From contig JAJRXK010000116.1 of the NCBI GenBank assembly GCA_024276305.1, positions 1 to 64,000 of the forward strand: a stretch of 64,000 nt of DNA, read 5' to 3'. Under the pieces are notes generated by a model, which did not search any database, was not told where the DNA came from, and saw only the letters and a list, made by a program, of their open reading frames with translations. Positions 1 through 64,000 of this stretch are shown one piece after another (within the stretch, counting starts at the first letter, position 1; each line of letters opens with the position of its first letter). This DNA comes from Candidatus Krumholzibacteriota bacterium. GTDB lineage: Bacteria > Krumholzibacteriota > Krumholzibacteriia > JAJRXK01. The position numbers and the translations under genes are program-made.

Positions 1-45
1 CCACCCGCCAGAACCGCGCAATCCCTTGCCAGACTTGCGTATATA

Positions 46-76
46 CAAAAAGCCCGGAAGCTCTCGCCTCCGGGCC
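46..76 (-). terminator. Rho-independent terminator of tRNA-Asn
   Basis: On the minus strand a 7-bp stem (bases 69-75 pairing with 52-58, ten-base loop) is followed directly by five T residues (47-51 on the plus strand are A). It lies about 45 bases beyond the 3' end of the tRNA-Asn gene and would end that transcript. Confidence 0.75.
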
Positions 77-120
77 GAACCGCTAACCGAAATGCCTGTC
101 GAATTCCGTGCAAAAAGAGT

Positions 121-195
121 TGGCTCCTCGGGTAGGACTTGAACCTACAACCCTGCGGTTAACAGCCGCATGCTCTACCATTGAGCTACCGAGGA
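121..195 (-). tRNA. tRNA-Asn (anticodon GTT)
   Basis: On the minus strand this folds into a complete cloverleaf: a perfect 7-bp acceptor stem (TCCTCGG/CCGAGGA), a D arm with GCTC/GAGC, an anticodon stem TGCGG/CCGCA with loop CTGTTAA, and a T arm GTAGG-TTCAAGT-CCTAC. The discriminator is G and CCA is encoded (121-123). The anticodon GTT reads Asn codons. It stands as a single gene between a near-consensus promoter and a terminator. Confidence 0.97.
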
Positions 196-236
196 ACAAA
201 GACGGTGCCGGGGCTCTGCACCCCCGACGGGGCAAC

Positions 237-265
237 ACAATAAGAATGCCCCCCGGGGGTGTCAA
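237..265 (-). promoter_or_regulatory. Sigma-70-type promoter of tRNA-Asn
   Basis: Minus strand TTGACA (260-265) and TATTGT (237-242) are separated by exactly 17 bases. The predicted start lies about 35 bases before the mature tRNA 5' end. The -35 box matches the consensus perfectly. Confidence 0.75.
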
Positions 266-412
266 GATCCTCGCCGGTCTCCCAAGCAAGACCGGGGCCG
301 AGGTCGCCGATCGCCACTCTCGGGGCGATTCGGTCTCCCTCGGCTTCTCCTAACTCCCAGCCACGAACGAACTTAACCCGCACGGGAGCGGCTGCTCGAG
401 CCACGACCGATC

Positions 413-1549
<1,137 letters not shown>

Positions 1550-1632
1550 CGATCCTCGGAACGGTATCTCGGGAAACGGATGGCGGCTTGCCGCAAGAGT
1601 GTCGACTCGATTGGCAGATGTCGCAAGATTCT

Positions 1633-3612
1633 TCAGTGAACGTATCCGAGGGCCTTGAGTTCCTCGAGCTGCTCGGGGCTGTACTCGGCGGTCTCTGTGG
1701 GCGCTGCGTGGGGGCCTCGCATCAGCACCTTTCCCAGACTCACCAGGCGTCGGGCGTAGGCAGAGTCCCGGTCGAATCGCAGGTTCTGCATCTGCCCGGG
1801 ATCCGTCCGGAGATCGAAGAGTCCCTGGACTCCTCGCCCTCCGTAGACGAAGAGCTCCCGCGCACTCCTCACCCCGAATCTCCCGGCGGGGGCGTAGCTT
1901 CGCACCAGAATCGCGCGGCGCTCGCTCTCCGCCGGATCGGCGTAGGCCTGACGGAAGTACCGGGGCCAGGTCGAGCCGGGAGGCAGGGGAATCTGCACCT
2001 TCTCGAGGAGCATGGGCATGATTTCGCACAGGCTGTGCAGACCCTCGCGCTTGGGCTCGAGAGCCGCCCAGGCTTGGCGGGGCCAGAACACGACGGGCAC
2101 GTGGAGCATCTCGTCGTAGACGGTGGTCAGATGCTCGAAATCCCCGTGCTCTCCGAAGGCCTCTCCGTGATCGCTCAGCAGAACCACCAGCAGATCGCGC
2201 CCTCGGCGGAGGGACTTCCACTTCTCGAAGATCTTCCGGGCGACCTCGTCGGCGCGGTGGAGATTTCCGTCGTAGAGCGAGATCAATCGTCGGAGGTCCG
2301 CGGAGTCGTAGTCCATTTGGTGATCGACGAACTCCTTGAGCTGCTCGGCGGATCCATCGACTGCACCTCGGTATTGGGGATCAGCCCAGAGATCGTGTTC
2401 GTCTCCGGGTACGTAGGGACTGTGCGGGGGCATGATGTGGAAGTAGAGCAGATACGCCTGTTCGGAAACTCCCTGGTCGACCCAATCCTCGAAGAGCCAC
2501 TGCACCATTTCGGGAGGTCGGTGTTGGACATATCCGGGAGCGGAGGTGTCGATGGTCTTCTTGTACTCGACCTGCCGCGGATGGGTTCGGACTTCGGTGA
2601 ATTGTCGAAAGCCCCGCATCAACCGCGAGGCATGCCCCACATAGGGATTGTCGGAGAAGCCGACGGTCTCGTATCCGTTCATCTGGAAGAGTTGGGCCAG
2701 AGTCCAGAAGGAAGGGTCGAGAGCGTCCTCTGCTTCGACGACGTGATGGTCGCGCCACGACAAACCGGTGAATACGCTCGCCATCGAGGTGAGGGTGAAG
2801 GGTGACAGCGCGAAGGCCTGGGTCCATGTGACGCCCTCCTCGGCGAGACGATCGACGAAGGGAGTGGTGTCTCGTTCGTATCCGTAACCGCCGAAGTGGT
2901 CCGCTCTGGCCGCATCGAGGACGATGAACATCACATCGGGGGCGGGCTTGGACATGGCCGGGCCAAAGCCGCCGGTCGCCGCGGGCCTCATTCGAGTGAC
3001 CTCGGCCTCGGCGTAGGCCCACTCATCCCTCTCGCGCTGGCCGAATTCGTCCGTGTCCAGAATCTCTTGGCGCTTCGCCGCTTCTTGGGCGGTGGCCTGA
3101 CTTTGGAGCGAGAGCCGTCTCAGATACACCCCGAGGGGTCGGGGATCGTCGACATCACCCTGGTTCACCACTCGAGGCACGATCCGCAGTCGATTCCATC
3201 CCTCCTCGACCATGTCTTCTTCGATGGCCAGGGTGTCGGCGTGGACCTCCCATCCTCGATCGAGGGGAATCCGACCGATGGCCTGGTCATTCCAGTAGAG
3301 GTCGGCCCATTGTCCGCGGGCGGAGAGTGGGGGGCTGGTGCTGAGCGCCACCTTCAGGACCAGCTCTCGTCCCACGACGAAGAATCGCGCGGTGGCCTCC
3401 CGGCCCAGGGTCCACATTCCGCTGCCTTCGGGCGGGGTGAAGCCTTCGGCGAAGGCACCCAATGCGATGGGACCGCCGAAACTCGGCCCCAACGCGCCCT
3501 CTTGGGGATCGGCCTGGAAGTCGAAGTGGACGAGATCGAGAGGTTCCCGGACTGCTTGCCCGCACGCGGTCGAAGACATCAACAGAACTCCGATCCACAT
3601 TCTCACGATCAT
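1633..3612 (-). CDS. Sulfatase/alkaline-phosphatase-fold lipoprotein
   Basis: A 659-residue lipoprotein with lipobox SSTAC (Cys17). An N-terminal region of about 200 residues of unknown fold precedes a sulfatase-family domain. That domain starts at [20 protein letters not shown] and ends with the metal-binding [12 protein letters not shown] segment. The usual sulfatase nucleophile motif Cys-x-Pro-x-Arg reads [13 protein letters not shown] here, so Cys, Pro and Arg are all replaced. A Thr could act as nucleophile, as in phosphoglycerol transferases and related hydrolases; the substrate cannot be read. The start at 3612 is chosen because it alone gives a compact lipoprotein signal. It is divergent from the Nramp-related gene with only 34 bases between start codons. 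Confidence 0.85.
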
Positions 3613-3646
3613 TGTTCGGGTCGCGATCCGAGCATACTCTGCAACC

Positions 3647-4921
3647 ATGATTCGACGCACCCTTCGATCCCTGGGCCCGGGCATGCTCCTGGCCGCGACG
3701 AGCATTGGCGGTAGCCACCTGGTTCTGGCGCCCACCGCCGGCGCGCGATTCGGTTACGACCTGTTGTGGCTGGTCCTCATCGCGCACCTCTTCAAGTACC
3801 ACGCCTTCGAGTTCGGTCCCCGCCTGGCGCTGGGCGCACGGATGAGTTTGCTCGAAGGCTACACGCGAGTCCCCGGCCCGCGCAACTGGGCGATTTGGGT
3901 CGGCGTGGTGGACATGGTCCTGGAAAGCGTGGGAGTCCTGGCCGCGGTCGCGGGCATGACCGGAGCGATCCTCGCGGCGGCGACGGGAACGACCCAGGTC
4001 GCTCTGTGGACGGCGGCCTCGGTCGCACTCTGCTTCCTGATGCTGGCCACGGGACGCTACCGTCTGCTCCTCCGCTCCGCGATGCTCATGCTCGCGGTAC
4101 TGGTCGTAGGAACTGCGGTGGCCTTCGCCACCACGCCTCCGAATTGGGGAGACCTCGCGACCGCATTGCGTCCCCACTACCCGGCGGGCAGCCTGATTCT
4201 GGTGGGCGCCATCCTGGGGTGGATGCCCACCGGAGTGGGGGTCTCGATCTGGCACTCCCTCTGGATTCTCGAAGACCCCAACCTCTCGACGACCAAGGTG
4301 AGCCGGCCCGACCAGGCGCGTCGCTTCCGCCTGGGACTGAGGGACATGCGCATCGGCTATCTCCTTTCGGCGGGGCTGGCGGTGATGTTCCTCTCGCTGG
4401 GCGCAGAAGTGCTTCGCCCCGCGGGGCTGGTGCCCGAGGGGGTGGACACGGCGATCACTCTCAGTCGCATCTACACCGAGCGTTTGGGATCGTGGATGCA
4501 GCCGCTCTTCCTGGTGATGGCCTTCTTCGCGATGTTCTCGACGACCTACACGGTCATGGATGGCATGCCGCGCACCTTGGTGGCCGCGGTCCGGCACCTT
4601 CGAGGCGAAGCCGATGCGGACCGCAACGACCGGGGCCGGCTCTACTGGACCTACCTCGCCGCGATGGTGGTGGGTTCCCTGGCTCTGGTGCGGGCGGTGC
4701 CCGATCCGGTGCGGTTGATCACGGTCCTGGCGGCGTTGACCTTCCTCTTCAGCCCCATCTACTTCGCGCTCAACTATTGGTGCGTGACCCGTCTCATCGA
4801 GGATCCGGCCTTTCGCCCGGCCCGGCTGGACCGATGGATGGCCAAGGCCGGCATGGGCTTCATCGTGCTCACCGCGATCCTGCTGATCTACACGCAGGTC
4901 TTCCTGCGCGCGGGCGGGTAG
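3647..4921 (+). CDS. Nramp-related membrane transporter with non-canonical metal site
   Basis: A 424-residue protein with about eleven hydrophobic segments, of Nramp (MntH/SLC11) type. The first helix reads LGPGMLLAATSIGGSHLV and a mid-protein helix reads GWMPTGVGVSIWHS. In canonical Nramp proteins helix 1 carries DPGN and helix 6 MPHN, which bind Mn2+/Fe2+. Both signatures are absent. It therefore belongs with the Nramp-related branches (some of which carry Mg2+) rather than with MntH, and its substrate is uncertain. The start ATG follows a CATACT hexamer by eight bases, so the mRNA may be nearly leaderless. No ribosome-binding site is visible. The divergent sulfatase gene shares this short promoter region. 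Confidence 0.85.
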   Translation: MIRRTLRSLGPGMLLAATSIGGSHLVLAPTAGARFGYDLLWLVLIAHLFKYHAFEFGPRLALGARMSLLEGYTRVPGPRNWAIWVGVVDMVLESVGVLAAVAGMTGAILAAATGTTQVALWTAASVALCFLMLATGRYRLLLRSAMLMLAVLVVGTAVAFATTPPNWGDLATALRPHYPAGSLILVGAILGWMPTGVGVSIWHSLWILEDPNLSTTKVSRPDQARRFRLGLRDMRIGYLLSAGLAVMFLSLGAEVLRPAGLVPEGVDTAITLSRIYTERLGSWMQPLFLVMAFFAMFSTTYTVMDGMPRTLVAAVRHLRGEADADRNDRGRLYWTYLAAMVVGSLALVRAVPDPVRLITVLAALTFLFSPIYFALNYWCVTRLIEDPAFRPARLDRWMAKAGMGFIVLTAILLIYTQVFLRAGG

Positions 4922-4968
4922 AAAGGCCCAGTGGGGTCGAGATTGGGCCGCCCCCCCGAAAATCCCTC

Positions 4969-4997
4969 TTGACATTCAACCTTCATGAATGTATGCT
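4969..4997 (+). promoter_or_regulatory. Promoter with inverted repeat in spacer, before HNH gene
   Basis: TTGACA (4969-4974) and TATGCT (4992-4997) stand 17 bases apart. An inverted repeat CATTCA-n7-TGAATG (4973-4978 and 4986-4991) fills the spacer, as an operator would. The -10 box starts just after the first in-frame ATG (4989) of the next gene, so the mRNA would begin about 5004. Confidence 0.6.
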
Positions 4998-6818
4998 TTT
5001 GATCGTCTCAGCCTTCCAGAAAGCCAAGGTGGTTTGCGACCCCTACTCACCGAACTCCAAGCTTTCGGCATTCCTTCGCGGCAACCTCGGCCTCCGCGTG
5101 GCCTCGATGAGGAACTCGAATCCACACTCGTCGTGGCCCCTCGGCGAGAGCAAATCCAGCTCTGTGTGGCCGCCCATCTTTTCCGGCGATGGACGCTGGC
5201 CCAGGAGTGGGGCTTTCTCTCGCAGGCCGACTACGTGCGCGAGCGTCTGGGCGAATCCCTTTCCACCTTCTGCGACTGGGCCTATGCGGGCCGGCTCTTC
5301 GTCGGCTCTCGCGCCTGTCGCTCGGCCTTCCGGTCGGGATCGATTTCTCTCTCGGCCGCGGCCCTCCTGGGTCAACGCTGCACTCCTCTCGAGGCCGAAT
5401 CGTGGCTCTCCCGGGCGGCCGAGGTCTCGGTGGCCCGATTGCGCGAGCTGTTGCGCGGAGGGCTTTCCCCCGCATCCGATTCGACTCCTCCCCCCGAGCC
5501 TCCCATCCGTGGCGACGCCGACGCCCCCACCCTGACTCTCTCCATGCTCTTGCCCCAGAGCGCGGTGAGCTACTGCGAGGAGACTCTCGAACTCGCCCGC
5601 GCGGTGAGTGGGGTCGAACTCACGGAACCCGAGGCAGTCGCCGCGGTCCTGGCCGAAGCCAGCACCGAGATCTCGCCGCCGGATCTCGATGCTGCGCTCT
5701 TGGCTCCCCGAGTGCCGGCGGACTTTCTTCCAGCGACCCGTTCTCGCCGTCGTCAGCGGACGTCCGCCTCAGCGCACCCAGCCGGCGCCGGACCGCGTCC
5801 TCGCCGTCCCCGTTGCTGCGCTCGCCGTCTCGATGCGCGCCTGCGGGGTGCACAGCGCGAGCTGCGCCGCCTCGAGACGCGGGGCGAGGATCTCCTTCTC
5901 CTGGCCCGTGAAACCGACTGGCACTGCTACTACCAGGAGAAGAACTTCTATCGTTTCGTGCTCCGGCGCTTCGGAATCTCCAAGTCCACGGCCATCGAGC
6001 GCATCGAGAGTGCGCGATTGCGCCGTCGCCTCCACCCTCTTGCGGTGGCGCGGGCCGAGGGACGCTTGGGCGCGGTGCAGTCCTTCCTGCTCCGTCGCCT
6101 CGAGAGATTGGGGGTGCCGCGGTCGGCGCTCCCCGCGTGGATCGACCACGCAAGGCGCACCACGGTGCGGTGGCTACGCCGATGCGTGGCCTGGGCGGTG
6201 CGGATGGCCCGAAGTCGTCAACGCCAGTGGAGTCTGGAAGGCTGCCCACCTCCATCCTTCGCCGAGGTCCGAACATCCGAACTCTCTCTCTGCGATCTGG
6301 CCGCCCATCCCGATCCCCCCCGCACACTCCCCGCTTCGCCGGAGCCCCAGGAGCGATTCCGTTGGTCTCTCCACGGCGCGGACCACGCACTTCTCCTCGA
6401 CCTCGTCTTCGGACTCACTCAGGAAGTGCGTGCCCGCGCCGGGCGCACTCCCCCTCCCGCGTGGACTCTGCTCCACATCTTTCACCTCGCGCGCCACGCT
6501 TGGCGCGACGCCGCCCGCTCCATGCCCCGCCATCCCCATCACGAAGTCCTCGACCGGGATCACTATCGCTGCCAGGTCCCGGGGTGCTCGCGCCGCTCGG
6601 TCGAAGTCCACCACATCGTCTTCCGCAGTCAGGGTGGGACCGACGACCCCCAGAACCTCATTTGCCTCTGCGCGGCCCACCATCGATGGGGAGTGCACGA
6701 TGGCCGATTGCGGGTGAGTGGCCGCGTCACCGACTCTCGTGACGAGCTGCACTTCGACCTCGGCGTGGGCTCGAGCGGACGCGCGTTGCTCAGCTACGTG
6801 GGGGAGTGCCTCGCGTGA
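4989..6818 (+). CDS. HNH endonuclease domain protein
   Basis: Up to 609 residues. The last 100 residues hold an HNH nuclease: HHEVLDRDHYRC, then a CxxxxC...CLC zinc-knuckle arrangement, VEVHHIVFRSQGG, and DPQNLICLCAAHH (about residues 517-575). The N-terminal 480 residues are Arg- and Ala-rich and helical, and resemble the long N-terminal regions of HNH proteins of the DUF222/13E12-like type. The role is unknown; such proteins are often multicopy and of uncertain mobility. The longest open frame starts at ATG 4989, but a strong promoter overlaps it, so translation may start downstream at TTG 5034 or GTG 5133; neither has a good ribosome-binding site. The 3' end is 43 bases before the symporter small-subunit gene. 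Confidence 0.8.
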   Translation: MYAFDRLSLPESQGGLRPLLTELQAFGIPSRQPRPPRGLDEELESTLVVAPRREQIQLCVAAHLFRRWTLAQEWGFLSQADYVRERLGESLSTFCDWAYAGRLFVGSRACRSAFRSGSISLSAAALLGQRCTPLEAESWLSRAAEVSVARLRELLRGGLSPASDSTPPPEPPIRGDADAPTLTLSMLLPQSAVSYCEETLELARAVSGVELTEPEAVAAVLAEASTEISPPDLDAALLAPRVPADFLPATRSRRRQRTSASAHPAGAGPRPRRPRCCARRLDARLRGAQRELRRLETRGEDLLLLARETDWHCYYQEKNFYRFVLRRFGISKSTAIERIESARLRRRLHPLAVARAEGRLGAVQSFLLRRLERLGVPRSALPAWIDHARRTTVRWLRRCVAWAVRMARSRQRQWSLEGCPPPSFAEVRTSELSLCDLAAHPDPPRTLPASPEPQERFRWSLHGADHALLLDLVFGLTQEVRARAGRTPPPAWTLLHIFHLARHAWRDAARSMPRHPHHEVLDRDHYRCQVPGCSRRSVEVHHIVFRSQGGTDDPQNLICLCAAHHRWGVHDGRLRVSGRVTDSRDELHFDLGVGSSGRALLSYVGECLA

Positions 6819-6861
6819 GTGGACCTTTCCCCGCTCGGCGATCCCGTGCTAGGCTGCGCCC

Positions 6862-6975
6862 ATGCCGTTTTGGAATCTGTTTTGGCTCATCGTCCCCGCC
6901 GTCGCCCTCCTCGCGGCGGCGGTCTGGCGCTATCGCCGGCTCGGGCGGCCCACTCCTCGAGGGCCCCGCCCGTGA
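6862..6975 (+). CDS. Symporter small accessory membrane protein (37 aa)
   Basis: A 37-residue protein beginning MPFWNLFWLIVP, with one hydrophobic helix (about residues 5-22) and a basic tail WRYRRLGR. Its TGA overlaps the GTG start of the Na+/solute symporter (shared GTGA), implying translational coupling and 1:1 synthesis. Very small single-helix partners encoded directly before SSS and NSS transporters are known (the 'symporter small accessory protein' type), and size, topology and overlap all fit. A TAGGCT hexamer (6850-6855) ends six bases before the ATG, suggesting a leaderless mRNA. Confidence 0.75.
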   Translation: MPFWNLFWLIVPAVALLAAAVWRYRRLGRPTPRGPRP

Positions 6976-8450
6976 GCCCCATTCTCATCGGCTTCATCGT
7001 CTACCTCTTGGTCGTACTCGGGGTCGGTCTGATCGCCTATCGGCGAACCCTCGAGCAGAGCGCCTTCATCCTCGCCGACCGCAAGTTGGGGGCTTGGGTC
7101 ATCGCCCTCTCCGAACGGGCCAGCGGAGAGAGCGCGTGGCTCCTGGTCGGGCTCCCCGGCGCGGCCTTCGCCGGGGGCTTCCTCGAACTCTGGACCGCCA
7201 TCGGTTGCAGCACCGGCATCCTGCTCTCCTGGACCCTCGTCGCCCGCCGCCTGCGCGAGGAGGTCGGACGCACCAACTCTCTCACTCTCGTCGACTTCTT
7301 CCAGCAGCGTTTTCCGCAGCGCTATCCCCTCATTCGCCTGGCCGCATCCCTCATCATCACCTTCTTCTTCACCTTCTACGTGGCCTCCCAGTTCAACGCC
7401 GCGGGCAAAGTCCTCGACACCACCTTTGGCGACCTGCTCACCTCTCTCCAGATTCGCCTCGGTGCCTGGGGACTCCACGCGGAAACGACCACCATCGGAA
7501 TGTTCCTCGGCGCGGTCATCGTCCTCTTCTACACCACCATGGGTGGATTCCTCGCCGTCGCATGGACCGACTTCGTGCAGGGAATCATCATGGTCTTCAC
7601 CTGTGTGGTCCTGCCCCTGGTCGGGTGGTTCGCCCTGGGCGGCTCCGAGGTCCTCGTCCCCGCCCTCGAGCGCACCCCCGCATTGCTCAGCATGACCGGC
7701 GGCGACCACGGGTGGAAGGCCGCCCTCGGAATCATCGGCGGTCTCAGTTGGGGACTCGGCTACATGGGCCAACCTCATCTGCTCATGCGCTACATGGCCA
7801 TCCGTTCGCCCGAAGACGTCCGCAAGAGCACCCTCATCGCCGCCTTCTGGGCCGTCCCCGCGTTCTGGGGAGCCTTCCTCATCGGCATCGTGGGCGTGGC
7901 GCACTACGGTCCGGGCTCCTTCGCCGACCCCGAGCGCCTCATGCCGACCATGGCGCAGGACCTTCTCCCTGCCTGGCTCGCCGGCATCATGATCTCAGGG
8001 GCCATCGCAGCCATGATGTCCACCGCGGACAGCCAACTCCTCGTCACCACCTCCACTCTCAGCGAGGACGTCTACCACGGTCTCCTCGGCCGCAAGGCCT
8101 CGCCTCAGACCCTCGCCCAGATCAGCCGCACCGCGACCCTCTTCATCGGCGCCCTCGCCTTCATTCTGGGGGCGACCTCCTCCGAGCGGGTCTTCGACAT
8201 GGTCAGCTACGCCTGGAGCGGCCTCGCCGCCGCCTTCGCGCCCGAGCTCCTGCTCACCCTCTGGTGGAAGCGCACCACCGGGGCGGGGGTCCTCGCGGGG
8301 ATGGTAGGGGGTACTCTCTCTGTCGTCCTCTGGAAGCACGGTGGTCTCGATGCCCACCTCACCACCCGGGTCAGCGGGGTCGCCATCGCCACTCTGCTCG
8401 TCGTTGTGGTCAGTTTATTGACCTACAACCCTCGTCAATCGCCCTCCTGA
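6972..8450 (+). CDS. Sodium:solute symporter (SSS family, PutP-like)
   Basis: A 492-residue protein with about 13 hydrophobic helices. The segment SGESAWLLVGLPGAAFAGG matches the PutP helix-2 region. Further family marks are GLSWGLGYMGQPHLLMRY and the SGAIAAMMSTADSQLL helix. It should import a small solute (proline, pantothenate or similar) with Na+. In PutP the helix-2 motif is ASDMSGW, where Asp55 helps bind Na+; here the equivalent reads ASGESAW, so Asp is Gly and a neighbouring Glu appears. The start at GTG 6972 overlaps the 37-residue gene. The frame is open upstream, but that stretch encodes no membrane segment. Confidence 0.9.
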   Translation: MSPILIGFIVYLLVVLGVGLIAYRRTLEQSAFILADRKLGAWVIALSERASGESAWLLVGLPGAAFAGGFLELWTAIGCSTGILLSWTLVARRLREEVGRTNSLTLVDFFQQRFPQRYPLIRLAASLIITFFFTFYVASQFNAAGKVLDTTFGDLLTSLQIRLGAWGLHAETTTIGMFLGAVIVLFYTTMGGFLAVAWTDFVQGIIMVFTCVVLPLVGWFALGGSEVLVPALERTPALLSMTGGDHGWKAALGIIGGLSWGLGYMGQPHLLMRYMAIRSPEDVRKSTLIAAFWAVPAFWGAFLIGIVGVAHYGPGSFADPERLMPTMAQDLLPAWLAGIMISGAIAAMMSTADSQLLVTTSTLSEDVYHGLLGRKASPQTLAQISRTATLFIGALAFILGATSSERVFDMVSYAWSGLAAAFAPELLLTLWWKRTTGAGVLAGMVGGTLSVVLWKHGGLDAHLTTRVSGVAIATLLVVVVSLLTYNPRQSPS

Positions 8451-8514
8451 ACCCCGTTTCGTCCTCCTCCGGGCCCCGGTCGGGGATCTTCTCGTTTCCG
8501 ACCCGGCCGGGGTG

Positions 8515-8520
8515 TACAAT
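8515..8520 (+). promoter_or_regulatory. Possible -10 box of lipoprotein gene
   Basis: TACAAT lies 69 bases before the chosen start of the next gene; no good -35 match is seen. An ATG eight bases downstream (8529) is in frame but has no ribosome-binding site. Confidence 0.35.
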
Positions 8521-8588
8521 AGAGACACATGTGTGTGGCCTCTGAGGCCCTCGTCAGCCTCTCGCCACGCGCAGAGAGGAGGCCAGCC

Positions 8589-9392
8589 ATGGCACGACGA
8601 AGCATTCTCTTCGTTCTCGTGTCCCTGCTCCTGGCCGCCTGCGCGACCACTGCGCCGAGAACGATCCCCGTTGCCGACGACTCGGCCGTCGTCTACCAAC
8701 AAGGGGTCACCACTCGGTACTCGGTGAGCATGGATGAGCTTCGCTCCTCGGCGACCGCTCCACGGCAGCACCGCCTACCCAACGCCTTGGTCGCAGGCGA
8801 CCAGTCTCTCACCGTGGCAGCATCGCTGTTCCGTCGTGGGGACATTTTCACCCTGGATCTCATCATCCAGAATCAATCCGACCATCGTTTCGAGATCGAC
8901 CGATCGCGTTTCGCGCTCTTCGACAACCGTGGACGTCACCTTCAGGCCATGTACGACTGGCCGGAGGGAGAGAACTATGGACTTCGATCCGTGCGCGAAT
9001 TCCGACGCGACTATGCGCATCTCGGCCGAGACTTCGAGGAGTCCGGAGCGCCACGGGTCCATGAGAGGGGGAGTCGCGATCCCAACCGGAACCGGGTCGA
9101 GCGGGACGTCAATGTCCTGGTCTCGATCGACAGCGCGACCAATTCGGTGAACACCGACTACTCGTGGATCAGCGATCTGCAGTTCGATGAGCAGACCTTG
9201 GTCTTGCCCCAGGTAGCCGAACTCTTCCCCGGTCAGAACCGCGCCTACTGGGCCTACTGGAGAGTTCCGACCCAAGGCTCGCAGAACGCGAAGACGACCA
9301 TCGAATTCCCGCTCACCGCCACCGTGGTGATCGACGGAAAGCGCATGCTCTTCCGCTTCGAATCTCCCGAGGGGTGGAACTCGGCCCGATGA
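8589..9392 (+). CDS. Lipoprotein of unknown function
   Basis: A 267-residue protein with a lipoprotein signal (MARRSILFVLVSLLLAAC, Cys18). The rest is a soluble, probably all-beta domain with LDLIIQNQSDHRFEIDRSRF and a late AYWAYWRVPT...EFPLTATVVIDGK section, reminiscent of lipoproteins with an immunoglobulin-like fold. No enzyme motif is visible. ATG 8589 is preferred over the in-frame ATG 8529 because it follows GAGAGGAGG and starts the signal peptide directly. It converges on polX; a hairpin lies between. Confidence 0.75.
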   Translation: MARRSILFVLVSLLLAACATTAPRTIPVADDSAVVYQQGVTTRYSVSMDELRSSATAPRQHRLPNALVAGDQSLTVAASLFRRGDIFTLDLIIQNQSDHRFEIDRSRFALFDNRGRHLQAMYDWPEGENYGLRSVREFRRDYAHLGRDFEESGAPRVHERGSRDPNRNRVERDVNVLVSIDSATNSVNTDYSWISDLQFDEQTLVLPQVAELFPGQNRAYWAYWRVPTQGSQNAKTTIEFPLTATVVIDGKRMLFRFESPEGWNSAR

Positions 9393-9399
9393 GGAAAGC

Positions 9400-9422
9400 G
9401 GCCGGCCCCACGGGGGTCGGCC
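9400..9422. terminator. Hairpin between convergent genes
   Basis: A ten-base stem with one G-T pair (9400-9409 with 9413-9422, three-base loop) fills the gap between the lipoprotein gene and polX. There is no T tract on either side, so intrinsic termination is uncertain. Confidence 0.45.
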
Positions 9423-9428
9423 CTCCAC

Positions 9429-11246
9429 TCAGAGTCGCGCGCGCAATCGCGTGCGCAGCTCTTTCACTCCGAGACAGTTCAAGATGTCTCCGGTGCCGAG
9501 CCAAGCCTTGCGTGCGATGCCGACTCCGTATCGCAGATCCTGCAGTCCCGAACTCCGGTGGGCATCGGCCCCCACACTGATCGTGGCCCCGCAACTCGCC
9601 GCATAGCGCAGCTCACGCCAGTCCAGATCGAGACGGTGTGGATTCGCGTTGAGTTCGAGCGCACAGCCCACTTCGGCCGCGGCTTCGATCACCGCGCGGA
9701 GGTCGAGGTCGAATCCCTCGCGGGTGAGCAGAAGCCTTCCGGTGGGATGTCCCAGGATGCTCGTATGCGGATTGCGAACCGCTCGGAGACACCGCGCGGT
9801 CTGTTCTTCGCGGCTCATCGAAAAGCCCGCGTGGACACTTGCCACCACGAAGTCGAAGCGTTCGAGGAGGTCGTCGTCGTAGTCCAGGCTGCCGTCGGGC
9901 AGAATGTCGCTCTCGATCCCCTTGAGTACGACGAAGCCCTCCAGCCTCTCGTTCAGCGCATCGATCTCGTCGTGCTGCCGCAGCACGCGGTCCACGCTCA
10001 ATCCGTGGGCGTAGACCGCGCTCCGGCTGTGGTCGCTGATCCCCAGGTACTCCAGGCCCATGGCCTGCGCCGCCCGGGCCATCTCCTCGATCGTATTGGC
10101 CCCGTCGCTCCAATTGCTGTGGTTGTGGAGGACTCCCCTCAGATCGTTCTGGGTCACCAAGGAGGGAAGGCGACCCTCCTCCGCGGCCGCGATCTCGCCC
10201 AGGTCCTCTCGCAACTCGGGTTCCACGTAGTGCAGACCCAGCGCGGAGTAGAGGTCGGACTCGGACTCGCAGGCCAAACTCATCGCCCCGGAGAATTCGT
10301 CGACCCGCATTCGCACCACCAGGGCCGATCCCTCGGACGCGCGCATCGCCATTTGGTCCTGCACGAAGAGGCCGTATTCGTTCAGCTTCAGTCCCCTCTC
10401 CTTGGCGCGCCGCCGCATTCGGGTGTTGTGCTCCTTGCTGCCGGTGAAGTAGGCCAGGGCAAAGGGAAACTGTTCGAGGCTCACGGTCCGTAGGTCGACC
10501 TGCAGGCCAGTGCTCAGGCGTACGCTGCTCTTGGTTTCGCCGCGGGCGGTCACTTCGTCCACCCAGTCCATGGAGCAGAAGACTTCGTGGACCGGCGCGG
10601 GATCCTCGGTGGCCACCAGCACGTCCACATCCTTGATCACTTCCTTGCGGCGCCGAATGGACCCTGCGATCTCGACCTTCGACACCCCGGGCAGAGCTTC
10701 GAGGGCCTCCCGGACTTTGTCGGAGGCGATCCATCCGTCGGCGAGGAGGTGTTGGCCACCGAAGCGTCGGACCACCTCGATCCCCCGGAGCACCTTGTCC
10801 TGGATCTTCTCTCCGAATCCATCCAGCTGGACCAATCGATTCTCGTTGCAGGCATATTCGAGCTCTCCGAGAGAGGTGATGCCCAATTCCTCGTAGAGCA
10901 TGCGCACTCGGCGCGGGCCGAGGCCCGGAATCCGCATCAGGTCCATCAGGCCAGCGGGAAGCTCCTTGCGCAGTACCTGGAGGGTGGGACCCTCACCGCT
11001 CCGAAGCAGCGCCCGGATCTCGGTGATGAGACTCTTGCCGATGCCTTTGAGTTTGGCGAGTTCTCCCGACTCGAGTCCCTCGGCGAGGTCTCCCTCGTAG
11101 CTCTGCAGCGCTCGGGATCCGTTCTGGAAGGCCCGGCACTTGAAGGGATTCGCCCCCGACAATTCCAGCCGGAGGGCGATCTCCTCGAGCGCCGCGATCA
11201 CGTCTTTCTTGTCGAGTAGGGGAGCTTCTCGGTCGGTTTCACTCAT
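9429..11246 (-). CDS. polX: DNA polymerase X with PHP exonuclease domain
   Basis: A 605-residue protein. The N-terminal part has helix-hairpin-helix motifs (LKGIGKSLITEI and IPGLGPRRVRML). The polymerase-X nucleotidyltransferase part has AGSIRRRKEVIKDVDVLVA and YFTGSKEHN. The C-terminal PHP domain (about 355-605) has LHNHSNWSDGANT, GISDHSRS, SVHAGF, LGHPTGR and GADAHR, which carry the metal ligands. Bacterial PolX enzymes fill short gaps in base-excision or end-joining repair, with 3'-5' exonuclease activity in the PHP domain. A TATACT box (11253-11258) ends six bases before the ATG, pointing to a leaderless transcript; no ribosome-binding site is seen. Confidence 0.95.
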   Translation of the reverse strand: MSETDREAPLLDKKDVIAALEEIALRLELSGANPFKCRAFQNGSRALQSYEGDLAEGLESGELAKLKGIGKSLITEIRALLRSGEGPTLQVLRKELPAGLMDLMRIPGLGPRRVRMLYEELGITSLGELEYACNENRLVQLDGFGEKIQDKVLRGIEVVRRFGGQHLLADGWIASDKVREALEALPGVSKVEIAGSIRRRKEVIKDVDVLVATEDPAPVHEVFCSMDWVDEVTARGETKSSVRLSTGLQVDLRTVSLEQFPFALAYFTGSKEHNTRMRRRAKERGLKLNEYGLFVQDQMAMRASEGSALVVRMRVDEFSGAMSLACESESDLYSALGLHYVEPELREDLGEIAAAEEGRLPSLVTQNDLRGVLHNHSNWSDGANTIEEMARAAQAMGLEYLGISDHSRSAVYAHGLSVDRVLRQHDEIDALNERLEGFVVLKGIESDILPDGSLDYDDDLLERFDFVVASVHAGFSMSREEQTARCLRAVRNPHTSILGHPTGRLLLTREGFDLDLRAVIEAAAEVGCALELNANPHRLDLDWRELRYAASCGATISVGADAHRSSGLQDLRYGVGIARKAWLGTGDILNCLGVKELRTRLRARL

Positions 11247-11303
11247 GGCCGGAGTATAGCCGATTTCTCCGCTCTGCCCCTCATCGGAATGGGCACGGGA
11301 AGC

Positions 11304-13085
11304 TCAGCCCTGCCAGTGGATCCCATTGCGTTGGTAGGCGTCGGCCAACCCGTCCTTGTCCACTGCCTTGAGGTAGGCCTCGTGGGCGTCGACCAGGTCC
11401 TCCTGGACCAAACGGACGAGGTGGTCGTTCAGCGTCTGCATCCCGTACTTCTTTCCGGTCTGCATCTGACTGCCGATCTGGAAGGTCTTCCCTTCGCGAA
11501 TCAGCGAACGCACGGCGGGCAGTCCGAGCAGGATTTCGTGGGCCGCGATCCGGCCTCCGCCCTTCTTTCGCAGCAGGGTCTGGCTGATGACCGCCCGCAG
11601 ACTCTCGCTGAGCATCACTCGCACCTGCGCCTGACGATCCGCGGGGAATTGATCGATGATGCGGTCCACGGTCGAGGCGGCGGTGGTGGTGTGGAGGGTG
11701 CCGAAGACCAAGTGCCCGGTCTCGGCGGTTTCGATCGCGATCTCCATGGTCTCCAAGTCTCGCAGCTCTCCCACGAGGATCACGTCGGGATCTTCGCGCA
11801 GCGCGGCTCGCAATGCGGTCTTGAAGCTCTGGGTGTGGACCCCGACTTCTCGCTGGTTCACGAGACAGTTCTTGTTGGGATGCACGAACTCGATGGGGTC
11901 TTCGATGGTGATGATGTGGTCGTGGCGGCGCTCGTTCACCAGATCGAGGAGTGCGGCCAAGGTGGTGGATTTCCCGCTGCCGGTGGGTCCGGTGACCAGG
12001 ACCAGGCCTTTGTTCAGATCGGCGAGATTCTGGACTTCCTGGGTCAGGCCGAGCTGAGAGGCGGAAATGATCTCGTCGGGAATGGCCCGGAACACCGCAC
12101 CGGGGCCGTGACGATCGAAGAAGAGATTCACTCGATAGCGACTCACGCCTTCGATGGCATAGGCGAAGTCGGTGTCTCTCTTGTTCAGGAATTCGTCGCG
12201 ATTGCGTTGGGGGGTGATCGAGAAGAGCTTCCGGAAGAGCTCATCTGCTTCCATGGACGGCGCGCTGTCGTCCACGCTGACTCGCCCGTCCACGCGGTAG
12301 ACGGGATGCTGACCGCAACCCAGGTGGAGGTCACTCGCGCCGACTTCGACCATGTTGCGCAACAGCTCTTCCATGCGCTCGCGATAGTCCGACGGCAGAT
12401 CATCGGGAATGTGGTCGTCACCACTGTGATCGCTCAGGCTGATGAGGTGGAAGCGCTTGGTGCTGCTGCCGGCCGGGGCCGGCGCAGACTCCGCCAGGGG
12501 TTTGGCGGGGGGGACGGCTTCGACGGCCTCTTCTGCTGCGTGTACCATCTGTTCTCCTGCAGGGTGAGCATCGGGGTCCGATGGGGGCGACAGGGGGGCG
12601 TCCTGGGTATCCGGTTCCTGATCTGCAATGCGCTGAGCGGCTTCGGCCAGATCCGAAGCCATGTCGGCAAAGCTGGTCTCGTTCTCGGGGGAGGGGACGG
12701 GATTCTGCGCGTCGGCGCCCCACTCCGCCGTCTCTTCTGGGGAGCCCTCCCGTTCTTGGGCCTCCTGGGCCTCGGCCAGATTCTTGGACGTCTCCCACAG
12801 GGTCGCGACCACCGTCCCGGAATCTTCTTCGAGGATTCCCGAATAGGAATTCGGACCGCTCTTGTAGACGAAGCTCGCACTGCCTTCGCTCAGGAAGGAG
12901 TGCACGGTTTCGGGAGACGAGACTTCCTCGATGAGGGTGAGAATGGCGTCGGAATCGAGGACGTGCTTGCTGACACTCTTGGTTCCCGAGAGAAAGCGGA
13001 ACGATGGCGTTTGGCCTTCCTCCAGAATCAGGGCTTCCGCACGATATTCCGACATCGCATCGAGAAACTTGTTCAGCTGAGGCAT
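11304..13085 (-). CDS. PilT-like ATPase with duplicated N-terminal domain
   Basis: A 593-residue protein; ordinary PilT is about 350. Residues about 225-593 are a complete PilT: GASDLHLGCG, Walker A GPTGSGKS, Asp box/Walker B region IITIEDPIEF and DVILVGELRD, and GHLVFGTLHT. Residues 1-95 look like a diverged second copy of the PilT N-terminal domain (FLDAMSEYRAEALILEEG against LLRNMVEVGASDLHLGCG, then a matching DFAY-like step). A Pro/Glu/Ala-rich linker joins them. It would power retraction of type IV pili or gliding. No pilus gene is beside it. The start ATG has only a weak GAGCGG before it. The 468 bases upstream are gene-free. Confidence 0.88.
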   Translation of the reverse strand: MPQLNKFLDAMSEYRAEALILEEGQTPSFRFLSGTKSVSKHVLDSDAILTLIEEVSSPETVHSFLSEGSASFVYKSGPNSYSGILEEDSGTVVATLWETSKNLAEAQEAQEREGSPEETAEWGADAQNPVPSPENETSFADMASDLAEAAQRIADQEPDTQDAPLSPPSDPDAHPAGEQMVHAAEEAVEAVPPAKPLAESAPAPAGSSTKRFHLISLSDHSGDDHIPDDLPSDYRERMEELLRNMVEVGASDLHLGCGQHPVYRVDGRVSVDDSAPSMEADELFRKLFSITPQRNRDEFLNKRDTDFAYAIEGVSRYRVNLFFDRHGPGAVFRAIPDEIISASQLGLTQEVQNLADLNKGLVLVTGPTGSGKSTTLAALLDLVNERRHDHIITIEDPIEFVHPNKNCLVNQREVGVHTQSFKTALRAALREDPDVILVGELRDLETMEIAIETAETGHLVFGTLHTTTAASTVDRIIDQFPADRQAQVRVMLSESLRAVISQTLLRKKGGGRIAAHEILLGLPAVRSLIREGKTFQIGSQMQTGKKYGMQTLNDHLVRLVQEDLVDAHEAYLKAVDKDGLADAYQRNGIHWQG

Positions 13086-13552
13086 GAGTGGCTCCGCTCG
13101 GGGCTCGGTGTGCAGGTCGCCCGGGGCAGGCGAGTGGTCGACTCGACAACGACTGAAGATTGTGCCGGGCGGCGACCATGGTGCTCATCCTCGCTGGTTG
13201 CCTTAAACAAAGCCACCACCCGGCGGAAGCACCTCAAAGCAAGGGGCGCGCCGAGTTGGCGGGCTTGGAGCCCCGATTCCAGAATTGCCCGGGAGAGCCT
13301 CGTGGCCGACCCTACGCGCCTCGCCCGCACGCGCCATCGTCGCGCGGGTCGCGGAACGTGGAGCCGCGCTCGGGTTCACGAGTGCAACCCGCGTCCCCGA
13401 TCTTCCGGAGGTCTTGCACCTTGCGACCGCAGCGCAGCGTGAAGGAGGTCATGTCACCGTGGGGTTCTACGAAGCATGATGCGCCGCGGCAGGTAGGTCT
13501 TGGATACGACTCACCGCGTGAAGGATCTTCGAGCCGAGGGGGCGCGGCTGGA
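13086..13552. other. Gene-free gap between ccmH and pilT-like gene
   Basis: No convincing protein or known RNA is seen here. Short open frames exist on both strands but have no ribosome-binding site or recognisable content. A hairpin CGGGTT-n9-AACCCG lies at 13371-13391, and CGAAGGATCTTCG is self-complementary at about 13520. The part nearest 13086 should carry the promoter of the PilT-like gene. The length leaves room for an unrecognised small RNA. Confidence 0.4.
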
Positions 13553-14116
13553 CTAGCTCTGCCGGTCCGCGAGCTCTCGTTCGAGCTCGGCGTCGAGTTC
13601 CGGGTCGGCCTGATAGTCGTCGCGGGTCGAGACCCCCGGGACCGAGGTCGCCAGCTGCACGGTGTGTTGTCGCTTGAGGTAGCTGAAGACCAGGCCCAGT
13701 CCGACCAACACCGCCAGGAAGGGGAAGATCCACACCAGGGCGTTGAATCCCTTGAACTTGGGTGCGGCCAGAATGGACTCCCCGAAACGGCCGACGAGTT
13801 CCCCTTCGATCCACTCGCGGCTCTTGCCCTCGGCGACCCAGCCGTGGATCTCGTCGCGCAGCTCCGCCGCCTTGCCCGAGGTACAATCCCGCAGGGTCTT
13901 GCCGGGGCAGAAGGGGCTCATGAATTGTCCGGTGAGCTTGTGGGAGACGGCATTGATCTCTTCTGGACTGAGATCGCTGCTGATCATGGACTTGCCCTGA
14001 TCCTCGCTCTGGGCCTGGCCGGGCACCGGCCCCAGCAGAATCAGAAGGGTCGCGACCAATCCAACTCCCAGGATGAGAGGACGGAAGGGTCTCGTCGGTC
14101 GCCTGCGATGTGCCAT
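13553..14116 (-). CDS. ccmH: Cytochrome c biogenesis protein CcmH (variant Cys motif)
   Basis: A 187-residue protein with an N-terminal signal/anchor, the CcmH domain, then a transmembrane helix (FNALVWIFPFLAVLVGLGLVF) and an acidic tail. CcmH keeps apocytochrome c haem-binding cysteines reduced. The classic motif is LRCPxCQ; here it is MSPFCPGKTLRDC, so the first Cys is Ser67, Cys70 is kept and a new Cys78 appears. The following ELRDEIHGWVAEGKS and LVGRFGESIL are typical of the family. Variants of this kind occur in several phyla. The start ATG is preceded by AGGAGG. No other ccm gene is in the window. Confidence 0.88.
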   Translation of the reverse strand: MAHRRRPTRPFRPLILGVGLVATLLILLGPVPGQAQSEDQGKSMISSDLSPEEINAVSHKLTGQFMSPFCPGKTLRDCTSGKAAELRDEIHGWVAEGKSREWIEGELVGRFGESILAAPKFKGFNALVWIFPFLAVLVGLGLVFSYLKRQHTVQLATSVPGVSTRDDYQADPELDAELERELADRQS

Positions 14117-14328
14117 GAGGGCCTCCTGGGCCAGAACCGCTCCACTGCGGGGATCCGCCCCCGCGTCCGGTGGCATCCTACACGCTAGCACAGCTCTGGC
14201 CCAGCGCACGGACAATGGCGTGATCTTCGGGCCCCCTCACCTCCGGCGAGGCTTTTCGCCCGTCGGCGAATCGTCTACTGTCTTCCTCTCCTGCCCCCCC
14301 TGACCGAGTCTGCCCGAAGGAGCCCCCG

Positions 14329-15927
14329 GTGATCGAAGTCGAATTCATGCTCGAGGGTCGTCTGCGGCACCATCGCCTCGAAGAGGGCGAGACTCGCGTG
14401 GGTCGGGCCTCCGAATGCGAGCTGCAGATCTCCGATCCCGGGGTCAGCAAGCTCCATGCGGTCCTGCGGGTGGAGGGCGAGCGCCTCTTCGTCCGTGACC
14501 TCGGCAGCACCAATGGCACCGATGTGGACGGCCGCAAGGTGGGCTCGGAGGAAGTCGAAGTGGGGCCTCGGGCCACGGTTCGCATCGCTTCGGTCTCGAT
14601 CTGGAGAGCGTCGGAAGAATTCCCGGCTTCCCAGAACTCCCTCTCCATCGCCGGGGGGCGCGACTTCGATGCGGCCTTCACCTACCTCGGGGGCCAGGAG
14701 ATGGCGACCGATGCGGGCGTTCGCATCGTGGCCGTGCTCTCCGAACTCTTCGAGCTCCTGGCTTCGGACAGCGATCGGGAAACGGTCCAGTCTTCGGCCT
14801 GCGAATTCGTGGCCCGGTGCGTGGACGCGGATCGCGTGGTGCTCCTGCGGGACACCGGCCGAGAGGACGATCTCCAGATCCTGGCCCAGTGGGTGCGAGG
14901 GGCTCTGCCCTGGACGGACTTGCGTCTGAGCACCACCATCGTCAGCCGGGTGATGCGCGACCGCGAAACCGTGCTCGTGGCCAATGCCCTCGACGATCCC
15001 GACCTCCAGGGGCGTTCGAGCATCGTGGCCCTCGACCTCCGTACGGCGATGGCCGCCCCCCTCTTCGACAATCAGAAAGTCCGTGGAATCCTCTATGTGG
15101 ACTGCAGCCGACCCCAGATCCGCTACGAACTCGAAGACCTCCAAGTGCTCTCGGCCGTCGCCAACGCGGTGGCGATCAAGCTGCGGTCGCTCTCCCTCGA
15201 GCAGGAGATCCGTACCGCGGCCCGGATCCAGCGCTCCATGCTGCCCGATCGGGTGGAGGTGCCGGAGGGTTGGGACTTCGACGCCCACCTCGTGATGTCC
15301 AAGCAGGTGGGGGGCGATCTCTACCACTGCCTGCCGCGTCCGAATGGTCACCTGCTCCTGGCGGTGGGAGATGTGGCCGGCAAGGGAGTGCCGGCGAGCC
15401 TGGCCATGGCAGCCACGATCGTCCTCCTGCGCTCTCTCAACGAGATGGACGCCGACCTCGAGACCATGGGGCCCCACCTCGACCGCCAACTCCTGGAGAG
15501 TCTGGCTGCCGAACAATTCGTCACCCTCTTCGTGGGCGACCTCGACCCGGCCACCGGCGAACTCCTCTACGTCAACGCGGGGCACGAGCCGCCGCTCCTG
15601 CGCCGTGCGGCGACGGGGCAGATCGACAGCCTCGAGTCCACCGGCCGCCCCATGGCCCTCTTGCCCGGAGGAAGTTTCGAAGTCGCCCAGGTCCGTCTCG
15701 AAGTCGGAGACCTCCTGGTGGTCTTCTCCGACGGCATCCCCGAAGCCACCGTGGCCGGCGACGAATTCTTCGGCCTCGATCCGGTGCTGAAAACCCTTCG
15801 GAATTCGAAGGCCACGTCTCTCGTCGCCCTTCGCGAAGAGATTCTGACTCAGATCGATGGCTATCTCGGAGACGAACCGGCCTCGGACGACGTGACGCTG
15901 CTCATGATCCGCCGCGCGGGGCCCTGA
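14329..15927 (+). CDS. FHA-GAF-PP2C (SpoIIE/RsbU-type) serine phosphatase
   Basis: A 532-residue signalling protein. An FHA domain (about 1-95; RVGRASECELQISDPGVSKLHA, DLGSTNGT) binds phosphothreonine. A GAF sensor follows (about 130-290). The C-terminal half is a SpoIIE-type phosphatase with IQRSMLPDRV, KQVGGDLYHC, VGDVAGKGVPASL, YVNAGHEPPLL, LVVFSDGIPEA and EPASDDVTLL, which provide the metal-binding Asp residues. It likely dephosphorylates an anti-sigma-antagonist-type protein or a kinase substrate; the FHA domain suggests recruitment to a Ser/Thr kinase target. The start GTG follows AAGGAG at good spacing. Its partner is not adjacent. Confidence 0.92.
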   Translation: MIEVEFMLEGRLRHHRLEEGETRVGRASECELQISDPGVSKLHAVLRVEGERLFVRDLGSTNGTDVDGRKVGSEEVEVGPRATVRIASVSIWRASEEFPASQNSLSIAGGRDFDAAFTYLGGQEMATDAGVRIVAVLSELFELLASDSDRETVQSSACEFVARCVDADRVVLLRDTGREDDLQILAQWVRGALPWTDLRLSTTIVSRVMRDRETVLVANALDDPDLQGRSSIVALDLRTAMAAPLFDNQKVRGILYVDCSRPQIRYELEDLQVLSAVANAVAIKLRSLSLEQEIRTAARIQRSMLPDRVEVPEGWDFDAHLVMSKQVGGDLYHCLPRPNGHLLLAVGDVAGKGVPASLAMAATIVLLRSLNEMDADLETMGPHLDRQLLESLAAEQFVTLFVGDLDPATGELLYVNAGHEPPLLRRAATGQIDSLESTGRPMALLPGGSFEVAQVRLEVGDLLVVFSDGIPEATVAGDEFFGLDPVLKTLRNSKATSLVALREEILTQIDGYLGDEPASDDVTLLMIRRAGP

Positions 15928-15942
15928 GCGGGGCGCCGGGGC

Positions 15943-16410
15943 TCATCGAAAGTGATTCAGAAAACGCTCGTGGTCGGCCTTGCTCGGGCGTTCGTCCCAC
16001 CACAGCCACGCCGCCAGGACGAAGAATCCGGCCGTCCACCGCGGAGACATTCCGACCCCGGCCAGAACCAGGCCGTAGAGGGCCACTCCCTCGGCCAACG
16101 CCCAACGTACGATGCAGTAGTTCAGGTACCGAGCTCCCGACATGTGGGCGATCACCTGCTTGAGCAGAGTCAGGCAGAGCAGGTGCAGACCCGCACTCAT
16201 GGCCAGAAAGACCACGATCCATGTTCGGAGTTCGGGATCGATGTCGAGTCCCAGCCGCGGTCCCATCGCCCATCCCAAGCCGGCCTCCGCCGCGATGGCC
16301 AGGGCGAAACCGACGTGGATCTTCCGGAGGGCCGGGGAATCGACCTTCTCCCTCTGTGCCCGCTGGAGTTCAGGAGTGGGGACGACTTCGGCGGGCGGGG
16401 AGGGACTCAA
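15943..16410 (-). CDS. Four-helix membrane protein of unknown function
   Basis: About 155 residues with four hydrophobic segments: VGFALAIAAEAGLGWAMG, WIVVFLAMSAGLHLLCLTLL, WALAEGVALYGLVLAGVG and WTAGFFVLAAWLWW. It ends DERPSKADHERFLNHFR. No family is recognised. The start is inferred as TTG 16408-16410, overlapping the stop of the upstream thioredoxin gene (TTGA), which implies coupled translation; no other start codon precedes the first helix closely. It may anchor or assist the thioredoxin lipoprotein. It converges on the phosphatase gene with 15 bases between. Confidence 0.65.
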   Translation of the reverse strand: MSPSPPAEVVPTPELQRAQREKVDSPALRKIHVGFALAIAAEAGLGWAMGPRLGLDIDPELRTWIVVFLAMSAGLHLLCLTLLKQVIAHMSGARYLNYCIVRWALAEGVALYGLVLAGVGMSPRWTAGFFVLAAWLWWDERPSKADHERFLNHFR

Positions 16411-16916
16411 CTCTCCTCGTCGAGTTCTTGGAGCCAGCCGATGACCAGGCGCTTGGCAGCTTCGCCTTCGGCCATCATCTTGCCGTCGGCCCCGAAGACC
16501 TTGAAGGCCGGGATCGACTGCAGGCCGAATTGGCGGGCCACCGGGGAGCCCCAATCGATCCCGCGCTTGTCGGGACGATTGATGTTCACGGTCACCACGC
16601 TCACATCGCTGCGCTCGGAGTGGAGGCGGCTGAGCCACGGTGCGATCTGACGGCAGGGACCGCAGTAGGGGCTGCTGAAGTCGAAGACCGTGATCTCTCC
16701 CTCCACCAAGTGGGAGGCCAACTCGATGGTCTCTCCGAAGGAGATCTCCGGTGGTTCCTCGGTCCCAGAGTGCTCGGTGGAGCTCGGTTGGGCGGATTCC
16801 TTCTCGGCCGAATCCGCATCGGCACAGGCCATGGTCACCGAAGCCAGGACCAGGAAGGTGGCCAGGGTGGTCAGGCGGGGCAAGGGCCAACGGTGAAGAC
16901 GAACATGCGGTGCCAT
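16407..16916 (-). CDS. Thioredoxin-fold lipoprotein
   Basis: A 169-residue protein with a lipoprotein signal (LASVTMAC) and a Ser/Glu-rich spacer. A thioredoxin domain follows, with active site FSSPYCGPCRQIAPWLSRL and the cis-Pro loop GLQSIPAFKVFG. It should act as a disulfide reductase or oxidase outside the cytoplasmic membrane, possibly serving cytochrome c maturation (ccmH lies 2.3 kb away); that link is only inference. The start ATG follows GAGGAA. It is the first gene of a two-gene operon with the membrane protein whose start overlaps its stop. Confidence 0.88.
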   Translation of the reverse strand: MAPHVRLHRWPLPRLTTLATFLVLASVTMACADADSAEKESAQPSSTEHSGTEEPPEISFGETIELASHLVEGEITVFDFSSPYCGPCRQIAPWLSRLHSERSDVSVVTVNINRPDKRGIDWGSPVARQFGLQSIPAFKVFGADGKMMAEGEAAKRLVIGWLQELDEES

Positions 16917-17113
16917 GGATTCCTCGAATCGCTGGGAGATTGCTCCGGCTCGGAGCCAGTTTCCTCGACCTGGCTCTCTGCCGGGTCGTACCCTCGTGGG
17001 CGCCGAGCTGTGACCCGTTGGCCCGGAGAGCAGAATAGCATGCACAAAGCGGGCCTGCACCCCGTGCCCTCGAATTCCCCGCCCTGGGCGTGGCCGGATC
17101 GCCGATTTCTCCC

Positions 17114-17119
17114 TACAAT
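17114..17119 (+). promoter_or_regulatory. -10 box of the ferredoxin-def operon
   Basis: TACAAT lies 59 bases before the ferredoxin GTG, in the divergent gap shared with the thioredoxin gene. No clear -35 box is seen. Confidence 0.4.
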
Positions 17120-17177
17120 GCCGCTTCTCGGCCCCCAAGGTCGGGCCGCGCACACCGACGGACGGGGAGGACCTGCA

Positions 17178-17408
17178 GTGGCCGATCGCGAGGACAAATT
17201 GGCCCCCAACGTCGCAGGGGCCTTCTACGTGGATTCGCAGTGCATCGACTGTGATCTGTGCCGGCAGACCGCTCCCGAGAACTTCGATCGGGACGAAGAG
17301 GGGGGCTTCTCCTACGTGGTCCAGCAGCCCCGGAACGACGAAGAGCGCGACCAATGTGCCGAGGCGATGGACGAGTGCCCGGTCGAAGCCATTGGAGACG
17401 ACGGATGA
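17178..17408 (+). CDS. Single-cluster [4Fe-4S] ferredoxin
   Basis: A 76-residue acidic protein. Cys22, Cys25 and Cys28 (CIDCDLCRQ) with Cys67 (CPVEAI) make one [4Fe-4S] site; Cys60 is an extra cysteine. The pattern fits small monocluster ferredoxins (Fer4_13-like) that carry electrons to cytochromes P450 or other oxidoreductases. The start GTG is chosen because GGGGAGG stands eight bases before it; an in-frame ATG at 17118 lies inside the -10 box. The stop overlaps the start of peptide deformylase (ATGA). Confidence 0.88.
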   Translation: MADREDKLAPNVAGAFYVDSQCIDCDLCRQTAPENFDRDEEGGFSYVVQQPRNDEERDQCAEAMDECPVEAIGDDG

Positions 17409-18016
17409 GCGCCGAGGCCAAGACTCCCGACCGCGATCCCTACCGCGTGCATCGACTGAAGGTGGCCCGGATGGGCCATCCCGTGCTGCGGGAGGTGGCT
17501 CGCCCGGTGGACCCCGACCGGATTGCGACCCCTGAATTCCAGGACTTCGTCGATTCGATGATTCTCACCATGCACGAATACGACGGAGTGGGACTGGCCG
17601 CTCCCCAGGTTCATGTGAGCGAGCGGGTGGTGGTCTTCGCCGCCGCGGCGGGACTCGACACCGACGATGGTCAGCCCATCACCGCGCTGATCAACCCGGT
17701 CCTCGAAGTGTTGACCGAGCGGACCGAGTCGATGTGGGAGGGATGTCTCTCGTTGCCCGGACTGAGAGGTCGGGTGGAGCGCCCCGCCCACCTTCGCCTC
17801 CGGGCCCTCGATCGCCACGGACGCGAGATCGACCTCGAGCTCGAGGACTTCGACGCCGTGGTGACCCAGCACGAATGCGACCACCTCGACGGCATCCTCT
17901 TCATCGATCGCTTGGCCGATCTGCGGGAGCTCGCCTTCGAGAGAGAATTCGAGCGCCATTGGGCCGATGACCCCGACCAAGATCCGTCCCCGACCGAGGA
18001 TTCGGATTCCGCCTGA
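17405..18016 (+). CDS. def: Peptide deformylase
   Basis: A 203-residue protein with all three deformylase motifs: GVGLAAPQ (61-68), EGCLSLPG (112-119, metal ligand Cys114) and QHECDHLDG (155-163, ligands His156 and His160, catalytic Glu157). It removes the formyl group from nascent proteins using Fe2+ or a similar metal. It is about 30 residues longer than the Escherichia coli enzyme, mainly in an acidic C-terminal tail. Its ATG overlaps the ferredoxin stop by four bases, an unusual partner; def more often stands beside fmt or priA. Confidence 0.95.
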   Translation: MSAEAKTPDRDPYRVHRLKVARMGHPVLREVARPVDPDRIATPEFQDFVDSMILTMHEYDGVGLAAPQVHVSERVVVFAAAAGLDTDDGQPITALINPVLEVLTERTESMWEGCLSLPGLRGRVERPAHLRLRALDRHGREIDLELEDFDAVVTQHECDHLDGILFIDRLADLRELAFEREFERHWADDPDQDPSPTEDSDSA

Positions 18017-18062
18017 ACGCCCCCTCGGCCGAAGGGGGAAATCCCGTGCCGGCGGGCCTCGG

Positions 18063-18091
18063 TTGCCCCGCTCTCTCGCGGTCTCTATACT
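18063..18091 (+). promoter_or_regulatory. Promoter of mqnE
   Basis: TTGCCC (18063-18068) and TATACT (18086-18091) are 17 bases apart. The predicted transcript starts about 60 bases before the mqnE ATG. Confidence 0.65.
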
Positions 18092-18159
18092 CCCAGCCCA
18101 GGCGCGGACCCCGTGGCCGTGACCTCCTCCAGGATGTGGACTCGCAGTGAAGGCAGGCC

Positions 18160-19314
18160 ATGGCACGCAAGGACCGTGAGAAGCTTCCCCGACACCGCCC
18201 CGCGAAGCGGCCCTCCTCCGACGTCGATCTCTCCCGAATCCAGGAGAAGGTGCGTGCGGGAGAGCGACTCGACCTCCAGGACGGAGTGGCCCTCTTCCAA
18301 TCGGCCGACCTGCTCACCGTGGGTCAGCTCGCCAATCTCGTTCGCGAACGACGGCACGGCGATCGGACCTTCTACAACGTCAACCGGCACCTCAATCCCA
18401 CCAATGTCTGCTTCGTGGGCTGCGAGCTCTGCGCCTATCAGGACAAGGTCACCGCGCCGGGAACCTGGAGCTATTCCCCCGAACAATGTGTCGAACTGGC
18501 GCGGCGCGACTACACCGAGGATGTCACCGAATTCCACATCGTCGGTGGCTTGCATCCCCACTGGAAGTTTCCGGTCTATCTCGAGATCTTGCGGGCCCTC
18601 AAGGAGGCCTTCCCCACGGTCCACCTCAAGGCCTTCACCATGGTGGAGATCGACTGGCTGGCCCGTTTGGCCGACCAGTCCATCGAGGAGACCCTCGACC
18701 AGCTCACCGAGGCCGGTCTCGACAGTTGCCCCGGGGGAGGGGCCGAGATCTTCGCCCCGCGGGTCCACGAGATCATCGCCCACAACAAGATCACCGGTGA
18801 CCGCTGGCTCGAGGTCGCCGGGATCTGCCACCGCCGGGGGCTTCGGACCAATGCGACCATGCTCTACGGTCATGTCGAGACCTACGAGGAGCGGGTCGAC
18901 CATCTCCTCCGACTCCGGGCTCAACAGGACCAGAGCGGCGGCTTCGACTGCTTCATTCCCCTGGCCTTCCACCCCGAGAACACTCCCTTCGAGGGACGCA
19001 TGGGCCCGACCGATGGCATCGACGATCTCAAGGTCATCGCGGTGAGCCGTCTCCTCCTCGACAACTTCGATCACATCAAAGCCTATTGGGTCATGCTCAC
19101 CCAGAAGATCGCCCAGGTGGCTCTGCGCTTCGGAGCCGACGACCTCGACGGGACCATTGTCGACGAGCGCATCACCCGAGCCGCGGGCGGAGTGGCGGGC
19201 AAGGGGATGACTCGCCGTCAGATCGAAGACTTCATCCTCGAGGCGGGCCGAACTCCGGTCGAGCGCAATACCACGTATACCGAATTCCACGCCCGGGCCG
19301 AAAGCAGGGCCTGA
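18160..19314 (+). CDS. mqnE: Aminofutalosine synthase (radical SAM)
   Basis: A 384-residue radical SAM enzyme with the CX3CX2C cluster motif NVCFVGCELCAY (Cys84, Cys88, Cys91). It is preceded by FYNVNRHLNPTN and followed by EFHIVGGLHPHW, SCPGGGAEIF, HNKITGDRWL and TNATMLYGHVET, all typical of MqnE. It joins the menaquinone precursor chorismate derivative to SAM in the futalosine pathway, so the organism probably makes menaquinone without the classical Men enzymes. The related MqnC shares the fold, but the GLHPHW and GGGAEIF motifs favour MqnE. A strong terminator lies 130 bases downstream. Confidence 0.92.
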   Translation: MARKDREKLPRHRPAKRPSSDVDLSRIQEKVRAGERLDLQDGVALFQSADLLTVGQLANLVRERRHGDRTFYNVNRHLNPTNVCFVGCELCAYQDKVTAPGTWSYSPEQCVELARRDYTEDVTEFHIVGGLHPHWKFPVYLEILRALKEAFPTVHLKAFTMVEIDWLARLADQSIEETLDQLTEAGLDSCPGGGAEIFAPRVHEIIAHNKITGDRWLEVAGICHRRGLRTNATMLYGHVETYEERVDHLLRLRAQQDQSGGFDCFIPLAFHPENTPFEGRMGPTDGIDDLKVIAVSRLLLDNFDHIKAYWVMLTQKIAQVALRFGADDLDGTIVDERITRAAGGVAGKGMTRRQIEDFILEAGRTPVERNTTYTEFHARAESRA

Positions 19315-19447
19315 GCTCTCGGCCGACCTTCTGCCTTCGGCGGCCGCGATTTCTGGAACTCCGCCGGGATTCTCTGCGTATCGGTCTCACGGCGGGGACG
19401 AGGCGAGAGAGTCCCCTGCTGTCGCCGTCGCTTGCGGCGGTCGTTGG

Positions 19448-19487
19448 GGTGCTGGACGTTCGGCGAGTACGTCCGGCACCTTTTTTT
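19448..19487 (+). terminator. Rho-independent terminator after mqnE
   Basis: An 11-bp stem with one G-T pair (19448-19458 with 19470-19480) is followed at once by seven T residues (19481-19487). It sits 133 bases after the mqnE stop and separates it from the protease gene. Confidence 0.88.
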
Positions 19488-19559
19488 GCTCGGCAGCTGC
19501 GGACAGAACGATCACACTGCGGGGGCGACATTCCGAGTCCCATGATCGGGAGCCGATCC

Positions 19560-21044
19560 ATGCCTCGCCTCCATTCCATCTCTTCGCGTTGGTTTCTCTT
19601 CGCGCTTCTGGCCGCAACGGGGTTCCTCGGTGCCTGCGCCGTGAATCCGGTCACCGGCCAGCGCGAAATCGCTCTGATGTCCGAGGCCCAGGAAGTCCAA
19701 CTCGGAGCGAGCAGCGACGAGTCCATCGTGGCCCAATACGGTTTGGTCGAGGACCAAAGCCTGAGTTCCTACATCCGGGATATCGGCCAGGCCATGGTTC
19801 CGGTGAGCCATCGTCCCTCGCTGGCCTTCGAGTTCCGCCTCCTCGACGATCCCGTGGTCAATGCCTTCGCCCTGCCCGGCGGCTACGTCTACATCACCCG
19901 GGGGATTCTGGCCTACCTCAACAGCGAATCGGCCCTGGCCGGAGTCATGGGCCACGAGATCGGCCACGTCGCCGCTCGCCACGGGGTGAAGCGCTACACC
20001 AAGCAGACGATCCTGGGCCTGGGCCTGGGAGTGGGGTCGGCGCTGAGTTCGGACTTCGCGGAATATGCCGGCCTGGTCTCGGTCGCGGGTCAGTTGCTCC
20101 TGCTGAAATACGGTCGGGACGAAGAGCGGCAGAGCGATCGTCTGGGGGTGGAATATGCCACCAAGATCGGTTACGACACCCAGGACATGGCCGAGTTCTT
20201 CCGCACCCTGCAGCGCATGCGACCGGCCGAAGGGGGATTGCCGGGGTGGATGAGCACCCACCCCGATCCCGGGGAGCGAACCGAGACCGTCCACGCCCTC
20301 ACGGCCCGGTGGCAGAGTCGGGTCTCGCCGCCGGCCGATGGATTCCGCCGCGACCGCGGGGACTACCTCCGGCACATCGACGGCCTGGTCTTTGGCCCCG
20401 ATCCCCGCCAGGGTTTCGTGCGCGAGGGGATCTTTCACCATCCCGACTTGCGCTTCCGCTTTCCGGTCCCCGACGGTTGGTCGGTGCAGAACGGGCGAAG
20501 CCAGGTGGTGATGGCCGCTCCCGAACAGGACGCCGCCCTCGTCTTCCGCGGCGTCGACGCGAAGGTCTCCACTCCCCGCGCGGCGGCCGAGGCATTCCTG
20601 CGGGAGTCGGGAGGGGTCCTTCTCGATCTGCGGGAGGTGAGCGTGGCCGGTCGCTCGGCTTGGCGCTCGCTCCTCCGCCTGCAGAAGGGCTCCGATTCGA
20701 ATCTGGTCCTCTCGACCTTCTTCGAATTCGGGGACCACCTCTGGGTCTTTCACGGGCTGAGCGTGGAGTCTTCCTATGCGGCCCGCGCCGACGACCTGCG
20801 CCGGCCCACAGAGGCCTTTTCTCCGGAGACCGACCCCGAGATCCTGGCCACCGAGCCGGTGCGGATCGAAGTGGTGGAGGCTCCGGGAGGCGATTTCACG
20901 GCCATTGCGGAGCGTTGGCCGATTCCGGCCGAAGCGGCCCTGCCCACCCGCGATGCCGCCGGTCTGGCCCTGCTCAACGGAATGGACCCTTCCGATCGTC
21001 CCCCCCGGGGGCAGCGGATCAAGGTCCTACACCGCGCCAAATGA
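19560..21044 (+). CDS. M48-family metalloprotease lipoprotein
   Basis: A 494-residue lipoprotein (lipobox LGAC, Cys26) with an M48 peptidase domain. Its zinc motif is [14 protein letters not shown] (His132, Glu133, His136), with a later third-ligand region [14 protein letters not shown] and the HPDPGERTE segment. It resembles BepA/LoiP/YfgC-type proteases that check outer-membrane protein assembly. The C-terminal 200 residues (from about 285) form an extra domain with [14 protein letters not shown] and an ending [12 protein letters not shown], not present in minimal members. ATG 19560 is chosen because it starts the signal peptide; ATG 19542 is also possible. Confidence 0.92.
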
Positions 21045-21055
21045 GGTCCCAGACC

Positions 21056-21083
21056 TTGCCGAATCACGGATTCGCAATACCTT
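21056..21083 (+). promoter_or_regulatory. Likely fusA promoter with palindrome
   Basis: TTGCCG (21056-21061) and TACCTT (21078-21083) are spaced by 16 bases. An inverted repeat GAATC-ACG-GATTC (21061-21073) sits in the spacer. The match to consensus is moderate. Confidence 0.45.
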
Positions 21084-21204
21084 GGGCCGGTTTCGCGCCG
21101 GGGGCCGAGAGGGCCCTCGCGGAGCATCGACGCGGCGATCGCCGTGCCCTTGTAACTCGCCCGGCTCCTGCGGGCCGTGGTGTTGCAGTCGAAGGACAGA
21201 GACC

Positions 21205-23301
21205 GTGACTAAGAAGGCCATTCAAGACCTCAGCTCGATCCGGAACATCGGGATCAGCGCCCACATCGATTCGGGGAAGACCACGCTCACCGAGCGCATC
21301 CTTTTCTATACGAATCGGATCCATGCCATCCACGAGGTTCGGGGCAAGGATGGGGTGGGCGCGACCATGGACTCCATGGAGCTCGAGCGGGAGCGCGGGA
21401 TCACCATCGCCAGCGCGGCGACCCACACCGAGTGGGACGACCACTTCATCAACATCATCGACACTCCCGGACATGTGGACTTCACCATCGAAGTCGAACG
21501 TTCTCTGCGAGTCCTCGATGGCGCAGTGCTCATTCTCTGTTCGGTGGCCGGAGTGCAGAGCCAATCGATCACCGTCGACCGCCAGATGCGCCGCTACAAC
21601 GTTCCCTGCTTGGCCTTCGTGAACAAGTGCGATCGCAGCGGAGCCAATCCGGCGCGGGTGGCCGATCAGCTTCGGGAGAGGTTGGGTCACAACGCGGTGC
21701 TCATGCAGATTCCGATCGGCCTCGAAGCGGATCACGTGGGAGTGGTGGATCTGGTCACCATGAAGGCCATCTACTTCGAGGGCGACAATGGGGAGACCCT
21801 CCGCTACGAAGAAGTCCCGACCGAGCTCATGCCCGAGGCCGAAGCTCGCCGCGAGGCGATGCTCGACGCGGTGTCGATGTTCAGCGAAGAACTCATGGAA
21901 GCGATTCTCGAGGAACGGGTCACCGAAGACCTCGTTCACGATGCGGTGAAGACCGGGGTGCTCACCCGCGAGCTCACGCCGGTCTTTCTGGGCAGCGCTT
22001 ACAAGAACCGGGGGGTCCAGCCCCTTCTCGACTCCATCGTGCGCTACTTGCCCAATCCCACTGAGGTCGTCAACAAGGCCATCCGCCTCGACGACGAGAG
22101 TGAGTTCGAGGTTCCCTGCGATCCCGAGGCCTCGCTCCTCAGCCTGGCCTTCAAGCTCGAGGTGAGTCCCTACGGTCAGCTCACCTACTTGCGCATCTAC
22201 AGTGGAAAACTGAGCAAGGGCGACACCATCACCAATGTGCGCACCGGCAACAAGGTCAAGGTCGGTCGCCTCGCTCGCATGCATTCCAATCAGATGGAAG
22301 AGATCGAGGAGGCGGGGGCGGGCGACATCGTGGCCCTCTTCGGCATCGACTGCGCGTCGGGCGACACCTTCACTGGTGGCGAGATCGAAGCGACGATGAC
22401 CTCGATCCATGTGCCCGAGCCGGTGATCAAGCTGGCGGTCAAGCCCAAGGACAACAAGGCCTCGGCCAACATGGCCAAGGCTCTGGCGCGGTTCACCAAA
22501 GAAGATCCGACCTTCCGTTCCTATCAGGACGAAGAGACCCAGGACACGATCATCGCGGGCATGGGTGAGCTGCACCTCGAGGTCTATGTCGAACGCATGA
22601 AGCGCGAGTTCGGAGCCGATGTCGAGACCGGCGCGCCCCAAGTGGCCTACCGCGAGACCATGCGCGATCGCGTGGACTACGACTACACCCACAAGAAGCA
22701 GACCGGTGGTTCGGGTCAGTACGGTCGGATCGTGGGCAAGATGGGGCCCTCCGAGGAGGAGGACTTCGAATTCATCAACAAGGTCACCGGCGGCAATGTC
22801 CCCACCGAATACATCGGCGCGGTCGAGAAGGGCTTCAAGAGCTGCATGGCCAAGGGCGAGTACATCGGTTTTCCGGTGGTCAACCTCCGCTTCGAGCTCA
22901 ATGACGGAGCCTCGCATGCCGTCGACTCGAGCGACCAGGCCTTCCAGTCTGCGGCCAAGGGAGCCTTCCGCGAGTACTATCTGAAGGGTCGGCCGGTGGC
23001 CCTCGAGCCGGTGATGTCGGTGTCGGTCGAAGGTCCCACCGAATTCCAGGGGGATATCCTGGGAACGCTGATGCAGCGACGCGGCATGGTGGTGGGAACC
23101 ACCGAGGACGGCGGCTTCGTCCGCGTCGATGCCGAAGTGCCCTTGGCCGAGATGTTCGGTTATGCCACCGTCCTGCGTTCCGTGACGCAGGGGAAGGCGG
23201 AGTTCAGTATGGAGTTCGCACGTTATGGCACCGCTCCGGCGGATGTGGCCGAGGAGCTCCGCGAGAAGTGGGTGGCCAAGCGGGCCGCCGGCGAGCACTG
23301 A
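21205..23301 (+). CDS. fusA: Elongation factor G, mitochondrial/spd-type
   Basis: A 698-residue translational GTPase. It has G1 AHIDSGKTT (19-27), G2/switch [20 protein letters not shown]3 [10 protein letters not shown]4 NKCD and all five EF-G domains, ending in [13 protein letters not shown]. Ordinary bacterial EF-G reads AHIDAGKTT and a different switch I. The Ser in G1 and the [15 protein letters not shown] switch are those of mitochondrial EF-G1 and the spdEFG1 group of spirochaetes, planctomycetes and some deltaproteobacteria. It drives ribosome translocation; recycling may rest on a second EF-G elsewhere. The GTG start follows AAGGA. It is not next to rpsL/rpsG/tuf. Confidence 0.95.
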
Positions 23302-23380
23302 GGCGAGAACGAGAAGTAGTCCGGCGAAGACCAGAGATCTGCCAGCGATCAGGTGGCGACCAGTTTTTGAGGAGCGTTTC

Positions 23381-24085
23381 ATGTACAAGAAAGAAGTCAA
23401 CGAGCGCAGCCCGCTCCGAGTCTTCGAGCGTTCCATCCACGGAGGCCTGGGCAAGGGCAACGTGGGTGTGGTGATGAGCCGGGCCGGAGTGGGCAAGACC
23501 GCCTTTCTCGTGGACATTGCCCTCGACGATCTCATGCGCGACCGCCGGGTCCTGCATATCAACATCGATGATCCGGTCGACAAGGTCCGCGGATTCTACG
23601 ACGAGATCTTCAACGACTTGGCCGAGACCGAGAAGTTCGCAGATCGGGACCGGGTTCACCTGGGCGTCGAGCGTCACCGCCTCATCCAGACCTTCGCCCG
23701 TGAGTCCTTCAGCATGGACAAGGTCAAGCAGGGGATCGCCATGGCCCGCGAGCACATGAGCTTCGATCCCGATGTCATCATTCTCGACGGCTACCCCAGT
23801 TTCTCGGCGGCCACCGAAGCACAGGTCCGCGAAATCAAGGAACTCGCCACGGCCATCGATTGCGAACTCTGGGTCGCCGCTCGCGCGCGCCGCGATGACC
23901 AGCGCAATGCGGAGGGCGTTCCCGAGAAGGTCGCGCGCTTCGGACCGTTGCTGTCGGTGATCGTCGAGCTCGAGTCCGAGGCGGATCATGTCCGCTTGAA
24001 TCTGCTCAAGGACCACGAGAACACCCACTGCGCGGATGTGTTCTTGGAGCTCGACCCCAAGACCCTCTTGCTGCGCTGGCGCTGA
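23381..24085 (+). CDS. RecA/KaiC-like P-loop ATPase of unknown role
   Basis: A 234-residue cytoplasmic protein. The Walker A region is SRAGVGKT (33-40), followed by an HINIDDP segment after the second strand and a Walker B strand DVIILDGYP. The order fits the RecA/KaiC core with a single ATPase domain. ELWVAARARRDDQ resembles the sensor strand of that family. There are no DNA-binding or circadian domains. It lies 79 bases after fusA on the same strand, with GAGGAG before its ATG, so co-transcription with EF-G is likely. Function is unknown. Confidence 0.75.
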   Translation: MYKKEVNERSPLRVFERSIHGGLGKGNVGVVMSRAGVGKTAFLVDIALDDLMRDRRVLHINIDDPVDKVRGFYDEIFNDLAETEKFADRDRVHLGVERHRLIQTFARESFSMDKVKQGIAMAREHMSFDPDVIILDGYPSFSAATEAQVREIKELATAIDCELWVAARARRDDQRNAEGVPEKVARFGPLLSVIVELESEADHVRLNLLKDHENTHCADVFLELDPKTLLLRWR

Positions 24086-24134
24086 CCCTGCGAATTCGGG
24101 CCGGCCGGCCCTTGGCCCTCCACCGCATCATCCC

Positions 24135-24173
24135 CCCAAGAAAGACGCCTCGGTTCCTGGGAACCGAGGCGTC
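24135..24173 (-). terminator. Rho-independent terminator of tRNA-Glu
   Basis: A perfect 13-bp stem (24144-24156 with 24161-24173) has a four-base loop. On the minus strand TTTCTT follows directly. It begins three bases after the encoded CCA of tRNA-Glu. Confidence 0.88.
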
Positions 24174-24176
24174 GAG

Positions 24177-24252
24177 TGGCAGCCCCTAGGGGAATCGAAC
24201 CCCTGTTTCCGCCGTGAGAGGGCGGCGTCCTGGGCCACTAGACGAAGGGGCC
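24177..24252 (-). tRNA. tRNA-Glu (anticodon CTC)
   Basis: The minus strand folds as a 76-base cloverleaf very close to the usual bacterial tRNA-Glu. The acceptor GGCCCCT pairs with AGGGGCT (one G-T pair), the D arm is GTCTAGTGGCCCAGGAC, the anticodon stem is CCGCC/GGCGG with loop CTCTCAC, and the T arm is AGGGG-TTCGATT-CCCCT. The discriminator is G with encoded CCA. It has its own promoter and terminator. Confidence 0.96.
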
Positions 24253-24303
24253 ACGAGCTCATCAAAGACTCCGAGATCGCCCCCATGGGCCATCGGAGTG
24301 CCC

Positions 24304-24331
24304 AGTATAGCCAATCAGCCCAATGCCGCAA
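24304..24331 (-). promoter_or_regulatory. Promoter of tRNA-Glu
   Basis: Minus strand TTGCGG (24326-24331) and TATACT (24304-24309) are 16 bases apart. The predicted start is about 45 bases before the tRNA. Confidence 0.65.
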
Positions 24332-24377
24332 GCTCGGTCGGCGGTTGGCCAAAGGGGCTGCAGATGCCCTGGAGCCC

Positions 24378-25886
24378 CTATTTGCCGCGGTGTGCGGGAC
24401 GCAGCAGATCCAGGACGGTCTTCACCGGGTGGAAGGTCGAGGCCGGGACTTCGACGAAGATCGTATTCCAGTGGGCCATCGATCCATTCCACAGTCCGGG
24501 GTGCTCGAGGGCCAGGATTTCGATCCCGTCCTTGGACTTGCGAGAGATGAAACCGGTGGCCGGATCCACGTAGCGCTCGAGATCGTAGGGCGCTCCGGTC
24601 TCGAAGGAGCGGACCGCGCAGGCGAGGTCCACCGGATTGAAGTGCGTCGCGGCCCCGAGGATCGCGAGCTGACCGCGGTCTTGGGGGTCGACCTGAGAGC
24701 TCTCGACGATCTGCAGATGGGCCGAGCCCTGGGGGTCGCGCACCCAGAAGGGTCCGCCCCCCGGCTCTCCCTCGTTGCGCACCACGCCGCAGACCCGCGT
24801 CGGGCGGTCGAGGGCCGCCAAGATCCACTCCCGCCGATGGCGGAGATCGGTCGAGGGCGGCGCGTTGCGATAGAGCTTCTGCCGGCAGAACTCTTCCGCG
24901 CCGTCGAGGATCCCTTCCTCGCTCCCCTCGGACGCGACCTTCGTCCACCAGGCCCTCGCTTCGCTGCGCCGCAGCAATAGGGTTCCGATGAGGGCGCGTC
25001 GAGCCTCGACATTCTCGACCTCGATCTCTTCCCGGGCCACGTTGTCGATGTTCTTGACCAGGAGCACCTCGCAACCGCTCGTCTGGGCGTAGTGCGCGAG
25101 GTTGGGCAGAAGGGCTCCGTGGCCTCCGGGCCGGAAGACCAGCCTTCCCGCGCGATCCCGCAGGGGCTGGCCCTCGAGGTCGACGGCCAGGGTGTCGGTC
25201 GAGGGCTCCTGGAGAGAATCGCTGAGTTGGAATTCGAATCCCGGGGGTTGGCAGGTCCGCAAATGGCTTCGGATGCGCTCACGGGCTTCGGGGGTCACCG
25301 TGAAGTGGACCCTGCACCGCTGTCGCGCATCGGCGACGAGGCGGGTGGCCTCGTACAAGTGCTCGGCAAAGGCCGTTCGGCTGCCCTCCTCGTAGCGATG
25401 AAAGGGAATCAACCCTTTGGGCCATTGGGCCAGGCCCAATCCCGAAGGGCTCAACAGCACTTGCATGGCTTCGATTCGGGTGGGGGGCCAGGGGAGTCCT
25501 CGCTCCTCGATCGCTCGCCGCCATTCTTCGGCGAAGGCGAATTCGCCGGCCTGCTGCAGGAAGTGGGCGAGAGGGTCGTCGGCCTGGAGGTCCAGACTTC
25601 CCCCCTCCTGGAGTCGCGCCAGCAGGAATTGGAACATCCGACTGGCCGCGCCCGAGGCGGGGACGAACTTGGCAATGGTCGCATCCGCAGCGGCCGAGGC
25701 CCAGGCCTCGAGGGCGAGGGGGATCATCGCCGGATGGAGGGTCTCGATCCCGTCTCCGAGGGTGGCGGGGCGATCGAGATCGACGGCGGTGAAGCCCTCT
25801 CGCAGGCAACGCAGTTGCCGCGTCGCCTCTTGGTCCGAGACCCCGCGAGCGGCGAGCTGATCCAGATCGGTGGTGGAGAAGGGCAC
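24378..25886 (-). CDS. DUF4301 family protein
   Basis: A 502-residue protein matching DUF4301 by the segment KFVPASGAASRMFQFLLARL and by FRPGGHGALLPNLAHYAQ followed by EVLLVKNIDNVAREE. The PGGHGAL and KNIDN motifs resemble the substrate-binding part of UDP-sugar pyrophosphorylases, so a nucleotidyltransferase fold is plausible; the reaction is not known. DUF4301 is found chiefly in Bacteroidetes and relatives. It sits between tRNA-Gln and tRNA-Glu on the same strand. The start ATG has no clear ribosome-binding site; tRNA-Gln lies 61 bases upstream. Confidence 0.82.
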   Translation of the reverse strand: MPFSTTDLDQLAARGVSDQEATRQLRCLREGFTAVDLDRPATLGDGIETLHPAMIPLALEAWASAAADATIAKFVPASGAASRMFQFLLARLQEGGSLDLQADDPLAHFLQQAGEFAFAEEWRRAIEERGLPWPPTRIEAMQVLLSPSGLGLAQWPKGLIPFHRYEEGSRTAFAEHLYEATRLVADARQRCRVHFTVTPEARERIRSHLRTCQPPGFEFQLSDSLQEPSTDTLAVDLEGQPLRDRAGRLVFRPGGHGALLPNLAHYAQTSGCEVLLVKNIDNVAREEIEVENVEARRALIGTLLLRRSEARAWWTKVASEGSEEGILDGAEEFCRQKLYRNAPPSTDLRHRREWILAALDRPTRVCGVVRNEGEPGGGPFWVRDPQGSAHLQIVESSQVDPQDRGQLAILGAATHFNPVDLACAVRSFETGAPYDLERYVDPATGFISRKSKDGIEILALEHPGLWNGSMAHWNTIFVEVPASTFHPVKTVLDLLRPAHRGK

Positions 25887-25947
25887 TGGGAGTGGTCCGC
25901 CGTCACGCCGCCGGAGGGCTCGACGATCGGAGTCCAGAACAAGAAGA

Positions 25948-26021
25948 TGGTTGCCCGGGGAGGATTCGAACCCCCACCAGCGGGACCAGAACCCGCTGTC
26001 CTGCCATTAGACGACCGGGCA
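25948..26021 (-). tRNA. tRNA-Gln (anticodon CTG)
   Basis: A 74-base cloverleaf on the minus strand. The acceptor TGCCCGG pairs with CCGGGCA, the anticodon stem is GCGGG/CCCGC with loop TTCTGGT, and the T arm is GGGGG-TTCGAAT-CCTCC. The discriminator is A with encoded CCA. It is just downstream of gltX. GlnRS is also encoded in this window (47871-49589), so direct glutaminylation is available. Confidence 0.96.
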
Positions 26022-26032
26022 GTGAACCGAAA

Positions 26033-26061
26033 CAGTTAATCACGGACGGGCCAGATTGCAA
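26033..26061 (-). promoter_or_regulatory. Possible promoter of tRNA-Gln
   Basis: Minus strand TTGCAA (26056-26061) and TAACTG (26033-26038) are separated by 17 bases. They would start RNA close to the mature 5' end of tRNA-Gln. Confidence 0.45.
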
Positions 26062-26119
26062 CCCGCTTTCCCTCTTCGAGACCGTCCCTCCCAGACCGGT
26101 CGAAGTTGCAACGGGGCCT

Positions 26120-27580
26120 CTAGACCGCGGTTGCCCGGAGTCTGGTGACCACTCTCTCCTGTCCGATGAGCTCGAGGGCCTCGAAGAGGCTGGGGCCGGA
26201 GGTCGAGCCGGTGACCGCATAGCGGCAGGGATGGATGTAGGGGCCGGCCTTCTCGCCCTGATCCTCGGCCAGGGCCCGGAGGGCGGCCTCGGTGGAGGCG
26301 GCATCGAAGGGGTCCAAGGCGGCGAATCGTTCGGCCAAGGCCCGCAGTCGGGGACCGGCGCCCTCCAGGACCGTCGCTCCCTCGGGATCGACGGGGAAAT
26401 CGTCGGCGAAGTAGGCGGAGAGGTGGTGCACGCTCTGGTCGAAGTGCCGAAAGCGATTGCCGAGGAGGGTGAGCACCCGTCCCAGACGTTCTCGGTCCTC
26501 CTCGGAGTCGGCCTCGACCACTCCGGCCTCGGCCAGGACCTGCCAGCTGCGGTCCACCCGTTGGGAGAGGGGCATCTGCTTGAGGTGCTCGCCGTTGAGG
26601 TAGCGACACTTCTCGTAGTCGAAGACCGCGGCGGTATGATTGAGGCGCTTGAGGCTTAATCTCTTGATGATCTCTTCGACGGTGAAGAACTCCCGATCGT
26701 TGCCGGGGGACCAGCCCAAGAGCGCGAGGTAGTTCACCACTGCCTCGGAGATCCAGAGCCCCTCGCGGAACTCTTCGACGCTGGCGGCTCCGTGCCGCTT
26801 GCTCAGACGCTTCTTGTCGGGACCCAGAATCATGGGCAGGTGTCCGAACTTGGGCACCCGCAGACCCAGCTCCCGAAAGAGGTGAATCTGTCGAGGCGTA
26901 TTGCTGATGTGGTCGTCGCCGCGCAGGACATGACTGATCTCCATCTGTCCGTCGTCGACGACACAGGCGAAGTTGTAGGTGGGAAAGCCATCACTCTTGA
27001 CTGCGATCCAATCCTCGAGAGTGGCGCAGTCGAAGTCCATGTCTCCGTGGACCAGATCCGTCCACCGGATGTGGCCTTCATCGGGCATCGCAATGCGAAT
27101 GGTGAAGGCGTGTCCTTCGGCCTCGTAGCGCCGTCGCTGCTCTTCGCTCAGATTTCGGTACGGCCAGTCGCTGGCCGTCAGGCGGCCCTGTTCGGTGAGA
27201 CGCAGCTTGCGTGCCTCGTCTTCTTCGGCGGTCGAGTAGTCCCGATAGGCGATGCCGCGGTCGAGCAGCTCAGCGATGACTGCGTCGTAGCGCGCGCGTC
27301 GCTGCGACTGCACATAGGGGCCGTGGTCGCCGCCCACCTCGGGGCCTTCGTCCCAGTCCAGACCCAGCCACCGCAGCGAACGCAGGATCTGCTGGTGACT
27401 CTCTTCGCTGCTCCGTTCTTGGTCCGTGTCTTCGATGCGGAGGACGAAGGTCCCCCCTTGGGACCGTGCATAGAGCCAGTTGAAGAGTGCGGTCCGCGCT
27501 CCTCCGACGTGCAAGGTGCCGGTGGGACTCGGGGCGAAGCGCACCCGAATCTTCGATGTTCCAGAATTCGCAGAGGCCAT
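26120..27580 (-). CDS. gltX: Glutamyl-tRNA synthetase
   Basis: A 486-residue class I synthetase. It has the HIGH-type motif APSPTGTLHVGGARTALFN at the N-terminus, then FVLRIEDTDQERS, YNFACVVDDGQMEISHVLRGDDHISNT and the KMSKS-type KKRLSKRHGA. The length matches bacterial GltX. It charges tRNA-Glu. The start is taken at ATG 27580, giving MASANSGTSKIRVRF, with AAGG before it; the frame runs open for 35 more codons without family similarity. It stands 41 bases after the lipoprotein gene and upstream of tRNA-Gln on the same strand. Confidence 0.96.
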   Translation of the reverse strand: MASANSGTSKIRVRFAPSPTGTLHVGGARTALFNWLYARSQGGTFVLRIEDTDQERSSEESHQQILRSLRWLGLDWDEGPEVGGDHGPYVQSQRRARYDAVIAELLDRGIAYRDYSTAEEDEARKLRLTEQGRLTASDWPYRNLSEEQRRRYEAEGHAFTIRIAMPDEGHIRWTDLVHGDMDFDCATLEDWIAVKSDGFPTYNFACVVDDGQMEISHVLRGDDHISNTPRQIHLFRELGLRVPKFGHLPMILGPDKKRLSKRHGAASVEEFREGLWISEAVVNYLALLGWSPGNDREFFTVEEIIKRLSLKRLNHTAAVFDYEKCRYLNGEHLKQMPLSQRVDRSWQVLAEAGVVEADSEEDRERLGRVLTLLGNRFRHFDQSVHHLSAYFADDFPVDPEGATVLEGAGPRLRALAERFAALDPFDAASTEAALRALAEDQGEKAGPYIHPCRYAVTGSTSGPSLFEALELIGQERVVTRLRATAV

Positions 27581-27621
27581 GGGCCAACCTTCTCTCTCGG
27601 ATCCAGAGTCGAGCGTGGAGT

Positions 27622-28665
27622 TCAGCGGGGAGGGATCGTGGTGGTGGGCTCTCCGTTCAGCACGGGATCGAGACGGTGCAGCCATTCGTCGTAACGCATG
27701 CCGTAGACCGTTTCCACCGCGGACTCGAAGTGCGCGCCTTCTTCGACCAAATCCAAGGCATCCTGAAGGGCGGTCAGGCCGAGCTCTTCGACCAGGGTCC
27801 AGCTCATGAGGAAGGCATTGTACCGCGCGATCCGTCCTTCTTCGCGATCACGGAGAGGGTAGATGTGTTGGGAGACCCACTCCGGATGCTGCAGGATCTG
27901 ACGCTTGGCCCGGAATTCCTGCATGAAGTTGAGGTGTTCGTAGCCCTCCTCGGCCAGGTAGCTCGCCAGTCCCTCCCGCAACCACATGGGGATCTGGCCG
28001 TGGCACTTCAGATCGAGAATCGCCTTGGTCACCGCTCCGAAGGCGGCGTGAGCGGCCAGGGTGCGGCGGAAGAGAACGTCCACCGGCGACATCACGATGG
28101 ACTCGCCCTGCACCATGTTCGTCACCCAGAACTCCCTCGCGGTCCAACGCTGGTATTCGTCCAGATCCTTGGTGGGGATGATGACCAGTCGAGTGTCGGG
28201 AACGAAGCGAAGCTTTTCGCTGAGGTCCTTCCAGGCCAGGTCGCAGATCTCGAGATAGTGCCCCAAGAGAGCCTCGGTGCAGCAACCGCTTCGGTAGATC
28301 CGGATCCATCGGCTCTCGAGATAGTCGTCGGTCACGGTCAGGTAGGGATGCTCCAAGCGGGTACGGCCTTCGTAATAGCTGCGGGGTCCGTAGGCGATGC
28401 CCGCTTCGTCGTAGAGAACTCCCCACTCCCGCGAAGAGTAGTTGTCCTCCCGGCCGGGATAGCCCTCCTTCTCGAGGCGCTCCTCGGACCAGCTCCAGTA
28501 GAGGCCGCGGCCGGGTTGGAAGCTGCGACTGCTGCTGCAACCGGCGAGGGACAAGAGGCCCAAGAGGGGCAGGAGGGCCCAGAGGAGGGACCACTGATTT
28601 CGGGGTCGGGGCGCCCCGAGGCCCTCGGCGACGCGAGTTCCCGGGCGGTCGAGATGCCGCTTCAT
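27622..28665 (-). CDS. Peptidase-MA-like lipoprotein, HExxH lost
   Basis: A 347-residue lipoprotein (lipobox LAGC, Cys43 after an unusually long 42-residue leader). The segment IPMWLREGLASYLAEEGYEHLNF is that of the gluzincin 'peptidase MA' type, where PxWLxEGLAxY follows an HExxH helix. Upstream, where HExxH should be, the sequence reads LAAHAAFGAVTKAIL, so the catalytic motif is missing. It is probably a non-proteolytic relative. Its ATG overlaps the ilvC stop (ATGA), so the two are translated together for no obvious metabolic reason. A mid-protein cysteine pair (SGCCTEALLG) may bond. Confidence 0.75.
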   Translation of the reverse strand: MKRHLDRPGTRVAEGLGAPRPRNQWSLLWALLPLLGLLSLAGCSSSRSFQPGRGLYWSWSEERLEKEGYPGREDNYSSREWGVLYDEAGIAYGPRSYYEGRTRLEHPYLTVTDDYLESRWIRIYRSGCCTEALLGHYLEICDLAWKDLSEKLRFVPDTRLVIIPTKDLDEYQRWTAREFWVTNMVQGESIVMSPVDVLFRRTLAAHAAFGAVTKAILDLKCHGQIPMWLREGLASYLAEEGYEHLNFMQEFRAKRQILQHPEWVSQHIYPLRDREEGRIARYNAFLMSWTLVEELGLTALQDALDLVEEGAHFESAVETVYGMRYDEWLHRLDPVLNGEPTTTIPPR

Positions 28666-29705
28666 CCGTCGTTTCCTTTCTTCTCGTGCGTCCCGCCGGC
28701 TCCGAGCTGGCACCGTCGTAGAAGTTCGTGCAGTCGGTGTCCGGTGGCCACGATTTCGTGTTGGGCTTCGGCGGCGATGGCCGCGCTCAGACGCGGACTG
28801 CCCTGGGCCCTCTCCGTCAGGAAAGCCGCGGCAAAGCTTCCGTCCTCGATCTCGTCGAGGACTTCTTCCATCTGCCGACGACTTCCGGAATCGATGATCC
28901 TGGAAGCCGCTTCGAGTCCCCCGTAGGCTGCGGTGCTGCTGATGCGCTCTCGCATGCCGTCGATGCCGTGTTCCGCGATGAGGTCGACGATGAGTTTCAC
29001 TTCGTGCAGGCATTCGAAGTAGGCCACCTCCCGCGAATACCCGCGGCGGACCAAGGTCTCCCAGGCGGCGACCACCAATTCGATCAGGCCCCCGCAGAGA
29101 ACCACTTGTTCTCCGAATTGGTCGGTGACCGCTTCCTCCCGAAAGCTGCTCCAGAATCCCCCTCCTTTGAGGGCCCCGCAGGCGTGGGCATATGCCAGGG
29201 CCAGGCCGAGGGTGTCCTCGGGATCGGGGCCCTCCACCGCGAGGAGACTGGGAAGTCCCCCCCCCGCGAGAAAGGCCTGACGCAGCTTGTGCCCCTGACC
29301 CTTGGGCGCCACCAGAAAGGCCCGCCGGCCGGCGGGGAGGCGGATCTGGTCGAAGGCCAGGGCGAAGCCGTGGGCGAAGGCCAGAACCGCCGAATCCTTC
29401 CAATGGGGCTGGATGTCGCGGGAGAAGACTTCGGCCTGGACCTCGTCGGGAAGGGTGAGCATGAGAATGTCCGCGCGGCGGGCGGCTTGGGAGAAGTCGA
29501 CGGTTTCGAAACCGGCCTCTCTCGCCGCTCGGGCCCCCCGCCCTCCCTCTCGGGCGCCCACGATCACCGCGACTCCGCGGTCCCGGAGATTCAGCGCGTG
29601 GGCGTGGCCCTGGTTGCCATAACCGCAGATCGCGATGCAGAGCCCCTGCAACCGGTCGGGGTGGGCATCGGATTCCTCGTAGCACCGAGTCGAGGCCAGA
29701 TTCAC
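28662..29705 (-). CDS. ilvC: Ketol-acid reductoisomerase (class I)
   Basis: A 347-residue enzyme with the nucleotide-binding loop CIAICGYGNQGHAHALNLRD and VAPKGQGHKLR. The two catalytic metal sites are VTDQFGEQVVLCGG (Asp and Glu) and YFECLHEVKLIVDL (two Glu). It converts acetolactate or acetohydroxybutyrate to the dihydroxy acid in valine and isoleucine synthesis. The Gln in PKGQGH, where most class I enzymes have Pro, is a small deviation. The start GTG follows AAGGAT. No ilvB/N or leu gene is adjacent. Confidence 0.93.
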   Translation of the reverse strand: MNLASTRCYEESDAHPDRLQGLCIAICGYGNQGHAHALNLRDRGVAVIVGAREGGRGARAAREAGFETVDFSQAARRADILMLTLPDEVQAEVFSRDIQPHWKDSAVLAFAHGFALAFDQIRLPAGRRAFLVAPKGQGHKLRQAFLAGGGLPSLLAVEGPDPEDTLGLALAYAHACGALKGGGFWSSFREEAVTDQFGEQVVLCGGLIELVVAAWETLVRRGYSREVAYFECLHEVKLIVDLIAEHGIDGMRERISSTAAYGGLEAASRIIDSGSRRQMEEVLDEIEDGSFAAAFLTERAQGSPRLSAAIAAEAQHEIVATGHRLHELLRRCQLGAGGTHEKKGNDG

Positions 29706-29799
29706 CGTGGATCCTTGGAAAGAGGCCCCGGGATGTTACGAGAGCGAGGCCTCCGCCACAACTCATCCCGGCCGATGGCCCGCGGGCGGCGGGGGTGGT

Positions 29800-29828
29800 T
29801 TGACAAGCCCATCGCCCAATCTTATTTT
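29800..29828 (+). promoter_or_regulatory. Promoter of the tRNA(CAT)-tilS region
   Basis: TTGACA (29800-29805) and TATTTT (29823-29828) are 17 bases apart. RNA would begin about 29835, leaving a 124-base leader before the tRNA. Confidence 0.7.
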
Positions 29829-29833
29829 GCCGC

Positions 29834-29902
29834 TCGTCTGCAGGCGTGGGAGAGCCTTGCTCCGCCTGCGTCTGACATCTCAGCCCTTCTTCGTCTGCAG
29901 GC
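29834..29902 (+). repeat. Direct repeat and hairpin in tRNA leader
   Basis: TCGTCTGCAGGC occurs at 29834-29845 and again at 29891-29902. Between them GCAGGCG-n2-GGAG pairs with CTCC-CGCCTGC (29840-29869), giving an 11-bp imperfect hairpin. Both lie in the leader RNA before the CAT tRNA. Its role is unknown. Confidence 0.5.
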
Positions 29903-29958
29903 ACCCTCTTGCTTTCCTCCCTCGTGGCGCGTCCGGCGCGGCGAGGCTGAGAGAGTGG

Positions 29959-30035
29959 GCCGGCGTAGCTCAGTTGGTTAGAGCAGCGGAATCATAATCC
30001 GCGTGTCCGGGGTTCGAATCCCTGCGCCGGCACCA
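29959..30035 (+). tRNA. tRNA with anticodon CAT (elongator Met or Ile2)
   Basis: A 77-base cloverleaf with acceptor GCCGGCG/CGCCGGC, D arm GCTC-AGTTGGTTA-GAGC, anticodon stem GCGGA/TCCGC with loop ATCATAA, T arm CGGGG-TTCGAAT-CCCTG, discriminator A and encoded CCA. The acceptor stem is fully paired, so it is not an initiator. The D arm resembles elongator tRNA-Met. However, tilS, whose product modifies the CAT tRNA for isoleucine, starts 24 bases downstream, so tRNA-Ile2 is a real alternative that the sequence alone does not settle. Confidence 0.93.
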
Positions 30036-30058
30036 TCCTCCCTCTGCGGTCACTGGCA

Positions 30059-31492
30059 TTGACGAGCGCCCACGATCTCCTTCCCGCTCTCCGCGGGCTC
30101 TCCTGTGATGAGGGACGTCCTCGACCCGGCGAAGCCCTGGTGGTGGGCTTTTCGGGGGGCGGCGACTCGGTGGCCCTTCTGGACCTTCTTCATCGCATGG
30201 GGGAGGACTCCCTTCGCCTGGTGGCGGTGCACGTGGACCACGGCCTGCGCGACGACAGCTCGCAGGACGCCGAATTCTGCGCCGAATTCTGCGCCGCCCG
30301 GGGCATCGAATACATCGGCGAGAAGATCGATGTTCGACGGCTGGCGCGAAGTACCGGCCTGGGCCTCGAGGCCGCCGGCCGCCGAGCCCGCTACGATTGC
30401 TTCGAGCGGCACCGCCGGGACCGGGCCTGTGCACGAGTGGCCACCGCCCATCACCTCGACGACCACCTCGAGACTCTCCTGCTCTGGTGGGGGAGGGGGA
30501 GCGGCCTCTCGGCGGTGGTGGGCATCGAGGCCTCCACCGCGCAGCTCCTGCGTCCGTTGCGCGCGTTCCGACGGAAGGACCTCCGCGACTACCTCCGGTG
30601 GCGGGGCCTGGAGTGGAGAGAAGACCCCACCAACGCCGACTCTCGTCGGCTGCGCAGCCGTCTGCGCCACGAAGTGCTGCCCCTGATCGAGTCGGTGTTC
30701 GGTCCCGGCAGCGCCCGGCGAATGGCCCGGTTCTCGGTCCGGGCAGCCCAGGAGCGCCAGGCCCTGCGGGAGCTCTCCCAGCGTCTCCTCGACGAATGTG
30801 CCCGCCCGGGGCCCGATGGCGAGATCCTGCTCTCGCGCGGGGCCTTCGCGGAACTGGGCCCACTCCTCCAACTTCAAGTGCTGAGGGAAGTTGCATCGAG
30901 CTTGGCCCTTCCGGACCATTCCCAGCGATGGAACGAGGAGCACTTTCGCCGCCTTCTTCGCTTCCTGCAGAGGGCTCGTACGGGCCAGGATGCGACCTTG
31001 CCCGAAGGCCTCCAATTGGCCGTGGAACGCGAGGACTTCCACTTTCGTCCCCGCTCCACCCCGGACCGAGGGGAGCTGCGGCGGTGGATTCTGCATGAGG
31101 AAGTTTTGCCCGCGTCGGCCGAGCAGGTTACTTTCTTGCAACATGGTGGAGCGGATCTCGGAGGATCCACTACGATCTTCCATGCAGACTTCGATGCCGA
31201 CTGCATCCATGGCCCGCTGCGATTGCGAAGCCTGCAAGAGGGAGATCGCATGCGGCCACTGGGGATGAGCGGCCACAAGAAGATTCGCAAGTTGCTCGCG
31301 GAACAGGCGGTGCCGCGTCACCGACGGGGCGAGCAGCTCGTAGTCGAAGACAGCCGACGCGTGATCTGGGCGCTGGGCCTGGCAACCTCGCACGACGCGC
31401 GCATCCAAATGAGTACTCGGAGCGTCCTGCGTCTTCGGGTCGAGCCCGAACTCTCGATTGCCAAGCAGCAGGGAAAGGACCCTGGTTCATGA
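30059..31492 (+). CDS. tilS: tRNA(Ile)-lysidine synthase
   Basis: A 477-residue PP-loop ATPase with ALVVGFSGGGDSVALLDLLHRM, VHVDHGLRDDS, LEAAGRRARYDCF, ATAHHLDDHLETLLL and the family segment WREDPTNADSRRLRSRLRHEVLP. It attaches lysine to C34 of the CAT-anticodon tRNA so that it reads AUA as Ile. The C-terminal TilS domain (MRPLGMSGHKKIRKLL) is present. The start is TTG 30059 just after the tRNA; no ribosome-binding site is visible. The stop overlaps ftsH (ATGA). The tilS-ftsH order is widespread. Confidence 0.95.
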   Translation: MTSAHDLLPALRGLSCDEGRPRPGEALVVGFSGGGDSVALLDLLHRMGEDSLRLVAVHVDHGLRDDSSQDAEFCAEFCAARGIEYIGEKIDVRRLARSTGLGLEAAGRRARYDCFERHRRDRACARVATAHHLDDHLETLLLWWGRGSGLSAVVGIEASTAQLLRPLRAFRRKDLRDYLRWRGLEWREDPTNADSRRLRSRLRHEVLPLIESVFGPGSARRMARFSVRAAQERQALRELSQRLLDECARPGPDGEILLSRGAFAELGPLLQLQVLREVASSLALPDHSQRWNEEHFRRLLRFLQRARTGQDATLPEGLQLAVEREDFHFRPRSTPDRGELRRWILHEEVLPASAEQVTFLQHGGADLGGSTTIFHADFDADCIHGPLRLRSLQEGDRMRPLGMSGHKKIRKLLAEQAVPRHRRGEQLVVEDSRRVIWALGLATSHDARIQMSTRSVLRLRVEPELSIAKQQGKDPGS

Positions 31493-33540
31493 GCGGACCC
31501 CCGCGTGATCGTCGAAACGCCGGAAGAGGCCCCACCCGTCGTCCCCCCAAGGGCCGAGGGAATCGCAGTCCGGTGCGGCCGCAGCGCCCCTTTGTCTTCT
31601 GGTTGGTGCTCCTCCTGTTGGTCGCCTTCGGAGTCCAACTGCTGATGGTGGATCGGGCTCCGAAACAGGAAATCATCTACTCCACCTTTCTCGAGCAGGT
31701 CGATCAGGGCAATGTGCAGAAGGTGACCAAGACCTGCTTCAACATTTCGGGCCGTCTCATCCAGTCGAAACTGCTGCCCACGAAGAGTGGGGCCTCGATC
31801 GAGGTCCAGGACTTCACCACCGTCCTCCCCTTCGAGGATCCGGGCCTCATCGAGAGGCTGCGTCAGTCCAACCCTCAGATCGAGATCGTCGCCGAGCGCG
31901 AGGGCATGAATTGGTGGGGGGCTCTGATCAGTTCTCTGCCCTTCGTGCTCCTCATCGGAGTCTGGCTCTTCTTCCTGCGCCAGATGCAGTCGGGAGGAAA
32001 TCGGGCCTTCAGTTTCGGAAAGTCGCGGGCCAAGCTCGTCAACGCGGACCGTCCCAAGGTGACCTTCGCCGATGTGGCCGGAGCGGACGAGGCCAAGACC
32101 GACCTCGAGGAGCTCATCGAATTCCTGCGTGCTCCCAAGAAATTCCAGAAGCTCGGGGGCAAGATCCCCAAGGGCGCCCTCATGATCGGTCCCCCGGGAA
32201 CGGGCAAGACGCTCTTGGCCAAGGCCGTCGCCGGGGAGGCCAACGTGCCCTTCTTCGCCATGAGCGGCAGCGACTTCGTGGAGATGTTCGTGGGGGTGGG
32301 TGCCTCCCGTGTCCGCGACCTCTTCGAGCAGGGCAAGAAGAATGCGCCCTGTCTGATCTTCATCGACGAGATCGATGCGGTGGGTCGTCAGCGGGGTGCG
32401 GGCCTCGGAGGCGGTCACGACGAGCGCGAGCAGACTCTCAACCAGCTCCTCGTGGAGATGGACGGCTTCGAGACCAATGAGGGCGTGATCATCATTGCGG
32501 CGACCAATCGTCCCGACGTCCTCGATCCGGCCTTGCTGCGCCCCGGTCGCTTCGACCGGCAGATCAACGTCGACCTGCCCGACCTCATCGGGCGCGAAGG
32601 CATTCTCAAGGTGCATCTGCGTCAGATCAACGCGGCCGACGACGTCGATCCCAAGAGCATTGCGGCGGGGACCCCGGGAATGAGCGGCGCCGACCTGGCC
32701 AATTTGGTCAACGAGGGGGCATTGCTCGCCGCTCGCCGCGATCACAAGGAAGTGACCATGCTCGACCTCGAGGACGCCAAGGAGAGGGTCATGTTGGGCC
32801 CCGAACGGCGGTCTCGGGTCATGCCGATCAAGGAACGAGAGCGCACCGCCTATCACGAATGCGGTCACGCCATCGTCGCTGCTTCGATCAAGGGCTACGA
32901 CCCGGTGCACAAGGTGACCATCATCCCCCGCGGGCGGGCGATGGGTCTGACCTTCACTCTGCCCACCGAAGACCGCTACGACATCACCCGGGATCACGCC
33001 GAGGACCGCATTTCCGTCGCTCTCGGCGGTCGCGCGGCGGAGGCCATCGTCTATCCCGAAGTCGGAGCGGGGGCCGCCGACGACATCCGGCGGGCCAGTG
33101 CCTATGCCCGGCGGATGGTCACGAGTTGGGGGATGAGCGAAAGGCTCGGCCCCATCGACTTCGGCGATGACGAAGCTCCGGTCTTCATGGGTCGTGACCT
33201 CAACACTCGGCCCAAGTACAGTCAGAAGACGGCCGTCGCCATCGACGAAGAAGTGCATCGGATCATCACCGATCAATACACCCGGGCCGAGGCGATCCTC
33301 CAGGAACATCGCGAAGAACTCGAGACCATGGCCAGGGCCCTCCTCGAAAGGGAGAGTCTCGGCGGCGACGATGTCCGGTTGATCCTCGAAGGTCAGGAGC
33401 TCGGGCCCATGCCGCCGGCCCCCGAACCGCAGGGCGCCCAGGTCTCCCAGGAGGACGACGCCGACGAGGACGAGGAAAGGGACGACTCCGCGACGGCGGG
33501 GCCGGTCCCGGGAGAGGTCCCACCGCCTCAACCGAGCTGA
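31489..33540 (+). CDS. ftsH: ATP-dependent zinc metalloprotease FtsH
   Basis: A 683-residue membrane protease. An Arg-rich N-terminus precedes a transmembrane helix (about 36-53). A periplasmic domain and a second helix (about 142-162) follow. The AAA+ module has Walker A GPPGTGKT, Walker [10 protein letters not shown] and [23 protein letters not shown]. The zinc site is HECGH (456-460), where Cys replaces the usual Ala. The pore motif [10 protein letters not shown] is intact. It degrades misassembled membrane proteins and regulators. The C-terminal 50 residues are acidic and Pro-rich. It overlaps tilS by four bases and precedes folP by two. Confidence 0.97.
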
Positions 33541-33542
33541 GG

Positions 33543-34415
33543 ATGAACTACCAGGAGCTGATCGATCCCCGGTCCTGGCCATCCCGCCCGCTGATCATGG
33601 GCGTGGTGAATGTGACTCCGGACAGTTTCAGTGACGGGGGACGCTTCCTCCGGTGGGAACGTGCGGTGCAACAGGGTCTGCGACTGGTGGACGAGGGTGC
33701 AGACCTGTTGGACATCGGGGGCGAATCCACCCGCCCCGGGAGCTCTCCGGTGGATGTTCGTACCGAGATCGAACGGGTGCGGCCGGTGATCGAGGCCCTC
33801 TCCGGTGAGACCGACGTGGTGCTCAGCATCGACACCCGCAAGGCTCCCGTCGCCGCCGCGGCCCTCGACGCCGGGGCCCGCTGGGTGAACGATGTGGGGG
33901 GAGTGCGCGACGGGGCAATGCGCGATCTCCTGACCCGGATCGACTGCGGAGTCTGCATCATGCACATGTCGGGGCAGCCCCGCACCATGCAGCGCAAACC
34001 CGAGTACCGAGACGTTCTCCGGGAAGTTTCGGACTTCCTTCAGGCCCAGGCCCAGGCCCTTCGCGACCGGGGAGTGGAGGCCTCTCGCATCTGGATCGAT
34101 CCCGGGATCGGCTTCGGCAAGACCCTCGAACACAACCTGACGCTGATGGCGGGACTCGACCGCTTGGGGGGGCTGGGCTACCCTCTGCTCCTCGGTGCGA
34201 GCCGCAAGCGTTTCATCGGAGAGATCCTGCCCTCCGAGGTCGACCAGCGCCTCGGCGGGAGCCTGGCCGCAGTGGCCCAAGTCGAGGGGCGGACGCAGAC
34301 GGTGGTCCGAGTGCACGACGTCCTGGCGACTCGGCAATTCTTGGAAGTGCGAGCCCGCCTTCGGGCAGTGGAGATGCGACGGGCCGAGAGCCCCGAAGGA
34401 GATCCGATTGGCTGA
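33543..34415 (+). CDS. folP: Dihydropteroate synthase
   Basis: A 290-residue TIM-barrel enzyme with both family signatures: MGVVNVTPDSFSDGG and DIGGESTRPGS. Further marks are SIDTRK, VNDVGG, IMHMSG, WIDPGIGFGKTLEHN and LLGASRKRFIG. It joins p-aminobenzoate to the pterin pyrophosphate in folate synthesis. Its ATG comes two bases after the ftsH stop, and its 3' end overlaps cdaA by eight bases, so it is in the middle of a tightly packed operon. Confidence 0.96.
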   Translation: MNYQELIDPRSWPSRPLIMGVVNVTPDSFSDGGRFLRWERAVQQGLRLVDEGADLLDIGGESTRPGSSPVDVRTEIERVRPVIEALSGETDVVLSIDTRKAPVAAAALDAGARWVNDVGGVRDGAMRDLLTRIDCGVCIMHMSGQPRTMQRKPEYRDVLREVSDFLQAQAQALRDRGVEASRIWIDPGIGFGKTLEHNLTLMAGLDRLGGLGYPLLLGASRKRFIGEILPSEVDQRLGGSLAAVAQVEGRTQTVVRVHDVLATRQFLEVRARLRAVEMRRAESPEGDPIG

Positions 34416-35271
34416 ACTGCTGCAGTCGCTGCGTGGCAGCTACCTCCTCGATGTGCTCGACATCCTGCTCGTGGCCGCTCTCTTCTATCGGCTCTACCTC
34501 ATCGTGCGGGGGACGCGGGCCACCGAGATGTTCGTGGGATTGGCGATCCTCTTCGGCTTTTCGATCGTGGCCCAGAGTTTGGGACTCCTGCTGCTCAACC
34601 GTATCATCGTGAGTCTGCAGACGGTGTGGCTCATCGCCTTCATCATCATCTTCCAGCCCGAGTTGCGCGGGGCGCTGAGTTACCTCGGCAAGACCCGCTA
34701 CTTTCGTTACTTCGTTCGCGAACAGGAACCGACTTCGGTGGGGGAACTCACCGCCGCCGTGCATCGTCTGCATCGCAGCGGACTCGGCGCGATCATCGTC
34801 TTCGAGCGGAGCACCGGTCTGAACGACCACATCAAGACCGGCACTCGACTCGACGCCCGCATCTCGGCCGAGCTCATCGAAACGATCTTCACCCCTCCCA
34901 CTCCCTTGCACGATGGTGCCATCATCGTACGGGGCGAGACCATCGTGGCCGCGGGATGCATTCTCCCTCTCAGCCGCAACGAACACTTGGCCTACACTCT
35001 GGGCACTCGCCACCGGGCGGCCCTGGGCATCACCGAGATCAGCGACTGTTTCGTGGTGGTGGTGAGCGAGGAGAGCCGTCAGATCTCGGTGGCCGAGGAG
35101 GGGCGACTGCGCCGACGTCTGGAACTGGACGAATTGCGGGCCGAAATCGCTCGGGTCTACCGGGCCAGTGAGGACTTCCAGGAAATGGATCTGGGCCCGG
35201 CCCGGGTGGGGGATCCCGAGGAGCCCTCCGACGCCCGCCGCAACCCTTCGCGGCCCGAATCCAAGGTCTGA
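34408..35271 (+). CDS. cdaA: Membrane diadenylate cyclase (c-di-AMP synthase)
   Basis: A 287-residue protein with three N-terminal transmembrane helices (about 12-32, 40-60, 64-84) and a DisA_N domain. The domain carries PLHDGAIIVRG (Asp169-Gly-Ala) and the RHR motif GTRHRAALGITE (201-203). It makes cyclic di-AMP from two ATP. The start TTG 34408 is chosen for the AAGGAG eight bases upstream; it overlaps folP. The usual partners cdaR (YbbR) and glmM do not follow. The hydrophilic C-terminal tail is longer than usual. The product implies c-di-AMP signalling, often tied to K+ or cell-wall balance. Confidence 0.95.
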   Translation: MAELLQSLRGSYLLDVLDILLVAALFYRLYLIVRGTRATEMFVGLAILFGFSIVAQSLGLLLLNRIIVSLQTVWLIAFIIIFQPELRGALSYLGKTRYFRYFVREQEPTSVGELTAAVHRLHRSGLGAIIVFERSTGLNDHIKTGTRLDARISAELIETIFTPPTPLHDGAIIVRGETIVAAGCILPLSRNEHLAYTLGTRHRAALGITEISDCFVVVVSEESRQISVAEEGRLRRRLELDELRAEIARVYRASEDFQEMDLGPARVGDPEEPSDARRNPSRPESKV

Positions 35272-35594
35272 GGGCGCTCCTCCCCTCGCCGCCTCCGGGA
35301 TGCACGAGCGGGGAGAGGAACACCCGATGTGGAGAATCGCGCCTGCAGGTGATCCGACGGGGCCTGCGGCTCGCGATCCGCGCCCGAGGATCGCCGCGAC
35401 GCTCCTTGGGGGCGACCACAGCCGATGCAGGGGGGAGACCAGTTCCATCGGGCCCCGGTCCCGTCCTTCTCAAGTCCTTGTCGTCCATGGGGATCGGCCG
35501 GCGGAGGGATCCTCGTCGACTGTGCGCCTCGTCGACGCCCGCTGTGCGGAACCCGGGACACCGGGCGCACTCCGCTCCGAATCCCGGACAGCCC
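35272..35594. other. Gap between convergent cdaA and HD-GYP-like gene
   Basis: About 320 bases without a convincing gene. An imperfect hairpin pairs CCTCCCCTCG with CGAGCGGGGAGAGG just after cdaA (about 35278-35318) and may end that operon; it has no T tract. Open frames here lack ribosome-binding sites and family content. Confidence 0.4.
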
Positions 35595-37652
35595 TCAGAG
35601 GAGCAAGAGCTCGTCGGTCTCGTCCGCTTCGGGGTGGGCCCGCTCCTCTTCGAGAACCTTCAGGAAGGCCTCGATGACCCGCGGGTCGTAACGCATCTCC
35701 CAGTTCTCCCGCAACACGTCCACGGCCTCGTCGTGGTCGAGGGCCTTGCGGTAGGGGAGGTCGTGGATCATGGCCACGTAGCTCTCGACCACCGCGACGA
35801 TCCGAGCCCCGAGGGGAATGGCGTCGCCGCGCAGGCGGGAGGGATAGCCCTGACCGTTGAAACGCTCGTGGTGATAGCGCACCACATCGCAGGTATGCCG
35901 GGAAAAGCTCATGCGTCGCAGGATCTCGCTCCCCGCATCGGGGTGAGCTTCGATCTGCTGCCACTCTTCGGGAGTCAGACTTCGCGGACTTCGGAGGACC
36001 AGGTCGGCGATCTCGATCATTCCGATGTCGCGCAGCACCGCCCCGTAGCGCAGATCTCTCATCTCGTCGGGGTCGTAGCCCAGGGCGTCGGCGGTGTGCT
36101 GAGTGTAGCGGGCGATGAGCTCGGTCCGTTCACGGGAGCCCGCGCCGGATTTCTGTTCGATGAGGGTGATCAGGGTCTTGGCGACCTCGAGGGTCTGTTC
36201 CTCGAGTTCCTTCATCGCGCGCAGGTGCTCGGCGGCCAACCCGGCCTGCCCCAGGAAGGCATCGAGATAGGCGGGGTCGAAGCGTCCTTCCTCGCGGCTG
36301 CGGCGCACCGCCAGGGCGAGGATTCCGAAGAAGACTCTTGGCCCCCGGAAGGGGACCAGCAGGTCGATTCCGCGGTTGCCGAGGGCCGCGGCTTCCGGGC
36401 CCCAGGTCCCGGGGTCGGCTTCGATCGGAGCGAGGGGCTTGGTCAGCCGGGAGACGGCCTTGGTGGTGCGCGGTCGCAGGGTGGGCAGATTCGACTGGTC
36501 CATTCCGTAGACATGGGCCGGGAAGAATCCGTCGTCCTGTTCCACGTAGAGAATGGCGGCGGAGATCCCCATCTCCCCGATGAGGCTGATGAGCAGTCGG
36601 CTCACCAGGCGATCCTCGGATTCGATGGTGTGGAGTTCGCGGCTCAGCCGCAGGACCGTGCGCTGTCGTCGCAGTTGGTTGCGGAGGTCTTCGGTGGGCT
36701 CGGAGGTCGGGGACTCCTTCGGGGACCGGGGAGCGACGGCGTGGCCCACGTGGCGGGCCAGGAGGTCGATGGCCAAGAGATCCGATCGGCCCCGTTCCTT
36801 GGCTTGGGTCCCCACCAGCGCGATGCCTTCGAGGGTGCCTTCGACGTGAATGGGAACCGCGAGGTCCGAACGCAAACGGTCGAAGCTCTGTCTTTCCTCC
36901 CGCTCCAGCAGGCCGGAGAGATCCTCGCGCGAGACGGGTTCGTCGCGACGTCGCAACTCGGCCACGAAGGCGCCGGTGGCCGGGATCTGGAGGTCGCACT
37001 CTTCCACCGCAGTGGAGGCGGTGAAGCGGTAGTGATCTCCCTCCAGGCAGAAGAGCGTGGCGTGGTCCACCAAGGCGGTGCCTCGGAGCAGGCGCACCAC
37101 GGTGGGCGCAGCCTGCTGGAGGTTCGCGGCCGAGGCCAGGGGTTCCTGCGCTGCGGCCACGCTGTGGAGACTGGGGTCGTAGTCCTCGGTGGGTTCGAAG
37201 GCCAGGGTCTGTTCGACCAAGGCCTCGATCTCGTCTTCGCTGTGCTGGTCGGCCGGGATCTCCGCGGGCGAAGCGAGGTCGTCCGAGCCCGGAGCCTTCC
37301 AACTCTCGAAGGTGGGGATGAGGTCAACGACTCGGTCCACGAAGACCGGTGCGACGCCCTGGGTCTGCGCCATCAAGCAGCGGCGAACGCTGTCCGAAGC
37401 GCCCACGATGCACAGAGGTAGCTGTCGCTCGGCGAGCTCTTGGGCGTAGTCGCCCAGGCTGGCCGCGACACTCCCGCCCATGCTCCGCAGCTCCGAGACT
37501 TCCAGGGCCAGGTGTCGGTCGGGTTGGTCGCGACAACGAGAGAGGAGTCCGTGGACCGCCGCCTTCTCTCGGGTCCCGAGATGTCCGGTGACCTGCACCA
37601 CGAAGAGGTCGCTTCGGGGTGGATCCAGAGTCTGGAATGTGGCTCTTTGCAT
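35595..37652 (-). CDS. STAS-GAF-GAF protein with degenerate HD-GYP domain
   Basis: A 685-residue cytoplasmic protein. Residues about 10-120 look like a STAS domain. Two GAF-like sensor domains follow (about 175-310 and 335-480). The C-terminal part (about 485-665) is HD-GYP: PEEWQQIEAHPDAGSEIL, RYHHERFNGQGYP and IPLGARIVAVVESY. HD-GYP enzymes break c-di-GMP using metal bound by several His and Asp residues. Here the first His position is Arg509, the HD pair is Arg541-Asp542, the lysine of HDIGK is Met, and the later Asp is Glu623. Only HHE and GYP persist, so it is probably a sensor or scaffold, not an enzyme. It follows the HTH gene by 31 bases. Confidence 0.85.
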   Translation of the reverse strand: MQRATFQTLDPPRSDLFVVQVTGHLGTREKAAVHGLLSRCRDQPDRHLALEVSELRSMGGSVAASLGDYAQELAERQLPLCIVGASDSVRRCLMAQTQGVAPVFVDRVVDLIPTFESWKAPGSDDLASPAEIPADQHSEDEIEALVEQTLAFEPTEDYDPSLHSVAAAQEPLASAANLQQAAPTVVRLLRGTALVDHATLFCLEGDHYRFTASTAVEECDLQIPATGAFVAELRRRDEPVSREDLSGLLEREERQSFDRLRSDLAVPIHVEGTLEGIALVGTQAKERGRSDLLAIDLLARHVGHAVAPRSPKESPTSEPTEDLRNQLRRQRTVLRLSRELHTIESEDRLVSRLLISLIGEMGISAAILYVEQDDGFFPAHVYGMDQSNLPTLRPRTTKAVSRLTKPLAPIEADPGTWGPEAAALGNRGIDLLVPFRGPRVFFGILALAVRRSREEGRFDPAYLDAFLGQAGLAAEHLRAMKELEEQTLEVAKTLITLIEQKSGAGSRERTELIARYTQHTADALGYDPDEMRDLRYGAVLRDIGMIEIADLVLRSPRSLTPEEWQQIEAHPDAGSEILRRMSFSRHTCDVVRYHHERFNGQGYPSRLRGDAIPLGARIVAVVESYVAMIHDLPYRKALDHDEAVDVLRENWEMRYDPRVIEAFLKVLEEERAHPEADETDELLLL

Positions 37653-37683
37653 GGCTCAACTTCGGCGCACCGCCCCCGGCGAG

Positions 37684-37908
37684 TTAGACGAGCTCTTCAG
37701 TCAGCCAGCGATCGAGGACGGACTTGAGGAAGCGCCATTCGCTCCCGACCTTCTTGGCCGGGATCTTTCCTTCTTTGGCCAGGCGGCACACGGTCTTCAC
37801 GTGCATTTTCAGGTAGTCCGCCGCTTCCGTGGAGGTCATGACCGGCGAAGCTTCGCTCTCGGCACCAATGTAGATGTTGCCGTATTCGGTCGCGGTTTTC
37901 TCACTCAT
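37684..37908 (-). CDS. Small excisionase/MerR-like HTH DNA-binding protein
   Basis: A 74-residue protein whose core MTSTEAADYLKMHVKTVCRL and the following GKIPAKKVGSEWRF match the excisionase/BldC-type helix-turn-helix (HTH_17). The first 22 residues are extra. It should bind DNA as a small regulator. The ATG follows AAGGGG. A strong sigma-54-type promoter stands 57 bases upstream, and the STAS-GAF-HD-GYP-like gene follows in the same orientation, so the two form an operon. There is no recombinase nearby to suggest a true excisionase. Confidence 0.85.
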   Translation of the reverse strand: MSEKTATEYGNIYIGAESEASPVMTSTEAADYLKMHVKTVCRLAKEGKIPAKKVGSEWRFLKSVLDRWLTEELV

Positions 37909-37964
37909 GCTGTTCCCCTTGAGAACTCAGGTGTCGAAGCAAGGATGCGGTTTGTCGATCTCAC

Positions 37965-37980
37965 TGCAACGCATATGCCA
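37965..37980 (-). promoter_or_regulatory. Sigma-54 promoter of HTH gene
   Basis: The minus strand reads TGGCATATGCGTTGCA. The GG and GC dinucleotides are exactly 12 bases apart, and both the TGGCA and TTGCA elements match the sigma-54 consensus. The predicted start is near 37954, about 46 bases before the HTH ATG. Confidence 0.75.
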
Positions 37981-38137
37981 AAGACCTCAGACGGAGACAC
38001 CCCGACCAAATCACCGCGGAGAACCTCCCAGCCCCCCCATGCGGAGCTTTGCTCCCTCATGCCTCCCCGGCGCGGGGCTTGGGGAAAAGACGCTCCGTTG
38101 CAACGTGCGATGGTCCGTCGCGAGTCGCGGGCTTCCC

Positions 38138-40174
38138 TCATGCGGGGTGGCAGAGCTCGGCGAGAATCTCTCCGAGCTCGCTGCCGCGAAAGGGATCGCG
38201 CCAGCAGGCGTGGGCATGGGACTTGGCCGCGACGTCGGCCGCATAGGCCTCGGCCACGGAGGTGGTCAGAATGATCTTCAGCTGGGGATGTTCCTGGCGG
38301 AGGCCGGCAAAACTGGCCTGGCCTTCTTCTCCCAACCGCAGATCCGAGATCAGGACATCGATGCGATCCTGCGCCAACATCTTCTGCGCCTCGGCGAGCG
38401 AGGAGGTGGCCTGGGCGCTGAGCCCCTGCATCTGCAGAGTGCGCATCAGGTCGCGGCGCCGGAACTCCGATTGGTTCACGAGCAGCGCGCGGAGAGTCCG
38501 ACGTTTGGGACGGGCCGGGACCGGGACGAAACTGTAGATGCTCTCCTCGGGGTGGGGACGTGACGATACCCGAGGGGTCGAGGATCCCTGGAAGCGCTGA
38601 CGCAGCAGGGCCCTCACGTCCAGCACCGGAATCTCCTCGCCATCGAGGTCGAGGCTGGCGTGGGCGATTTCTTCCCATCCGGCCGGGGCCTCTCCCAATT
38701 CGCGAGGCGCGTGGAGCTCGAGCGAGCCATCGCAGCGCAGGGCCAGTCGCTTCTCCACCGACCCGAAGATCACCGTGTGCTCTCCGGGTCGATGTTCTCG
38801 GCTGGTGCCTCGCGAGGCTTCGGCCAGGTCGATGAGGGGCAGACTTCGATTCGGGAGGAGCAGGGTCTCCTGCCCGTCCTTGTCCACATCGATGGGGGAT
38901 TCGGCCAGGATGTCCTCCACCAACGAGGCGGCGATGGCGATGCGTTCCTTCCCTCGGGTCAGGACCGCGTAGCGGGGATGGTCCACACTGAGGGGGAGAG
39001 TGAATCGGTAGCGGGCATCCTTGGCCCGCGACCCCGCTTCGAGGAGCCCATCGTTGCGCATGAGCAGGGCTCGGGCGCGGCGGAGTCCGGGAAGCATGGC
39101 CACGTGATCGGCATCGAGCTGGGCCGGGCTCAAGGTCTGTTCGGCCACGTCGTCTCGCACGATCCCCAGGAGTCTTCCCTGCTCGGAGCGGAGGCCCACG
39201 GTGACCGCGACCGGGCGCTGCAGACCCCCACTCGCGATCTCGTCGGCGATGTCTCCGAGCAGGGCATCGATGACCCCTCGGACGGTCTCGTGCATCGAGG
39301 GATCGACCGACCGGGCACCCCCGTGTGGACGAAAGACCAGCGGAACCCCGGCCTGTTGGGCGGCCTCCTGGAGAGTGGCGAGGGCGGGGGCGTAGAGAGG
39401 GTCTTGCTCGGGGTGCTTGACCGTCGGACCGAGGTCGGGATCCCGGGGCGTGGCCGGCGCGCGCTGGGCCTGGGACCGCTGCTCCAGCTCCTCCTCCATC
39501 TCGCGGAGGCAGCGCAGCGAATCGGAGAGGTCGGTGCGGAGGACCTCCCATGTCGCGGCGGAATTGTCGCGCTGCATGACCTCGCGCAGTCGAGCCACGG
39601 CGGCGTCGAGGAGTTCGGTGGCCTCCTCCACGTCACTGCTGACATAGGGGAGCGTTCTCTCCGATTCCGCGTTCGCCGAGGGGGCTTCGGTCTCGGGGGT
39701 GGTCGGCTCGGCCTCGGCCGGAGCTGGGGGCCGGTCCTCGGCCGGAGCGGGGTCGGAAGCGAGGTGGTCGAGACTGCGCGCCAGGAGCTTGCGCAGATCC
39801 TCGATCTCCTCCGCGAAGGGAGTGAAATCCCCCGCTTCCCGACCGCCCCGCTCGAGGTGGCGCATCAGGCTCTCCTCGAGGTCGATCACGCTCTCGAGGA
39901 GGAGGGACTCGGTGGTCCTCAGTTCCGCGCCACTCTTCTCGATGCGTTGGAGCCACTGCAACAGGTCGTCGAGAAAGCTCTGCATCTGGTCGAAGTGCAG
40001 GATGCGGGAGCTGCCGGCCAACAGGCGGGTGGCCATCACCGCGCGGCGGAAGTCCGTCTGAGGGTTGGAGGTGGCCGAGGGATTCTCAGCGTGGAGGGCC
40101 CGCAGCCGGACCAGCTGTTCGGAGATCTGGGCCGAGAAGAGGCCGACCTGCGATGTGTCCACAGAATCCGACAA
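38138..40174 (-). CDS. CheA-like hybrid protein lacking kinase residues
   Basis: A 678-residue protein with CheA-type order. A P1/HPt-like helical domain (about 15-110) comes first. A long acidic, Pro-rich linker follows, then a diverged ATPase-like domain (about 265-395), a CheW-like domain (about 400-530) and a C-terminal receiver (about 562-676). The HPt motif reads ATRLLAGSSRIL, so Arg50 stands where the phosphorylated His should be. The ATPase N-box Asn-His signature is lost (ALLGDIADEI). The receiver keeps Asp611 but has Asn-Gln (567-568) for the acidic pair and lacks the usual Lys-Pro. Phosphotransfer through this protein looks impossible; it may be a scaffold. The TTG start follows GAGGT, 59 bases after the MCP-like gene. 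Confidence 0.82.
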   Translation of the reverse strand: MSDSVDTSQVGLFSAQISEQLVRLRALHAENPSATSNPQTDFRRAVMATRLLAGSSRILHFDQMQSFLDDLLQWLQRIEKSGAELRTTESLLLESVIDLEESLMRHLERGGREAGDFTPFAEEIEDLRKLLARSLDHLASDPAPAEDRPPAPAEAEPTTPETEAPSANAESERTLPYVSSDVEEATELLDAAVARLREVMQRDNSAATWEVLRTDLSDSLRCLREMEEELEQRSQAQRAPATPRDPDLGPTVKHPEQDPLYAPALATLQEAAQQAGVPLVFRPHGGARSVDPSMHETVRGVIDALLGDIADEIASGGLQRPVAVTVGLRSEQGRLLGIVRDDVAEQTLSPAQLDADHVAMLPGLRRARALLMRNDGLLEAGSRAKDARYRFTLPLSVDHPRYAVLTRGKERIAIAASLVEDILAESPIDVDKDGQETLLLPNRSLPLIDLAEASRGTSREHRPGEHTVIFGSVEKRLALRCDGSLELHAPRELGEAPAGWEEIAHASLDLDGEEIPVLDVRALLRQRFQGSSTPRVSSRPHPEESIYSFVPVPARPKRRTLRALLVNQSEFRRRDLMRTLQMQGLSAQATSSLAEAQKMLAQDRIDVLISDLRLGEEGQASFAGLRQEHPQLKIILTTSVAEAYAADVAAKSHAHACWRDPFRGSELGEILAELCHPA

Positions 40175-40233
40175 TGCGAGACCTCAACCGAGGGTTGCAG
40201 AAGAACGCGAGCGTTGCGCCGGTCGAGACTCGA

Positions 40234-41502
40234 TCAGAGCTCGACAGCTCCGAACTGGTCTAGATCGTACACCTCGTCCCCGGCGACGTCCCCGGCCATC
40301 TCCTCCTCGTCGAGGAGGACCCCGCCGAGTTCGGCGATCTCGTAGATCTTCGCCGAGTCCGGAGTCGGAGCGGATGCGGGGGTCGGAGTGGAGACGGGGG
40401 CCGACGGAGTCTCGGGGGCCGACGGAGTCTCGGGGGCCGCGGCCACGGGACCGGCTTCGGGGGATGCCGCCCACTCTTCGAGACCTCGAATCTCGTGGGC
40501 GATCTGGGACAGGACTTCCGACAGTCCCTCGGTGCTCTGGTCGAGGACCATCACGATGGCGTCGAGGCCCTCGGGACCGCTGCCGCCGCCTCCCTGTTGG
40601 GCGGCTGCGATCTGGTCGGCCTCGCAGACCCGAAGGTCTCCTGCCACCCGCTGGAATCGGGTCGACAGCGAACGCATCTCCTCGGCCGTGGCGACGATTT
40701 CCTCCGCGCCATCTCCGAGGCGGCTGATCTGGAGAGCCGCGGTGATCGCGAGCTTGTTGGCTTCCTCGGCCAGGTCGTCGAGGGTGGTCCGAAGGAGGGT
40801 CAGCCGCTCGGCATTGCGGTGGAGTTGGGCTCGGAGGTCCACTCCGGCCGCCGGTGCGGATCCGCCGGCGGTCCGTTGGGAGAGGTCGGCCGCGCAGTCC
40901 CCGATGGACTCGATGAAATTGCCCAGCTCGCGGTGCTTGGCGCGGAGGGCCTGGGCCTTGGTCCGCACCGGGGTGGTGTCCACACTGGTGGCGGCGATGG
41001 CGGCCACGGTCTTCGCGGCGGCGGCATCTTCGGCCTCGGCCTGACGGGCTCGGTCCAATTCTCTCTCGAGCTGGGCCATCTGTTCGCGGAGCGCGGTGGC
41101 TTCGAGTCGGGCGTCGTGGGCGATCTGCGCGTCTTCCCGCCACCTCTCCACCACGGACTCGATTTCTGCGACTTCGGAGAAGTCTGCCGGGTCGGTCTCT
41201 CGCACGTCCGAGATCTTGGCCAACGACCGCATCAGTTTCTGCTGCTGCTTGCCCCCCCGGACCACCCGATCGAGAGGACGGGCCGAGGTGACGGTGGCCA
41301 GATAGCCCATGAGCCCCAGAGCGGCGACTCCGCCGATGACGATGTAGAACATCTTCACCGTCTCGGGATTCTCCAGATCGAGCTCCCCGTGGAAGAGGGT
41401 CAGATAGGAATAGATGAGCCCGAATCCGGTCCCGACCACCAGGAGGAAGACGAAGAGACCCAGTTTCCAGGGCGAGGTGAGAACGATGCGCTGTGCGGCC
41501 AC
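40234..41502 (-). CDS. MCP-like membrane coiled-coil protein
   Basis: A 422-residue protein with two transmembrane helices (about 12-32 and 51-71) enclosing a short acidic loop, then a long coiled coil. The segment LAEEANKLAITAALQISRLG followed by EEMRSLSTRF mimics the chemoreceptor tip (ETNLLALNAAIEAARAG...VRxLA), but the Glu-Ala-Ala-Arg-Ala hairpin that binds CheA/CheW is not kept. The C-terminal 90 residues are Pro/Ala-rich and acidic. It lacks a ligand-binding domain. The GTG start at 41502 follows CAGGAG. It heads the operon with the CheA-like gene and is preceded by a sigma-54-type promoter. Confidence 0.78.
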   Translation of the reverse strand: MAAQRIVLTSPWKLGLFVFLLVVGTGFGLIYSYLTLFHGELDLENPETVKMFYIVIGGVAALGLMGYLATVTSARPLDRVVRGGKQQQKLMRSLAKISDVRETDPADFSEVAEIESVVERWREDAQIAHDARLEATALREQMAQLERELDRARQAEAEDAAAAKTVAAIAATSVDTTPVRTKAQALRAKHRELGNFIESIGDCAADLSQRTAGGSAPAAGVDLRAQLHRNAERLTLLRTTLDDLAEEANKLAITAALQISRLGDGAEEIVATAEEMRSLSTRFQRVAGDLRVCEADQIAAAQQGGGGSGPEGLDAIVMVLDQSTEGLSEVLSQIAHEIRGLEEWAASPEAGPVAAAPETPSAPETPSAPVSTPTPASAPTPDSAKIYEIAELGGVLLDEEEMAGDVAGDEVYDLDQFGAVEL

Positions 41503-41578
41503 GGCGGTTTCTCCTGCAATGAGAGGTGCGTCCGGGGGGCACGACAGCTGGAAAGGCCCCCAAGCCTCGGGGCAGGCC

Positions 41579-41593
41579 GCAATTCGTATGCCA
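41579..41593 (-). promoter_or_regulatory. Sigma-54 promoter of MCP-like operon
   Basis: The minus strand reads TGGCATACGAATTGC, with GG and GC 12 bases apart and close to the -24/-12 consensus. Transcription would start near 41567, about 65 bases before the GTG. Confidence 0.7.
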
Positions 41594-41761
41594 CCCGACT
41601 TCCACGGCGCAAAAGGGATCAGGAGGCCCCGAAGTGGTGGTTTCCCGCCAACTTTTGGGTTTTCCCCCGGATGTGGGCGTCTCGACCATGCCCCGCCGGA
41701 GGGAGGGATGTTCCCACGAGACGTTGCAATCCGCCCCCATTGGGAACTTCCTTGTGAGAAA

Positions 41762-41776
41762 TGGCACAACTCATGC
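41762..41776 (+). promoter_or_regulatory. Possible sigma-54 promoter of interrupted gene
   Basis: The plus strand reads TGGCACAACTCATGC. The -24 element is perfect and the GC is 12 bases on; the -12 element is ATGC instead of TTGC. The start would be near 41788, about 32 bases before the ATG. The rest of the 41503-41819 divergent gap holds no gene. Confidence 0.5.
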
Positions 41777-41819
41777 GGTCGGAAGCCTCACGACCTGCTT
41801 GCAAACCACGGGGGTTCCC

Positions 41820-42647
41820 ATGCGCGATCTTCCATATCTCGACCTCCACCTCGACGAATCCCAGCCCGGTGCGCCGGACCGAGCTTCGGCTCCCGAATTC
41901 CTGTTGCGCTGCCTCCTGGGCGCTCGGGAGGAAGCCTCCTTGCCCAGCAACGAGGGGGGATTCGACGAGGACGTGAATGTGTATCTGGTGGGTCTGCTCC
42001 AGGATCTGCTCTCGGCGGCCTTTCACGATCGGGCCCGACGCTTCCACTTCTCCCGCGACCAGGATCTCGCGCGGTAAGTGCGGCGCATAGGCGATGATCG
42101 CTACGCCTACCGGGTCTATCGGACCAATGCGGACCACCTGCTCCTGGCCATCGGCCTCTTCCACCATGTCGAGGGTGCGTCGCGGCCGGACCATCCTCTT
42201 CTCCACCGCGAACCCGAGGAGTTCATCGGGAGGGGAGAGACCTACTACTGCACCGCTTCGAATCTCCTCCGCCGCCTGCGGCGGCAGCCTTCGGGGGTCG
42301 AAGTGGCGCTCACCAAGCTGGGTCGGGACTTCGAGAACTACGTGCAGGTCTTGCGTCGGGTCCGGACTTCCTACTTCCATCTGAGCACCCGCTTGGGCGA
42401 GGGAGTGCTCTTCCATCTGCTGCAGTCCGCCCCGGAGGAGGATCCGGCTCAGCGAGGCGCCTCGGACTGCTACGATGCCTTCCTCGACACCTTTTCCCGG
42501 TGGAAGCGCTGTCGGGATGCACCGTCCTGGGAAGCCCTGGCCGCCCAGGTGGAGGAGCTCAAGGCCCTGGACCCCGATTTCCACTTCCAGATGCCCCAGC
42601 CCGAAGAGATCCTCGATCGCCCTCCCGATCCGGAGGCTTCGAGTTGA
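41820..42647 (+). pseudogene. Unknown gene interrupted by one in-frame TAA
   Basis: Two open frames lie in the same reading frame, separated only by TAA at 42075-42077: 85 residues (MRDLPYLDLHLDESQ...SRDQDLAR) and 189 residues (VRRIGDDRYAYRVYRTNADHLL...). The join reads naturally as one 275-residue soluble protein if the stop were Tyr (TAC or TAT, one base away). Codon use is normal throughout and there is no frameshift. A GTG directly after the TAA could allow re-initiation. No family is recognised. It may be a fresh nonsense mutation, a sequencing error, or a readthrough gene. It is divergent from the MCP-like operon. Confidence 0.7.
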
Positions 42648-42662
42648 TCGGTCGCCGGTGGA

Positions 42663-43496
42663 TCAGGTGGACTCGAGGAAGTCGATGATGCCCTGGTGCA
42701 CCTTCTGCTGGGCGTCGCCGAGGTGGAAGCGATGCCCGCCGGAGGGGAAGGTCTCGATCACCGTGCGGTGATGGGTGAGGCGGGAGCGGAGGAATCCGAT
42801 GCTCCGCGGGTCGACCCGCTCGTCGTCTTCGGCCGCGGCCACGAAGGTCGGGATCCGAGACCAGCTCTTGTTCTTGCGGGCCGCGTCCATGCCGTCGAAG
42901 ACATCCGACCGCCACCGCATCTTCTTGCGGAGGAAGCCGAGCCGGTCGAGGCCGAGGGCCATGAGAATCCGCTGTTTTCGGCTGACTCGAGCGTGGACCG
43001 CCGGAGCGAGGAGGATCAGACCCTCGGGCCGGGGCTTGAAATTCTGCATCAGAACCAGGGTCGCTCCGAATCCGTGGCCGACCACATAGACCTGTTTGCA
43101 GCATTCGCTGAAGAGGGTGAAGCGGTTGTTGACCTCTTCGCGGTAGGACTCCCAGGGCGAGGGCAGTCCCGTCGCAGTGGGAATCCCCACGCTGGGAAGC
43201 CGCATCCCGTAGACGCTGTGCCCGGCCTCGAAGAGCCCTTCGCCCAGAGGTCGGAGGTCGGCCACACTGCCCTTGGTGCCGTGGACCAGCAGCACGCCGC
43301 TGCGGCTGTCCTCGCGCTCCAGGAGGAAGGCTCGTTCCTCCTCCGGCACCTGGGTGGCCTCCTCGAGGTAGTCCACTTGCTGGGCCAGCGCCCGCAGGAG
43401 CATCTGCCGAGCGCGCACGGTTGCGCCCCCGGATTCCACCAGGCGGTGAAGCTCCCAGATGTTCTTGTTGAGCGTTTCGGCCGTATTCTGGTCCAC
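42663..43496 (-). CDS. Alpha/beta-hydrolase-fold protein without Ser nucleophile
   Basis: A 277-residue protein. A helical N-terminal segment (1-60) precedes an alpha/beta hydrolase core: oxyanion strand GVLLVHGTKGS, then the nucleophile elbow VYVVGHGFGATLVLM. In active members the elbow is GxSxG; here it is GHGFG with Gly142 where Ser should be. The acid region DDERVDP (Asp225) and a late His (GGHRFHL) are still present. It is most like carboxylesterase/lysophospholipase-type hydrolases, but probably inactive or with altered chemistry. The GTG start follows GAGGAGG. It converges on the interrupted gene. Confidence 0.82.
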   Translation of the reverse strand: MDQNTAETLNKNIWELHRLVESGGATVRARQMLLRALAQQVDYLEEATQVPEEERAFLLEREDSRSGVLLVHGTKGSVADLRPLGEGLFEAGHSVYGMRLPSVGIPTATGLPSPWESYREEVNNRFTLFSECCKQVYVVGHGFGATLVLMQNFKPRPEGLILLAPAVHARVSRKQRILMALGLDRLGFLRKKMRWRSDVFDGMDAARKNKSWSRIPTFVAAAEDDERVDPRSIGFLRSRLTHHRTVIETFPSGGHRFHLGDAQQKVHQGIIDFLEST

Positions 43497-43673
43497 CAGT
43501 CCTCCTCGTCCAATGGCCTGACACGCCCTCGGGGCAGTGCCGCAGCGGATCAAGTTAACACAAGCGGCGGCCGACGGCTGCCTCGGGGTGGGGATTGCCA
43601 CCGCCCGGCCCCTGTACCTATGTTGAAGTGTCATTCCAACCCTCTCGCCTCATCGTCCCCTTCGGAGGTCTTC

Positions 43674-46600
43674 ATGCGCCGCACGGCTCCCGTGGCCGGT
43701 TTCGCCACCGGTCTCATCCTGATTTCACTCCTCGTTCCGCTCGGTGCATCGCCTCGGGCCGCTGCCCTCGGAGACTACGATTGGACCAAGGTCTACGTCC
43801 CCGGCCAACCCATTGAGGACGGGATGCTGGTCGGCGACCGCATCATCGTCGAGTTCCGACCCGGATCGGTTCCGGCCCCCCGTTTGGCCAAGGGCGGGGA
43901 GCTGGTCACGGGGCAGATCGAACTCGACCGCCTCGGCCGCCGATTCGGGGTCCGTCGCTTCGACCGCCTCTTCGCTCCGGTCGCCGCCCGCCAGAAGGCA
44001 GCCCAGCCTCCCCAGCGCGCCCGCATCTTCGCCGTCGACTTCGATCCGGCGGGACGATCCCTCCGAGAGGTCGCGGCGGCCTACTCCGCTTTGCCGGGAG
44101 TGGACCACGTCGAGCCGGTGGCCATTCACTTCACCCACGCCAACCTGCCCAATGACCCGGCCCTGGATCTGCAGTGGTGGCTCCGCAATCGGAGCAGCGG
44201 CGGCGCGGACATTCGCGCCCTGGCCGCTTGGTACCACAGCACGGGTTCGGCCAATGTCCTCGTCGTGGCCGCGGACACCGGAGTGGACTGGCAGCACCCC
44301 GACCTGGGAGGAACCGCTCCGGACTACACCGACGGAGTCATCTGGACCAATGCCGCGGAACTCGGCGGAACGCCGGGAGTCGATGACGACGGCAATGGCA
44401 AAGTCGATGATTTCCGGGGCTGGGACTTCGTGAACGTCAGCGATGGGACCCAGACTCCTCCCCAGGACATTGCGGTTCCGGACAACGATCCCATGGACTA
44501 CGGCGGACACGGCACCTGGGTCAGTGGCTGCATGAGTGCGATCTCCAACAACGGAGTGGGGGTCGCCAGCACGAATTGGAATGCGAAGATCCTGGCCTGC
44601 CGCATCGGTTGGACTCCGTCCACCGGCCCGTCGGTGGTGCGCATGGACTTCGCGGCCCAGGCCCTGGACTACGCCCGCATCGTGGGAGCCGATGTCTTCA
44701 ACGCGAGCTGGGGGAGTTCGGGGAACGGGGGGCTGGTGGCGGCCACCAATCAAGCCATCGCGGCGGGGATGGTCATCGTCACCTCCGCCGGCAACAGCAA
44801 CGACCAGATCGCGAGCTACCTCGCCGGCCGCAGCGATGTGGTGGCGGTTGCGGCCACGAACTCCACCGATGCCAAGGCCAGCTTCAGCTCCTACGGCCCC
44901 TGGGTGGACATCTCCGCGCCGGGGGTGGGGATCTACACCACCGGCTTCAATGTCAACGGGACCGGAGCCGCGGCCCATGTCTACGGAGCGCCCGACGGGA
45001 CCAGCTTTTCTTCGCCCATCGTGGCCGGCGCCTTTGCCCTGGCCAAGGCCATTCATCCCACCTTCAGCCGAACGCAGCTCGTGAACACGGTGCTCGCCGC
45101 CGTGGATGACATCGACGGTGTGAACCCGTCCTTCGTGGGGAAGTTGGGGTCGGGCCGCCTCAACCTGGCGAAGTTCTTCAGCTTTCCGAGGTGGGAGGTG
45201 CCCGAGCACCTGCCGACCCTCCTCGATGCGATGAATGTCGCCGATGTGGGCGACACCATCGCCGTTCTCGGGGGGCTCACCTTCACCGACCGGATCACTC
45301 TGCAGTCCAAGGGGCTCCAGATTCTCGGAGGATGGGACGCGACCTACACCACCCGGGATCCGGTGGGCAACCCGGCCATCTTCGATCCGGGCGGAGGATC
45401 GGGTTCGGTCCTGTCCGTTCCCGCCGGGGTCGATTCGACCACCGTCTTCGACGGCTTCGTGATCCGCGGGGGACGAGCCAGTCAGTTTTCGTCCGAACCG
45501 GTTCTGGGCCGTTACGGGGGAGGGATCGTGGTTCGCGGGGGATCGCCCCTCCTGCGCAACCTGCGGGTCGAGAATTGCATCGCCGGTCTTTCCACGGAAT
45601 TCGGCGCGGGCGGTGGCGCCGCGGTTCTGGGGGGGAGCCCCCTCTTCGAGGACTGTGAATTCACCGCCAACACCGCCCTGCGGGGCCCGGCGATCTATGT
45701 CCATCAGGGCTCGCCGACCTTCCGCAACCTCAACATCCACGACAACACCACCTACGCGGCCGGCGCGGCGGGCACGCCTCTCGCCGGAGCGGTCTACTTG
45801 GTCAATGTCCCCTCGATCGCGAAACGAGCGGCGGGAATGGCGACCTTCGAGGGTGGAGTCATTTCGGGGCATGTGGTGGGCGGCAGCGGGGGCGCGATCT
45901 ACGCGGAGAATTCGGCGGTCTCGGTGACCGGAATGACCCTCGAGAACAATCAGGCCGGGGAATCCGGCGGAGCGATCTACATCGGTGGTGGATCCTATAC
46001 CGGCTCTTCCAACATCATTCGCAACAACCAGGCTTCGGGGGCGAGTCTCACCGATGGCGGCGGACTCTATGCCACCGGGTCGGCGGTGAGCATTCAACAG
46101 AGCCGCTACGAGGGCAATCGGGCGACCTTCTCCGGATCGGGCATCAGTATCGCGCAGGCCACCACCCTGTCGGTCGGCGGTTCCTTCGTGGTCGGCAACA
46201 ACGGCGGATTCGTCGGCACCGGAGTGTCTCTGGACACCCTTCCGGCAGGGGCCCAATTCATCGGCAATACCGTCGCCAACAACCGCGGGGCCAGTGTCGG
46301 GGCCAACGGCCTCTATCTCTCCGGCTCGGGATCCCTCGACGTGACCAACAACATCTTCGCCTTCAACGGGGGCGGAGGGACGACCTTTGCGGATGGAGTC
46401 CACTGCACGGGGGCGACCGCGGTCTTCTCTTGCAACGATGCCTTCGGCAATGATGCCGGAAACTACGGGGGTTGCCCCGATCCCACCGGGGCCAGTGGAA
46501 ACATCAGCGCAGACCCCCAGTTCTGCGACTTGGCCGGAGGGGACTTCAGTATCTCCTCCGCTTCGGTGGCGGCGTCGGGACAAACGGGTTGTGGGCGCAT

Positions 46601-46937
46601 GGGGGCCGGGGCCGAGAGCTGCACTCCCACTGCGGTGGAGGATGGCCCGGGCCGGGCCCGGGTCCTGGCCTTGGCACAGAATCACCCCAACCCCTTCAAT
46701 CCGGTGACCTCCATCGCCTTCGACCTACCTGGATCGGGAGCGGTGTCCCTCCGAATCTTCGATCTCCGGGGGCGGGTGGTGCGAGTCCTGGTCGACGGGC
46801 CGCTCGAGGCCGGACGCCACGTGGTGCGGTGGGATGGGCGTGACGGCGCGGGACGCGGCGTGGCCAGTGGGGCCTACTTCTATGAGCTCCGGGCCGGGGG
46901 GCAACACCTGGTGCGCAAGATGGGCTTGCTCAAGTAG
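43674..46937 (+). CDS. Secreted subtilase with beta-helix and sorting domain
   Basis: A 1087-residue exoprotein. A signal peptide (about 1-31) and a propeptide-like region precede an S8 subtilisin domain with triad Asp201 (AADTGVD), His279 (GGHGTWVSG) and Ser444 (PDGTSFSSPIVAG). From about 520 to 960 the sequence is a right-handed beta-helix, with repeated short strands such as GGAIYAENSAVSVTGMTLEN and GGGLYATG. The last 85 residues (NHPNPFNPVTSIAFDLP, LRIFDLRGRVVRVL, WDGRDGAGRGVASGAYFYEL) are a FlgD-like/sorting-type domain, which may direct outer-membrane secretion. GGAGGT precedes the ATG. A lipoprotein gene follows. Confidence 0.93.
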   Translation: MRRTAPVAGFATGLILISLLVPLGASPRAAALGDYDWTKVYVPGQPIEDGMLVGDRIIVEFRPGSVPAPRLAKGGELVTGQIELDRLGRRFGVRRFDRLFAPVAARQKAAQPPQRARIFAVDFDPAGRSLREVAAAYSALPGVDHVEPVAIHFTHANLPNDPALDLQWWLRNRSSGGADIRALAAWYHSTGSANVLVVAADTGVDWQHPDLGGTAPDYTDGVIWTNAAELGGTPGVDDDGNGKVDDFRGWDFVNVSDGTQTPPQDIAVPDNDPMDYGGHGTWVSGCMSAISNNGVGVASTNWNAKILACRIGWTPSTGPSVVRMDFAAQALDYARIVGADVFNASWGSSGNGGLVAATNQAIAAGMVIVTSAGNSNDQIASYLAGRSDVVAVAATNSTDAKASFSSYGPWVDISAPGVGIYTTGFNVNGTGAAAHVYGAPDGTSFSSPIVAGAFALAKAIHPTFSRTQLVNTVLAAVDDIDGVNPSFVGKLGSGRLNLAKFFSFPRWEVPEHLPTLLDAMNVADVGDTIAVLGGLTFTDRITLQSKGLQILGGWDATYTTRDPVGNPAIFDPGGGSGSVLSVPAGVDSTTVFDGFVIRGGRASQFSSEPVLGRYGGGIVVRGGSPLLRNLRVENCIAGLSTEFGAGGGAAVLGGSPLFEDCEFTANTALRGPAIYVHQGSPTFRNLNIHDNTTYAAGAAGTPLAGAVYLVNVPSIAKRAAGMATFEGGVISGHVVGGSGGAIYAENSAVSVTGMTLENNQAGESGGAIYIGGGSYTGSSNIIRNNQASGASLTDGGGLYATGSAVSIQQSRYEGNRATFSGSGISIAQATTLSVGGSFVVGNNGGFVGTGVSLDTLPAGAQFIGNTVANNRGASVGANGLYLSGSGSLDVTNNIFAFNGGGGTTFADGVHCTGATAVFSCNDAFGNDAGNYGGCPDPTGASGNISADPQFCDLAGGDFSISSASVAASGQTGCGRMGAGAESCTPTAVEDGPGRARVLALAQNHPNPFNPVTSIAFDLPGSGAVSLRIFDLRGRVVRVLVDGPLEAGRHVVRWDGRDGAGRGVASGAYFYELRAGGQHLVRKMGLLK

Positions 46938-47018
46938 GTGGCTCGGCCGTATCCATGCAAGAAGGCTGGTCGGCCCAGGATTCGGGCGGACCGGCGCGCT
47001 TTCGCCCTCGAGGTGCCC

Positions 47019-47867
47019 ATGCGATCGACTCCGCTGGTCCTGCTCGTGATCGCCGTCCTCTGCGGCCTTGGCGTGGGGGTGGGCTGTGATTCGAACGACG
47101 GCGTCGAGACGGTTCTTCCGCCCCTGAAGGTTCGCAGCACCTTCCCCGTGGATCAGACCAACCTCAACGGCGTGGGTCTCGACTCGATGACCCTCTCTCT
47201 CAGCGTGGTCTTCATTCGCAATTCGGGGCCGGGAGATGTCTACCTGCGAGTCTTTCCCACGCCCCTCGACGCGGGCCCGATCACCCTCACCTCCACCGGT
47301 CGGGGATGGACCTGGAACGATGTGAAACTCTCGGCGGCCAGGGGAGCTTACTATTGGCTCATCGACGGATCCGAGGTTCCCATTCCCAAGGTCGTGCGTT
47401 TGATCACCGGCTTCGCCCTGGTCTCCGCGGGATTCCAGGGAACGATCCGCTCCACCAATCCGGCGACCTTGCCGGTGGACGGTACGCTCGTCTTCGCCCT
47501 TCCGGTGTCCGAGAACTTCAACCCTTTGGATCCGGCGGCCTTCGATCTGAGCCGCGCGGTCGCGGTGGCCGGCGTGGATTCCTTGGGGAAGGTCGGTGAG
47601 CGGGACTATCACATGAGCTACATGCTCGTCGATTCCCTGGTCAATGCGGTGGCGATTCTGGACACCAACAACGACGCTCACTACGATCTGGTCCACGACG
47701 CCTGGGGCTACATGGCCCAGACCGGAGACCTGAGCCCCGAACCCATCTATGTCGATCTGCTGCCCATCTTCGGTGGACCGAACAATTACCGCCTGGACAT
47801 CGACATCACCATTGCCCCTCCCGCGGTGATGCGCCAACGCCTGCGCGCGGCTTCCGGCGGGCAGTGA
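47019..47867 (+). CDS. Lipoprotein of unknown function
   Basis: A 282-residue protein with a lipoprotein signal ending GVGC (Cys24 of MRSTPLVLLVIAVLCGLGVG...). The rest appears beta-rich and has no enzyme motif: an N-terminal half with SMTLSLSVVFIRN and GDVYLRVFPTP, and a C-terminal half with HMSYMLVDSLVNAVAILDTN. No family is recognised. It starts 81 bases after the subtilase gene with GAGGT before the ATG, so it may be co-transcribed and surface-linked. It converges on glnS with only three bases between. Confidence 0.75.
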   Translation: MRSTPLVLLVIAVLCGLGVGVGCDSNDGVETVLPPLKVRSTFPVDQTNLNGVGLDSMTLSLSVVFIRNSGPGDVYLRVFPTPLDAGPITLTSTGRGWTWNDVKLSAARGAYYWLIDGSEVPIPKVVRLITGFALVSAGFQGTIRSTNPATLPVDGTLVFALPVSENFNPLDPAAFDLSRAVAVAGVDSLGKVGERDYHMSYMLVDSLVNAVAILDTNNDAHYDLVHDAWGYMAQTGDLSPEPIYVDLLPIFGGPNNYRLDIDITIAPPAVMRQRLRAASGGQ

Positions 47868-47870
47868 TCT

Positions 47871-49589
47871 CTAACCCGGCTGGAGCTTCTTCTCGAGCTT
47901 GGCCCAGCTGTCACGGAGGCCCACCGTCCGGTTGAACACGCGCCGTTCTTCATTGGTGTCGGGATCGACGACGAAGTAGCCGTGGCGGAAGAACTGCACC
48001 GACTCGCCGACCGCCACCGAGGCCAAGTAGGGCTCGGCCTTGCAGTGGGGACGGATCTCCAGAGAGTGAGGATCCAGGCACTCCAGGAGATCCTTGCCCT
48101 CGGCCTCGGGATGGGCTTCGGTGAAGAGATTGGAATAGAGCCGAGCTTCGCATTCCACCGCATGACGAGCGCTGACCCAGTGCAGGGTGCCCTTGACCTT
48201 GCGACCGTCGGGACTCTGTCCGCCCCGGCTCTGGGGATCGTAGGTGCAACGGAGTTCGATCACCTCTCCCTTCTCGTTGCGGATGACTTCCTCACAGGTC
48301 ACGAAGTAGGCGAACTTCAGCCGGACTTCCTTGCCGGGGGCCAGGCGGAACCACTTGCGAGGCGCGTCCTCCCGAAAGTCTCCCCGCTCCACCCAGAGTT
48401 CCCGCGAGAAGGGCAGCTCGTGGGTGCCCGCGTCGGGGTCTTCGGGATTGTTCAGGGCTTGGAAGACTTCGGTCCGGTCCTCGGGATAATTGGTGATCAC
48501 CAATTTGAGCGGATCCAGGACCGTCATCACGCGCAGGGCCCGGGCATTGAGATCCTCCCGGAGATGGTGCTCGAGAAGGGCCAATTCGATGACGCTGTCG
48601 GTGCGGGCCACTCCGATGCGATCGCAGAAAGTGGCGATGGCCTCGGGGGTGTACCCCCGGCGACGCATGCCCGAGAGCGTGGGCAGTCGAGGGTCGTCCC
48701 AGCCCTCCACGATTCCCTCCTCGACCAGGCGCTTGAGCTTGCGCTTGCTCATCACGGTGTGCGTCAGGTTGAGCCGGGCGAATTCGGTCTGATAGGGACG
48801 GCTCGAGACCGGGCAGTTCTCGACGAACCAATCGTAGAGCTCCCGGTTGTCCTTGAACTCCAGAGTGCAGAGCGAGTGGGTGATGCCTTCGATGGCGTCG
48901 CTCAAGCAGTGCGCGAAGTCGTACATGGGGTAGATCTTCCATCGGTCCCCGGTCCGGTGGTGCACCGCGTGGCGAATGCGGTAGATCAAGGGGTCTCGCA
49001 TCTTCATGTTCGCCGCCGCCATGTCGATCTTGGCCCGAAGGGTATAACGCCCCTCCTCGAACTCTCCTTGGCGCATGCGTTCGAGTAGATCGAGACTCTC
49101 CTCGACGGGCCGGTCTCGCCACGGACTCGGACGGCCGGCCTCGGTGACCGTGCCGCGGTACTCCCGGATCTCCTTCTCGTCGAGTTCGCAGACATAGGCC
49201 TTGCCCTCGCGTACGAGGTGGACCGCCCATTCGTAGAGCTGGTCGTAGTAGTCGCTGGCGTGGAACTCCCGATCTTCCCAGTCGAATCCCAGCCAGCGGA
49301 TGTCGCGGCGGATGGATTCGACGAAGGCCGGGTCCTCGTTGAGAGGATTGGTGTCGTCGAAGCGGAGGTTGCACTTGCCGCCGTAGTCTCGGGCGATGCC
49401 GAAGTTCAGATGAATGGACTTGGCGTGCCCGATGTGTAGATAGCCATTGGGTTCGGGAGGGAAGCGGGTGTGAACTCGGCCGCCGCTGCGTCCTTCGGCG
49501 AGATCTCTCTCGACCATTTCTTGGATGAAGTTCTTGGGTTTCGGCTCGGGGGAGTTGAGGCCTTCGGGACTTCTGTCGGAGGAGTTCAT
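47871..49589 (-). CDS. glnS: Glutaminyl-tRNA synthetase
   Basis: A 572-residue class I synthetase with RFPPEPNGYLHIGHAKSI (HIGH motif), LRFDDTNP, the KMSKS-type VMSKRKL, and the two C-terminal beta-barrel anticodon-binding domains (HELPFSRELWVERGDF through FNRTVGLRDSW). It directly charges tRNA-Gln, so the amidotransferase route is not required. GlnRS in bacteria is generally held to come from eukaryotes by transfer. The start ATG 49589 is chosen because the synthetase core begins 40 residues later; the frame is open further upstream in queG. AAGGA precedes it. Confidence 0.96.
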   Translation of the reverse strand: MNSSDRSPEGLNSPEPKPKNFIQEMVERDLAEGRSGGRVHTRFPPEPNGYLHIGHAKSIHLNFGIARDYGGKCNLRFDDTNPLNEDPAFVESIRRDIRWLGFDWEDREFHASDYYDQLYEWAVHLVREGKAYVCELDEKEIREYRGTVTEAGRPSPWRDRPVEESLDLLERMRQGEFEEGRYTLRAKIDMAAANMKMRDPLIYRIRHAVHHRTGDRWKIYPMYDFAHCLSDAIEGITHSLCTLEFKDNRELYDWFVENCPVSSRPYQTEFARLNLTHTVMSKRKLKRLVEEGIVEGWDDPRLPTLSGMRRRGYTPEAIATFCDRIGVARTDSVIELALLEHHLREDLNARALRVMTVLDPLKLVITNYPEDRTEVFQALNNPEDPDAGTHELPFSRELWVERGDFREDAPRKWFRLAPGKEVRLKFAYFVTCEEVIRNEKGEVIELRCTYDPQSRGGQSPDGRKVKGTLHWVSARHAVECEARLYSNLFTEAHPEAEGKDLLECLDPHSLEIRPHCKAEPYLASVAVGESVQFFRHGYFVVDPDTNEERRVFNRTVGLRDSWAKLEKKLQPG

Positions 49590-49669
49590 GCCATGTCCTT
49601 CTGCCACTCCGGAGAGGGCGGGTAAGCGGATGCCTACTGGAGGCTCGACGCCGAGTCGAAGCGAAAAGG

Positions 49670-50731
49670 CTAATCCTTCGCCCTGCGAGTGTCCACCCGG
49701 TCGGCTTCCTCTCCCCACCGGCGCAGGCACCACTGCGCCGTTTCCCGGATCACCGCCGAGGGGTCCTCGAGAAGGGCTCGAACGGCGGGCAGGCAGTCCT
49801 CGTGTTCTCCGTTGGCCACCACGATCAGGGCGTTGCGCACGAGACCCTCCCGTTTGGGTCGTAGCAGGGGAGTCCCTCCGAAGCGTTTGCGGAACGACTT
49901 CTCGTCGAGGCGGAGAAGCTCCTGGAGGGAAGTCGAAACCACCGGGTCGGTCGGAGAGAGTTCCGGGTCCCCTTCGGTCGAGGCGCGGTGGTCGAAGGGG
50001 CAGGCGGTCTGACAGAGGTCGCAGCCGAAGAGCCACTGCCCCATCGCGGGTCGCAGCTCCGGGGCGATGGAGCCCCGGTGCTCGATGGTGAGGTAGCTGA
50101 TGCAACGCCCCGCGTCCAGGACTCCGGGCTCCACGAAGGCCTCGGTGGGACAGGCCGCCTGGCAGGCCCGGCAGCTCCCGCAACTGCCCCAGTTCTGCGG
50201 GGTCGGATCCCACTCCACGTCGGTGACCAAGAGAGCCAGAAAGAAACGACTGCCGTGGCGGGGGTGGAGCAACAGACCGTTCTTGGCCCGCCAGCCCAGA
50301 CCGGCCGCTTCGGCCAACTGTCGCTCCAGGGCCGGACCGGTATCGACATAGGCGTGCCAGCGCAGCCCCGGCCACCGCTCTTCCAATGCGCGTCCGGCAT
50401 CCTTCATCCGGCCCAGCAGGAGATCGTGGTAGTCGACGCCCTGGGCGTAGGTCGAGACGAAGGGGGCCAGGCCTTCGGTCCGGCGGGGGTGTCGGTAGGC
50501 GCGGGTGGCCACGAGGATGGATGCGGCCCAGGGGAATCGCTCCCGGAGATCGACGCGGACTTCGGGATGACGGCGGAGCCAATCCATCGAGGCCGCATAT
50601 CCGGACTCCATCCACCGCAGCAGATCGTCGCGGTGCTCGGGCAAGGCGGGGGGGGCGACCCCGACCTCGTCGAAACCCGCGCGGCGGAGGGTGTCGACGG
50701 CCAGGTCGAGGGAGGGTCGGGAGGCGCTCAT
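49670..50731 (-). CDS. queG: Epoxyqueuosine reductase
   Basis: A 353-residue cobalamin and Fe-S enzyme with VDTGPALERQLAEAAGLGW, two [4Fe-4S] motifs (CGSCRACQAACPTEAF and CDLCQTACPFD) and a C-terminal HEAT-like segment (RNALIVVANGEHED). It performs the last step of queuosine synthesis in tRNA, reducing the epoxide. The usual GWxGKN reads GWRAKN here. Two nearby ATGs are possible (50737 and 50731); the second has AAGGG at proper spacing. It lies 27 bases downstream of guaB on the same strand. Confidence 0.95.
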   Translation of the reverse strand: MSASRPSLDLAVDTLRRAGFDEVGVAPPALPEHRDDLLRWMESGYAASMDWLRRHPEVRVDLRERFPWAASILVATRAYRHPRRTEGLAPFVSTYAQGVDYHDLLLGRMKDAGRALEERWPGLRWHAYVDTGPALERQLAEAAGLGWRAKNGLLLHPRHGSRFFLALLVTDVEWDPTPQNWGSCGSCRACQAACPTEAFVEPGVLDAGRCISYLTIEHRGSIAPELRPAMGQWLFGCDLCQTACPFDHRASTEGDPELSPTDPVVSTSLQELLRLDEKSFRKRFGGTPLLRPKREGLVRNALIVVANGEHEDCLPAVRALLEDPSAVIRETAQWCLRRWGEEADRVDTRRAKD

Positions 50732-50758
50732 CCCCATCCCTTCGCCTTCGAAGATGCC

Positions 50759-52222
50759 CTAGGGCCGGGGATAGTTGGGGCTCTCCTTGGTGATCTGGAC
50801 GTCATGAGGATGGCTCTCGTGCAGTCCCGCCGCGCTGATCTGGGTGAACTCTGCGTTCTCTCGCAATTCCCGGAGCGTGCGGGCGCCGCAATAGCCCATC
50901 CCCGACCGCAGCCCTCCAATGAGCTGGTAGACACTGTCCCGCAGTCGTCCCTTGTAGGGAACTCGTCCTTCGATCCCCTCGGGCACGAGCTTCTCGATGC
51001 TCTCCGCCGCCGATTGGAAGTAGCGGTCCTTGCTTCCCTTCTGCATCGCGGCCAGAGAACCCATTCCCCGGTAGACCTTGTACTGACGGCCTTCGTAGAG
51101 AATGGTCTCGCCCGGACTCTCCTCGGTGCCGGCGAAGAGGCCGCCGATCATCACCGATTCGGCCCCCACGGCGAGGGCCTTGACGATGTCTCCGCTGTAC
51201 TTGATGCCGCCGTCGGCGATGATCGGGACGTCGGTCTTCTGGGCGACCTCCGCGGTCGAGGCGATCGCGGTGATCTGCGGGACTCCGATGCCCGCCACCA
51301 CCCGGGTGGTGCAGATGCTCCCGGGCCCCATGCCGACCTTGATGCCATCGGCGCCGACATCCACGAGGGCCGCGGCCGCTTCCGCCGTCGCGATGTTGCC
51401 CACGATGAGTTGGAGGTCGCTGTGGGCTTTCTTGATGCGGGCGGCCGCTTCGAGAATGTTCCGGCTGTGGCCGTGGGCTGAGTCGAGGGTGACCACATCG
51501 ACATGGACGTCGACCAAGCGCTCGATGCGCTCGTCGAGGTCTGCCCCGGCCCCCACCGCGGCGCCGGCTCTCAGCCTCCCGTTCTCGTCCTTGCAGCTCT
51601 CCGGATAGTCCAGCTTCTTCTGAATGTCCTTGATCGTGATCAATCCCCGGAGACTTCCGTCCGCTCCGACCACCGGCAGTTTCTCGATGCGATTGCGGTG
51701 GAGAATCTTGGTCGCCTCCTCGAGGGTGGTTCCCTCGGGGGCGGTGATCAGGCCTTCGCAGGTCATGTGCTCGTGGATGGGATCCTCGAGGCTCTCGATG
51801 AAGCGCAGGTCGCGATTGGTGAGGATCCCAACCAGTTTTCCTTCGCGGGTGATCGGGATTCCGCTGATGCGGAACTTCTGCATCAACTCGAGGGCTTCGG
51901 CCACTCGCCGTTCGGGAGGCAGAGTGATGGGGCGGGTGATCATCCCGCTCTCCGAACGTTTCACGCGGTCCACTTCGGAGGCCTGGGCCTCGGGGGACAT
52001 GTTCTTGTGGATCATGCCGATGCCTCCGCACCGAGCCATGGCAATGGCGAGCTCCGACTCGGTCACGGTGTCCATGGCCGCGCTCACCAGCGGTAGATTC
52101 AATTCTATGCCTCGGGTCAGGCGGGTGTGAACGTCTGCCTCGGCGGGGACGATCTCGCTGTAGCGGGGAATGAGGAGGACGTCGTCAAAGGTGAGGCCGA
52201 CGTTTCGAATGCGGTCCTCCAT
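50759..52222 (-). CDS. guaB: Inosine-5'-monophosphate dehydrogenase
   Basis: A 487-residue enzyme with the IMPDH barrel ([39 protein letters not shown] with the catalytic Cys, [21 protein letters not shown]). Two CBS domains are inserted at about 95-205. It converts IMP to XMP in GMP synthesis. The ATG follows AGGAGG, and a near-consensus promoter lies 38 bases upstream. It is followed by queG in the same direction, which links guanine nucleotide supply with a GTP-derived tRNA base; that may be chance. Confidence 0.97.
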
Positions 52223-52259
52223 GGAGGCCTCCTGAATCTCTGTGGGGAAGATTCACGGC

Positions 52260-52288
52260 ACTATAGGTTTGGCTTCGAGCACTGTCAA
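52260..52288 (-). promoter_or_regulatory. Near-consensus promoter of guaB
   Basis: Minus strand TTGACA (52283-52288) and TATAGT (52260-52265) are exactly 17 bases apart. The leader is about 30 bases with AGGAGG just before the start. Confidence 0.85.
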
Positions 52289-52404
52289 TTCGGGCCCGGG
52301 CGCGGAGGTCCGCACATCGTGGTCGAAACATGTCGGGGGCCGGGTCTCGAAGCGACGGTTGGTGGGTTCCGGAATCCACCAGCCGTTGTGCGGCCCAGCC
52401 GTCC

Positions 52405-53268
52405 TCAGTGGAGGAATCCCGTCTTCACATAGCTGGGATAGTGGCCCATCACGATCTGCCAGTAGAGGAAGTAGTCGACCACGAGGTGGACGACGAGGAC
52501 ATAGATCAGATTGCCGGTCTTCTCGAACATCGCTCCCTGAGTGAGGGCAAAGGTGTAGACGAGGACCGGCCCGATTCCGATGAATGCCATGTCGTAGAGG
52601 ACTGCCGTGTAGAGTACGGCTTGGAGGGCATTGGCCACCCGCAGCGAGAAGAGACTGCGGAGGATGGCGAAGCTCGTGGAGACGAAGAAGAGTTCATCCC
52701 ACACTCCGACCCCATTGATTCCCCAGAACAGACGGGTCATCGAATGGGGATCGGGAGTGGAGGGCAGGGGCCATTGCAGAGCCATGAAGTCATTGAAGTC
52801 GAAATAGAAGCGCAGCACTCCCCAGGCCAGGGGTGCGCTGATGATCAGATAGACGAAGTCGAGCCACTGAACCCTCCGGGACCACCATCGATAGCGGATC
52901 ACTCCCGGATCGCTTCGTCCCAGGATCACGGCGGGGACCACCACACAGGCGAGCAGGGGGAGGCCCAAGGAGAGAAAGTGCCGCGGGTGGGTGCCGGTGT
53001 GGATGGGGGCCCCGGCGAGCAGAATCACACATCCCATCAGCACGCCCATGCGACGCCGCAGCGGTCTCGAGGGATCGCGCCAGATCATCACCAGGGTGAA
53101 GACTGCGGCCAACCCTCCCCATAGGAAGTGCTCGCGGGGGATCAGCAACAGGATGGACAGGACGAAGGCCGTGAGCAGAGCCCAGCGCGCCGGGGTGAGG
53201 GGGAGGTCGAGGGAGTCGATCGCAGCTCTGGCACCGTTCCGGGGTCCGGCAGCGATGGCGGTGGGCAT
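52405..53268 (-). CDS. Multi-pass membrane protein, possibly CPBP-like
   Basis: A 287-residue protein with about eight hydrophobic helices. A central helix has WDELFFVSTSFAILRSLFSL and the last but one VLVVHLVVDYFLY. The DE...R and HxxxD patterns recall the CPBP/CAAX-protease-type glutamic membrane proteases (EExxxR, HxxxN/D), but the first Glu is Asp and the spacing is loose, so the match is weak. Start ATG 53268 follows GAGGAA. It is divergent from the carboxypeptidase gene and 117 bases upstream of the guaB promoter region. Confidence 0.65.
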   Translation of the reverse strand: MPTAIAAGPRNGARAAIDSLDLPLTPARWALLTAFVLSILLLIPREHFLWGGLAAVFTLVMIWRDPSRPLRRRMGVLMGCVILLAGAPIHTGTHPRHFLSLGLPLLACVVVPAVILGRSDPGVIRYRWWSRRVQWLDFVYLIISAPLAWGVLRFYFDFNDFMALQWPLPSTPDPHSMTRLFWGINGVGVWDELFFVSTSFAILRSLFSLRVANALQAVLYTAVLYDMAFIGIGPVLVYTFALTQGAMFEKTGNLIYVLVVHLVVDYFLYWQIVMGHYPSYVKTGFLH

Positions 53269-53440
53269 GGGCTTGGTTCCTCTCGTGGGGACGAGCTTCT
53301 GCGAGGGATTGTACCAACAGCTTCGTTCTCTGGCACCCCTCGGACCGATCCATCGCCCTCCAACCGACTGATTGACCCGGGCCAAGTCGCGGCGCATTCT
53401 GAGCCTCTCCCCTTCCTTGCGATCGGAAAGAGGTCTCTCC

Positions 53441-55282
53441 ATGCGGCGCGGTAGAGTTTCACGGTGTCGATTGCTTCTGGCGATGGTCTTCTCCACCCTG
53501 GGGGTTCGGGCGTCGGATTCGGCCCTCGCCGCGTCTGCGGACCTCAACTTTCTTCCGCCCACCCTGCCGTGGCACGGGGCCAGCGAGACTCTGGCCCTGA
53601 TGCCGAACGAGCCCTGGGCCACGCCCTGTGAGGCCTCTCGCTTCGTCGATTCGCCGGACTACGAGTCCACCGTGGAGTGGCTGTGGAAGCTGACCGACGC
53701 CAGCGACCGGTTGGAGATGGTGTCTCTGGGAAAGAGCCCCCAACAACGAGAGATCTGGGCGGTGATCCTCTCGACCGAGGGCGCCTTCACCGCCGAGGCG
53801 CTGCGTTCGAGCCGTCGGCCATTGCTCTTGGCCCAAGCCGGCATTCACAGCGGAGAGATCGACGGGAAGGATGCGGGGATGATGCTTCTCCGCGATCTGA
53901 CCGTGCTCGAGCGTTACGAAGGCTTGGTCGATGGCATCAACTTCGTCTTCGTGCCCATCTTCAGCGTCGATGCCCACGAGCATTCTTCGGAGTACTCGCG
54001 GATGAACCAGCGCGGACCGAGAGTGCAGGGGTGGCGGACCAACGCCCGGAATCTGAATCTGAACCGGGACTACACCAAGGCCGACACTCCGGAGATGCGG
54101 GCGATGTTGGCCGCACTCACCGACTACGACCCCGATCTCTATGTCGACATTCACGTGACCGACGGGGCGGACTATCAATACGACATCACCTATGGATTCA
54201 ATGGAGAGCACGGATGGTCACCCCATGCCGCGCGGTGGATGACCGACCATTTGCGCCCGGCCGTGGACCGTGATCTCACGGAGATGGGTCACATTCCCGG
54301 TCCCTTGATCTTCGTCGTGGACGGACGCGACATCACGCAGGGGAGTTACGACTGGACCGCGGGTCCGCGCTTCAGCAATGGCTATGGAGACGCCCGGCAC
54401 CTGCCCACGATTCTCGTCGAGAACCACTCTCTCAAGCCCTATCGGCAGCGAGTTCTCGGGACCTATGTATTTCTCCGCTCCCTCTGGGAACTGTTGGCCG
54501 ATCAGGGAGAGGAGTTGATGGAGGCGACCGCCCAGGACCGGGCGGCCCGTCCCGAGACGATCCCGCTGAGCTACAAGATGGGGGAAGCTCCCCCTCCGAC
54601 CATGCTCTTCCGCGCGGTGAGCGAAGAGCTCGAGATCTCGCCGATCACCGGTCGTCCCGAGCCGCGTTGGACCGGTCGTCCCTACCAGGTGCAGATCCCC
54701 ATTCTCGCCGCGACCCTTCCCGATCGAGTGGTGTCCATCCCCAAGGCCTATGTCGTACCGGCGGCCTGGGCGGACTTGGCCCCACTTCTCGATCTCCATG
54801 GCATCGACTACGAGGTCCTCGATCGGTCGCGGCGGTGGAAAGTCGAGCGGGACCGGCTCCCCGATGCGGAGGTGGCCGAAGTCCCCTTCGAGGGCCACAT
54901 GCGAGTGGTGCCGGGGGAGGCCGAACCCGAAGTCGAGCGCGTCGAATTCGCCCCCGGTTCCCTGGTCGTCCCCACGGATCAGCCGGGCGGGATATTGGCC
55001 GCGCTCCTCTTCGAACCCCAGAGTCAGGATTCGTTTCTGCAGTGGGGATTCTTCCTCGAGATCCTTCAGCGCGCCGAATACTTCGATAACTACGTCATGG
55101 AGCCCATGGCCCGTTCCATGATGCGGGAGGATCCCGAGCTGGCGGCGGAGTTCGAAACCCGGTTGATGAGCGATGCGACCTTCGCCGGAGATGCGCGGGC
55201 TCGATTGGATTTCTTCTACGAACGCACGCCCTACTTCGACCGTCGTTGGAAGCTCTATCCCGTTGGAAGACTCTTGGAGTAG
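53441..55282 (+). CDS. Secreted M14 zinc carboxypeptidase
   Basis: A 613-residue protein with a signal peptide (about 1-31) and an M14 carboxypeptidase domain. Zinc ligands are His136 and Glu139 (IHSGEIDGKD) and His238 (VDIHVTDG), with catalytic Glu327 (ILVENHSL). The substrate-site region NLNLNRDYTK is present. It should trim C-terminal residues of peptides outside the cell. The C-terminal 250 residues carry no recognised motif. AAGAGGT precedes the ATG. It is followed 65 bases later by the oxidoreductase gene. Confidence 0.92.
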   Translation: MRRGRVSRCRLLLAMVFSTLGVRASDSALAASADLNFLPPTLPWHGASETLALMPNEPWATPCEASRFVDSPDYESTVEWLWKLTDASDRLEMVSLGKSPQQREIWAVILSTEGAFTAEALRSSRRPLLLAQAGIHSGEIDGKDAGMMLLRDLTVLERYEGLVDGINFVFVPIFSVDAHEHSSEYSRMNQRGPRVQGWRTNARNLNLNRDYTKADTPEMRAMLAALTDYDPDLYVDIHVTDGADYQYDITYGFNGEHGWSPHAARWMTDHLRPAVDRDLTEMGHIPGPLIFVVDGRDITQGSYDWTAGPRFSNGYGDARHLPTILVENHSLKPYRQRVLGTYVFLRSLWELLADQGEELMEATAQDRAARPETIPLSYKMGEAPPPTMLFRAVSEELEISPITGRPEPRWTGRPYQVQIPILAATLPDRVVSIPKAYVVPAAWADLAPLLDLHGIDYEVLDRSRRWKVERDRLPDAEVAEVPFEGHMRVVPGEAEPEVERVEFAPGSLVVPTDQPGGILAALLFEPQSQDSFLQWGFFLEILQRAEYFDNYVMEPMARSMMREDPELAAEFETRLMSDATFAGDARARLDFFYERTPYFDRRWKLYPVGRLLE

Positions 55283-55347
55283 CCGACCGGGCTGCGTCAC
55301 AGCCCCCGTTCCGGGGCGTAGGTGGTTGCGACTTCGAAAGGAAGAGC

Positions 55348-56646
55348 ATGCACACGGTCATTCTCGGCAACGGCATCACCGGCGTGAGCGCAGCCCTCCG
55401 GCTCCGGACCCTCGATCCCCAACGCGAGATCACCCTGATTTCGGGGGAGTCCGACTACCACTACTCCCGCCCAGCCCTCATGTACATCTTCATGGGTCAC
55501 ATGCGATATCAGGACACCAAGCCCTACCCGGACTCCTTCTGGGACCAACAGCGGTTGAGACGAGTGCGAGGGTGGGTGGTGGGCATCGACGCCCAGGCCC
55601 GACGGCTTCACATGCACGGGGGCGAATCGATGGCCTTCGATCAATTGCTCCTGGCGACGGGATCGAAGTCAAACAAATTCGGTTGGCCCGGTCAGGATCT
55701 GCCCGGAGTCCAAGGTCTCTACGACCTCATGGACCTGCGCTTGCTCTACGAGAACATTCGGGGCGTCGAACAGGCGGTGATCGTGGGTGGCGGTCTCATC
55801 GGCATCGAATTGGGAGAGATGCTCCATTCACGCCATGTGCCGGTGACCTTCGTCGTTCGCGAAGCGAGCTACTGGGACAATGTTCTCCCCGCGGAGGAGT
55901 CCGCCATGCTCAACCGCATCATTCGCGATGCGGGGATGGGTCTGCGGCTCCAAACCAATCTCCAGGAGATCCACGCCGGTGCCGATGGCCGAGTTGCGGC
56001 CATCGAGACCGACGACGGGGAACGCATCGACTGCCAGTTCGTGGGCCTGACCCCCGGCGTGAGTCCAAATGTCGAAGTGGTCCGCGACACCGCCATCGAA
56101 GTGGGTCGAGGGATCCTCGTGGACGACTCCTTCCACACCACCGTCGACGGGATCTATGCCGCCGGAGATTGCGCCGAGATCGTCACTCCGGGCGAGGGGC
56201 GCAATCTCCTGCAGCAGGTCTGGTATACGGGCAAGGCGCAGGGACGAGTGGTCGGAGAAGTGATGGCCGGGCGCGACGCTCACTATCGGCCGGGCACTTG
56301 GTACAACTCGGCCAAGTTCCTCGACCTCGAGTATCAGACCTACGGCCAAGTGGGATTCCATCTTCCCGGGGAGAAGCATCTCTTCTGGGAACATTCGGAT
56401 CATCGCCACGCCCTGCGCATCGTCTACACCGATCGGGGAGTGGTGGGCATGAACCTCATGGGCCTTCGCTATCGGCATCGCAGTTGTGAGCGATGGATCG
56501 AAGAGGGGCGGGATGTCGACTATGTGCTCGATCACCTCGAGGAGGCCAATTTCGATCCCGAGTTCTTCCGACGGCACGAGGTGGAGATCCGCGGCGTCCT
56601 GCGGGGGCAGTACCGCGACCAACGAGCGAGGGGAGCGGCGGCATGA
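55348..56646 (+). CDS. FAD-dependent pyridine-nucleotide-disulfide-type oxidoreductase
   Basis: A 432-residue flavoprotein. The FAD fold is VILGNGITGVSAALRLR and the NAD(P)H fold is AVIVGGGLIGIELGEML; the second FAD segment is TTVDGIYAAGDCAEI. It resembles rubredoxin/nitrite-reductase-type NAD(P)H reductases, with an extra C-terminal domain (about 320-432). No redox-active Cys pair is seen. Its TGA overlaps the ATG of the membrane polyferredoxin (ATGA), so it likely passes electrons from NAD(P)H to that protein. AAAGGAAG precedes the ATG. Confidence 0.9.
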   Translation: MHTVILGNGITGVSAALRLRTLDPQREITLISGESDYHYSRPALMYIFMGHMRYQDTKPYPDSFWDQQRLRRVRGWVVGIDAQARRLHMHGGESMAFDQLLLATGSKSNKFGWPGQDLPGVQGLYDLMDLRLLYENIRGVEQAVIVGGGLIGIELGEMLHSRHVPVTFVVREASYWDNVLPAEESAMLNRIIRDAGMGLRLQTNLQEIHAGADGRVAAIETDDGERIDCQFVGLTPGVSPNVEVVRDTAIEVGRGILVDDSFHTTVDGIYAAGDCAEIVTPGEGRNLLQQVWYTGKAQGRVVGEVMAGRDAHYRPGTWYNSAKFLDLEYQTYGQVGFHLPGEKHLFWEHSDHRHALRIVYTDRGVVGMNLMGLRYRHRSCERWIEEGRDVDYVLDHLEEANFDPEFFRRHEVEIRGVLRGQYRDQRARGAAA

Positions 56647-58073
56647 TCGAATCGCGTGCTCTCGACTACTCCTTCGACGAAGAAGCGCTCGGCTTCGAAG
56701 CGCCGCCGCGCGGTGCGGGCGTCGCCCGCACTTTGGGCCAGGGTCTGGCGGTGGCCGCCATGGCGGCGGGGTTCTTGGCCCTGGTCGTAGTATGGGCTTC
56801 GGGCTGGATGCGAGGCTCTTGGCTGGGTCTGTTCCTGAGCCTCGGGCTGATCGCGACAGGTGGGACCGCGACATTCTATCTGCGCTTCGCGGGGACCGTC
56901 CCCGGCATTCGTCACGACGGAGTGGTCTTCGGCAGCGCCACCGGACGGGGATGGATCGGTTGGGGGCTGGGATTGGTGATCACCGGCTTCTACATCCTGC
57001 TCTACTGGTTCCCCCAGACTCTCGAAGGAGGCGTTCACCTGGTCGATCCTCTCTCGCAGATCCTGGCGGGCAAGGGTGCCGATCACTGGTTCCTCTACGG
57101 GCTGCTCTACACCCTCGCGGTGTGGGTCTTCGGCCTGCGAATGTTCATGAAGTACCGTCACAATCGCTATCAGCAGGTGCGGACCGCGAGCGTGATGATC
57201 GTCCAATTGGGCCTCTCCTTCGTTCTGCCGAATCTCCTGAAGGCCTTCCACCAACCGGAATTCTATTTCTCCTATTTCTGGCCGCTGAAGTGGTCCTATC
57301 TCTGGCCCGGAGACTTCGGTATTGGGTGGCTGGTGCATCATCCGAGTCGGGTGGGATTGTGGATGGTGATCTTCGGCGCGGGGATGAGCTTCGTGGCCAC
57401 GCCGGTCCTGACCTATTTCTTCGGCAAGCGGTGGTACTGTTCCTGGGTCTGTGGCTGCGGCGGTCTGGCCGAAACCCTCGGCGATCCCTGGCGGCAACTC
57501 TCCTCCAAGTCTCCTCGGGCCTGGCGTCTGGAGAGAGTCTCGATCTACTCGGTGTTGGTGATCATCGTGGTCACCACCGTCTTGCTCTGGATCGACTACG
57601 CCGCCGGCCATCCGGTCTTCGGTGCCGCGGCACCGCTGCTCGCCAAGTGGTACGGCTTCTTCATCGGTGCGATCTTCGCCGGGGTGATCGGAGTGGGCTT
57701 CTATCCCATCCTCGGCAGTCGAGTGTGGTGCCGTTTCGGCTGTCCCCAGGCGGCGGTGCTCGGCCTGTGGCAAAAGCTCTTCTCCCGCTTTCGGATCACC
57801 ACCAATGGCGACCAATGCATGTCCTGCGGCAATTGCTCGGCCTTCTGCGAGATGGGCATCGACGTGCGCAGCTACGCCGAGCGGGGGGAGAACATCGTGC
57901 GAGCCTCGTGCGTGGGTTGCGGAATCTGCGCTGCGGTATGTCCCCGCGGAGTGCTCAAGCTCGAGAATGGGACCACCCATGCCGATCGCTTCTACGGCGC
58001 CGACCGGCCTCTCGATCTCTTGATCTCCTCCGCGCTTCGAGGTCCGGACATTCCCTTCGAACGCCGCGATTGA
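56643..58073 (+). CDS. NapH/NosR-type membrane polyferredoxin
   Basis: A 476-residue membrane protein with about six to seven helices. Two cytoplasmic Cys motifs, WYCSWVCGCGG and VWCRFGCPQA, resemble the CxxxCP motifs of NapH/NosR/CcoG. The C-terminus has two [4Fe-4S] ferredoxin motifs (CMSCGNCSAFC and CVGCGICAAVCP). It should move electrons between a soluble donor and the membrane or periplasm. The overlap with the FAD oxidoreductase gene identifies the likely donor. The terminal acceptor is not encoded nearby. Confidence 0.88.
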   Translation: MIESRALDYSFDEEALGFEAPPRGAGVARTLGQGLAVAAMAAGFLALVVVWASGWMRGSWLGLFLSLGLIATGGTATFYLRFAGTVPGIRHDGVVFGSATGRGWIGWGLGLVITGFYILLYWFPQTLEGGVHLVDPLSQILAGKGADHWFLYGLLYTLAVWVFGLRMFMKYRHNRYQQVRTASVMIVQLGLSFVLPNLLKAFHQPEFYFSYFWPLKWSYLWPGDFGIGWLVHHPSRVGLWMVIFGAGMSFVATPVLTYFFGKRWYCSWVCGCGGLAETLGDPWRQLSSKSPRAWRLERVSIYSVLVIIVVTTVLLWIDYAAGHPVFGAAAPLLAKWYGFFIGAIFAGVIGVGFYPILGSRVWCRFGCPQAAVLGLWQKLFSRFRITTNGDQCMSCGNCSAFCEMGIDVRSYAERGENIVRASCVGCGICAAVCPRGVLKLENGTTHADRFYGADRPLDLLISSALRGPDIPFERRD

Positions 58074-58416
58074 CCTCGGACGGCCGGGCTCCCTCGTGCC
58101 GGCATCCGGTCCCCGATGTCTCCGATGGCCATGAGTGTTTCTGCGCCTGTGCGCTTCGCGACGGGGAAGCGTTCTAGAGGCAAGGACGGTTCCCGGAGAT
58201 CGATCGGTCGTCGAACCGGCTCCGGGGGTCGACCATGTCTTCGTCCCCCACCCGGAGGATTGCAGGGTGCAGGCCCAGGTCATTCCCCTTCCGGCTCCGA
58301 GCTTCGGTCCGACTCCGCTGCCGAGGGTCTTCTTTCCGCCGCATGGTCGGAGGCCCTATACTGCTCCCGAGTTCCGCACCATTCCCGTCGAGCGTCTGCG
58401 CAGGGAGCCATCGACC
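58074..58416 (+). promoter_or_regulatory. Upstream region of ECF sigma gene with -10 TATACT
   Basis: A 343-base stretch with no convincing gene, although the sigma-factor frame is open through most of it. TATACT at 58357-58362 is the clearest signal and would start RNA about 48 bases before the chosen GTG; the -35 match is poor (TTCCGC, 17 bases before). No GGAAC-type ECF promoter pattern was recognised. Confidence 0.5.
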
Positions 58417-59037
58417 GTGTCGATACGGCCGCATTCGAATGCCGGCGAGCCTGGCCGCTCCCGCCGCCAGCAATACCTGCTCGAGGCCACCGTCGACCTG
58501 CTGGCGCAGGCCCGGGAGGGGGATGCCCTCGCCCTCGACGTGCTCTGCCAGCGGGTCCTTCCCCCCTTGGAGAGGTGGGCCTCGGGCCGTCTGCCCGCCC
58601 GAGCCCGCGACTTGGTGGAGACCGGAGACTTGGTCCAGGAGACGGTCATCAAGTGCCTTCGCCGTCTGGATCGTTTCGAGCAGCGCCGCGAAGGCGCCCT
58701 CTTGGCCTATCTTCGGACCTCGATCATGAACCGCATCCGCGACGAGGCCCGCCGAGTGGCGCGAGGACCCACCGCGGTCGAGGTCGACGATCGTCACGCC
58801 GCTCCGGCACCCTCCCCCCTCGAGGAAGTCCTCGGGGCCGAGTCTCTGCGCATCTACGAAGAGTGCCTGCAGCGCCTGCGCCCGGTCGACCGCGAGGCCA
58901 TCATCGCCCGGCTGGAGCTGGGAATGAGCTTCGCCGAGGTGGCCCAGACTCTGGGAAAGACCCATGCCAATACCGCACGGATGACCGTCAATCGCGCTCT
59001 GTTGCGCCTGGCCGAGGAGATGCGCCGTGCCCAGTGA
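58417..59037 (+). CDS. ECF-type RNA polymerase sigma factor
   Basis: A 206-residue sigma factor. Region 2 spans LCQRVLPPLERWASGRLP through DLVQETVIKCLRRLDRF and LLAYLRTSIMNRIRDEAR. Region 4 is CLQRLRPVDREAIIARLELG followed by SFAEVAQTLGKTHANTARM. There is no anti-sigma gene; instead the Ser/Thr kinase gene overlaps its 3' end by 11 bases. Such pairs (for example EcfK-PknS in Xanthomonas) activate the sigma factor by phosphorylation. GTG 58417 is chosen because GGGAG precedes it and the upstream frame has no family content. Confidence 0.88.
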   Translation: MSIRPHSNAGEPGRSRRQQYLLEATVDLLAQAREGDALALDVLCQRVLPPLERWASGRLPARARDLVETGDLVQETVIKCLRRLDRFEQRREGALLAYLRTSIMNRIRDEARRVARGPTAVEVDDRHAAPAPSPLEEVLGAESLRIYEECLQRLRPVDREAIIARLELGMSFAEVAQTLGKTHANTARMTVNRALLRLAEEMRRAQ

Positions 59038-60793
59038 GTCCCATTCCCAACCCGATCCCTGGCTCGACCTCGCGGACCGCCTCAGCAGCGGAGAACAGAT
59101 CGATTTCCAGTCCCTCGAGCGGGAGGTGAACGATCCCTCCACCCAGGAACTGCTCCGCGCTTTCGGAACCCTCTCGGCCATCGCACAGCTCCATCGCCGC
59201 ACTCACCTCGAGGCCAGTCTCGACTCTCCGCCCCTCGACGTCGGGTCGGAGTCCGGTGGCGACCAGGCTCCACCGGACCTTCCGGCGGGGTCGAAGACCT
59301 GGGGCTCGCTCCACCTCCTCGAGTCCGTGGGACGGGGGGCCACCGCCGAGGTCTTTCGGGCTCACGATCCTCGCCTGCGCCGAGATGTGGCCCTCAAGCT
59401 CCTGCACTCCGATCGGCCGCAGGACGAAGCCTGGGTCGAGAGGGTGTTGCGAGAAGGCCGGGCTCTGGCGAGGGTCGACCATCCCAATGTGGTGCGGGTC
59501 TTCGGAGTCGAGGGTCACGAGGGCCAGTGGGGAATGTGGATGGAGTGGATCGACGGGCGATCGTTGGCCCAGACCGTCCAGTCCGAGGGCCGTCTCTCGG
59601 CCGACGAGGCCGCCCGGGTGGGGGAACGCGTGGCTCGAGCTCTTTCGGCGGTCCACGCCGTGGGTTTGGTCCACGGCGATGTCAAAGCCCAGAACGTGAT
59701 GCGGGCGGAAGGCGGCCGCATCGTCCTCATGGACTTCGGTTCGACCGCGGATGAGAGGGAATTCGAAAAGCTCATCCCGACCCCCAGCGGCACTCCTCTC
59801 TACCTTGGTCCCGAACGCTTGGGGGGCGAAGCCCCGACCGTGGCTTCGGATCTCTACGCTCTGGGGACCCTCCTCTTCTACTTGGTCACCGGCCGTTTTC
59901 CCCACGCCGTGGGCTCTCTCCCCGAGCTACGCGAAGCTCATCGAAGGGGTCGGGGCGCTCGCCTGGCAGAACTCCGCCCGGACCTCCCCGCGTCCTTTGT
60001 CGAGATCGTGGAGAAGGCCCTCGTGCCGGCACCCGAAGGGCGCTACCGAACGGCGGCGGAGATGGCCCAGGCCCTCGCGGCCTTCGGGAGAGATGCGTGG
60101 ATTCTGCCCTCTCCGGACGAAGGCCCTTCCCGAGGCCTGTCTCGGATTCCTGCTCGCCTCCCATGGGCGCTGCTCGCCTCTCTCGCTCTGGGCGCATGGC
60201 TCTGGTCGTGGTGGCCCGCGGGAGGAGGAGATTTCGAAGTCGACGCCACTCTGCTGCGCTACGGCGAGGCTTCGGTCGAGGAACTCTTCAGCGGGTCGGG
60301 CTTGGACCTCGAGGAGGACCTGGGTCTGCGATTCCACGCCTCCGCCGATGTCTATCTCTACGTTCTCAACCAGGATCGCCGGGGTGAGGCCTTTGTGCTC
60401 TTCCCTCTCCGCGGCGGCCAAGTCCAGAATCCTCTCCGCGCCAACCAGGTCTACGATCTGCCGGGACGAGTGGGAGGGGAAGAGGTGGCCTGGACCGTCA
60501 CCAGCGAGGGAGGAGAAGAGCAGATTCTCCTGGTCGCCAGCCGTCGTCCTCTCGAAACCCTCGAGGCCCGTCTGTCCGCAGTGGCCCAGGCCGGAGAGGC
60601 GGGGCCCTACACCGCCCTGGAGGCTCCCCTCGTGGACCAGCTTCGGGGCATCGGAGGGCTGAGCCCCCGATCGTCGTCCTCCCCCCCTGCTTCCGACTTG
60701 CTCCAAGAAATCTCGGAACTGGCGAGAGGGCAGGCGCGTTCGCAGGGGGGAGTCTGGGTGCGGCGCATCGTGCTGCACAACGGCGGTAGCTGA
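59027..60793 (+). CDS. Transmembrane Ser/Thr kinase with DUF4384-like domain
   Basis: A 588-residue protein. The Hanks-type kinase domain (about 90-345) has the Gly loop GRGATAEVF, Lys124 (VALKLL), the catalytic loop LVHGDVKAQNV (Asp218) and LMDFGS in place of DFGxA. HGD replaces HRD, so it is a non-RD-type kinase. A transmembrane helix (about 382-402) precedes an outer domain with LRFHASADVYLYVLNQDRRG and FVLFPL, which fits DUF4384. The GTG start overlaps the sigma gene and has GAGGAG before it. It likely senses an envelope signal and acts on the sigma factor. Confidence 0.9.
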   Translation: MPSESHSQPDPWLDLADRLSSGEQIDFQSLEREVNDPSTQELLRAFGTLSAIAQLHRRTHLEASLDSPPLDVGSESGGDQAPPDLPAGSKTWGSLHLLESVGRGATAEVFRAHDPRLRRDVALKLLHSDRPQDEAWVERVLREGRALARVDHPNVVRVFGVEGHEGQWGMWMEWIDGRSLAQTVQSEGRLSADEAARVGERVARALSAVHAVGLVHGDVKAQNVMRAEGGRIVLMDFGSTADEREFEKLIPTPSGTPLYLGPERLGGEAPTVASDLYALGTLLFYLVTGRFPHAVGSLPELREAHRRGRGARLAELRPDLPASFVEIVEKALVPAPEGRYRTAAEMAQALAAFGRDAWILPSPDEGPSRGLSRIPARLPWALLASLALGAWLWSWWPAGGGDFEVDATLLRYGEASVEELFSGSGLDLEEDLGLRFHASADVYLYVLNQDRRGEAFVLFPLRGGQVQNPLRANQVYDLPGRVGGEEVAWTVTSEGGEEQILLVASRRPLETLEARLSAVAQAGEAGPYTALEAPLVDQLRGIGGLSPRSSSSPPASDLLQEISELARGQARSQGGVWVRRIVLHNGGS

Positions 60794-60831
60794 TTCATCT
60801 CCGTCGCCGTTCCCCCCGGACTCGAGGGAAT

Positions 60832-60863
60832 CGGCCGGCCGGTAGGGGGCCGGCCGTTTTTTT
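60832..60863 (+). terminator. Rho-independent terminator after the kinase gene
   Basis: A perfect 9-bp stem (60832-60840 with 60848-60856), seven-base loop, followed by seven T residues (60857-60863). It lies 38 bases after the kinase stop. Confidence 0.92.
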
Positions 60864-60944
60864 GTGCGCTTGGCCGGAGGTGGGCGTTGGGGAGGGTGAA
60901 AGAGCTCGATGCGAGCTCTCGAGATTCATCCTCGGAGGATCGCC

Positions 60945-62753
60945 ATGTTTGCCCCCGTTTCTCTCGACGCACCCTTCGGTCGCCGCCTCTCGGTGCTCGG
61001 CCTTCTACTGCTCGTGGGCGTCGGTGCTGTCGGCACCGTCCAGGCCCAGTGCCTCGACCTCAATCCCCATGGTCCCCTCGCCTACGTCCCCCAATTCGTC
61101 GTCGATGACCTGACCTTCCGCGAAGGGGTCATCCCCGGTGGCGGAGGGGCGGGAATCGGCCTCGACTTCGCCTATCCCTTCACTCCTCCCGGCGACGCTG
61201 TCATGGACGTGGTCATTCCCTGGTCCGATCCCGCTGGCCCCGGCGGCGCTCTGGCGCAGATGCAATTCGGATCGTCCTACGGGAATGGAGTGGCGATGGT
61301 CTCCTTCGACGCCACCCACACCGCCAATGGCCTCGAGATCACCGCCTACGATGCGAACAACATTCCCGTCGGCCCGCCCCGGGTCCACACCGCGGGTCCG
61401 ATGAACCTGCAGCACTATGTCTTCAGTGCCGCCGGTCAGACGGTCAAGCGCGTGGAGTTCCGCGGAGCGGAGATCGTGGTCACCAACATCTGCTTCGAAC
61501 CCGGAGGAAGTGGAGGCGGTGGTATGGCTCCGCTCTCGCGGTGCATCGACATCGCCGGCCTGGGCCTGGGCACCACCGCCAATGTCATCCAGGTCGACGA
61601 AGTGCTCTTCTACCGCGCGATCCTTCCCACCGGAGGAGTGGTTGCTCCGGTGGTCCGCGATCGATTCGCTCCCGGGGCCGATGGCATCGCCGAGATCGAC
61701 TTCGACTGGAGCCAGACCAATTCCGGCGGGGCGCAATATGCCTTCATCTACTTCCCGGCCCCCAAATTCGGAACCGGTCCGCACAAGGTCACGATCACCG
61801 CGGCCCACACCAATGCCTGCGAATTCATCGCCTATGATGCGACCGGAGCGGTGGTTGCCAACGCCATCCACCCCGGACCCCAGGATGCGTGGCAGACCCT
61901 CACTTTGTTCAGCGCGGCCGGGATCCGCCGCATCGACATCGTGGGGGCCGAGATCGGCATCCAAGAACTCTGCTACGAGATCCGAGAGCGTCGAGGCTGT
62001 GTCGATGCGGTCACCGCGCCCCTCGGAGCCAGCACTCACCTGCTGACCGTGGACCAGGTGGAATTCGAAGCGGCCTTCGATCCCACCGGCCTGCCCCTGC
62101 AGCTCTCGATCACCGACAATCTCCTCGCCGGGACCGCCCCCGACGGAACCCACGAGATCTTCTTCGGGTGGTCCGATCCCACGGGACAGCTCGCGCACAT
62201 CCGCTTCCCCCCCGCGGACTTCTTTCTCGGACCCTCGATGGTCGAGGTCGTCTGCGCGGCGAGTACCACCCTTCACCTGCGCGCCTTCGATGCGGCGGGC
62301 AATCTGGTCGACGCCAAGAGTGTCTCCGTGCCGCCGCTCCAGCTGGAGACGATCACCCTCAGCGGTGGAAACATCCGCGAGGTCGAACTCATCGGAACCC
62401 AGTTCTGGGTGCAAGAGGTGTGTTGGAAGGGCCCCTACGATCTGTCGACTCCGGCACCGTCGGCGGCCTCCAGCGCTCGTGCACAGCTCTTCGCACCCAC
62501 CCCCAATCCCTTCAATCCTCGGACCCATCTCCGTTTCCGCACCGACGTGGCCGGACCGGTCGAACTCGATGTCTTCGACCTCCGTGGCCGCCACCTGCGG
62601 ACCCTCTTGCGTGGCCGTCGCGACGCCGGCGACCACGAGGTGGTGTGGGACGGGACCGATGACCAAGGGATGGCGGTCGCATCCGGAGCCTATCTGGTAC
62701 GACTGCAAGCTGCGGGCGAGGTTCGCATGCAGCGAGCGGCGCTCTTGAAGTAG
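60945..62753 (+). CDS. Secreted triple-repeat protein with sorting domain
   Basis: A 602-residue protein with a signal peptide (1-35). Three tandem units of about 145 residues follow, at 36-184, 200-344 and 352-494. Each begins Cys-(Leu/Ile/Val)-Asp, carries VD(D/E/Q)(L/V) near residue 18 and an A(Y/F)DA step, and ends VE(F/L) or ID I with G(A/T)(E/Q) and a closing Cys-aromatic (ICFE, LCYE, VCWK). The conserved cysteines at the ends of each unit may pair. The last 85 residues (PTPNPFNPRTHLRF, DVFDLRGRHLRTLL, WDGTDDQGMAVASGAYLVRL) are the same sorting-type domain as in the subtilase. Function is unknown; the units may be jelly-roll-like. GGAGGAT precedes the ATG. Confidence 0.88.
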   Translation: MFAPVSLDAPFGRRLSVLGLLLLVGVGAVGTVQAQCLDLNPHGPLAYVPQFVVDDLTFREGVIPGGGGAGIGLDFAYPFTPPGDAVMDVVIPWSDPAGPGGALAQMQFGSSYGNGVAMVSFDATHTANGLEITAYDANNIPVGPPRVHTAGPMNLQHYVFSAAGQTVKRVEFRGAEIVVTNICFEPGGSGGGGMAPLSRCIDIAGLGLGTTANVIQVDEVLFYRAILPTGGVVAPVVRDRFAPGADGIAEIDFDWSQTNSGGAQYAFIYFPAPKFGTGPHKVTITAAHTNACEFIAYDATGAVVANAIHPGPQDAWQTLTLFSAAGIRRIDIVGAEIGIQELCYEIRERRGCVDAVTAPLGASTHLLTVDQVEFEAAFDPTGLPLQLSITDNLLAGTAPDGTHEIFFGWSDPTGQLAHIRFPPADFFLGPSMVEVVCAASTTLHLRAFDAAGNLVDAKSVSVPPLQLETITLSGGNIREVELIGTQFWVQEVCWKGPYDLSTPAPSAASSARAQLFAPTPNPFNPRTHLRFRTDVAGPVELDVFDLRGRHLRTLLRGRRDAGDHEVVWDGTDDQGMAVASGAYLVRLQAAGEVRMQRAALLK

Positions 62754-62787
62754 CCCCACGCGGCGAGCTCGACCTGTGGCCGAAGGA

Positions 62788-62816
62788 GGAGGCGCCCGAC
62801 CTGACCGGGCGCCTCC
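62788..62816 (+). terminator. Perfect hairpin after triple-repeat gene
   Basis: An 11-bp perfect stem (62788-62798 with 62806-62816) with a seven-base loop, 34 bases after the stop. There is no T tract, so termination would need another factor. Confidence 0.5.
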
Positions 62817-62847
62817 CGCTGCGTGAGCCCTGTCCGGGGCTCGGATC

Positions 62848-62856
62848 TGCTAGAAT
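62848..62856 (+). promoter_or_regulatory. Extended -10 promoter of last gene
   Basis: TGCTAGAAT is an extended -10 element. Transcription would start about 62863, some 32 bases before the ATG with GGAGAG. Confidence 0.5.
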
Positions 62857-62894
62857 CGGGGGCGCCCATTCCGATGCTTCTTCTGGAGAGAGCC

Positions 62895-64000
62895 ATGTTC
62901 CGACCGTCGAGCCTGCCACGGGGGCGGATCCATCGACCCTGGCCCGGAGTCCTGCTGGCGTTGGCGGTCGTGTCGATGGAAGTCGGAGCCGCAGGCGGGG
63001 TGGCGGCCGCGGCCGAAGTGCAGACGGTTCGGCCGGCCCTGCAGAGAACTCGACCCACTCGTAGCAGCGACGGCCGGCCCAAGGCCCCCAAGAGCCTCAG
63101 CTACATCTACGGAGACGGATCCAAGAGCGGCACCGAGTCCGGGGGTGATCCGGGGACCGATCCGGGCGGCGATGGAACCGGCGACGCGCAGGCCAAAGTC
63201 GCGGCGGGCGCCGATCCCGGCGGAGTCACCGGCGTCGATCTCAGCCAGCAGCCTGTCGAAGTTCACGAATCCACGACCAACACCGCCAATCTCGATGATG
63301 GATCCGGGGGCGCATACAAGGATGCGGTGGGGGTCAATGACCTCGGGGTCTGCTTCTGCGTGGACACTCCGCGGCCGGGATGGGCCACCCTTCCGGGCTA
63401 CGGCAACCACTGGGACCAGCGTTACGAGTGGTCTCGGGCGGTCTCCAACCCCTCTCTCCCGACGACGGTGCGCCTGAGATTCCCCTTCAACTTCGACACC
63501 GAATTCGGCCGGGACTTCTTCCGGGTGGAGGTCGATCGCGGTGGATTCTTCGAAGAGCTCGCGCGCTTCAGCGGGACGAACAAGACGGGACAGGGGATCT
63601 TCGACCAACCCGCCATCTTCGACCAGACCTTCGTGGTCTCCCCCGCGGACTATGTCGGGCCCAACGCGGACCGAGTGCATCTCCGGTTGCGGGTCACCAC
63701 CGACGGGGCCGGCAGTGACGAGGACGGACTCTATCCGAGTCTGGGAGCGGCCCAAGTGGACGAATTGAAAGTGTGGTTCGACGGCGTCCAGGTGGGTTTC
63801 GCGCCCTTCGACATTGCTCCCTTCGCCGATGGATGGCAGGCTTCGGTGCCTCCCTTTGCCGGAGACTTCACCAAATTGCTGCGTCTCACTTCGGATCCGG
63901 ATCCCTGCCGCGAGAATGTCACCTTCCAATTCTCCTTCATCGACGATGGCAGCCCGCCGCGCAACGACCCCTCCTCGTCGACGGGAGGAAGCGTCTCGCA
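62895..64000 (+). CDS. Secreted protein of unknown function (truncated by window end)
   Basis: The frame is open from ATG 62895 to the window end (368 codons seen). A signal peptide (about 1-40) is followed by a basic, Pro-rich stretch. An Asp/Gly/Thr-rich spacer (GTESGGDPGTDPGGDGTGD) comes next. A soluble beta-rich region follows, with TTVRLRFPFNFDTEFGRDFF, DRVHLRLRVTTDGAGSDEDG and LRLTSDPDPCRENV. No family is recognised. The C-terminus, where a sorting domain like its neighbour's might be, lies outside the window. GGAGAG precedes the ATG. Confidence 0.82.
   Translation, partial: MFRPSSLPRGRIHRPWPGVLLALAVVSMEVGAAGGVAAAAEVQTVRPALQRTRPTRSSDGRPKAPKSLSYIYGDGSKSGTESGGDPGTDPGGDGTGDAQAKVAAGADPGGVTGVDLSQQPVEVHESTTNTANLDDGSGGAYKDAVGVNDLGVCFCVDTPRPGWATLPGYGNHWDQRYEWSRAVSNPSLPTTVRLRFPFNFDTEFGRDFFRVEVDRGGFFEELARFSGTNKTGQGIFDQPAIFDQTFVVSPADYVGPNADRVHLRLRVTTDGAGSDEDGLYPSLGAAQVDELKVWFDGVQVGFAPFDIAPFADGWQASVPPFAGDFTKLLRLTSDPDPCRENVTFQFSFIDDGSPPRNDPSSSTGGSVS

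Follow-up and report, generated by a model that had tools for sequence, protein, structure and literature searches.

The question raised by this locus is what a protein built like CheA might do when it has no visible route for phosphotransfer. We analysed a window of 64,000 nucleotides from a Candidatus Krumholzibacteriota bacterium (contig JAJRXK010000116.1, positions 1 to 64,000), in which one gene on the reverse strand (P0001, 38138-40174) encodes such a protein of 678 aa, here called psCheA, as recognised by ORF calling, Pfam, profile search, hhalign, AF2 and Foldseek. The start codon is TTG, with GAGG a few bases 5' of it. An earlier note, made from the letters of the DNA, had described a CheA-like protein without a phosphotransfer route, and this was borne out in each domain tested through hhalign, AF2, Foldseek and residue columns.

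Pfam matched only REC (residues 564-668, 35 bits) and CheW (residues 405-526, 24.5 bits) in psCheA, in agreement with the earlier claim that these two folds remain recognisable; Hpt and HATPase_c gave no Pfam match at E<=1, and by Pfam alone P1, P3, P4 and the MCP tip were not detected in the window proteins. A family alignment of 24 psCheA orthologues from five families (A1) was compared with an alignment of 15 canonical CheAs from the same class (A5), and hhalign found the two collinear over 496 columns (probability 98.9, E 1.2e-17). Domain by domain, P1 (E 8.8e-5), P4 (E 1.2e-7) and P5 (E 3e-7) each matched only its own counterpart, the off-diagonal E being never better than 0.08, and P3 matched P3 weakly (E 6e-4, just 23 columns). 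The AF2 model has a mean pLDDT of 80.8 with all domains present, and its best PDB matches by Foldseek (6s1k, 8c5v, 3ja6, 2ch4 and 1b3q) are structures of CheA, either within chemotaxis core signalling units or of its P3-P5 part. An unrelated ATPase fold, which the note had named as evidence against itself, is thus not what the P4 comparison and the Foldseek matches point to. The profile searches and structure prediction it had proposed establish fold homology to CheA for P1, P4 and P5 and, more weakly, for P3, and by these profiles and models the domain order is that of CheA, P1-P3-P4-P5, plus a receiver.

All domains lie on the reverse strand. The P1-like domain has five helices (residues 7-139, 39758-40156; AF2 helices, hhalign and column counts) and is followed by a P3-like helical hairpin (residues 176-237, 39464-39649; weak hhalign match), in which AF2 placed helices at 176-201 and 206-237 with pLDDT of ~70. 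The degenerate HATPase or P4 domain (residues 262-394, 38993-39391) was delimited by hhalign, AF2 and column counts. The CheW-like P5 domain (residues 402-529, 38588-38971) scored above the cut-off of PF01584, and Foldseek matched it to CheW and to CheA P5. The degenerate receiver (residues 562-675, 38150-38491) was recognised by Pfam, AF2 and residue inspection.

The P1 domain retains the fold and lacks the phosphoacceptor His. At the position of His48 of canonical CheA the window protein has R50, as the earlier note stated, or T49 in the register preferred by hhalign (codons 40025-40030); none of the 24 members has His at these two columns, which hold T/N/G/S and R/K/S/T/N. Another intact His in the P1 helix would have spoken against the note; helix B contains none, and helix A has Q20. 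In P4 the N, G1 and G2 boxes of a CheA HATPase are all affected: the N-box Asn, correctly reported as lost, is replaced by D308, the counterpart of N406 in the canonical CheA of this genome, and all 24 members have Asp at this column; the G1 Asp is kept as D341 in 24/24 with the second Gly of G1 gone; and the ATP lid and the GxG of the G2 box are deleted. Pfam HATPase_c matched just 6 of the 24 members, and weakly, and surveys that find CheAs by HATPase_c plus CheW profiles would miss this family. By sequence and model, psCheA fails two defining tests of the CheA kinase family, and for this reason we name it pseudo-CheA and not CheA; loss of catalysis is predicted.

D308, D341 and R388 are invariant among the 24 members in five families, and through the first two of these P4 may still bind some ligand, which counts against the explanation that we favour below. 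A stronger version, in which the degenerate P4 would be a ligand (nucleotide) sensor that binds via D341 and D308 and switches conformation, we regard as unlikely, given the lost N-box Asn and G2 box, the deleted ATP lid, and invariant residues that may be structural.

In the receiver, the acidic pair D-D is replaced by N567-Q568 and the Lys by R659, so the acidic pair and Lys of a response regulator receiver are missing; the Thr is kept as T638. The earlier note was right about Asn-Gln at the Mg2+-binding acids, but the phosphoacceptor Asp remains as D611. This residue would be one entry point if psCheA took up phosphate from a different kinase, as a sink or relay, and a His of P1 helix A, conserved in the Q20 column in 21 of the 24 members, would be the other; the receiver of a neighbouring protein, HD-GYP2, is also intact. 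However, Gln occupies the helix-A position in the window protein and in the two family members aligned with it. The receiver lacks the Mg2+ acids and Lys; most homologues have no receiver, among them those of f3 and f7, the largest family lacks it altogether, and two f6 members have Glu in place of its Asp. Such a sink or relay is therefore improbable in our estimation. In f3, many REC-less proteins carry a short, conserved tail at the C-terminus, (V/I)(P/S)R(V/A), for example L061:8147-9757 and L057:8203-9834.

A profile search with A1 found psCheA as a single-copy gene in 36 of the 37 genomes of f1, f2, f3, f6 and f7 (family labels f1-f8 were assigned by the analysis tool), the lone genome without it, G041, being 80% complete, and in 0 of the 43 genomes of f4, f5 and f8. 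The single weak match, in G038, fell in the reading-frame region that holds the canonical CheA of that genome. The named records with the same locus, which were collected through the neighbouring U189 family, belong to Candidatus Krumholzibacteriota/Krumholzibacteriia, and some are labelled Latescibacterota. In congeneric pairs (NG86) the dN/dS of psCheA was 0.12-0.21, placing the gene under purifying selection; it was 0.20-0.24 for psMCP, 0.11-0.17 for HD-GYP1 and 0.00-0.03 for HTH_17, three neighbours described below. The orthologues of psCheA, and likewise those of psMCP, are about 20-45% identical among themselves, and identity across families is ~20%. This divergence, together with the catalytic residues lost in neighbouring proteins too, might be taken as the mark of a chemotaxis system that was lost and left a decaying remnant, yet the dN/dS values, the invariant non-catalytic columns, the intact copy found singly in genomes throughout the clade and the fixed synteny refute that reading, which we find scarcely credible. 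The earlier observation is confirmed but was understated: psCheA is a conserved orthologous family, and its neighbours are degenerate as well.

The order of the locus is fixed: tilS-ftsH-folP-cdaA face [HD-GYP2]-HD-GYP1-HTH_17-psCheA-psMCP, and psMCP is followed by U189, in divergent orientation, then in most families by a gene resembling nitrilases, and by an alpha/beta hydrolase. psMCP (40234-41502, reverse strand) is separated from psCheA by mostly 5-50 nt across genomes. It likely starts with GTG at 41502; the protein contains a pair of TM helices, a coiled coil, a degenerate MCP hairpin tip and a conserved C-terminal motif, VYDLDQFGAVEL. The AF2 model places the hairpin turn at 262-267, and the turn at the MCP-tip position reads EESNGLALNIALMAARG in an f3 member and EEANKLAITAALQISRLG in the window protein. 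MCPsignal (PF00015) was found in 10 of 20 psMCP members, the best at 1e-6 and below the cut-off, and there was no match in the window protein. The tail is acidic with the near-invariant C-terminal motif VYDLFELGAVEY, which is probably a docking peptide. At 40234-40280 (reverse strand) this C-terminus was read as near-invariant V(Y)DL..(F/L)GAVE(Y/L).

On the other side of psCheA, across a gap of 229 nt in the window, lies the gene of HTH_17, a DNA-binding protein of 74 aa (37684-37908, reverse strand; Pfam, synteny and dN/dS). HTH_17 orthologues in the class share 68-85% identity, and their dN/dS is close to 0; the identities of psCheA and psMCP are much lower. The next gene, HD-GYP1 or psHD-GYP (35595-37652, reverse strand; Pfam and residue inspection), encodes a STAS-GAF-GAF-HD-GYP protein in which HD has become R541-D542 in the window and the other metal ligands are lost. 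RD stands in place of the HD metal-ligand pair in 20/20 proteins; the upstream His of GH.xR and the last Asp are gone too, and HHE and GYP remain. HD-GYP2 (REC-GAF-HD-GYP), further downstream, is intact including its receiver, and the HD is intact in L045. It is present in most module genomes, among them G002, and missing from the window locus and from the G001 and G003 loci. The module thus consists of pseudoenzymes, a highly conserved DNA-binding protein and usually a live-looking c-di-GMP hydrolase.

U189 (41526-42647, forward strand; synteny and relatives) serves here as a conserved syntenic marker, and we claim no part for it in the mechanism proposed below. It has no Pfam match, is usually about 254-300 aa and is conserved in Krumholzibacteriota, Eisenbacteria and Omnitrophota; the window copy carries an in-frame stop, TAA at 42075-42077, which is either a true nonsense codon or an assembly error. 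Many genomes carry a 268-aa gene that separates U189 from psMCP; it was considered as an array-positioning ATPase and rejected, as its sequence reads as a nitrilase-type hydrolase, an assignment made by reading the sequence. The 345-aa and 550-aa genes beside U189 in another lineage set are not homologous to the module and were rejected as parts of it.

The window genome also has a canonical CheA-CheW-MCP locus on another contig, plus flagella (canonical CheA examples are the G000:C11 locus and L060:10692-12755). As the P5 of psCheA is CheW-like, psCheA could be a dominant-negative or tuning subunit in canonical arrays that lowers CheA output. However, H-kinase_dim (PF02895) had no match in ten module-bearing genomes, nine of which were considered after one 67%-complete genome was left out. 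The named genomes are MAGs, and the assemblies behind these absences are 80-97% complete; G008, G015 and G022 consist of a single contig. Among these nine genomes CheW profiles matched only the P5 of psCheA itself or nothing, and in eight neither MCPsignal nor FlhA had a match. In these nine the module thus persists without a CheA kinase domain or a separate CheW. The CheA-less module genomes contradict the tuning-subunit reading for f2 and f6; we reject it and regard it as very improbable, although cross-talk with the canonical CheA, MCP and CheW in the window genome is possible and counts against the explanation we favour. The motility phenotype that the earlier note suggested is unlikely to be general, because FlhA was found in 10 and had no match in 26 of the 36 psCheA-bearing genomes.

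Related proteins were found in Eisenbacteria. Beside U189 there, hhalign matched a TM/coiled-coil protein to psMCP (P 93, E 2.7e-7) and a protein of 600-620 aa to psCheA over late P4-P5-REC (P 97.7, E 1.7e-12), the latter followed by an HD-GYP protein. Their P4 is more eroded than that of psCheA, and the receiver of L076 (VVDD) looks intact by eye. The comparison suggests that the locus may be old, with a kinase that may have been lost early. The proteins in the psCheA position are eroded differently (L076:5722-7587, L093:7272-8831 and L102:5494-6630, the last on the reverse strand); some retain CheW-like and REC domains, and one, judged by eye, apparently has only P1-like and REC domains.

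Because its catalytic residues are lost and it has long been kept beside an equally degraded receptor and second-messenger enzyme, psCheA is probably a structural or signal-relaying part and not an enzyme. The explanation that we favour, and hold to be reasonably probable, is that P0001 serves as the pseudo-CheA in a conserved module of chemosensory origin, which needs no phosphotransfer and acts as a membrane scaffold or relay coupled to c-di-GMP or transcription. Counted in its favour are the collinear alignment, AF2 model and Foldseek matches to CheA, the loss of the catalytic columns in 24/24 members, the single-copy distribution over five families, the low dN/dS of psCheA and HTH_17, the fixed synteny with its short psMCP-psCheA gap, the change of HD to RD in 20/20 proteins beside an intact HD-GYP2, the nine genomes with the module and no PF02895, the MCP-like turn in the psMCP model and the Eisenbacteria homologues. 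Membrane-anchored psMCP would form receptor-like coiled-coil bundles, the tip of which would dock to psCheA through its CheW-like P5, in the manner of an ordinary core signalling unit. The membrane or the short periplasmic loop would be the site of sensing, and P1, the degenerate receiver or psHD-GYP would relay the change by conformation or recruitment. In genomes that have HD-GYP2 beside the module, the output would be this REC-GAF-HD-GYP phosphodiesterase of c-di-GMP; where it has been lost, e.g., from the window locus, the output would be transcription controlled by HTH_17. psCheA itself would serve as adaptor or scaffold, by analogy with the logic of DivL and the layout of Wsp, with no phosphate relay. 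Counting against this explanation, HTH_17 could be an adjacent protein with an independent function, given the gap to psCheA, and D611 is kept in the window protein and the sequence support for P3 is weak.

A wider reading we offer more tentatively, at somewhat less than even confidence: a system for signalling or scaffolding that does without phosphorylation, with roots in a chemosensory array and in c-di-GMP enzymes and made largely of pseudoenzymes (pseudo-receptor, pseudo-CheA and pseudo-HD-GYP), would occupy a fixed, inherited locus across much of Krumholzibacteriota and, more eroded, in Eisenbacteria, working without CheA kinase, separate CheW or flagellum. An architecture kept under purifying selection with its chemistry lost suggests that the array scaffold is selectable for its own sake, and the module offers a natural system for asking what receptor-CheA contacts do without phosphate.

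No matching description of such a kinase-dead CheA family was found in the literature searched, in which subscription journals were thinly covered, so this absence is not proof. A survey of thousands of CheAs takes P1, P3, P4 and P5 as defining CheA and found HATPase_c in every one (PMC10782961). psCheA shares with canonical CheA the domain order, the fold, the optional C-terminal REC and the adjacent MCP-like gene, but lacks the P1 His, the N-box Asn, the ATP lid and the G2 box, and its REC is degenerate. Precedents for a dead HK domain or a His-less Hpt inside CheA are Rhodobacter sphaeroides CheA3, which has a non-functional HK domain and a first Hpt intact with the conserved His, and Pseudomonas ChpA, in which some Hpt domains lack the His and six keep it (PMC10782961); unlike these, psCheA has no phosphate site left in P1 or P4. 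CheV (CheW-REC) likewise has a CheW-like domain followed by REC, whereas psCheA has P1-P3-P4 in addition, and in place of the phosphorylatable REC of CheV its REC is degenerate, and absent in most homologues, including f3 and f7. DivL is a pseudo-histidine kinase whose transmitter fold has turned into a sensor or adaptor (PMC4211667). A similar repurposing of a catalytic transmitter fold is proposed for psCheA, but DivL is not a CheA, has PAS input and has neither a CheW domain nor a linked MCP-like gene. A kinase that works like DivL would bind a phosphorylated response regulator in place of producing one; for psCheA just the loss of catalysis is predicted. Wsp-type systems consist of an MCP, a CheA and a REC-GGDEF protein. 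As is generally known for Wsp, a receptor, a CheA and a REC-c-di-GMP enzyme are encoded together, as they are here, but in our module the receptor and CheA are degenerate, the proposed output is HD-GYP instead of GGDEF, and there is no CheW. By analogy, DivL would be the nearest functional counterpart of psCheA, and Wsp the nearest in layout.
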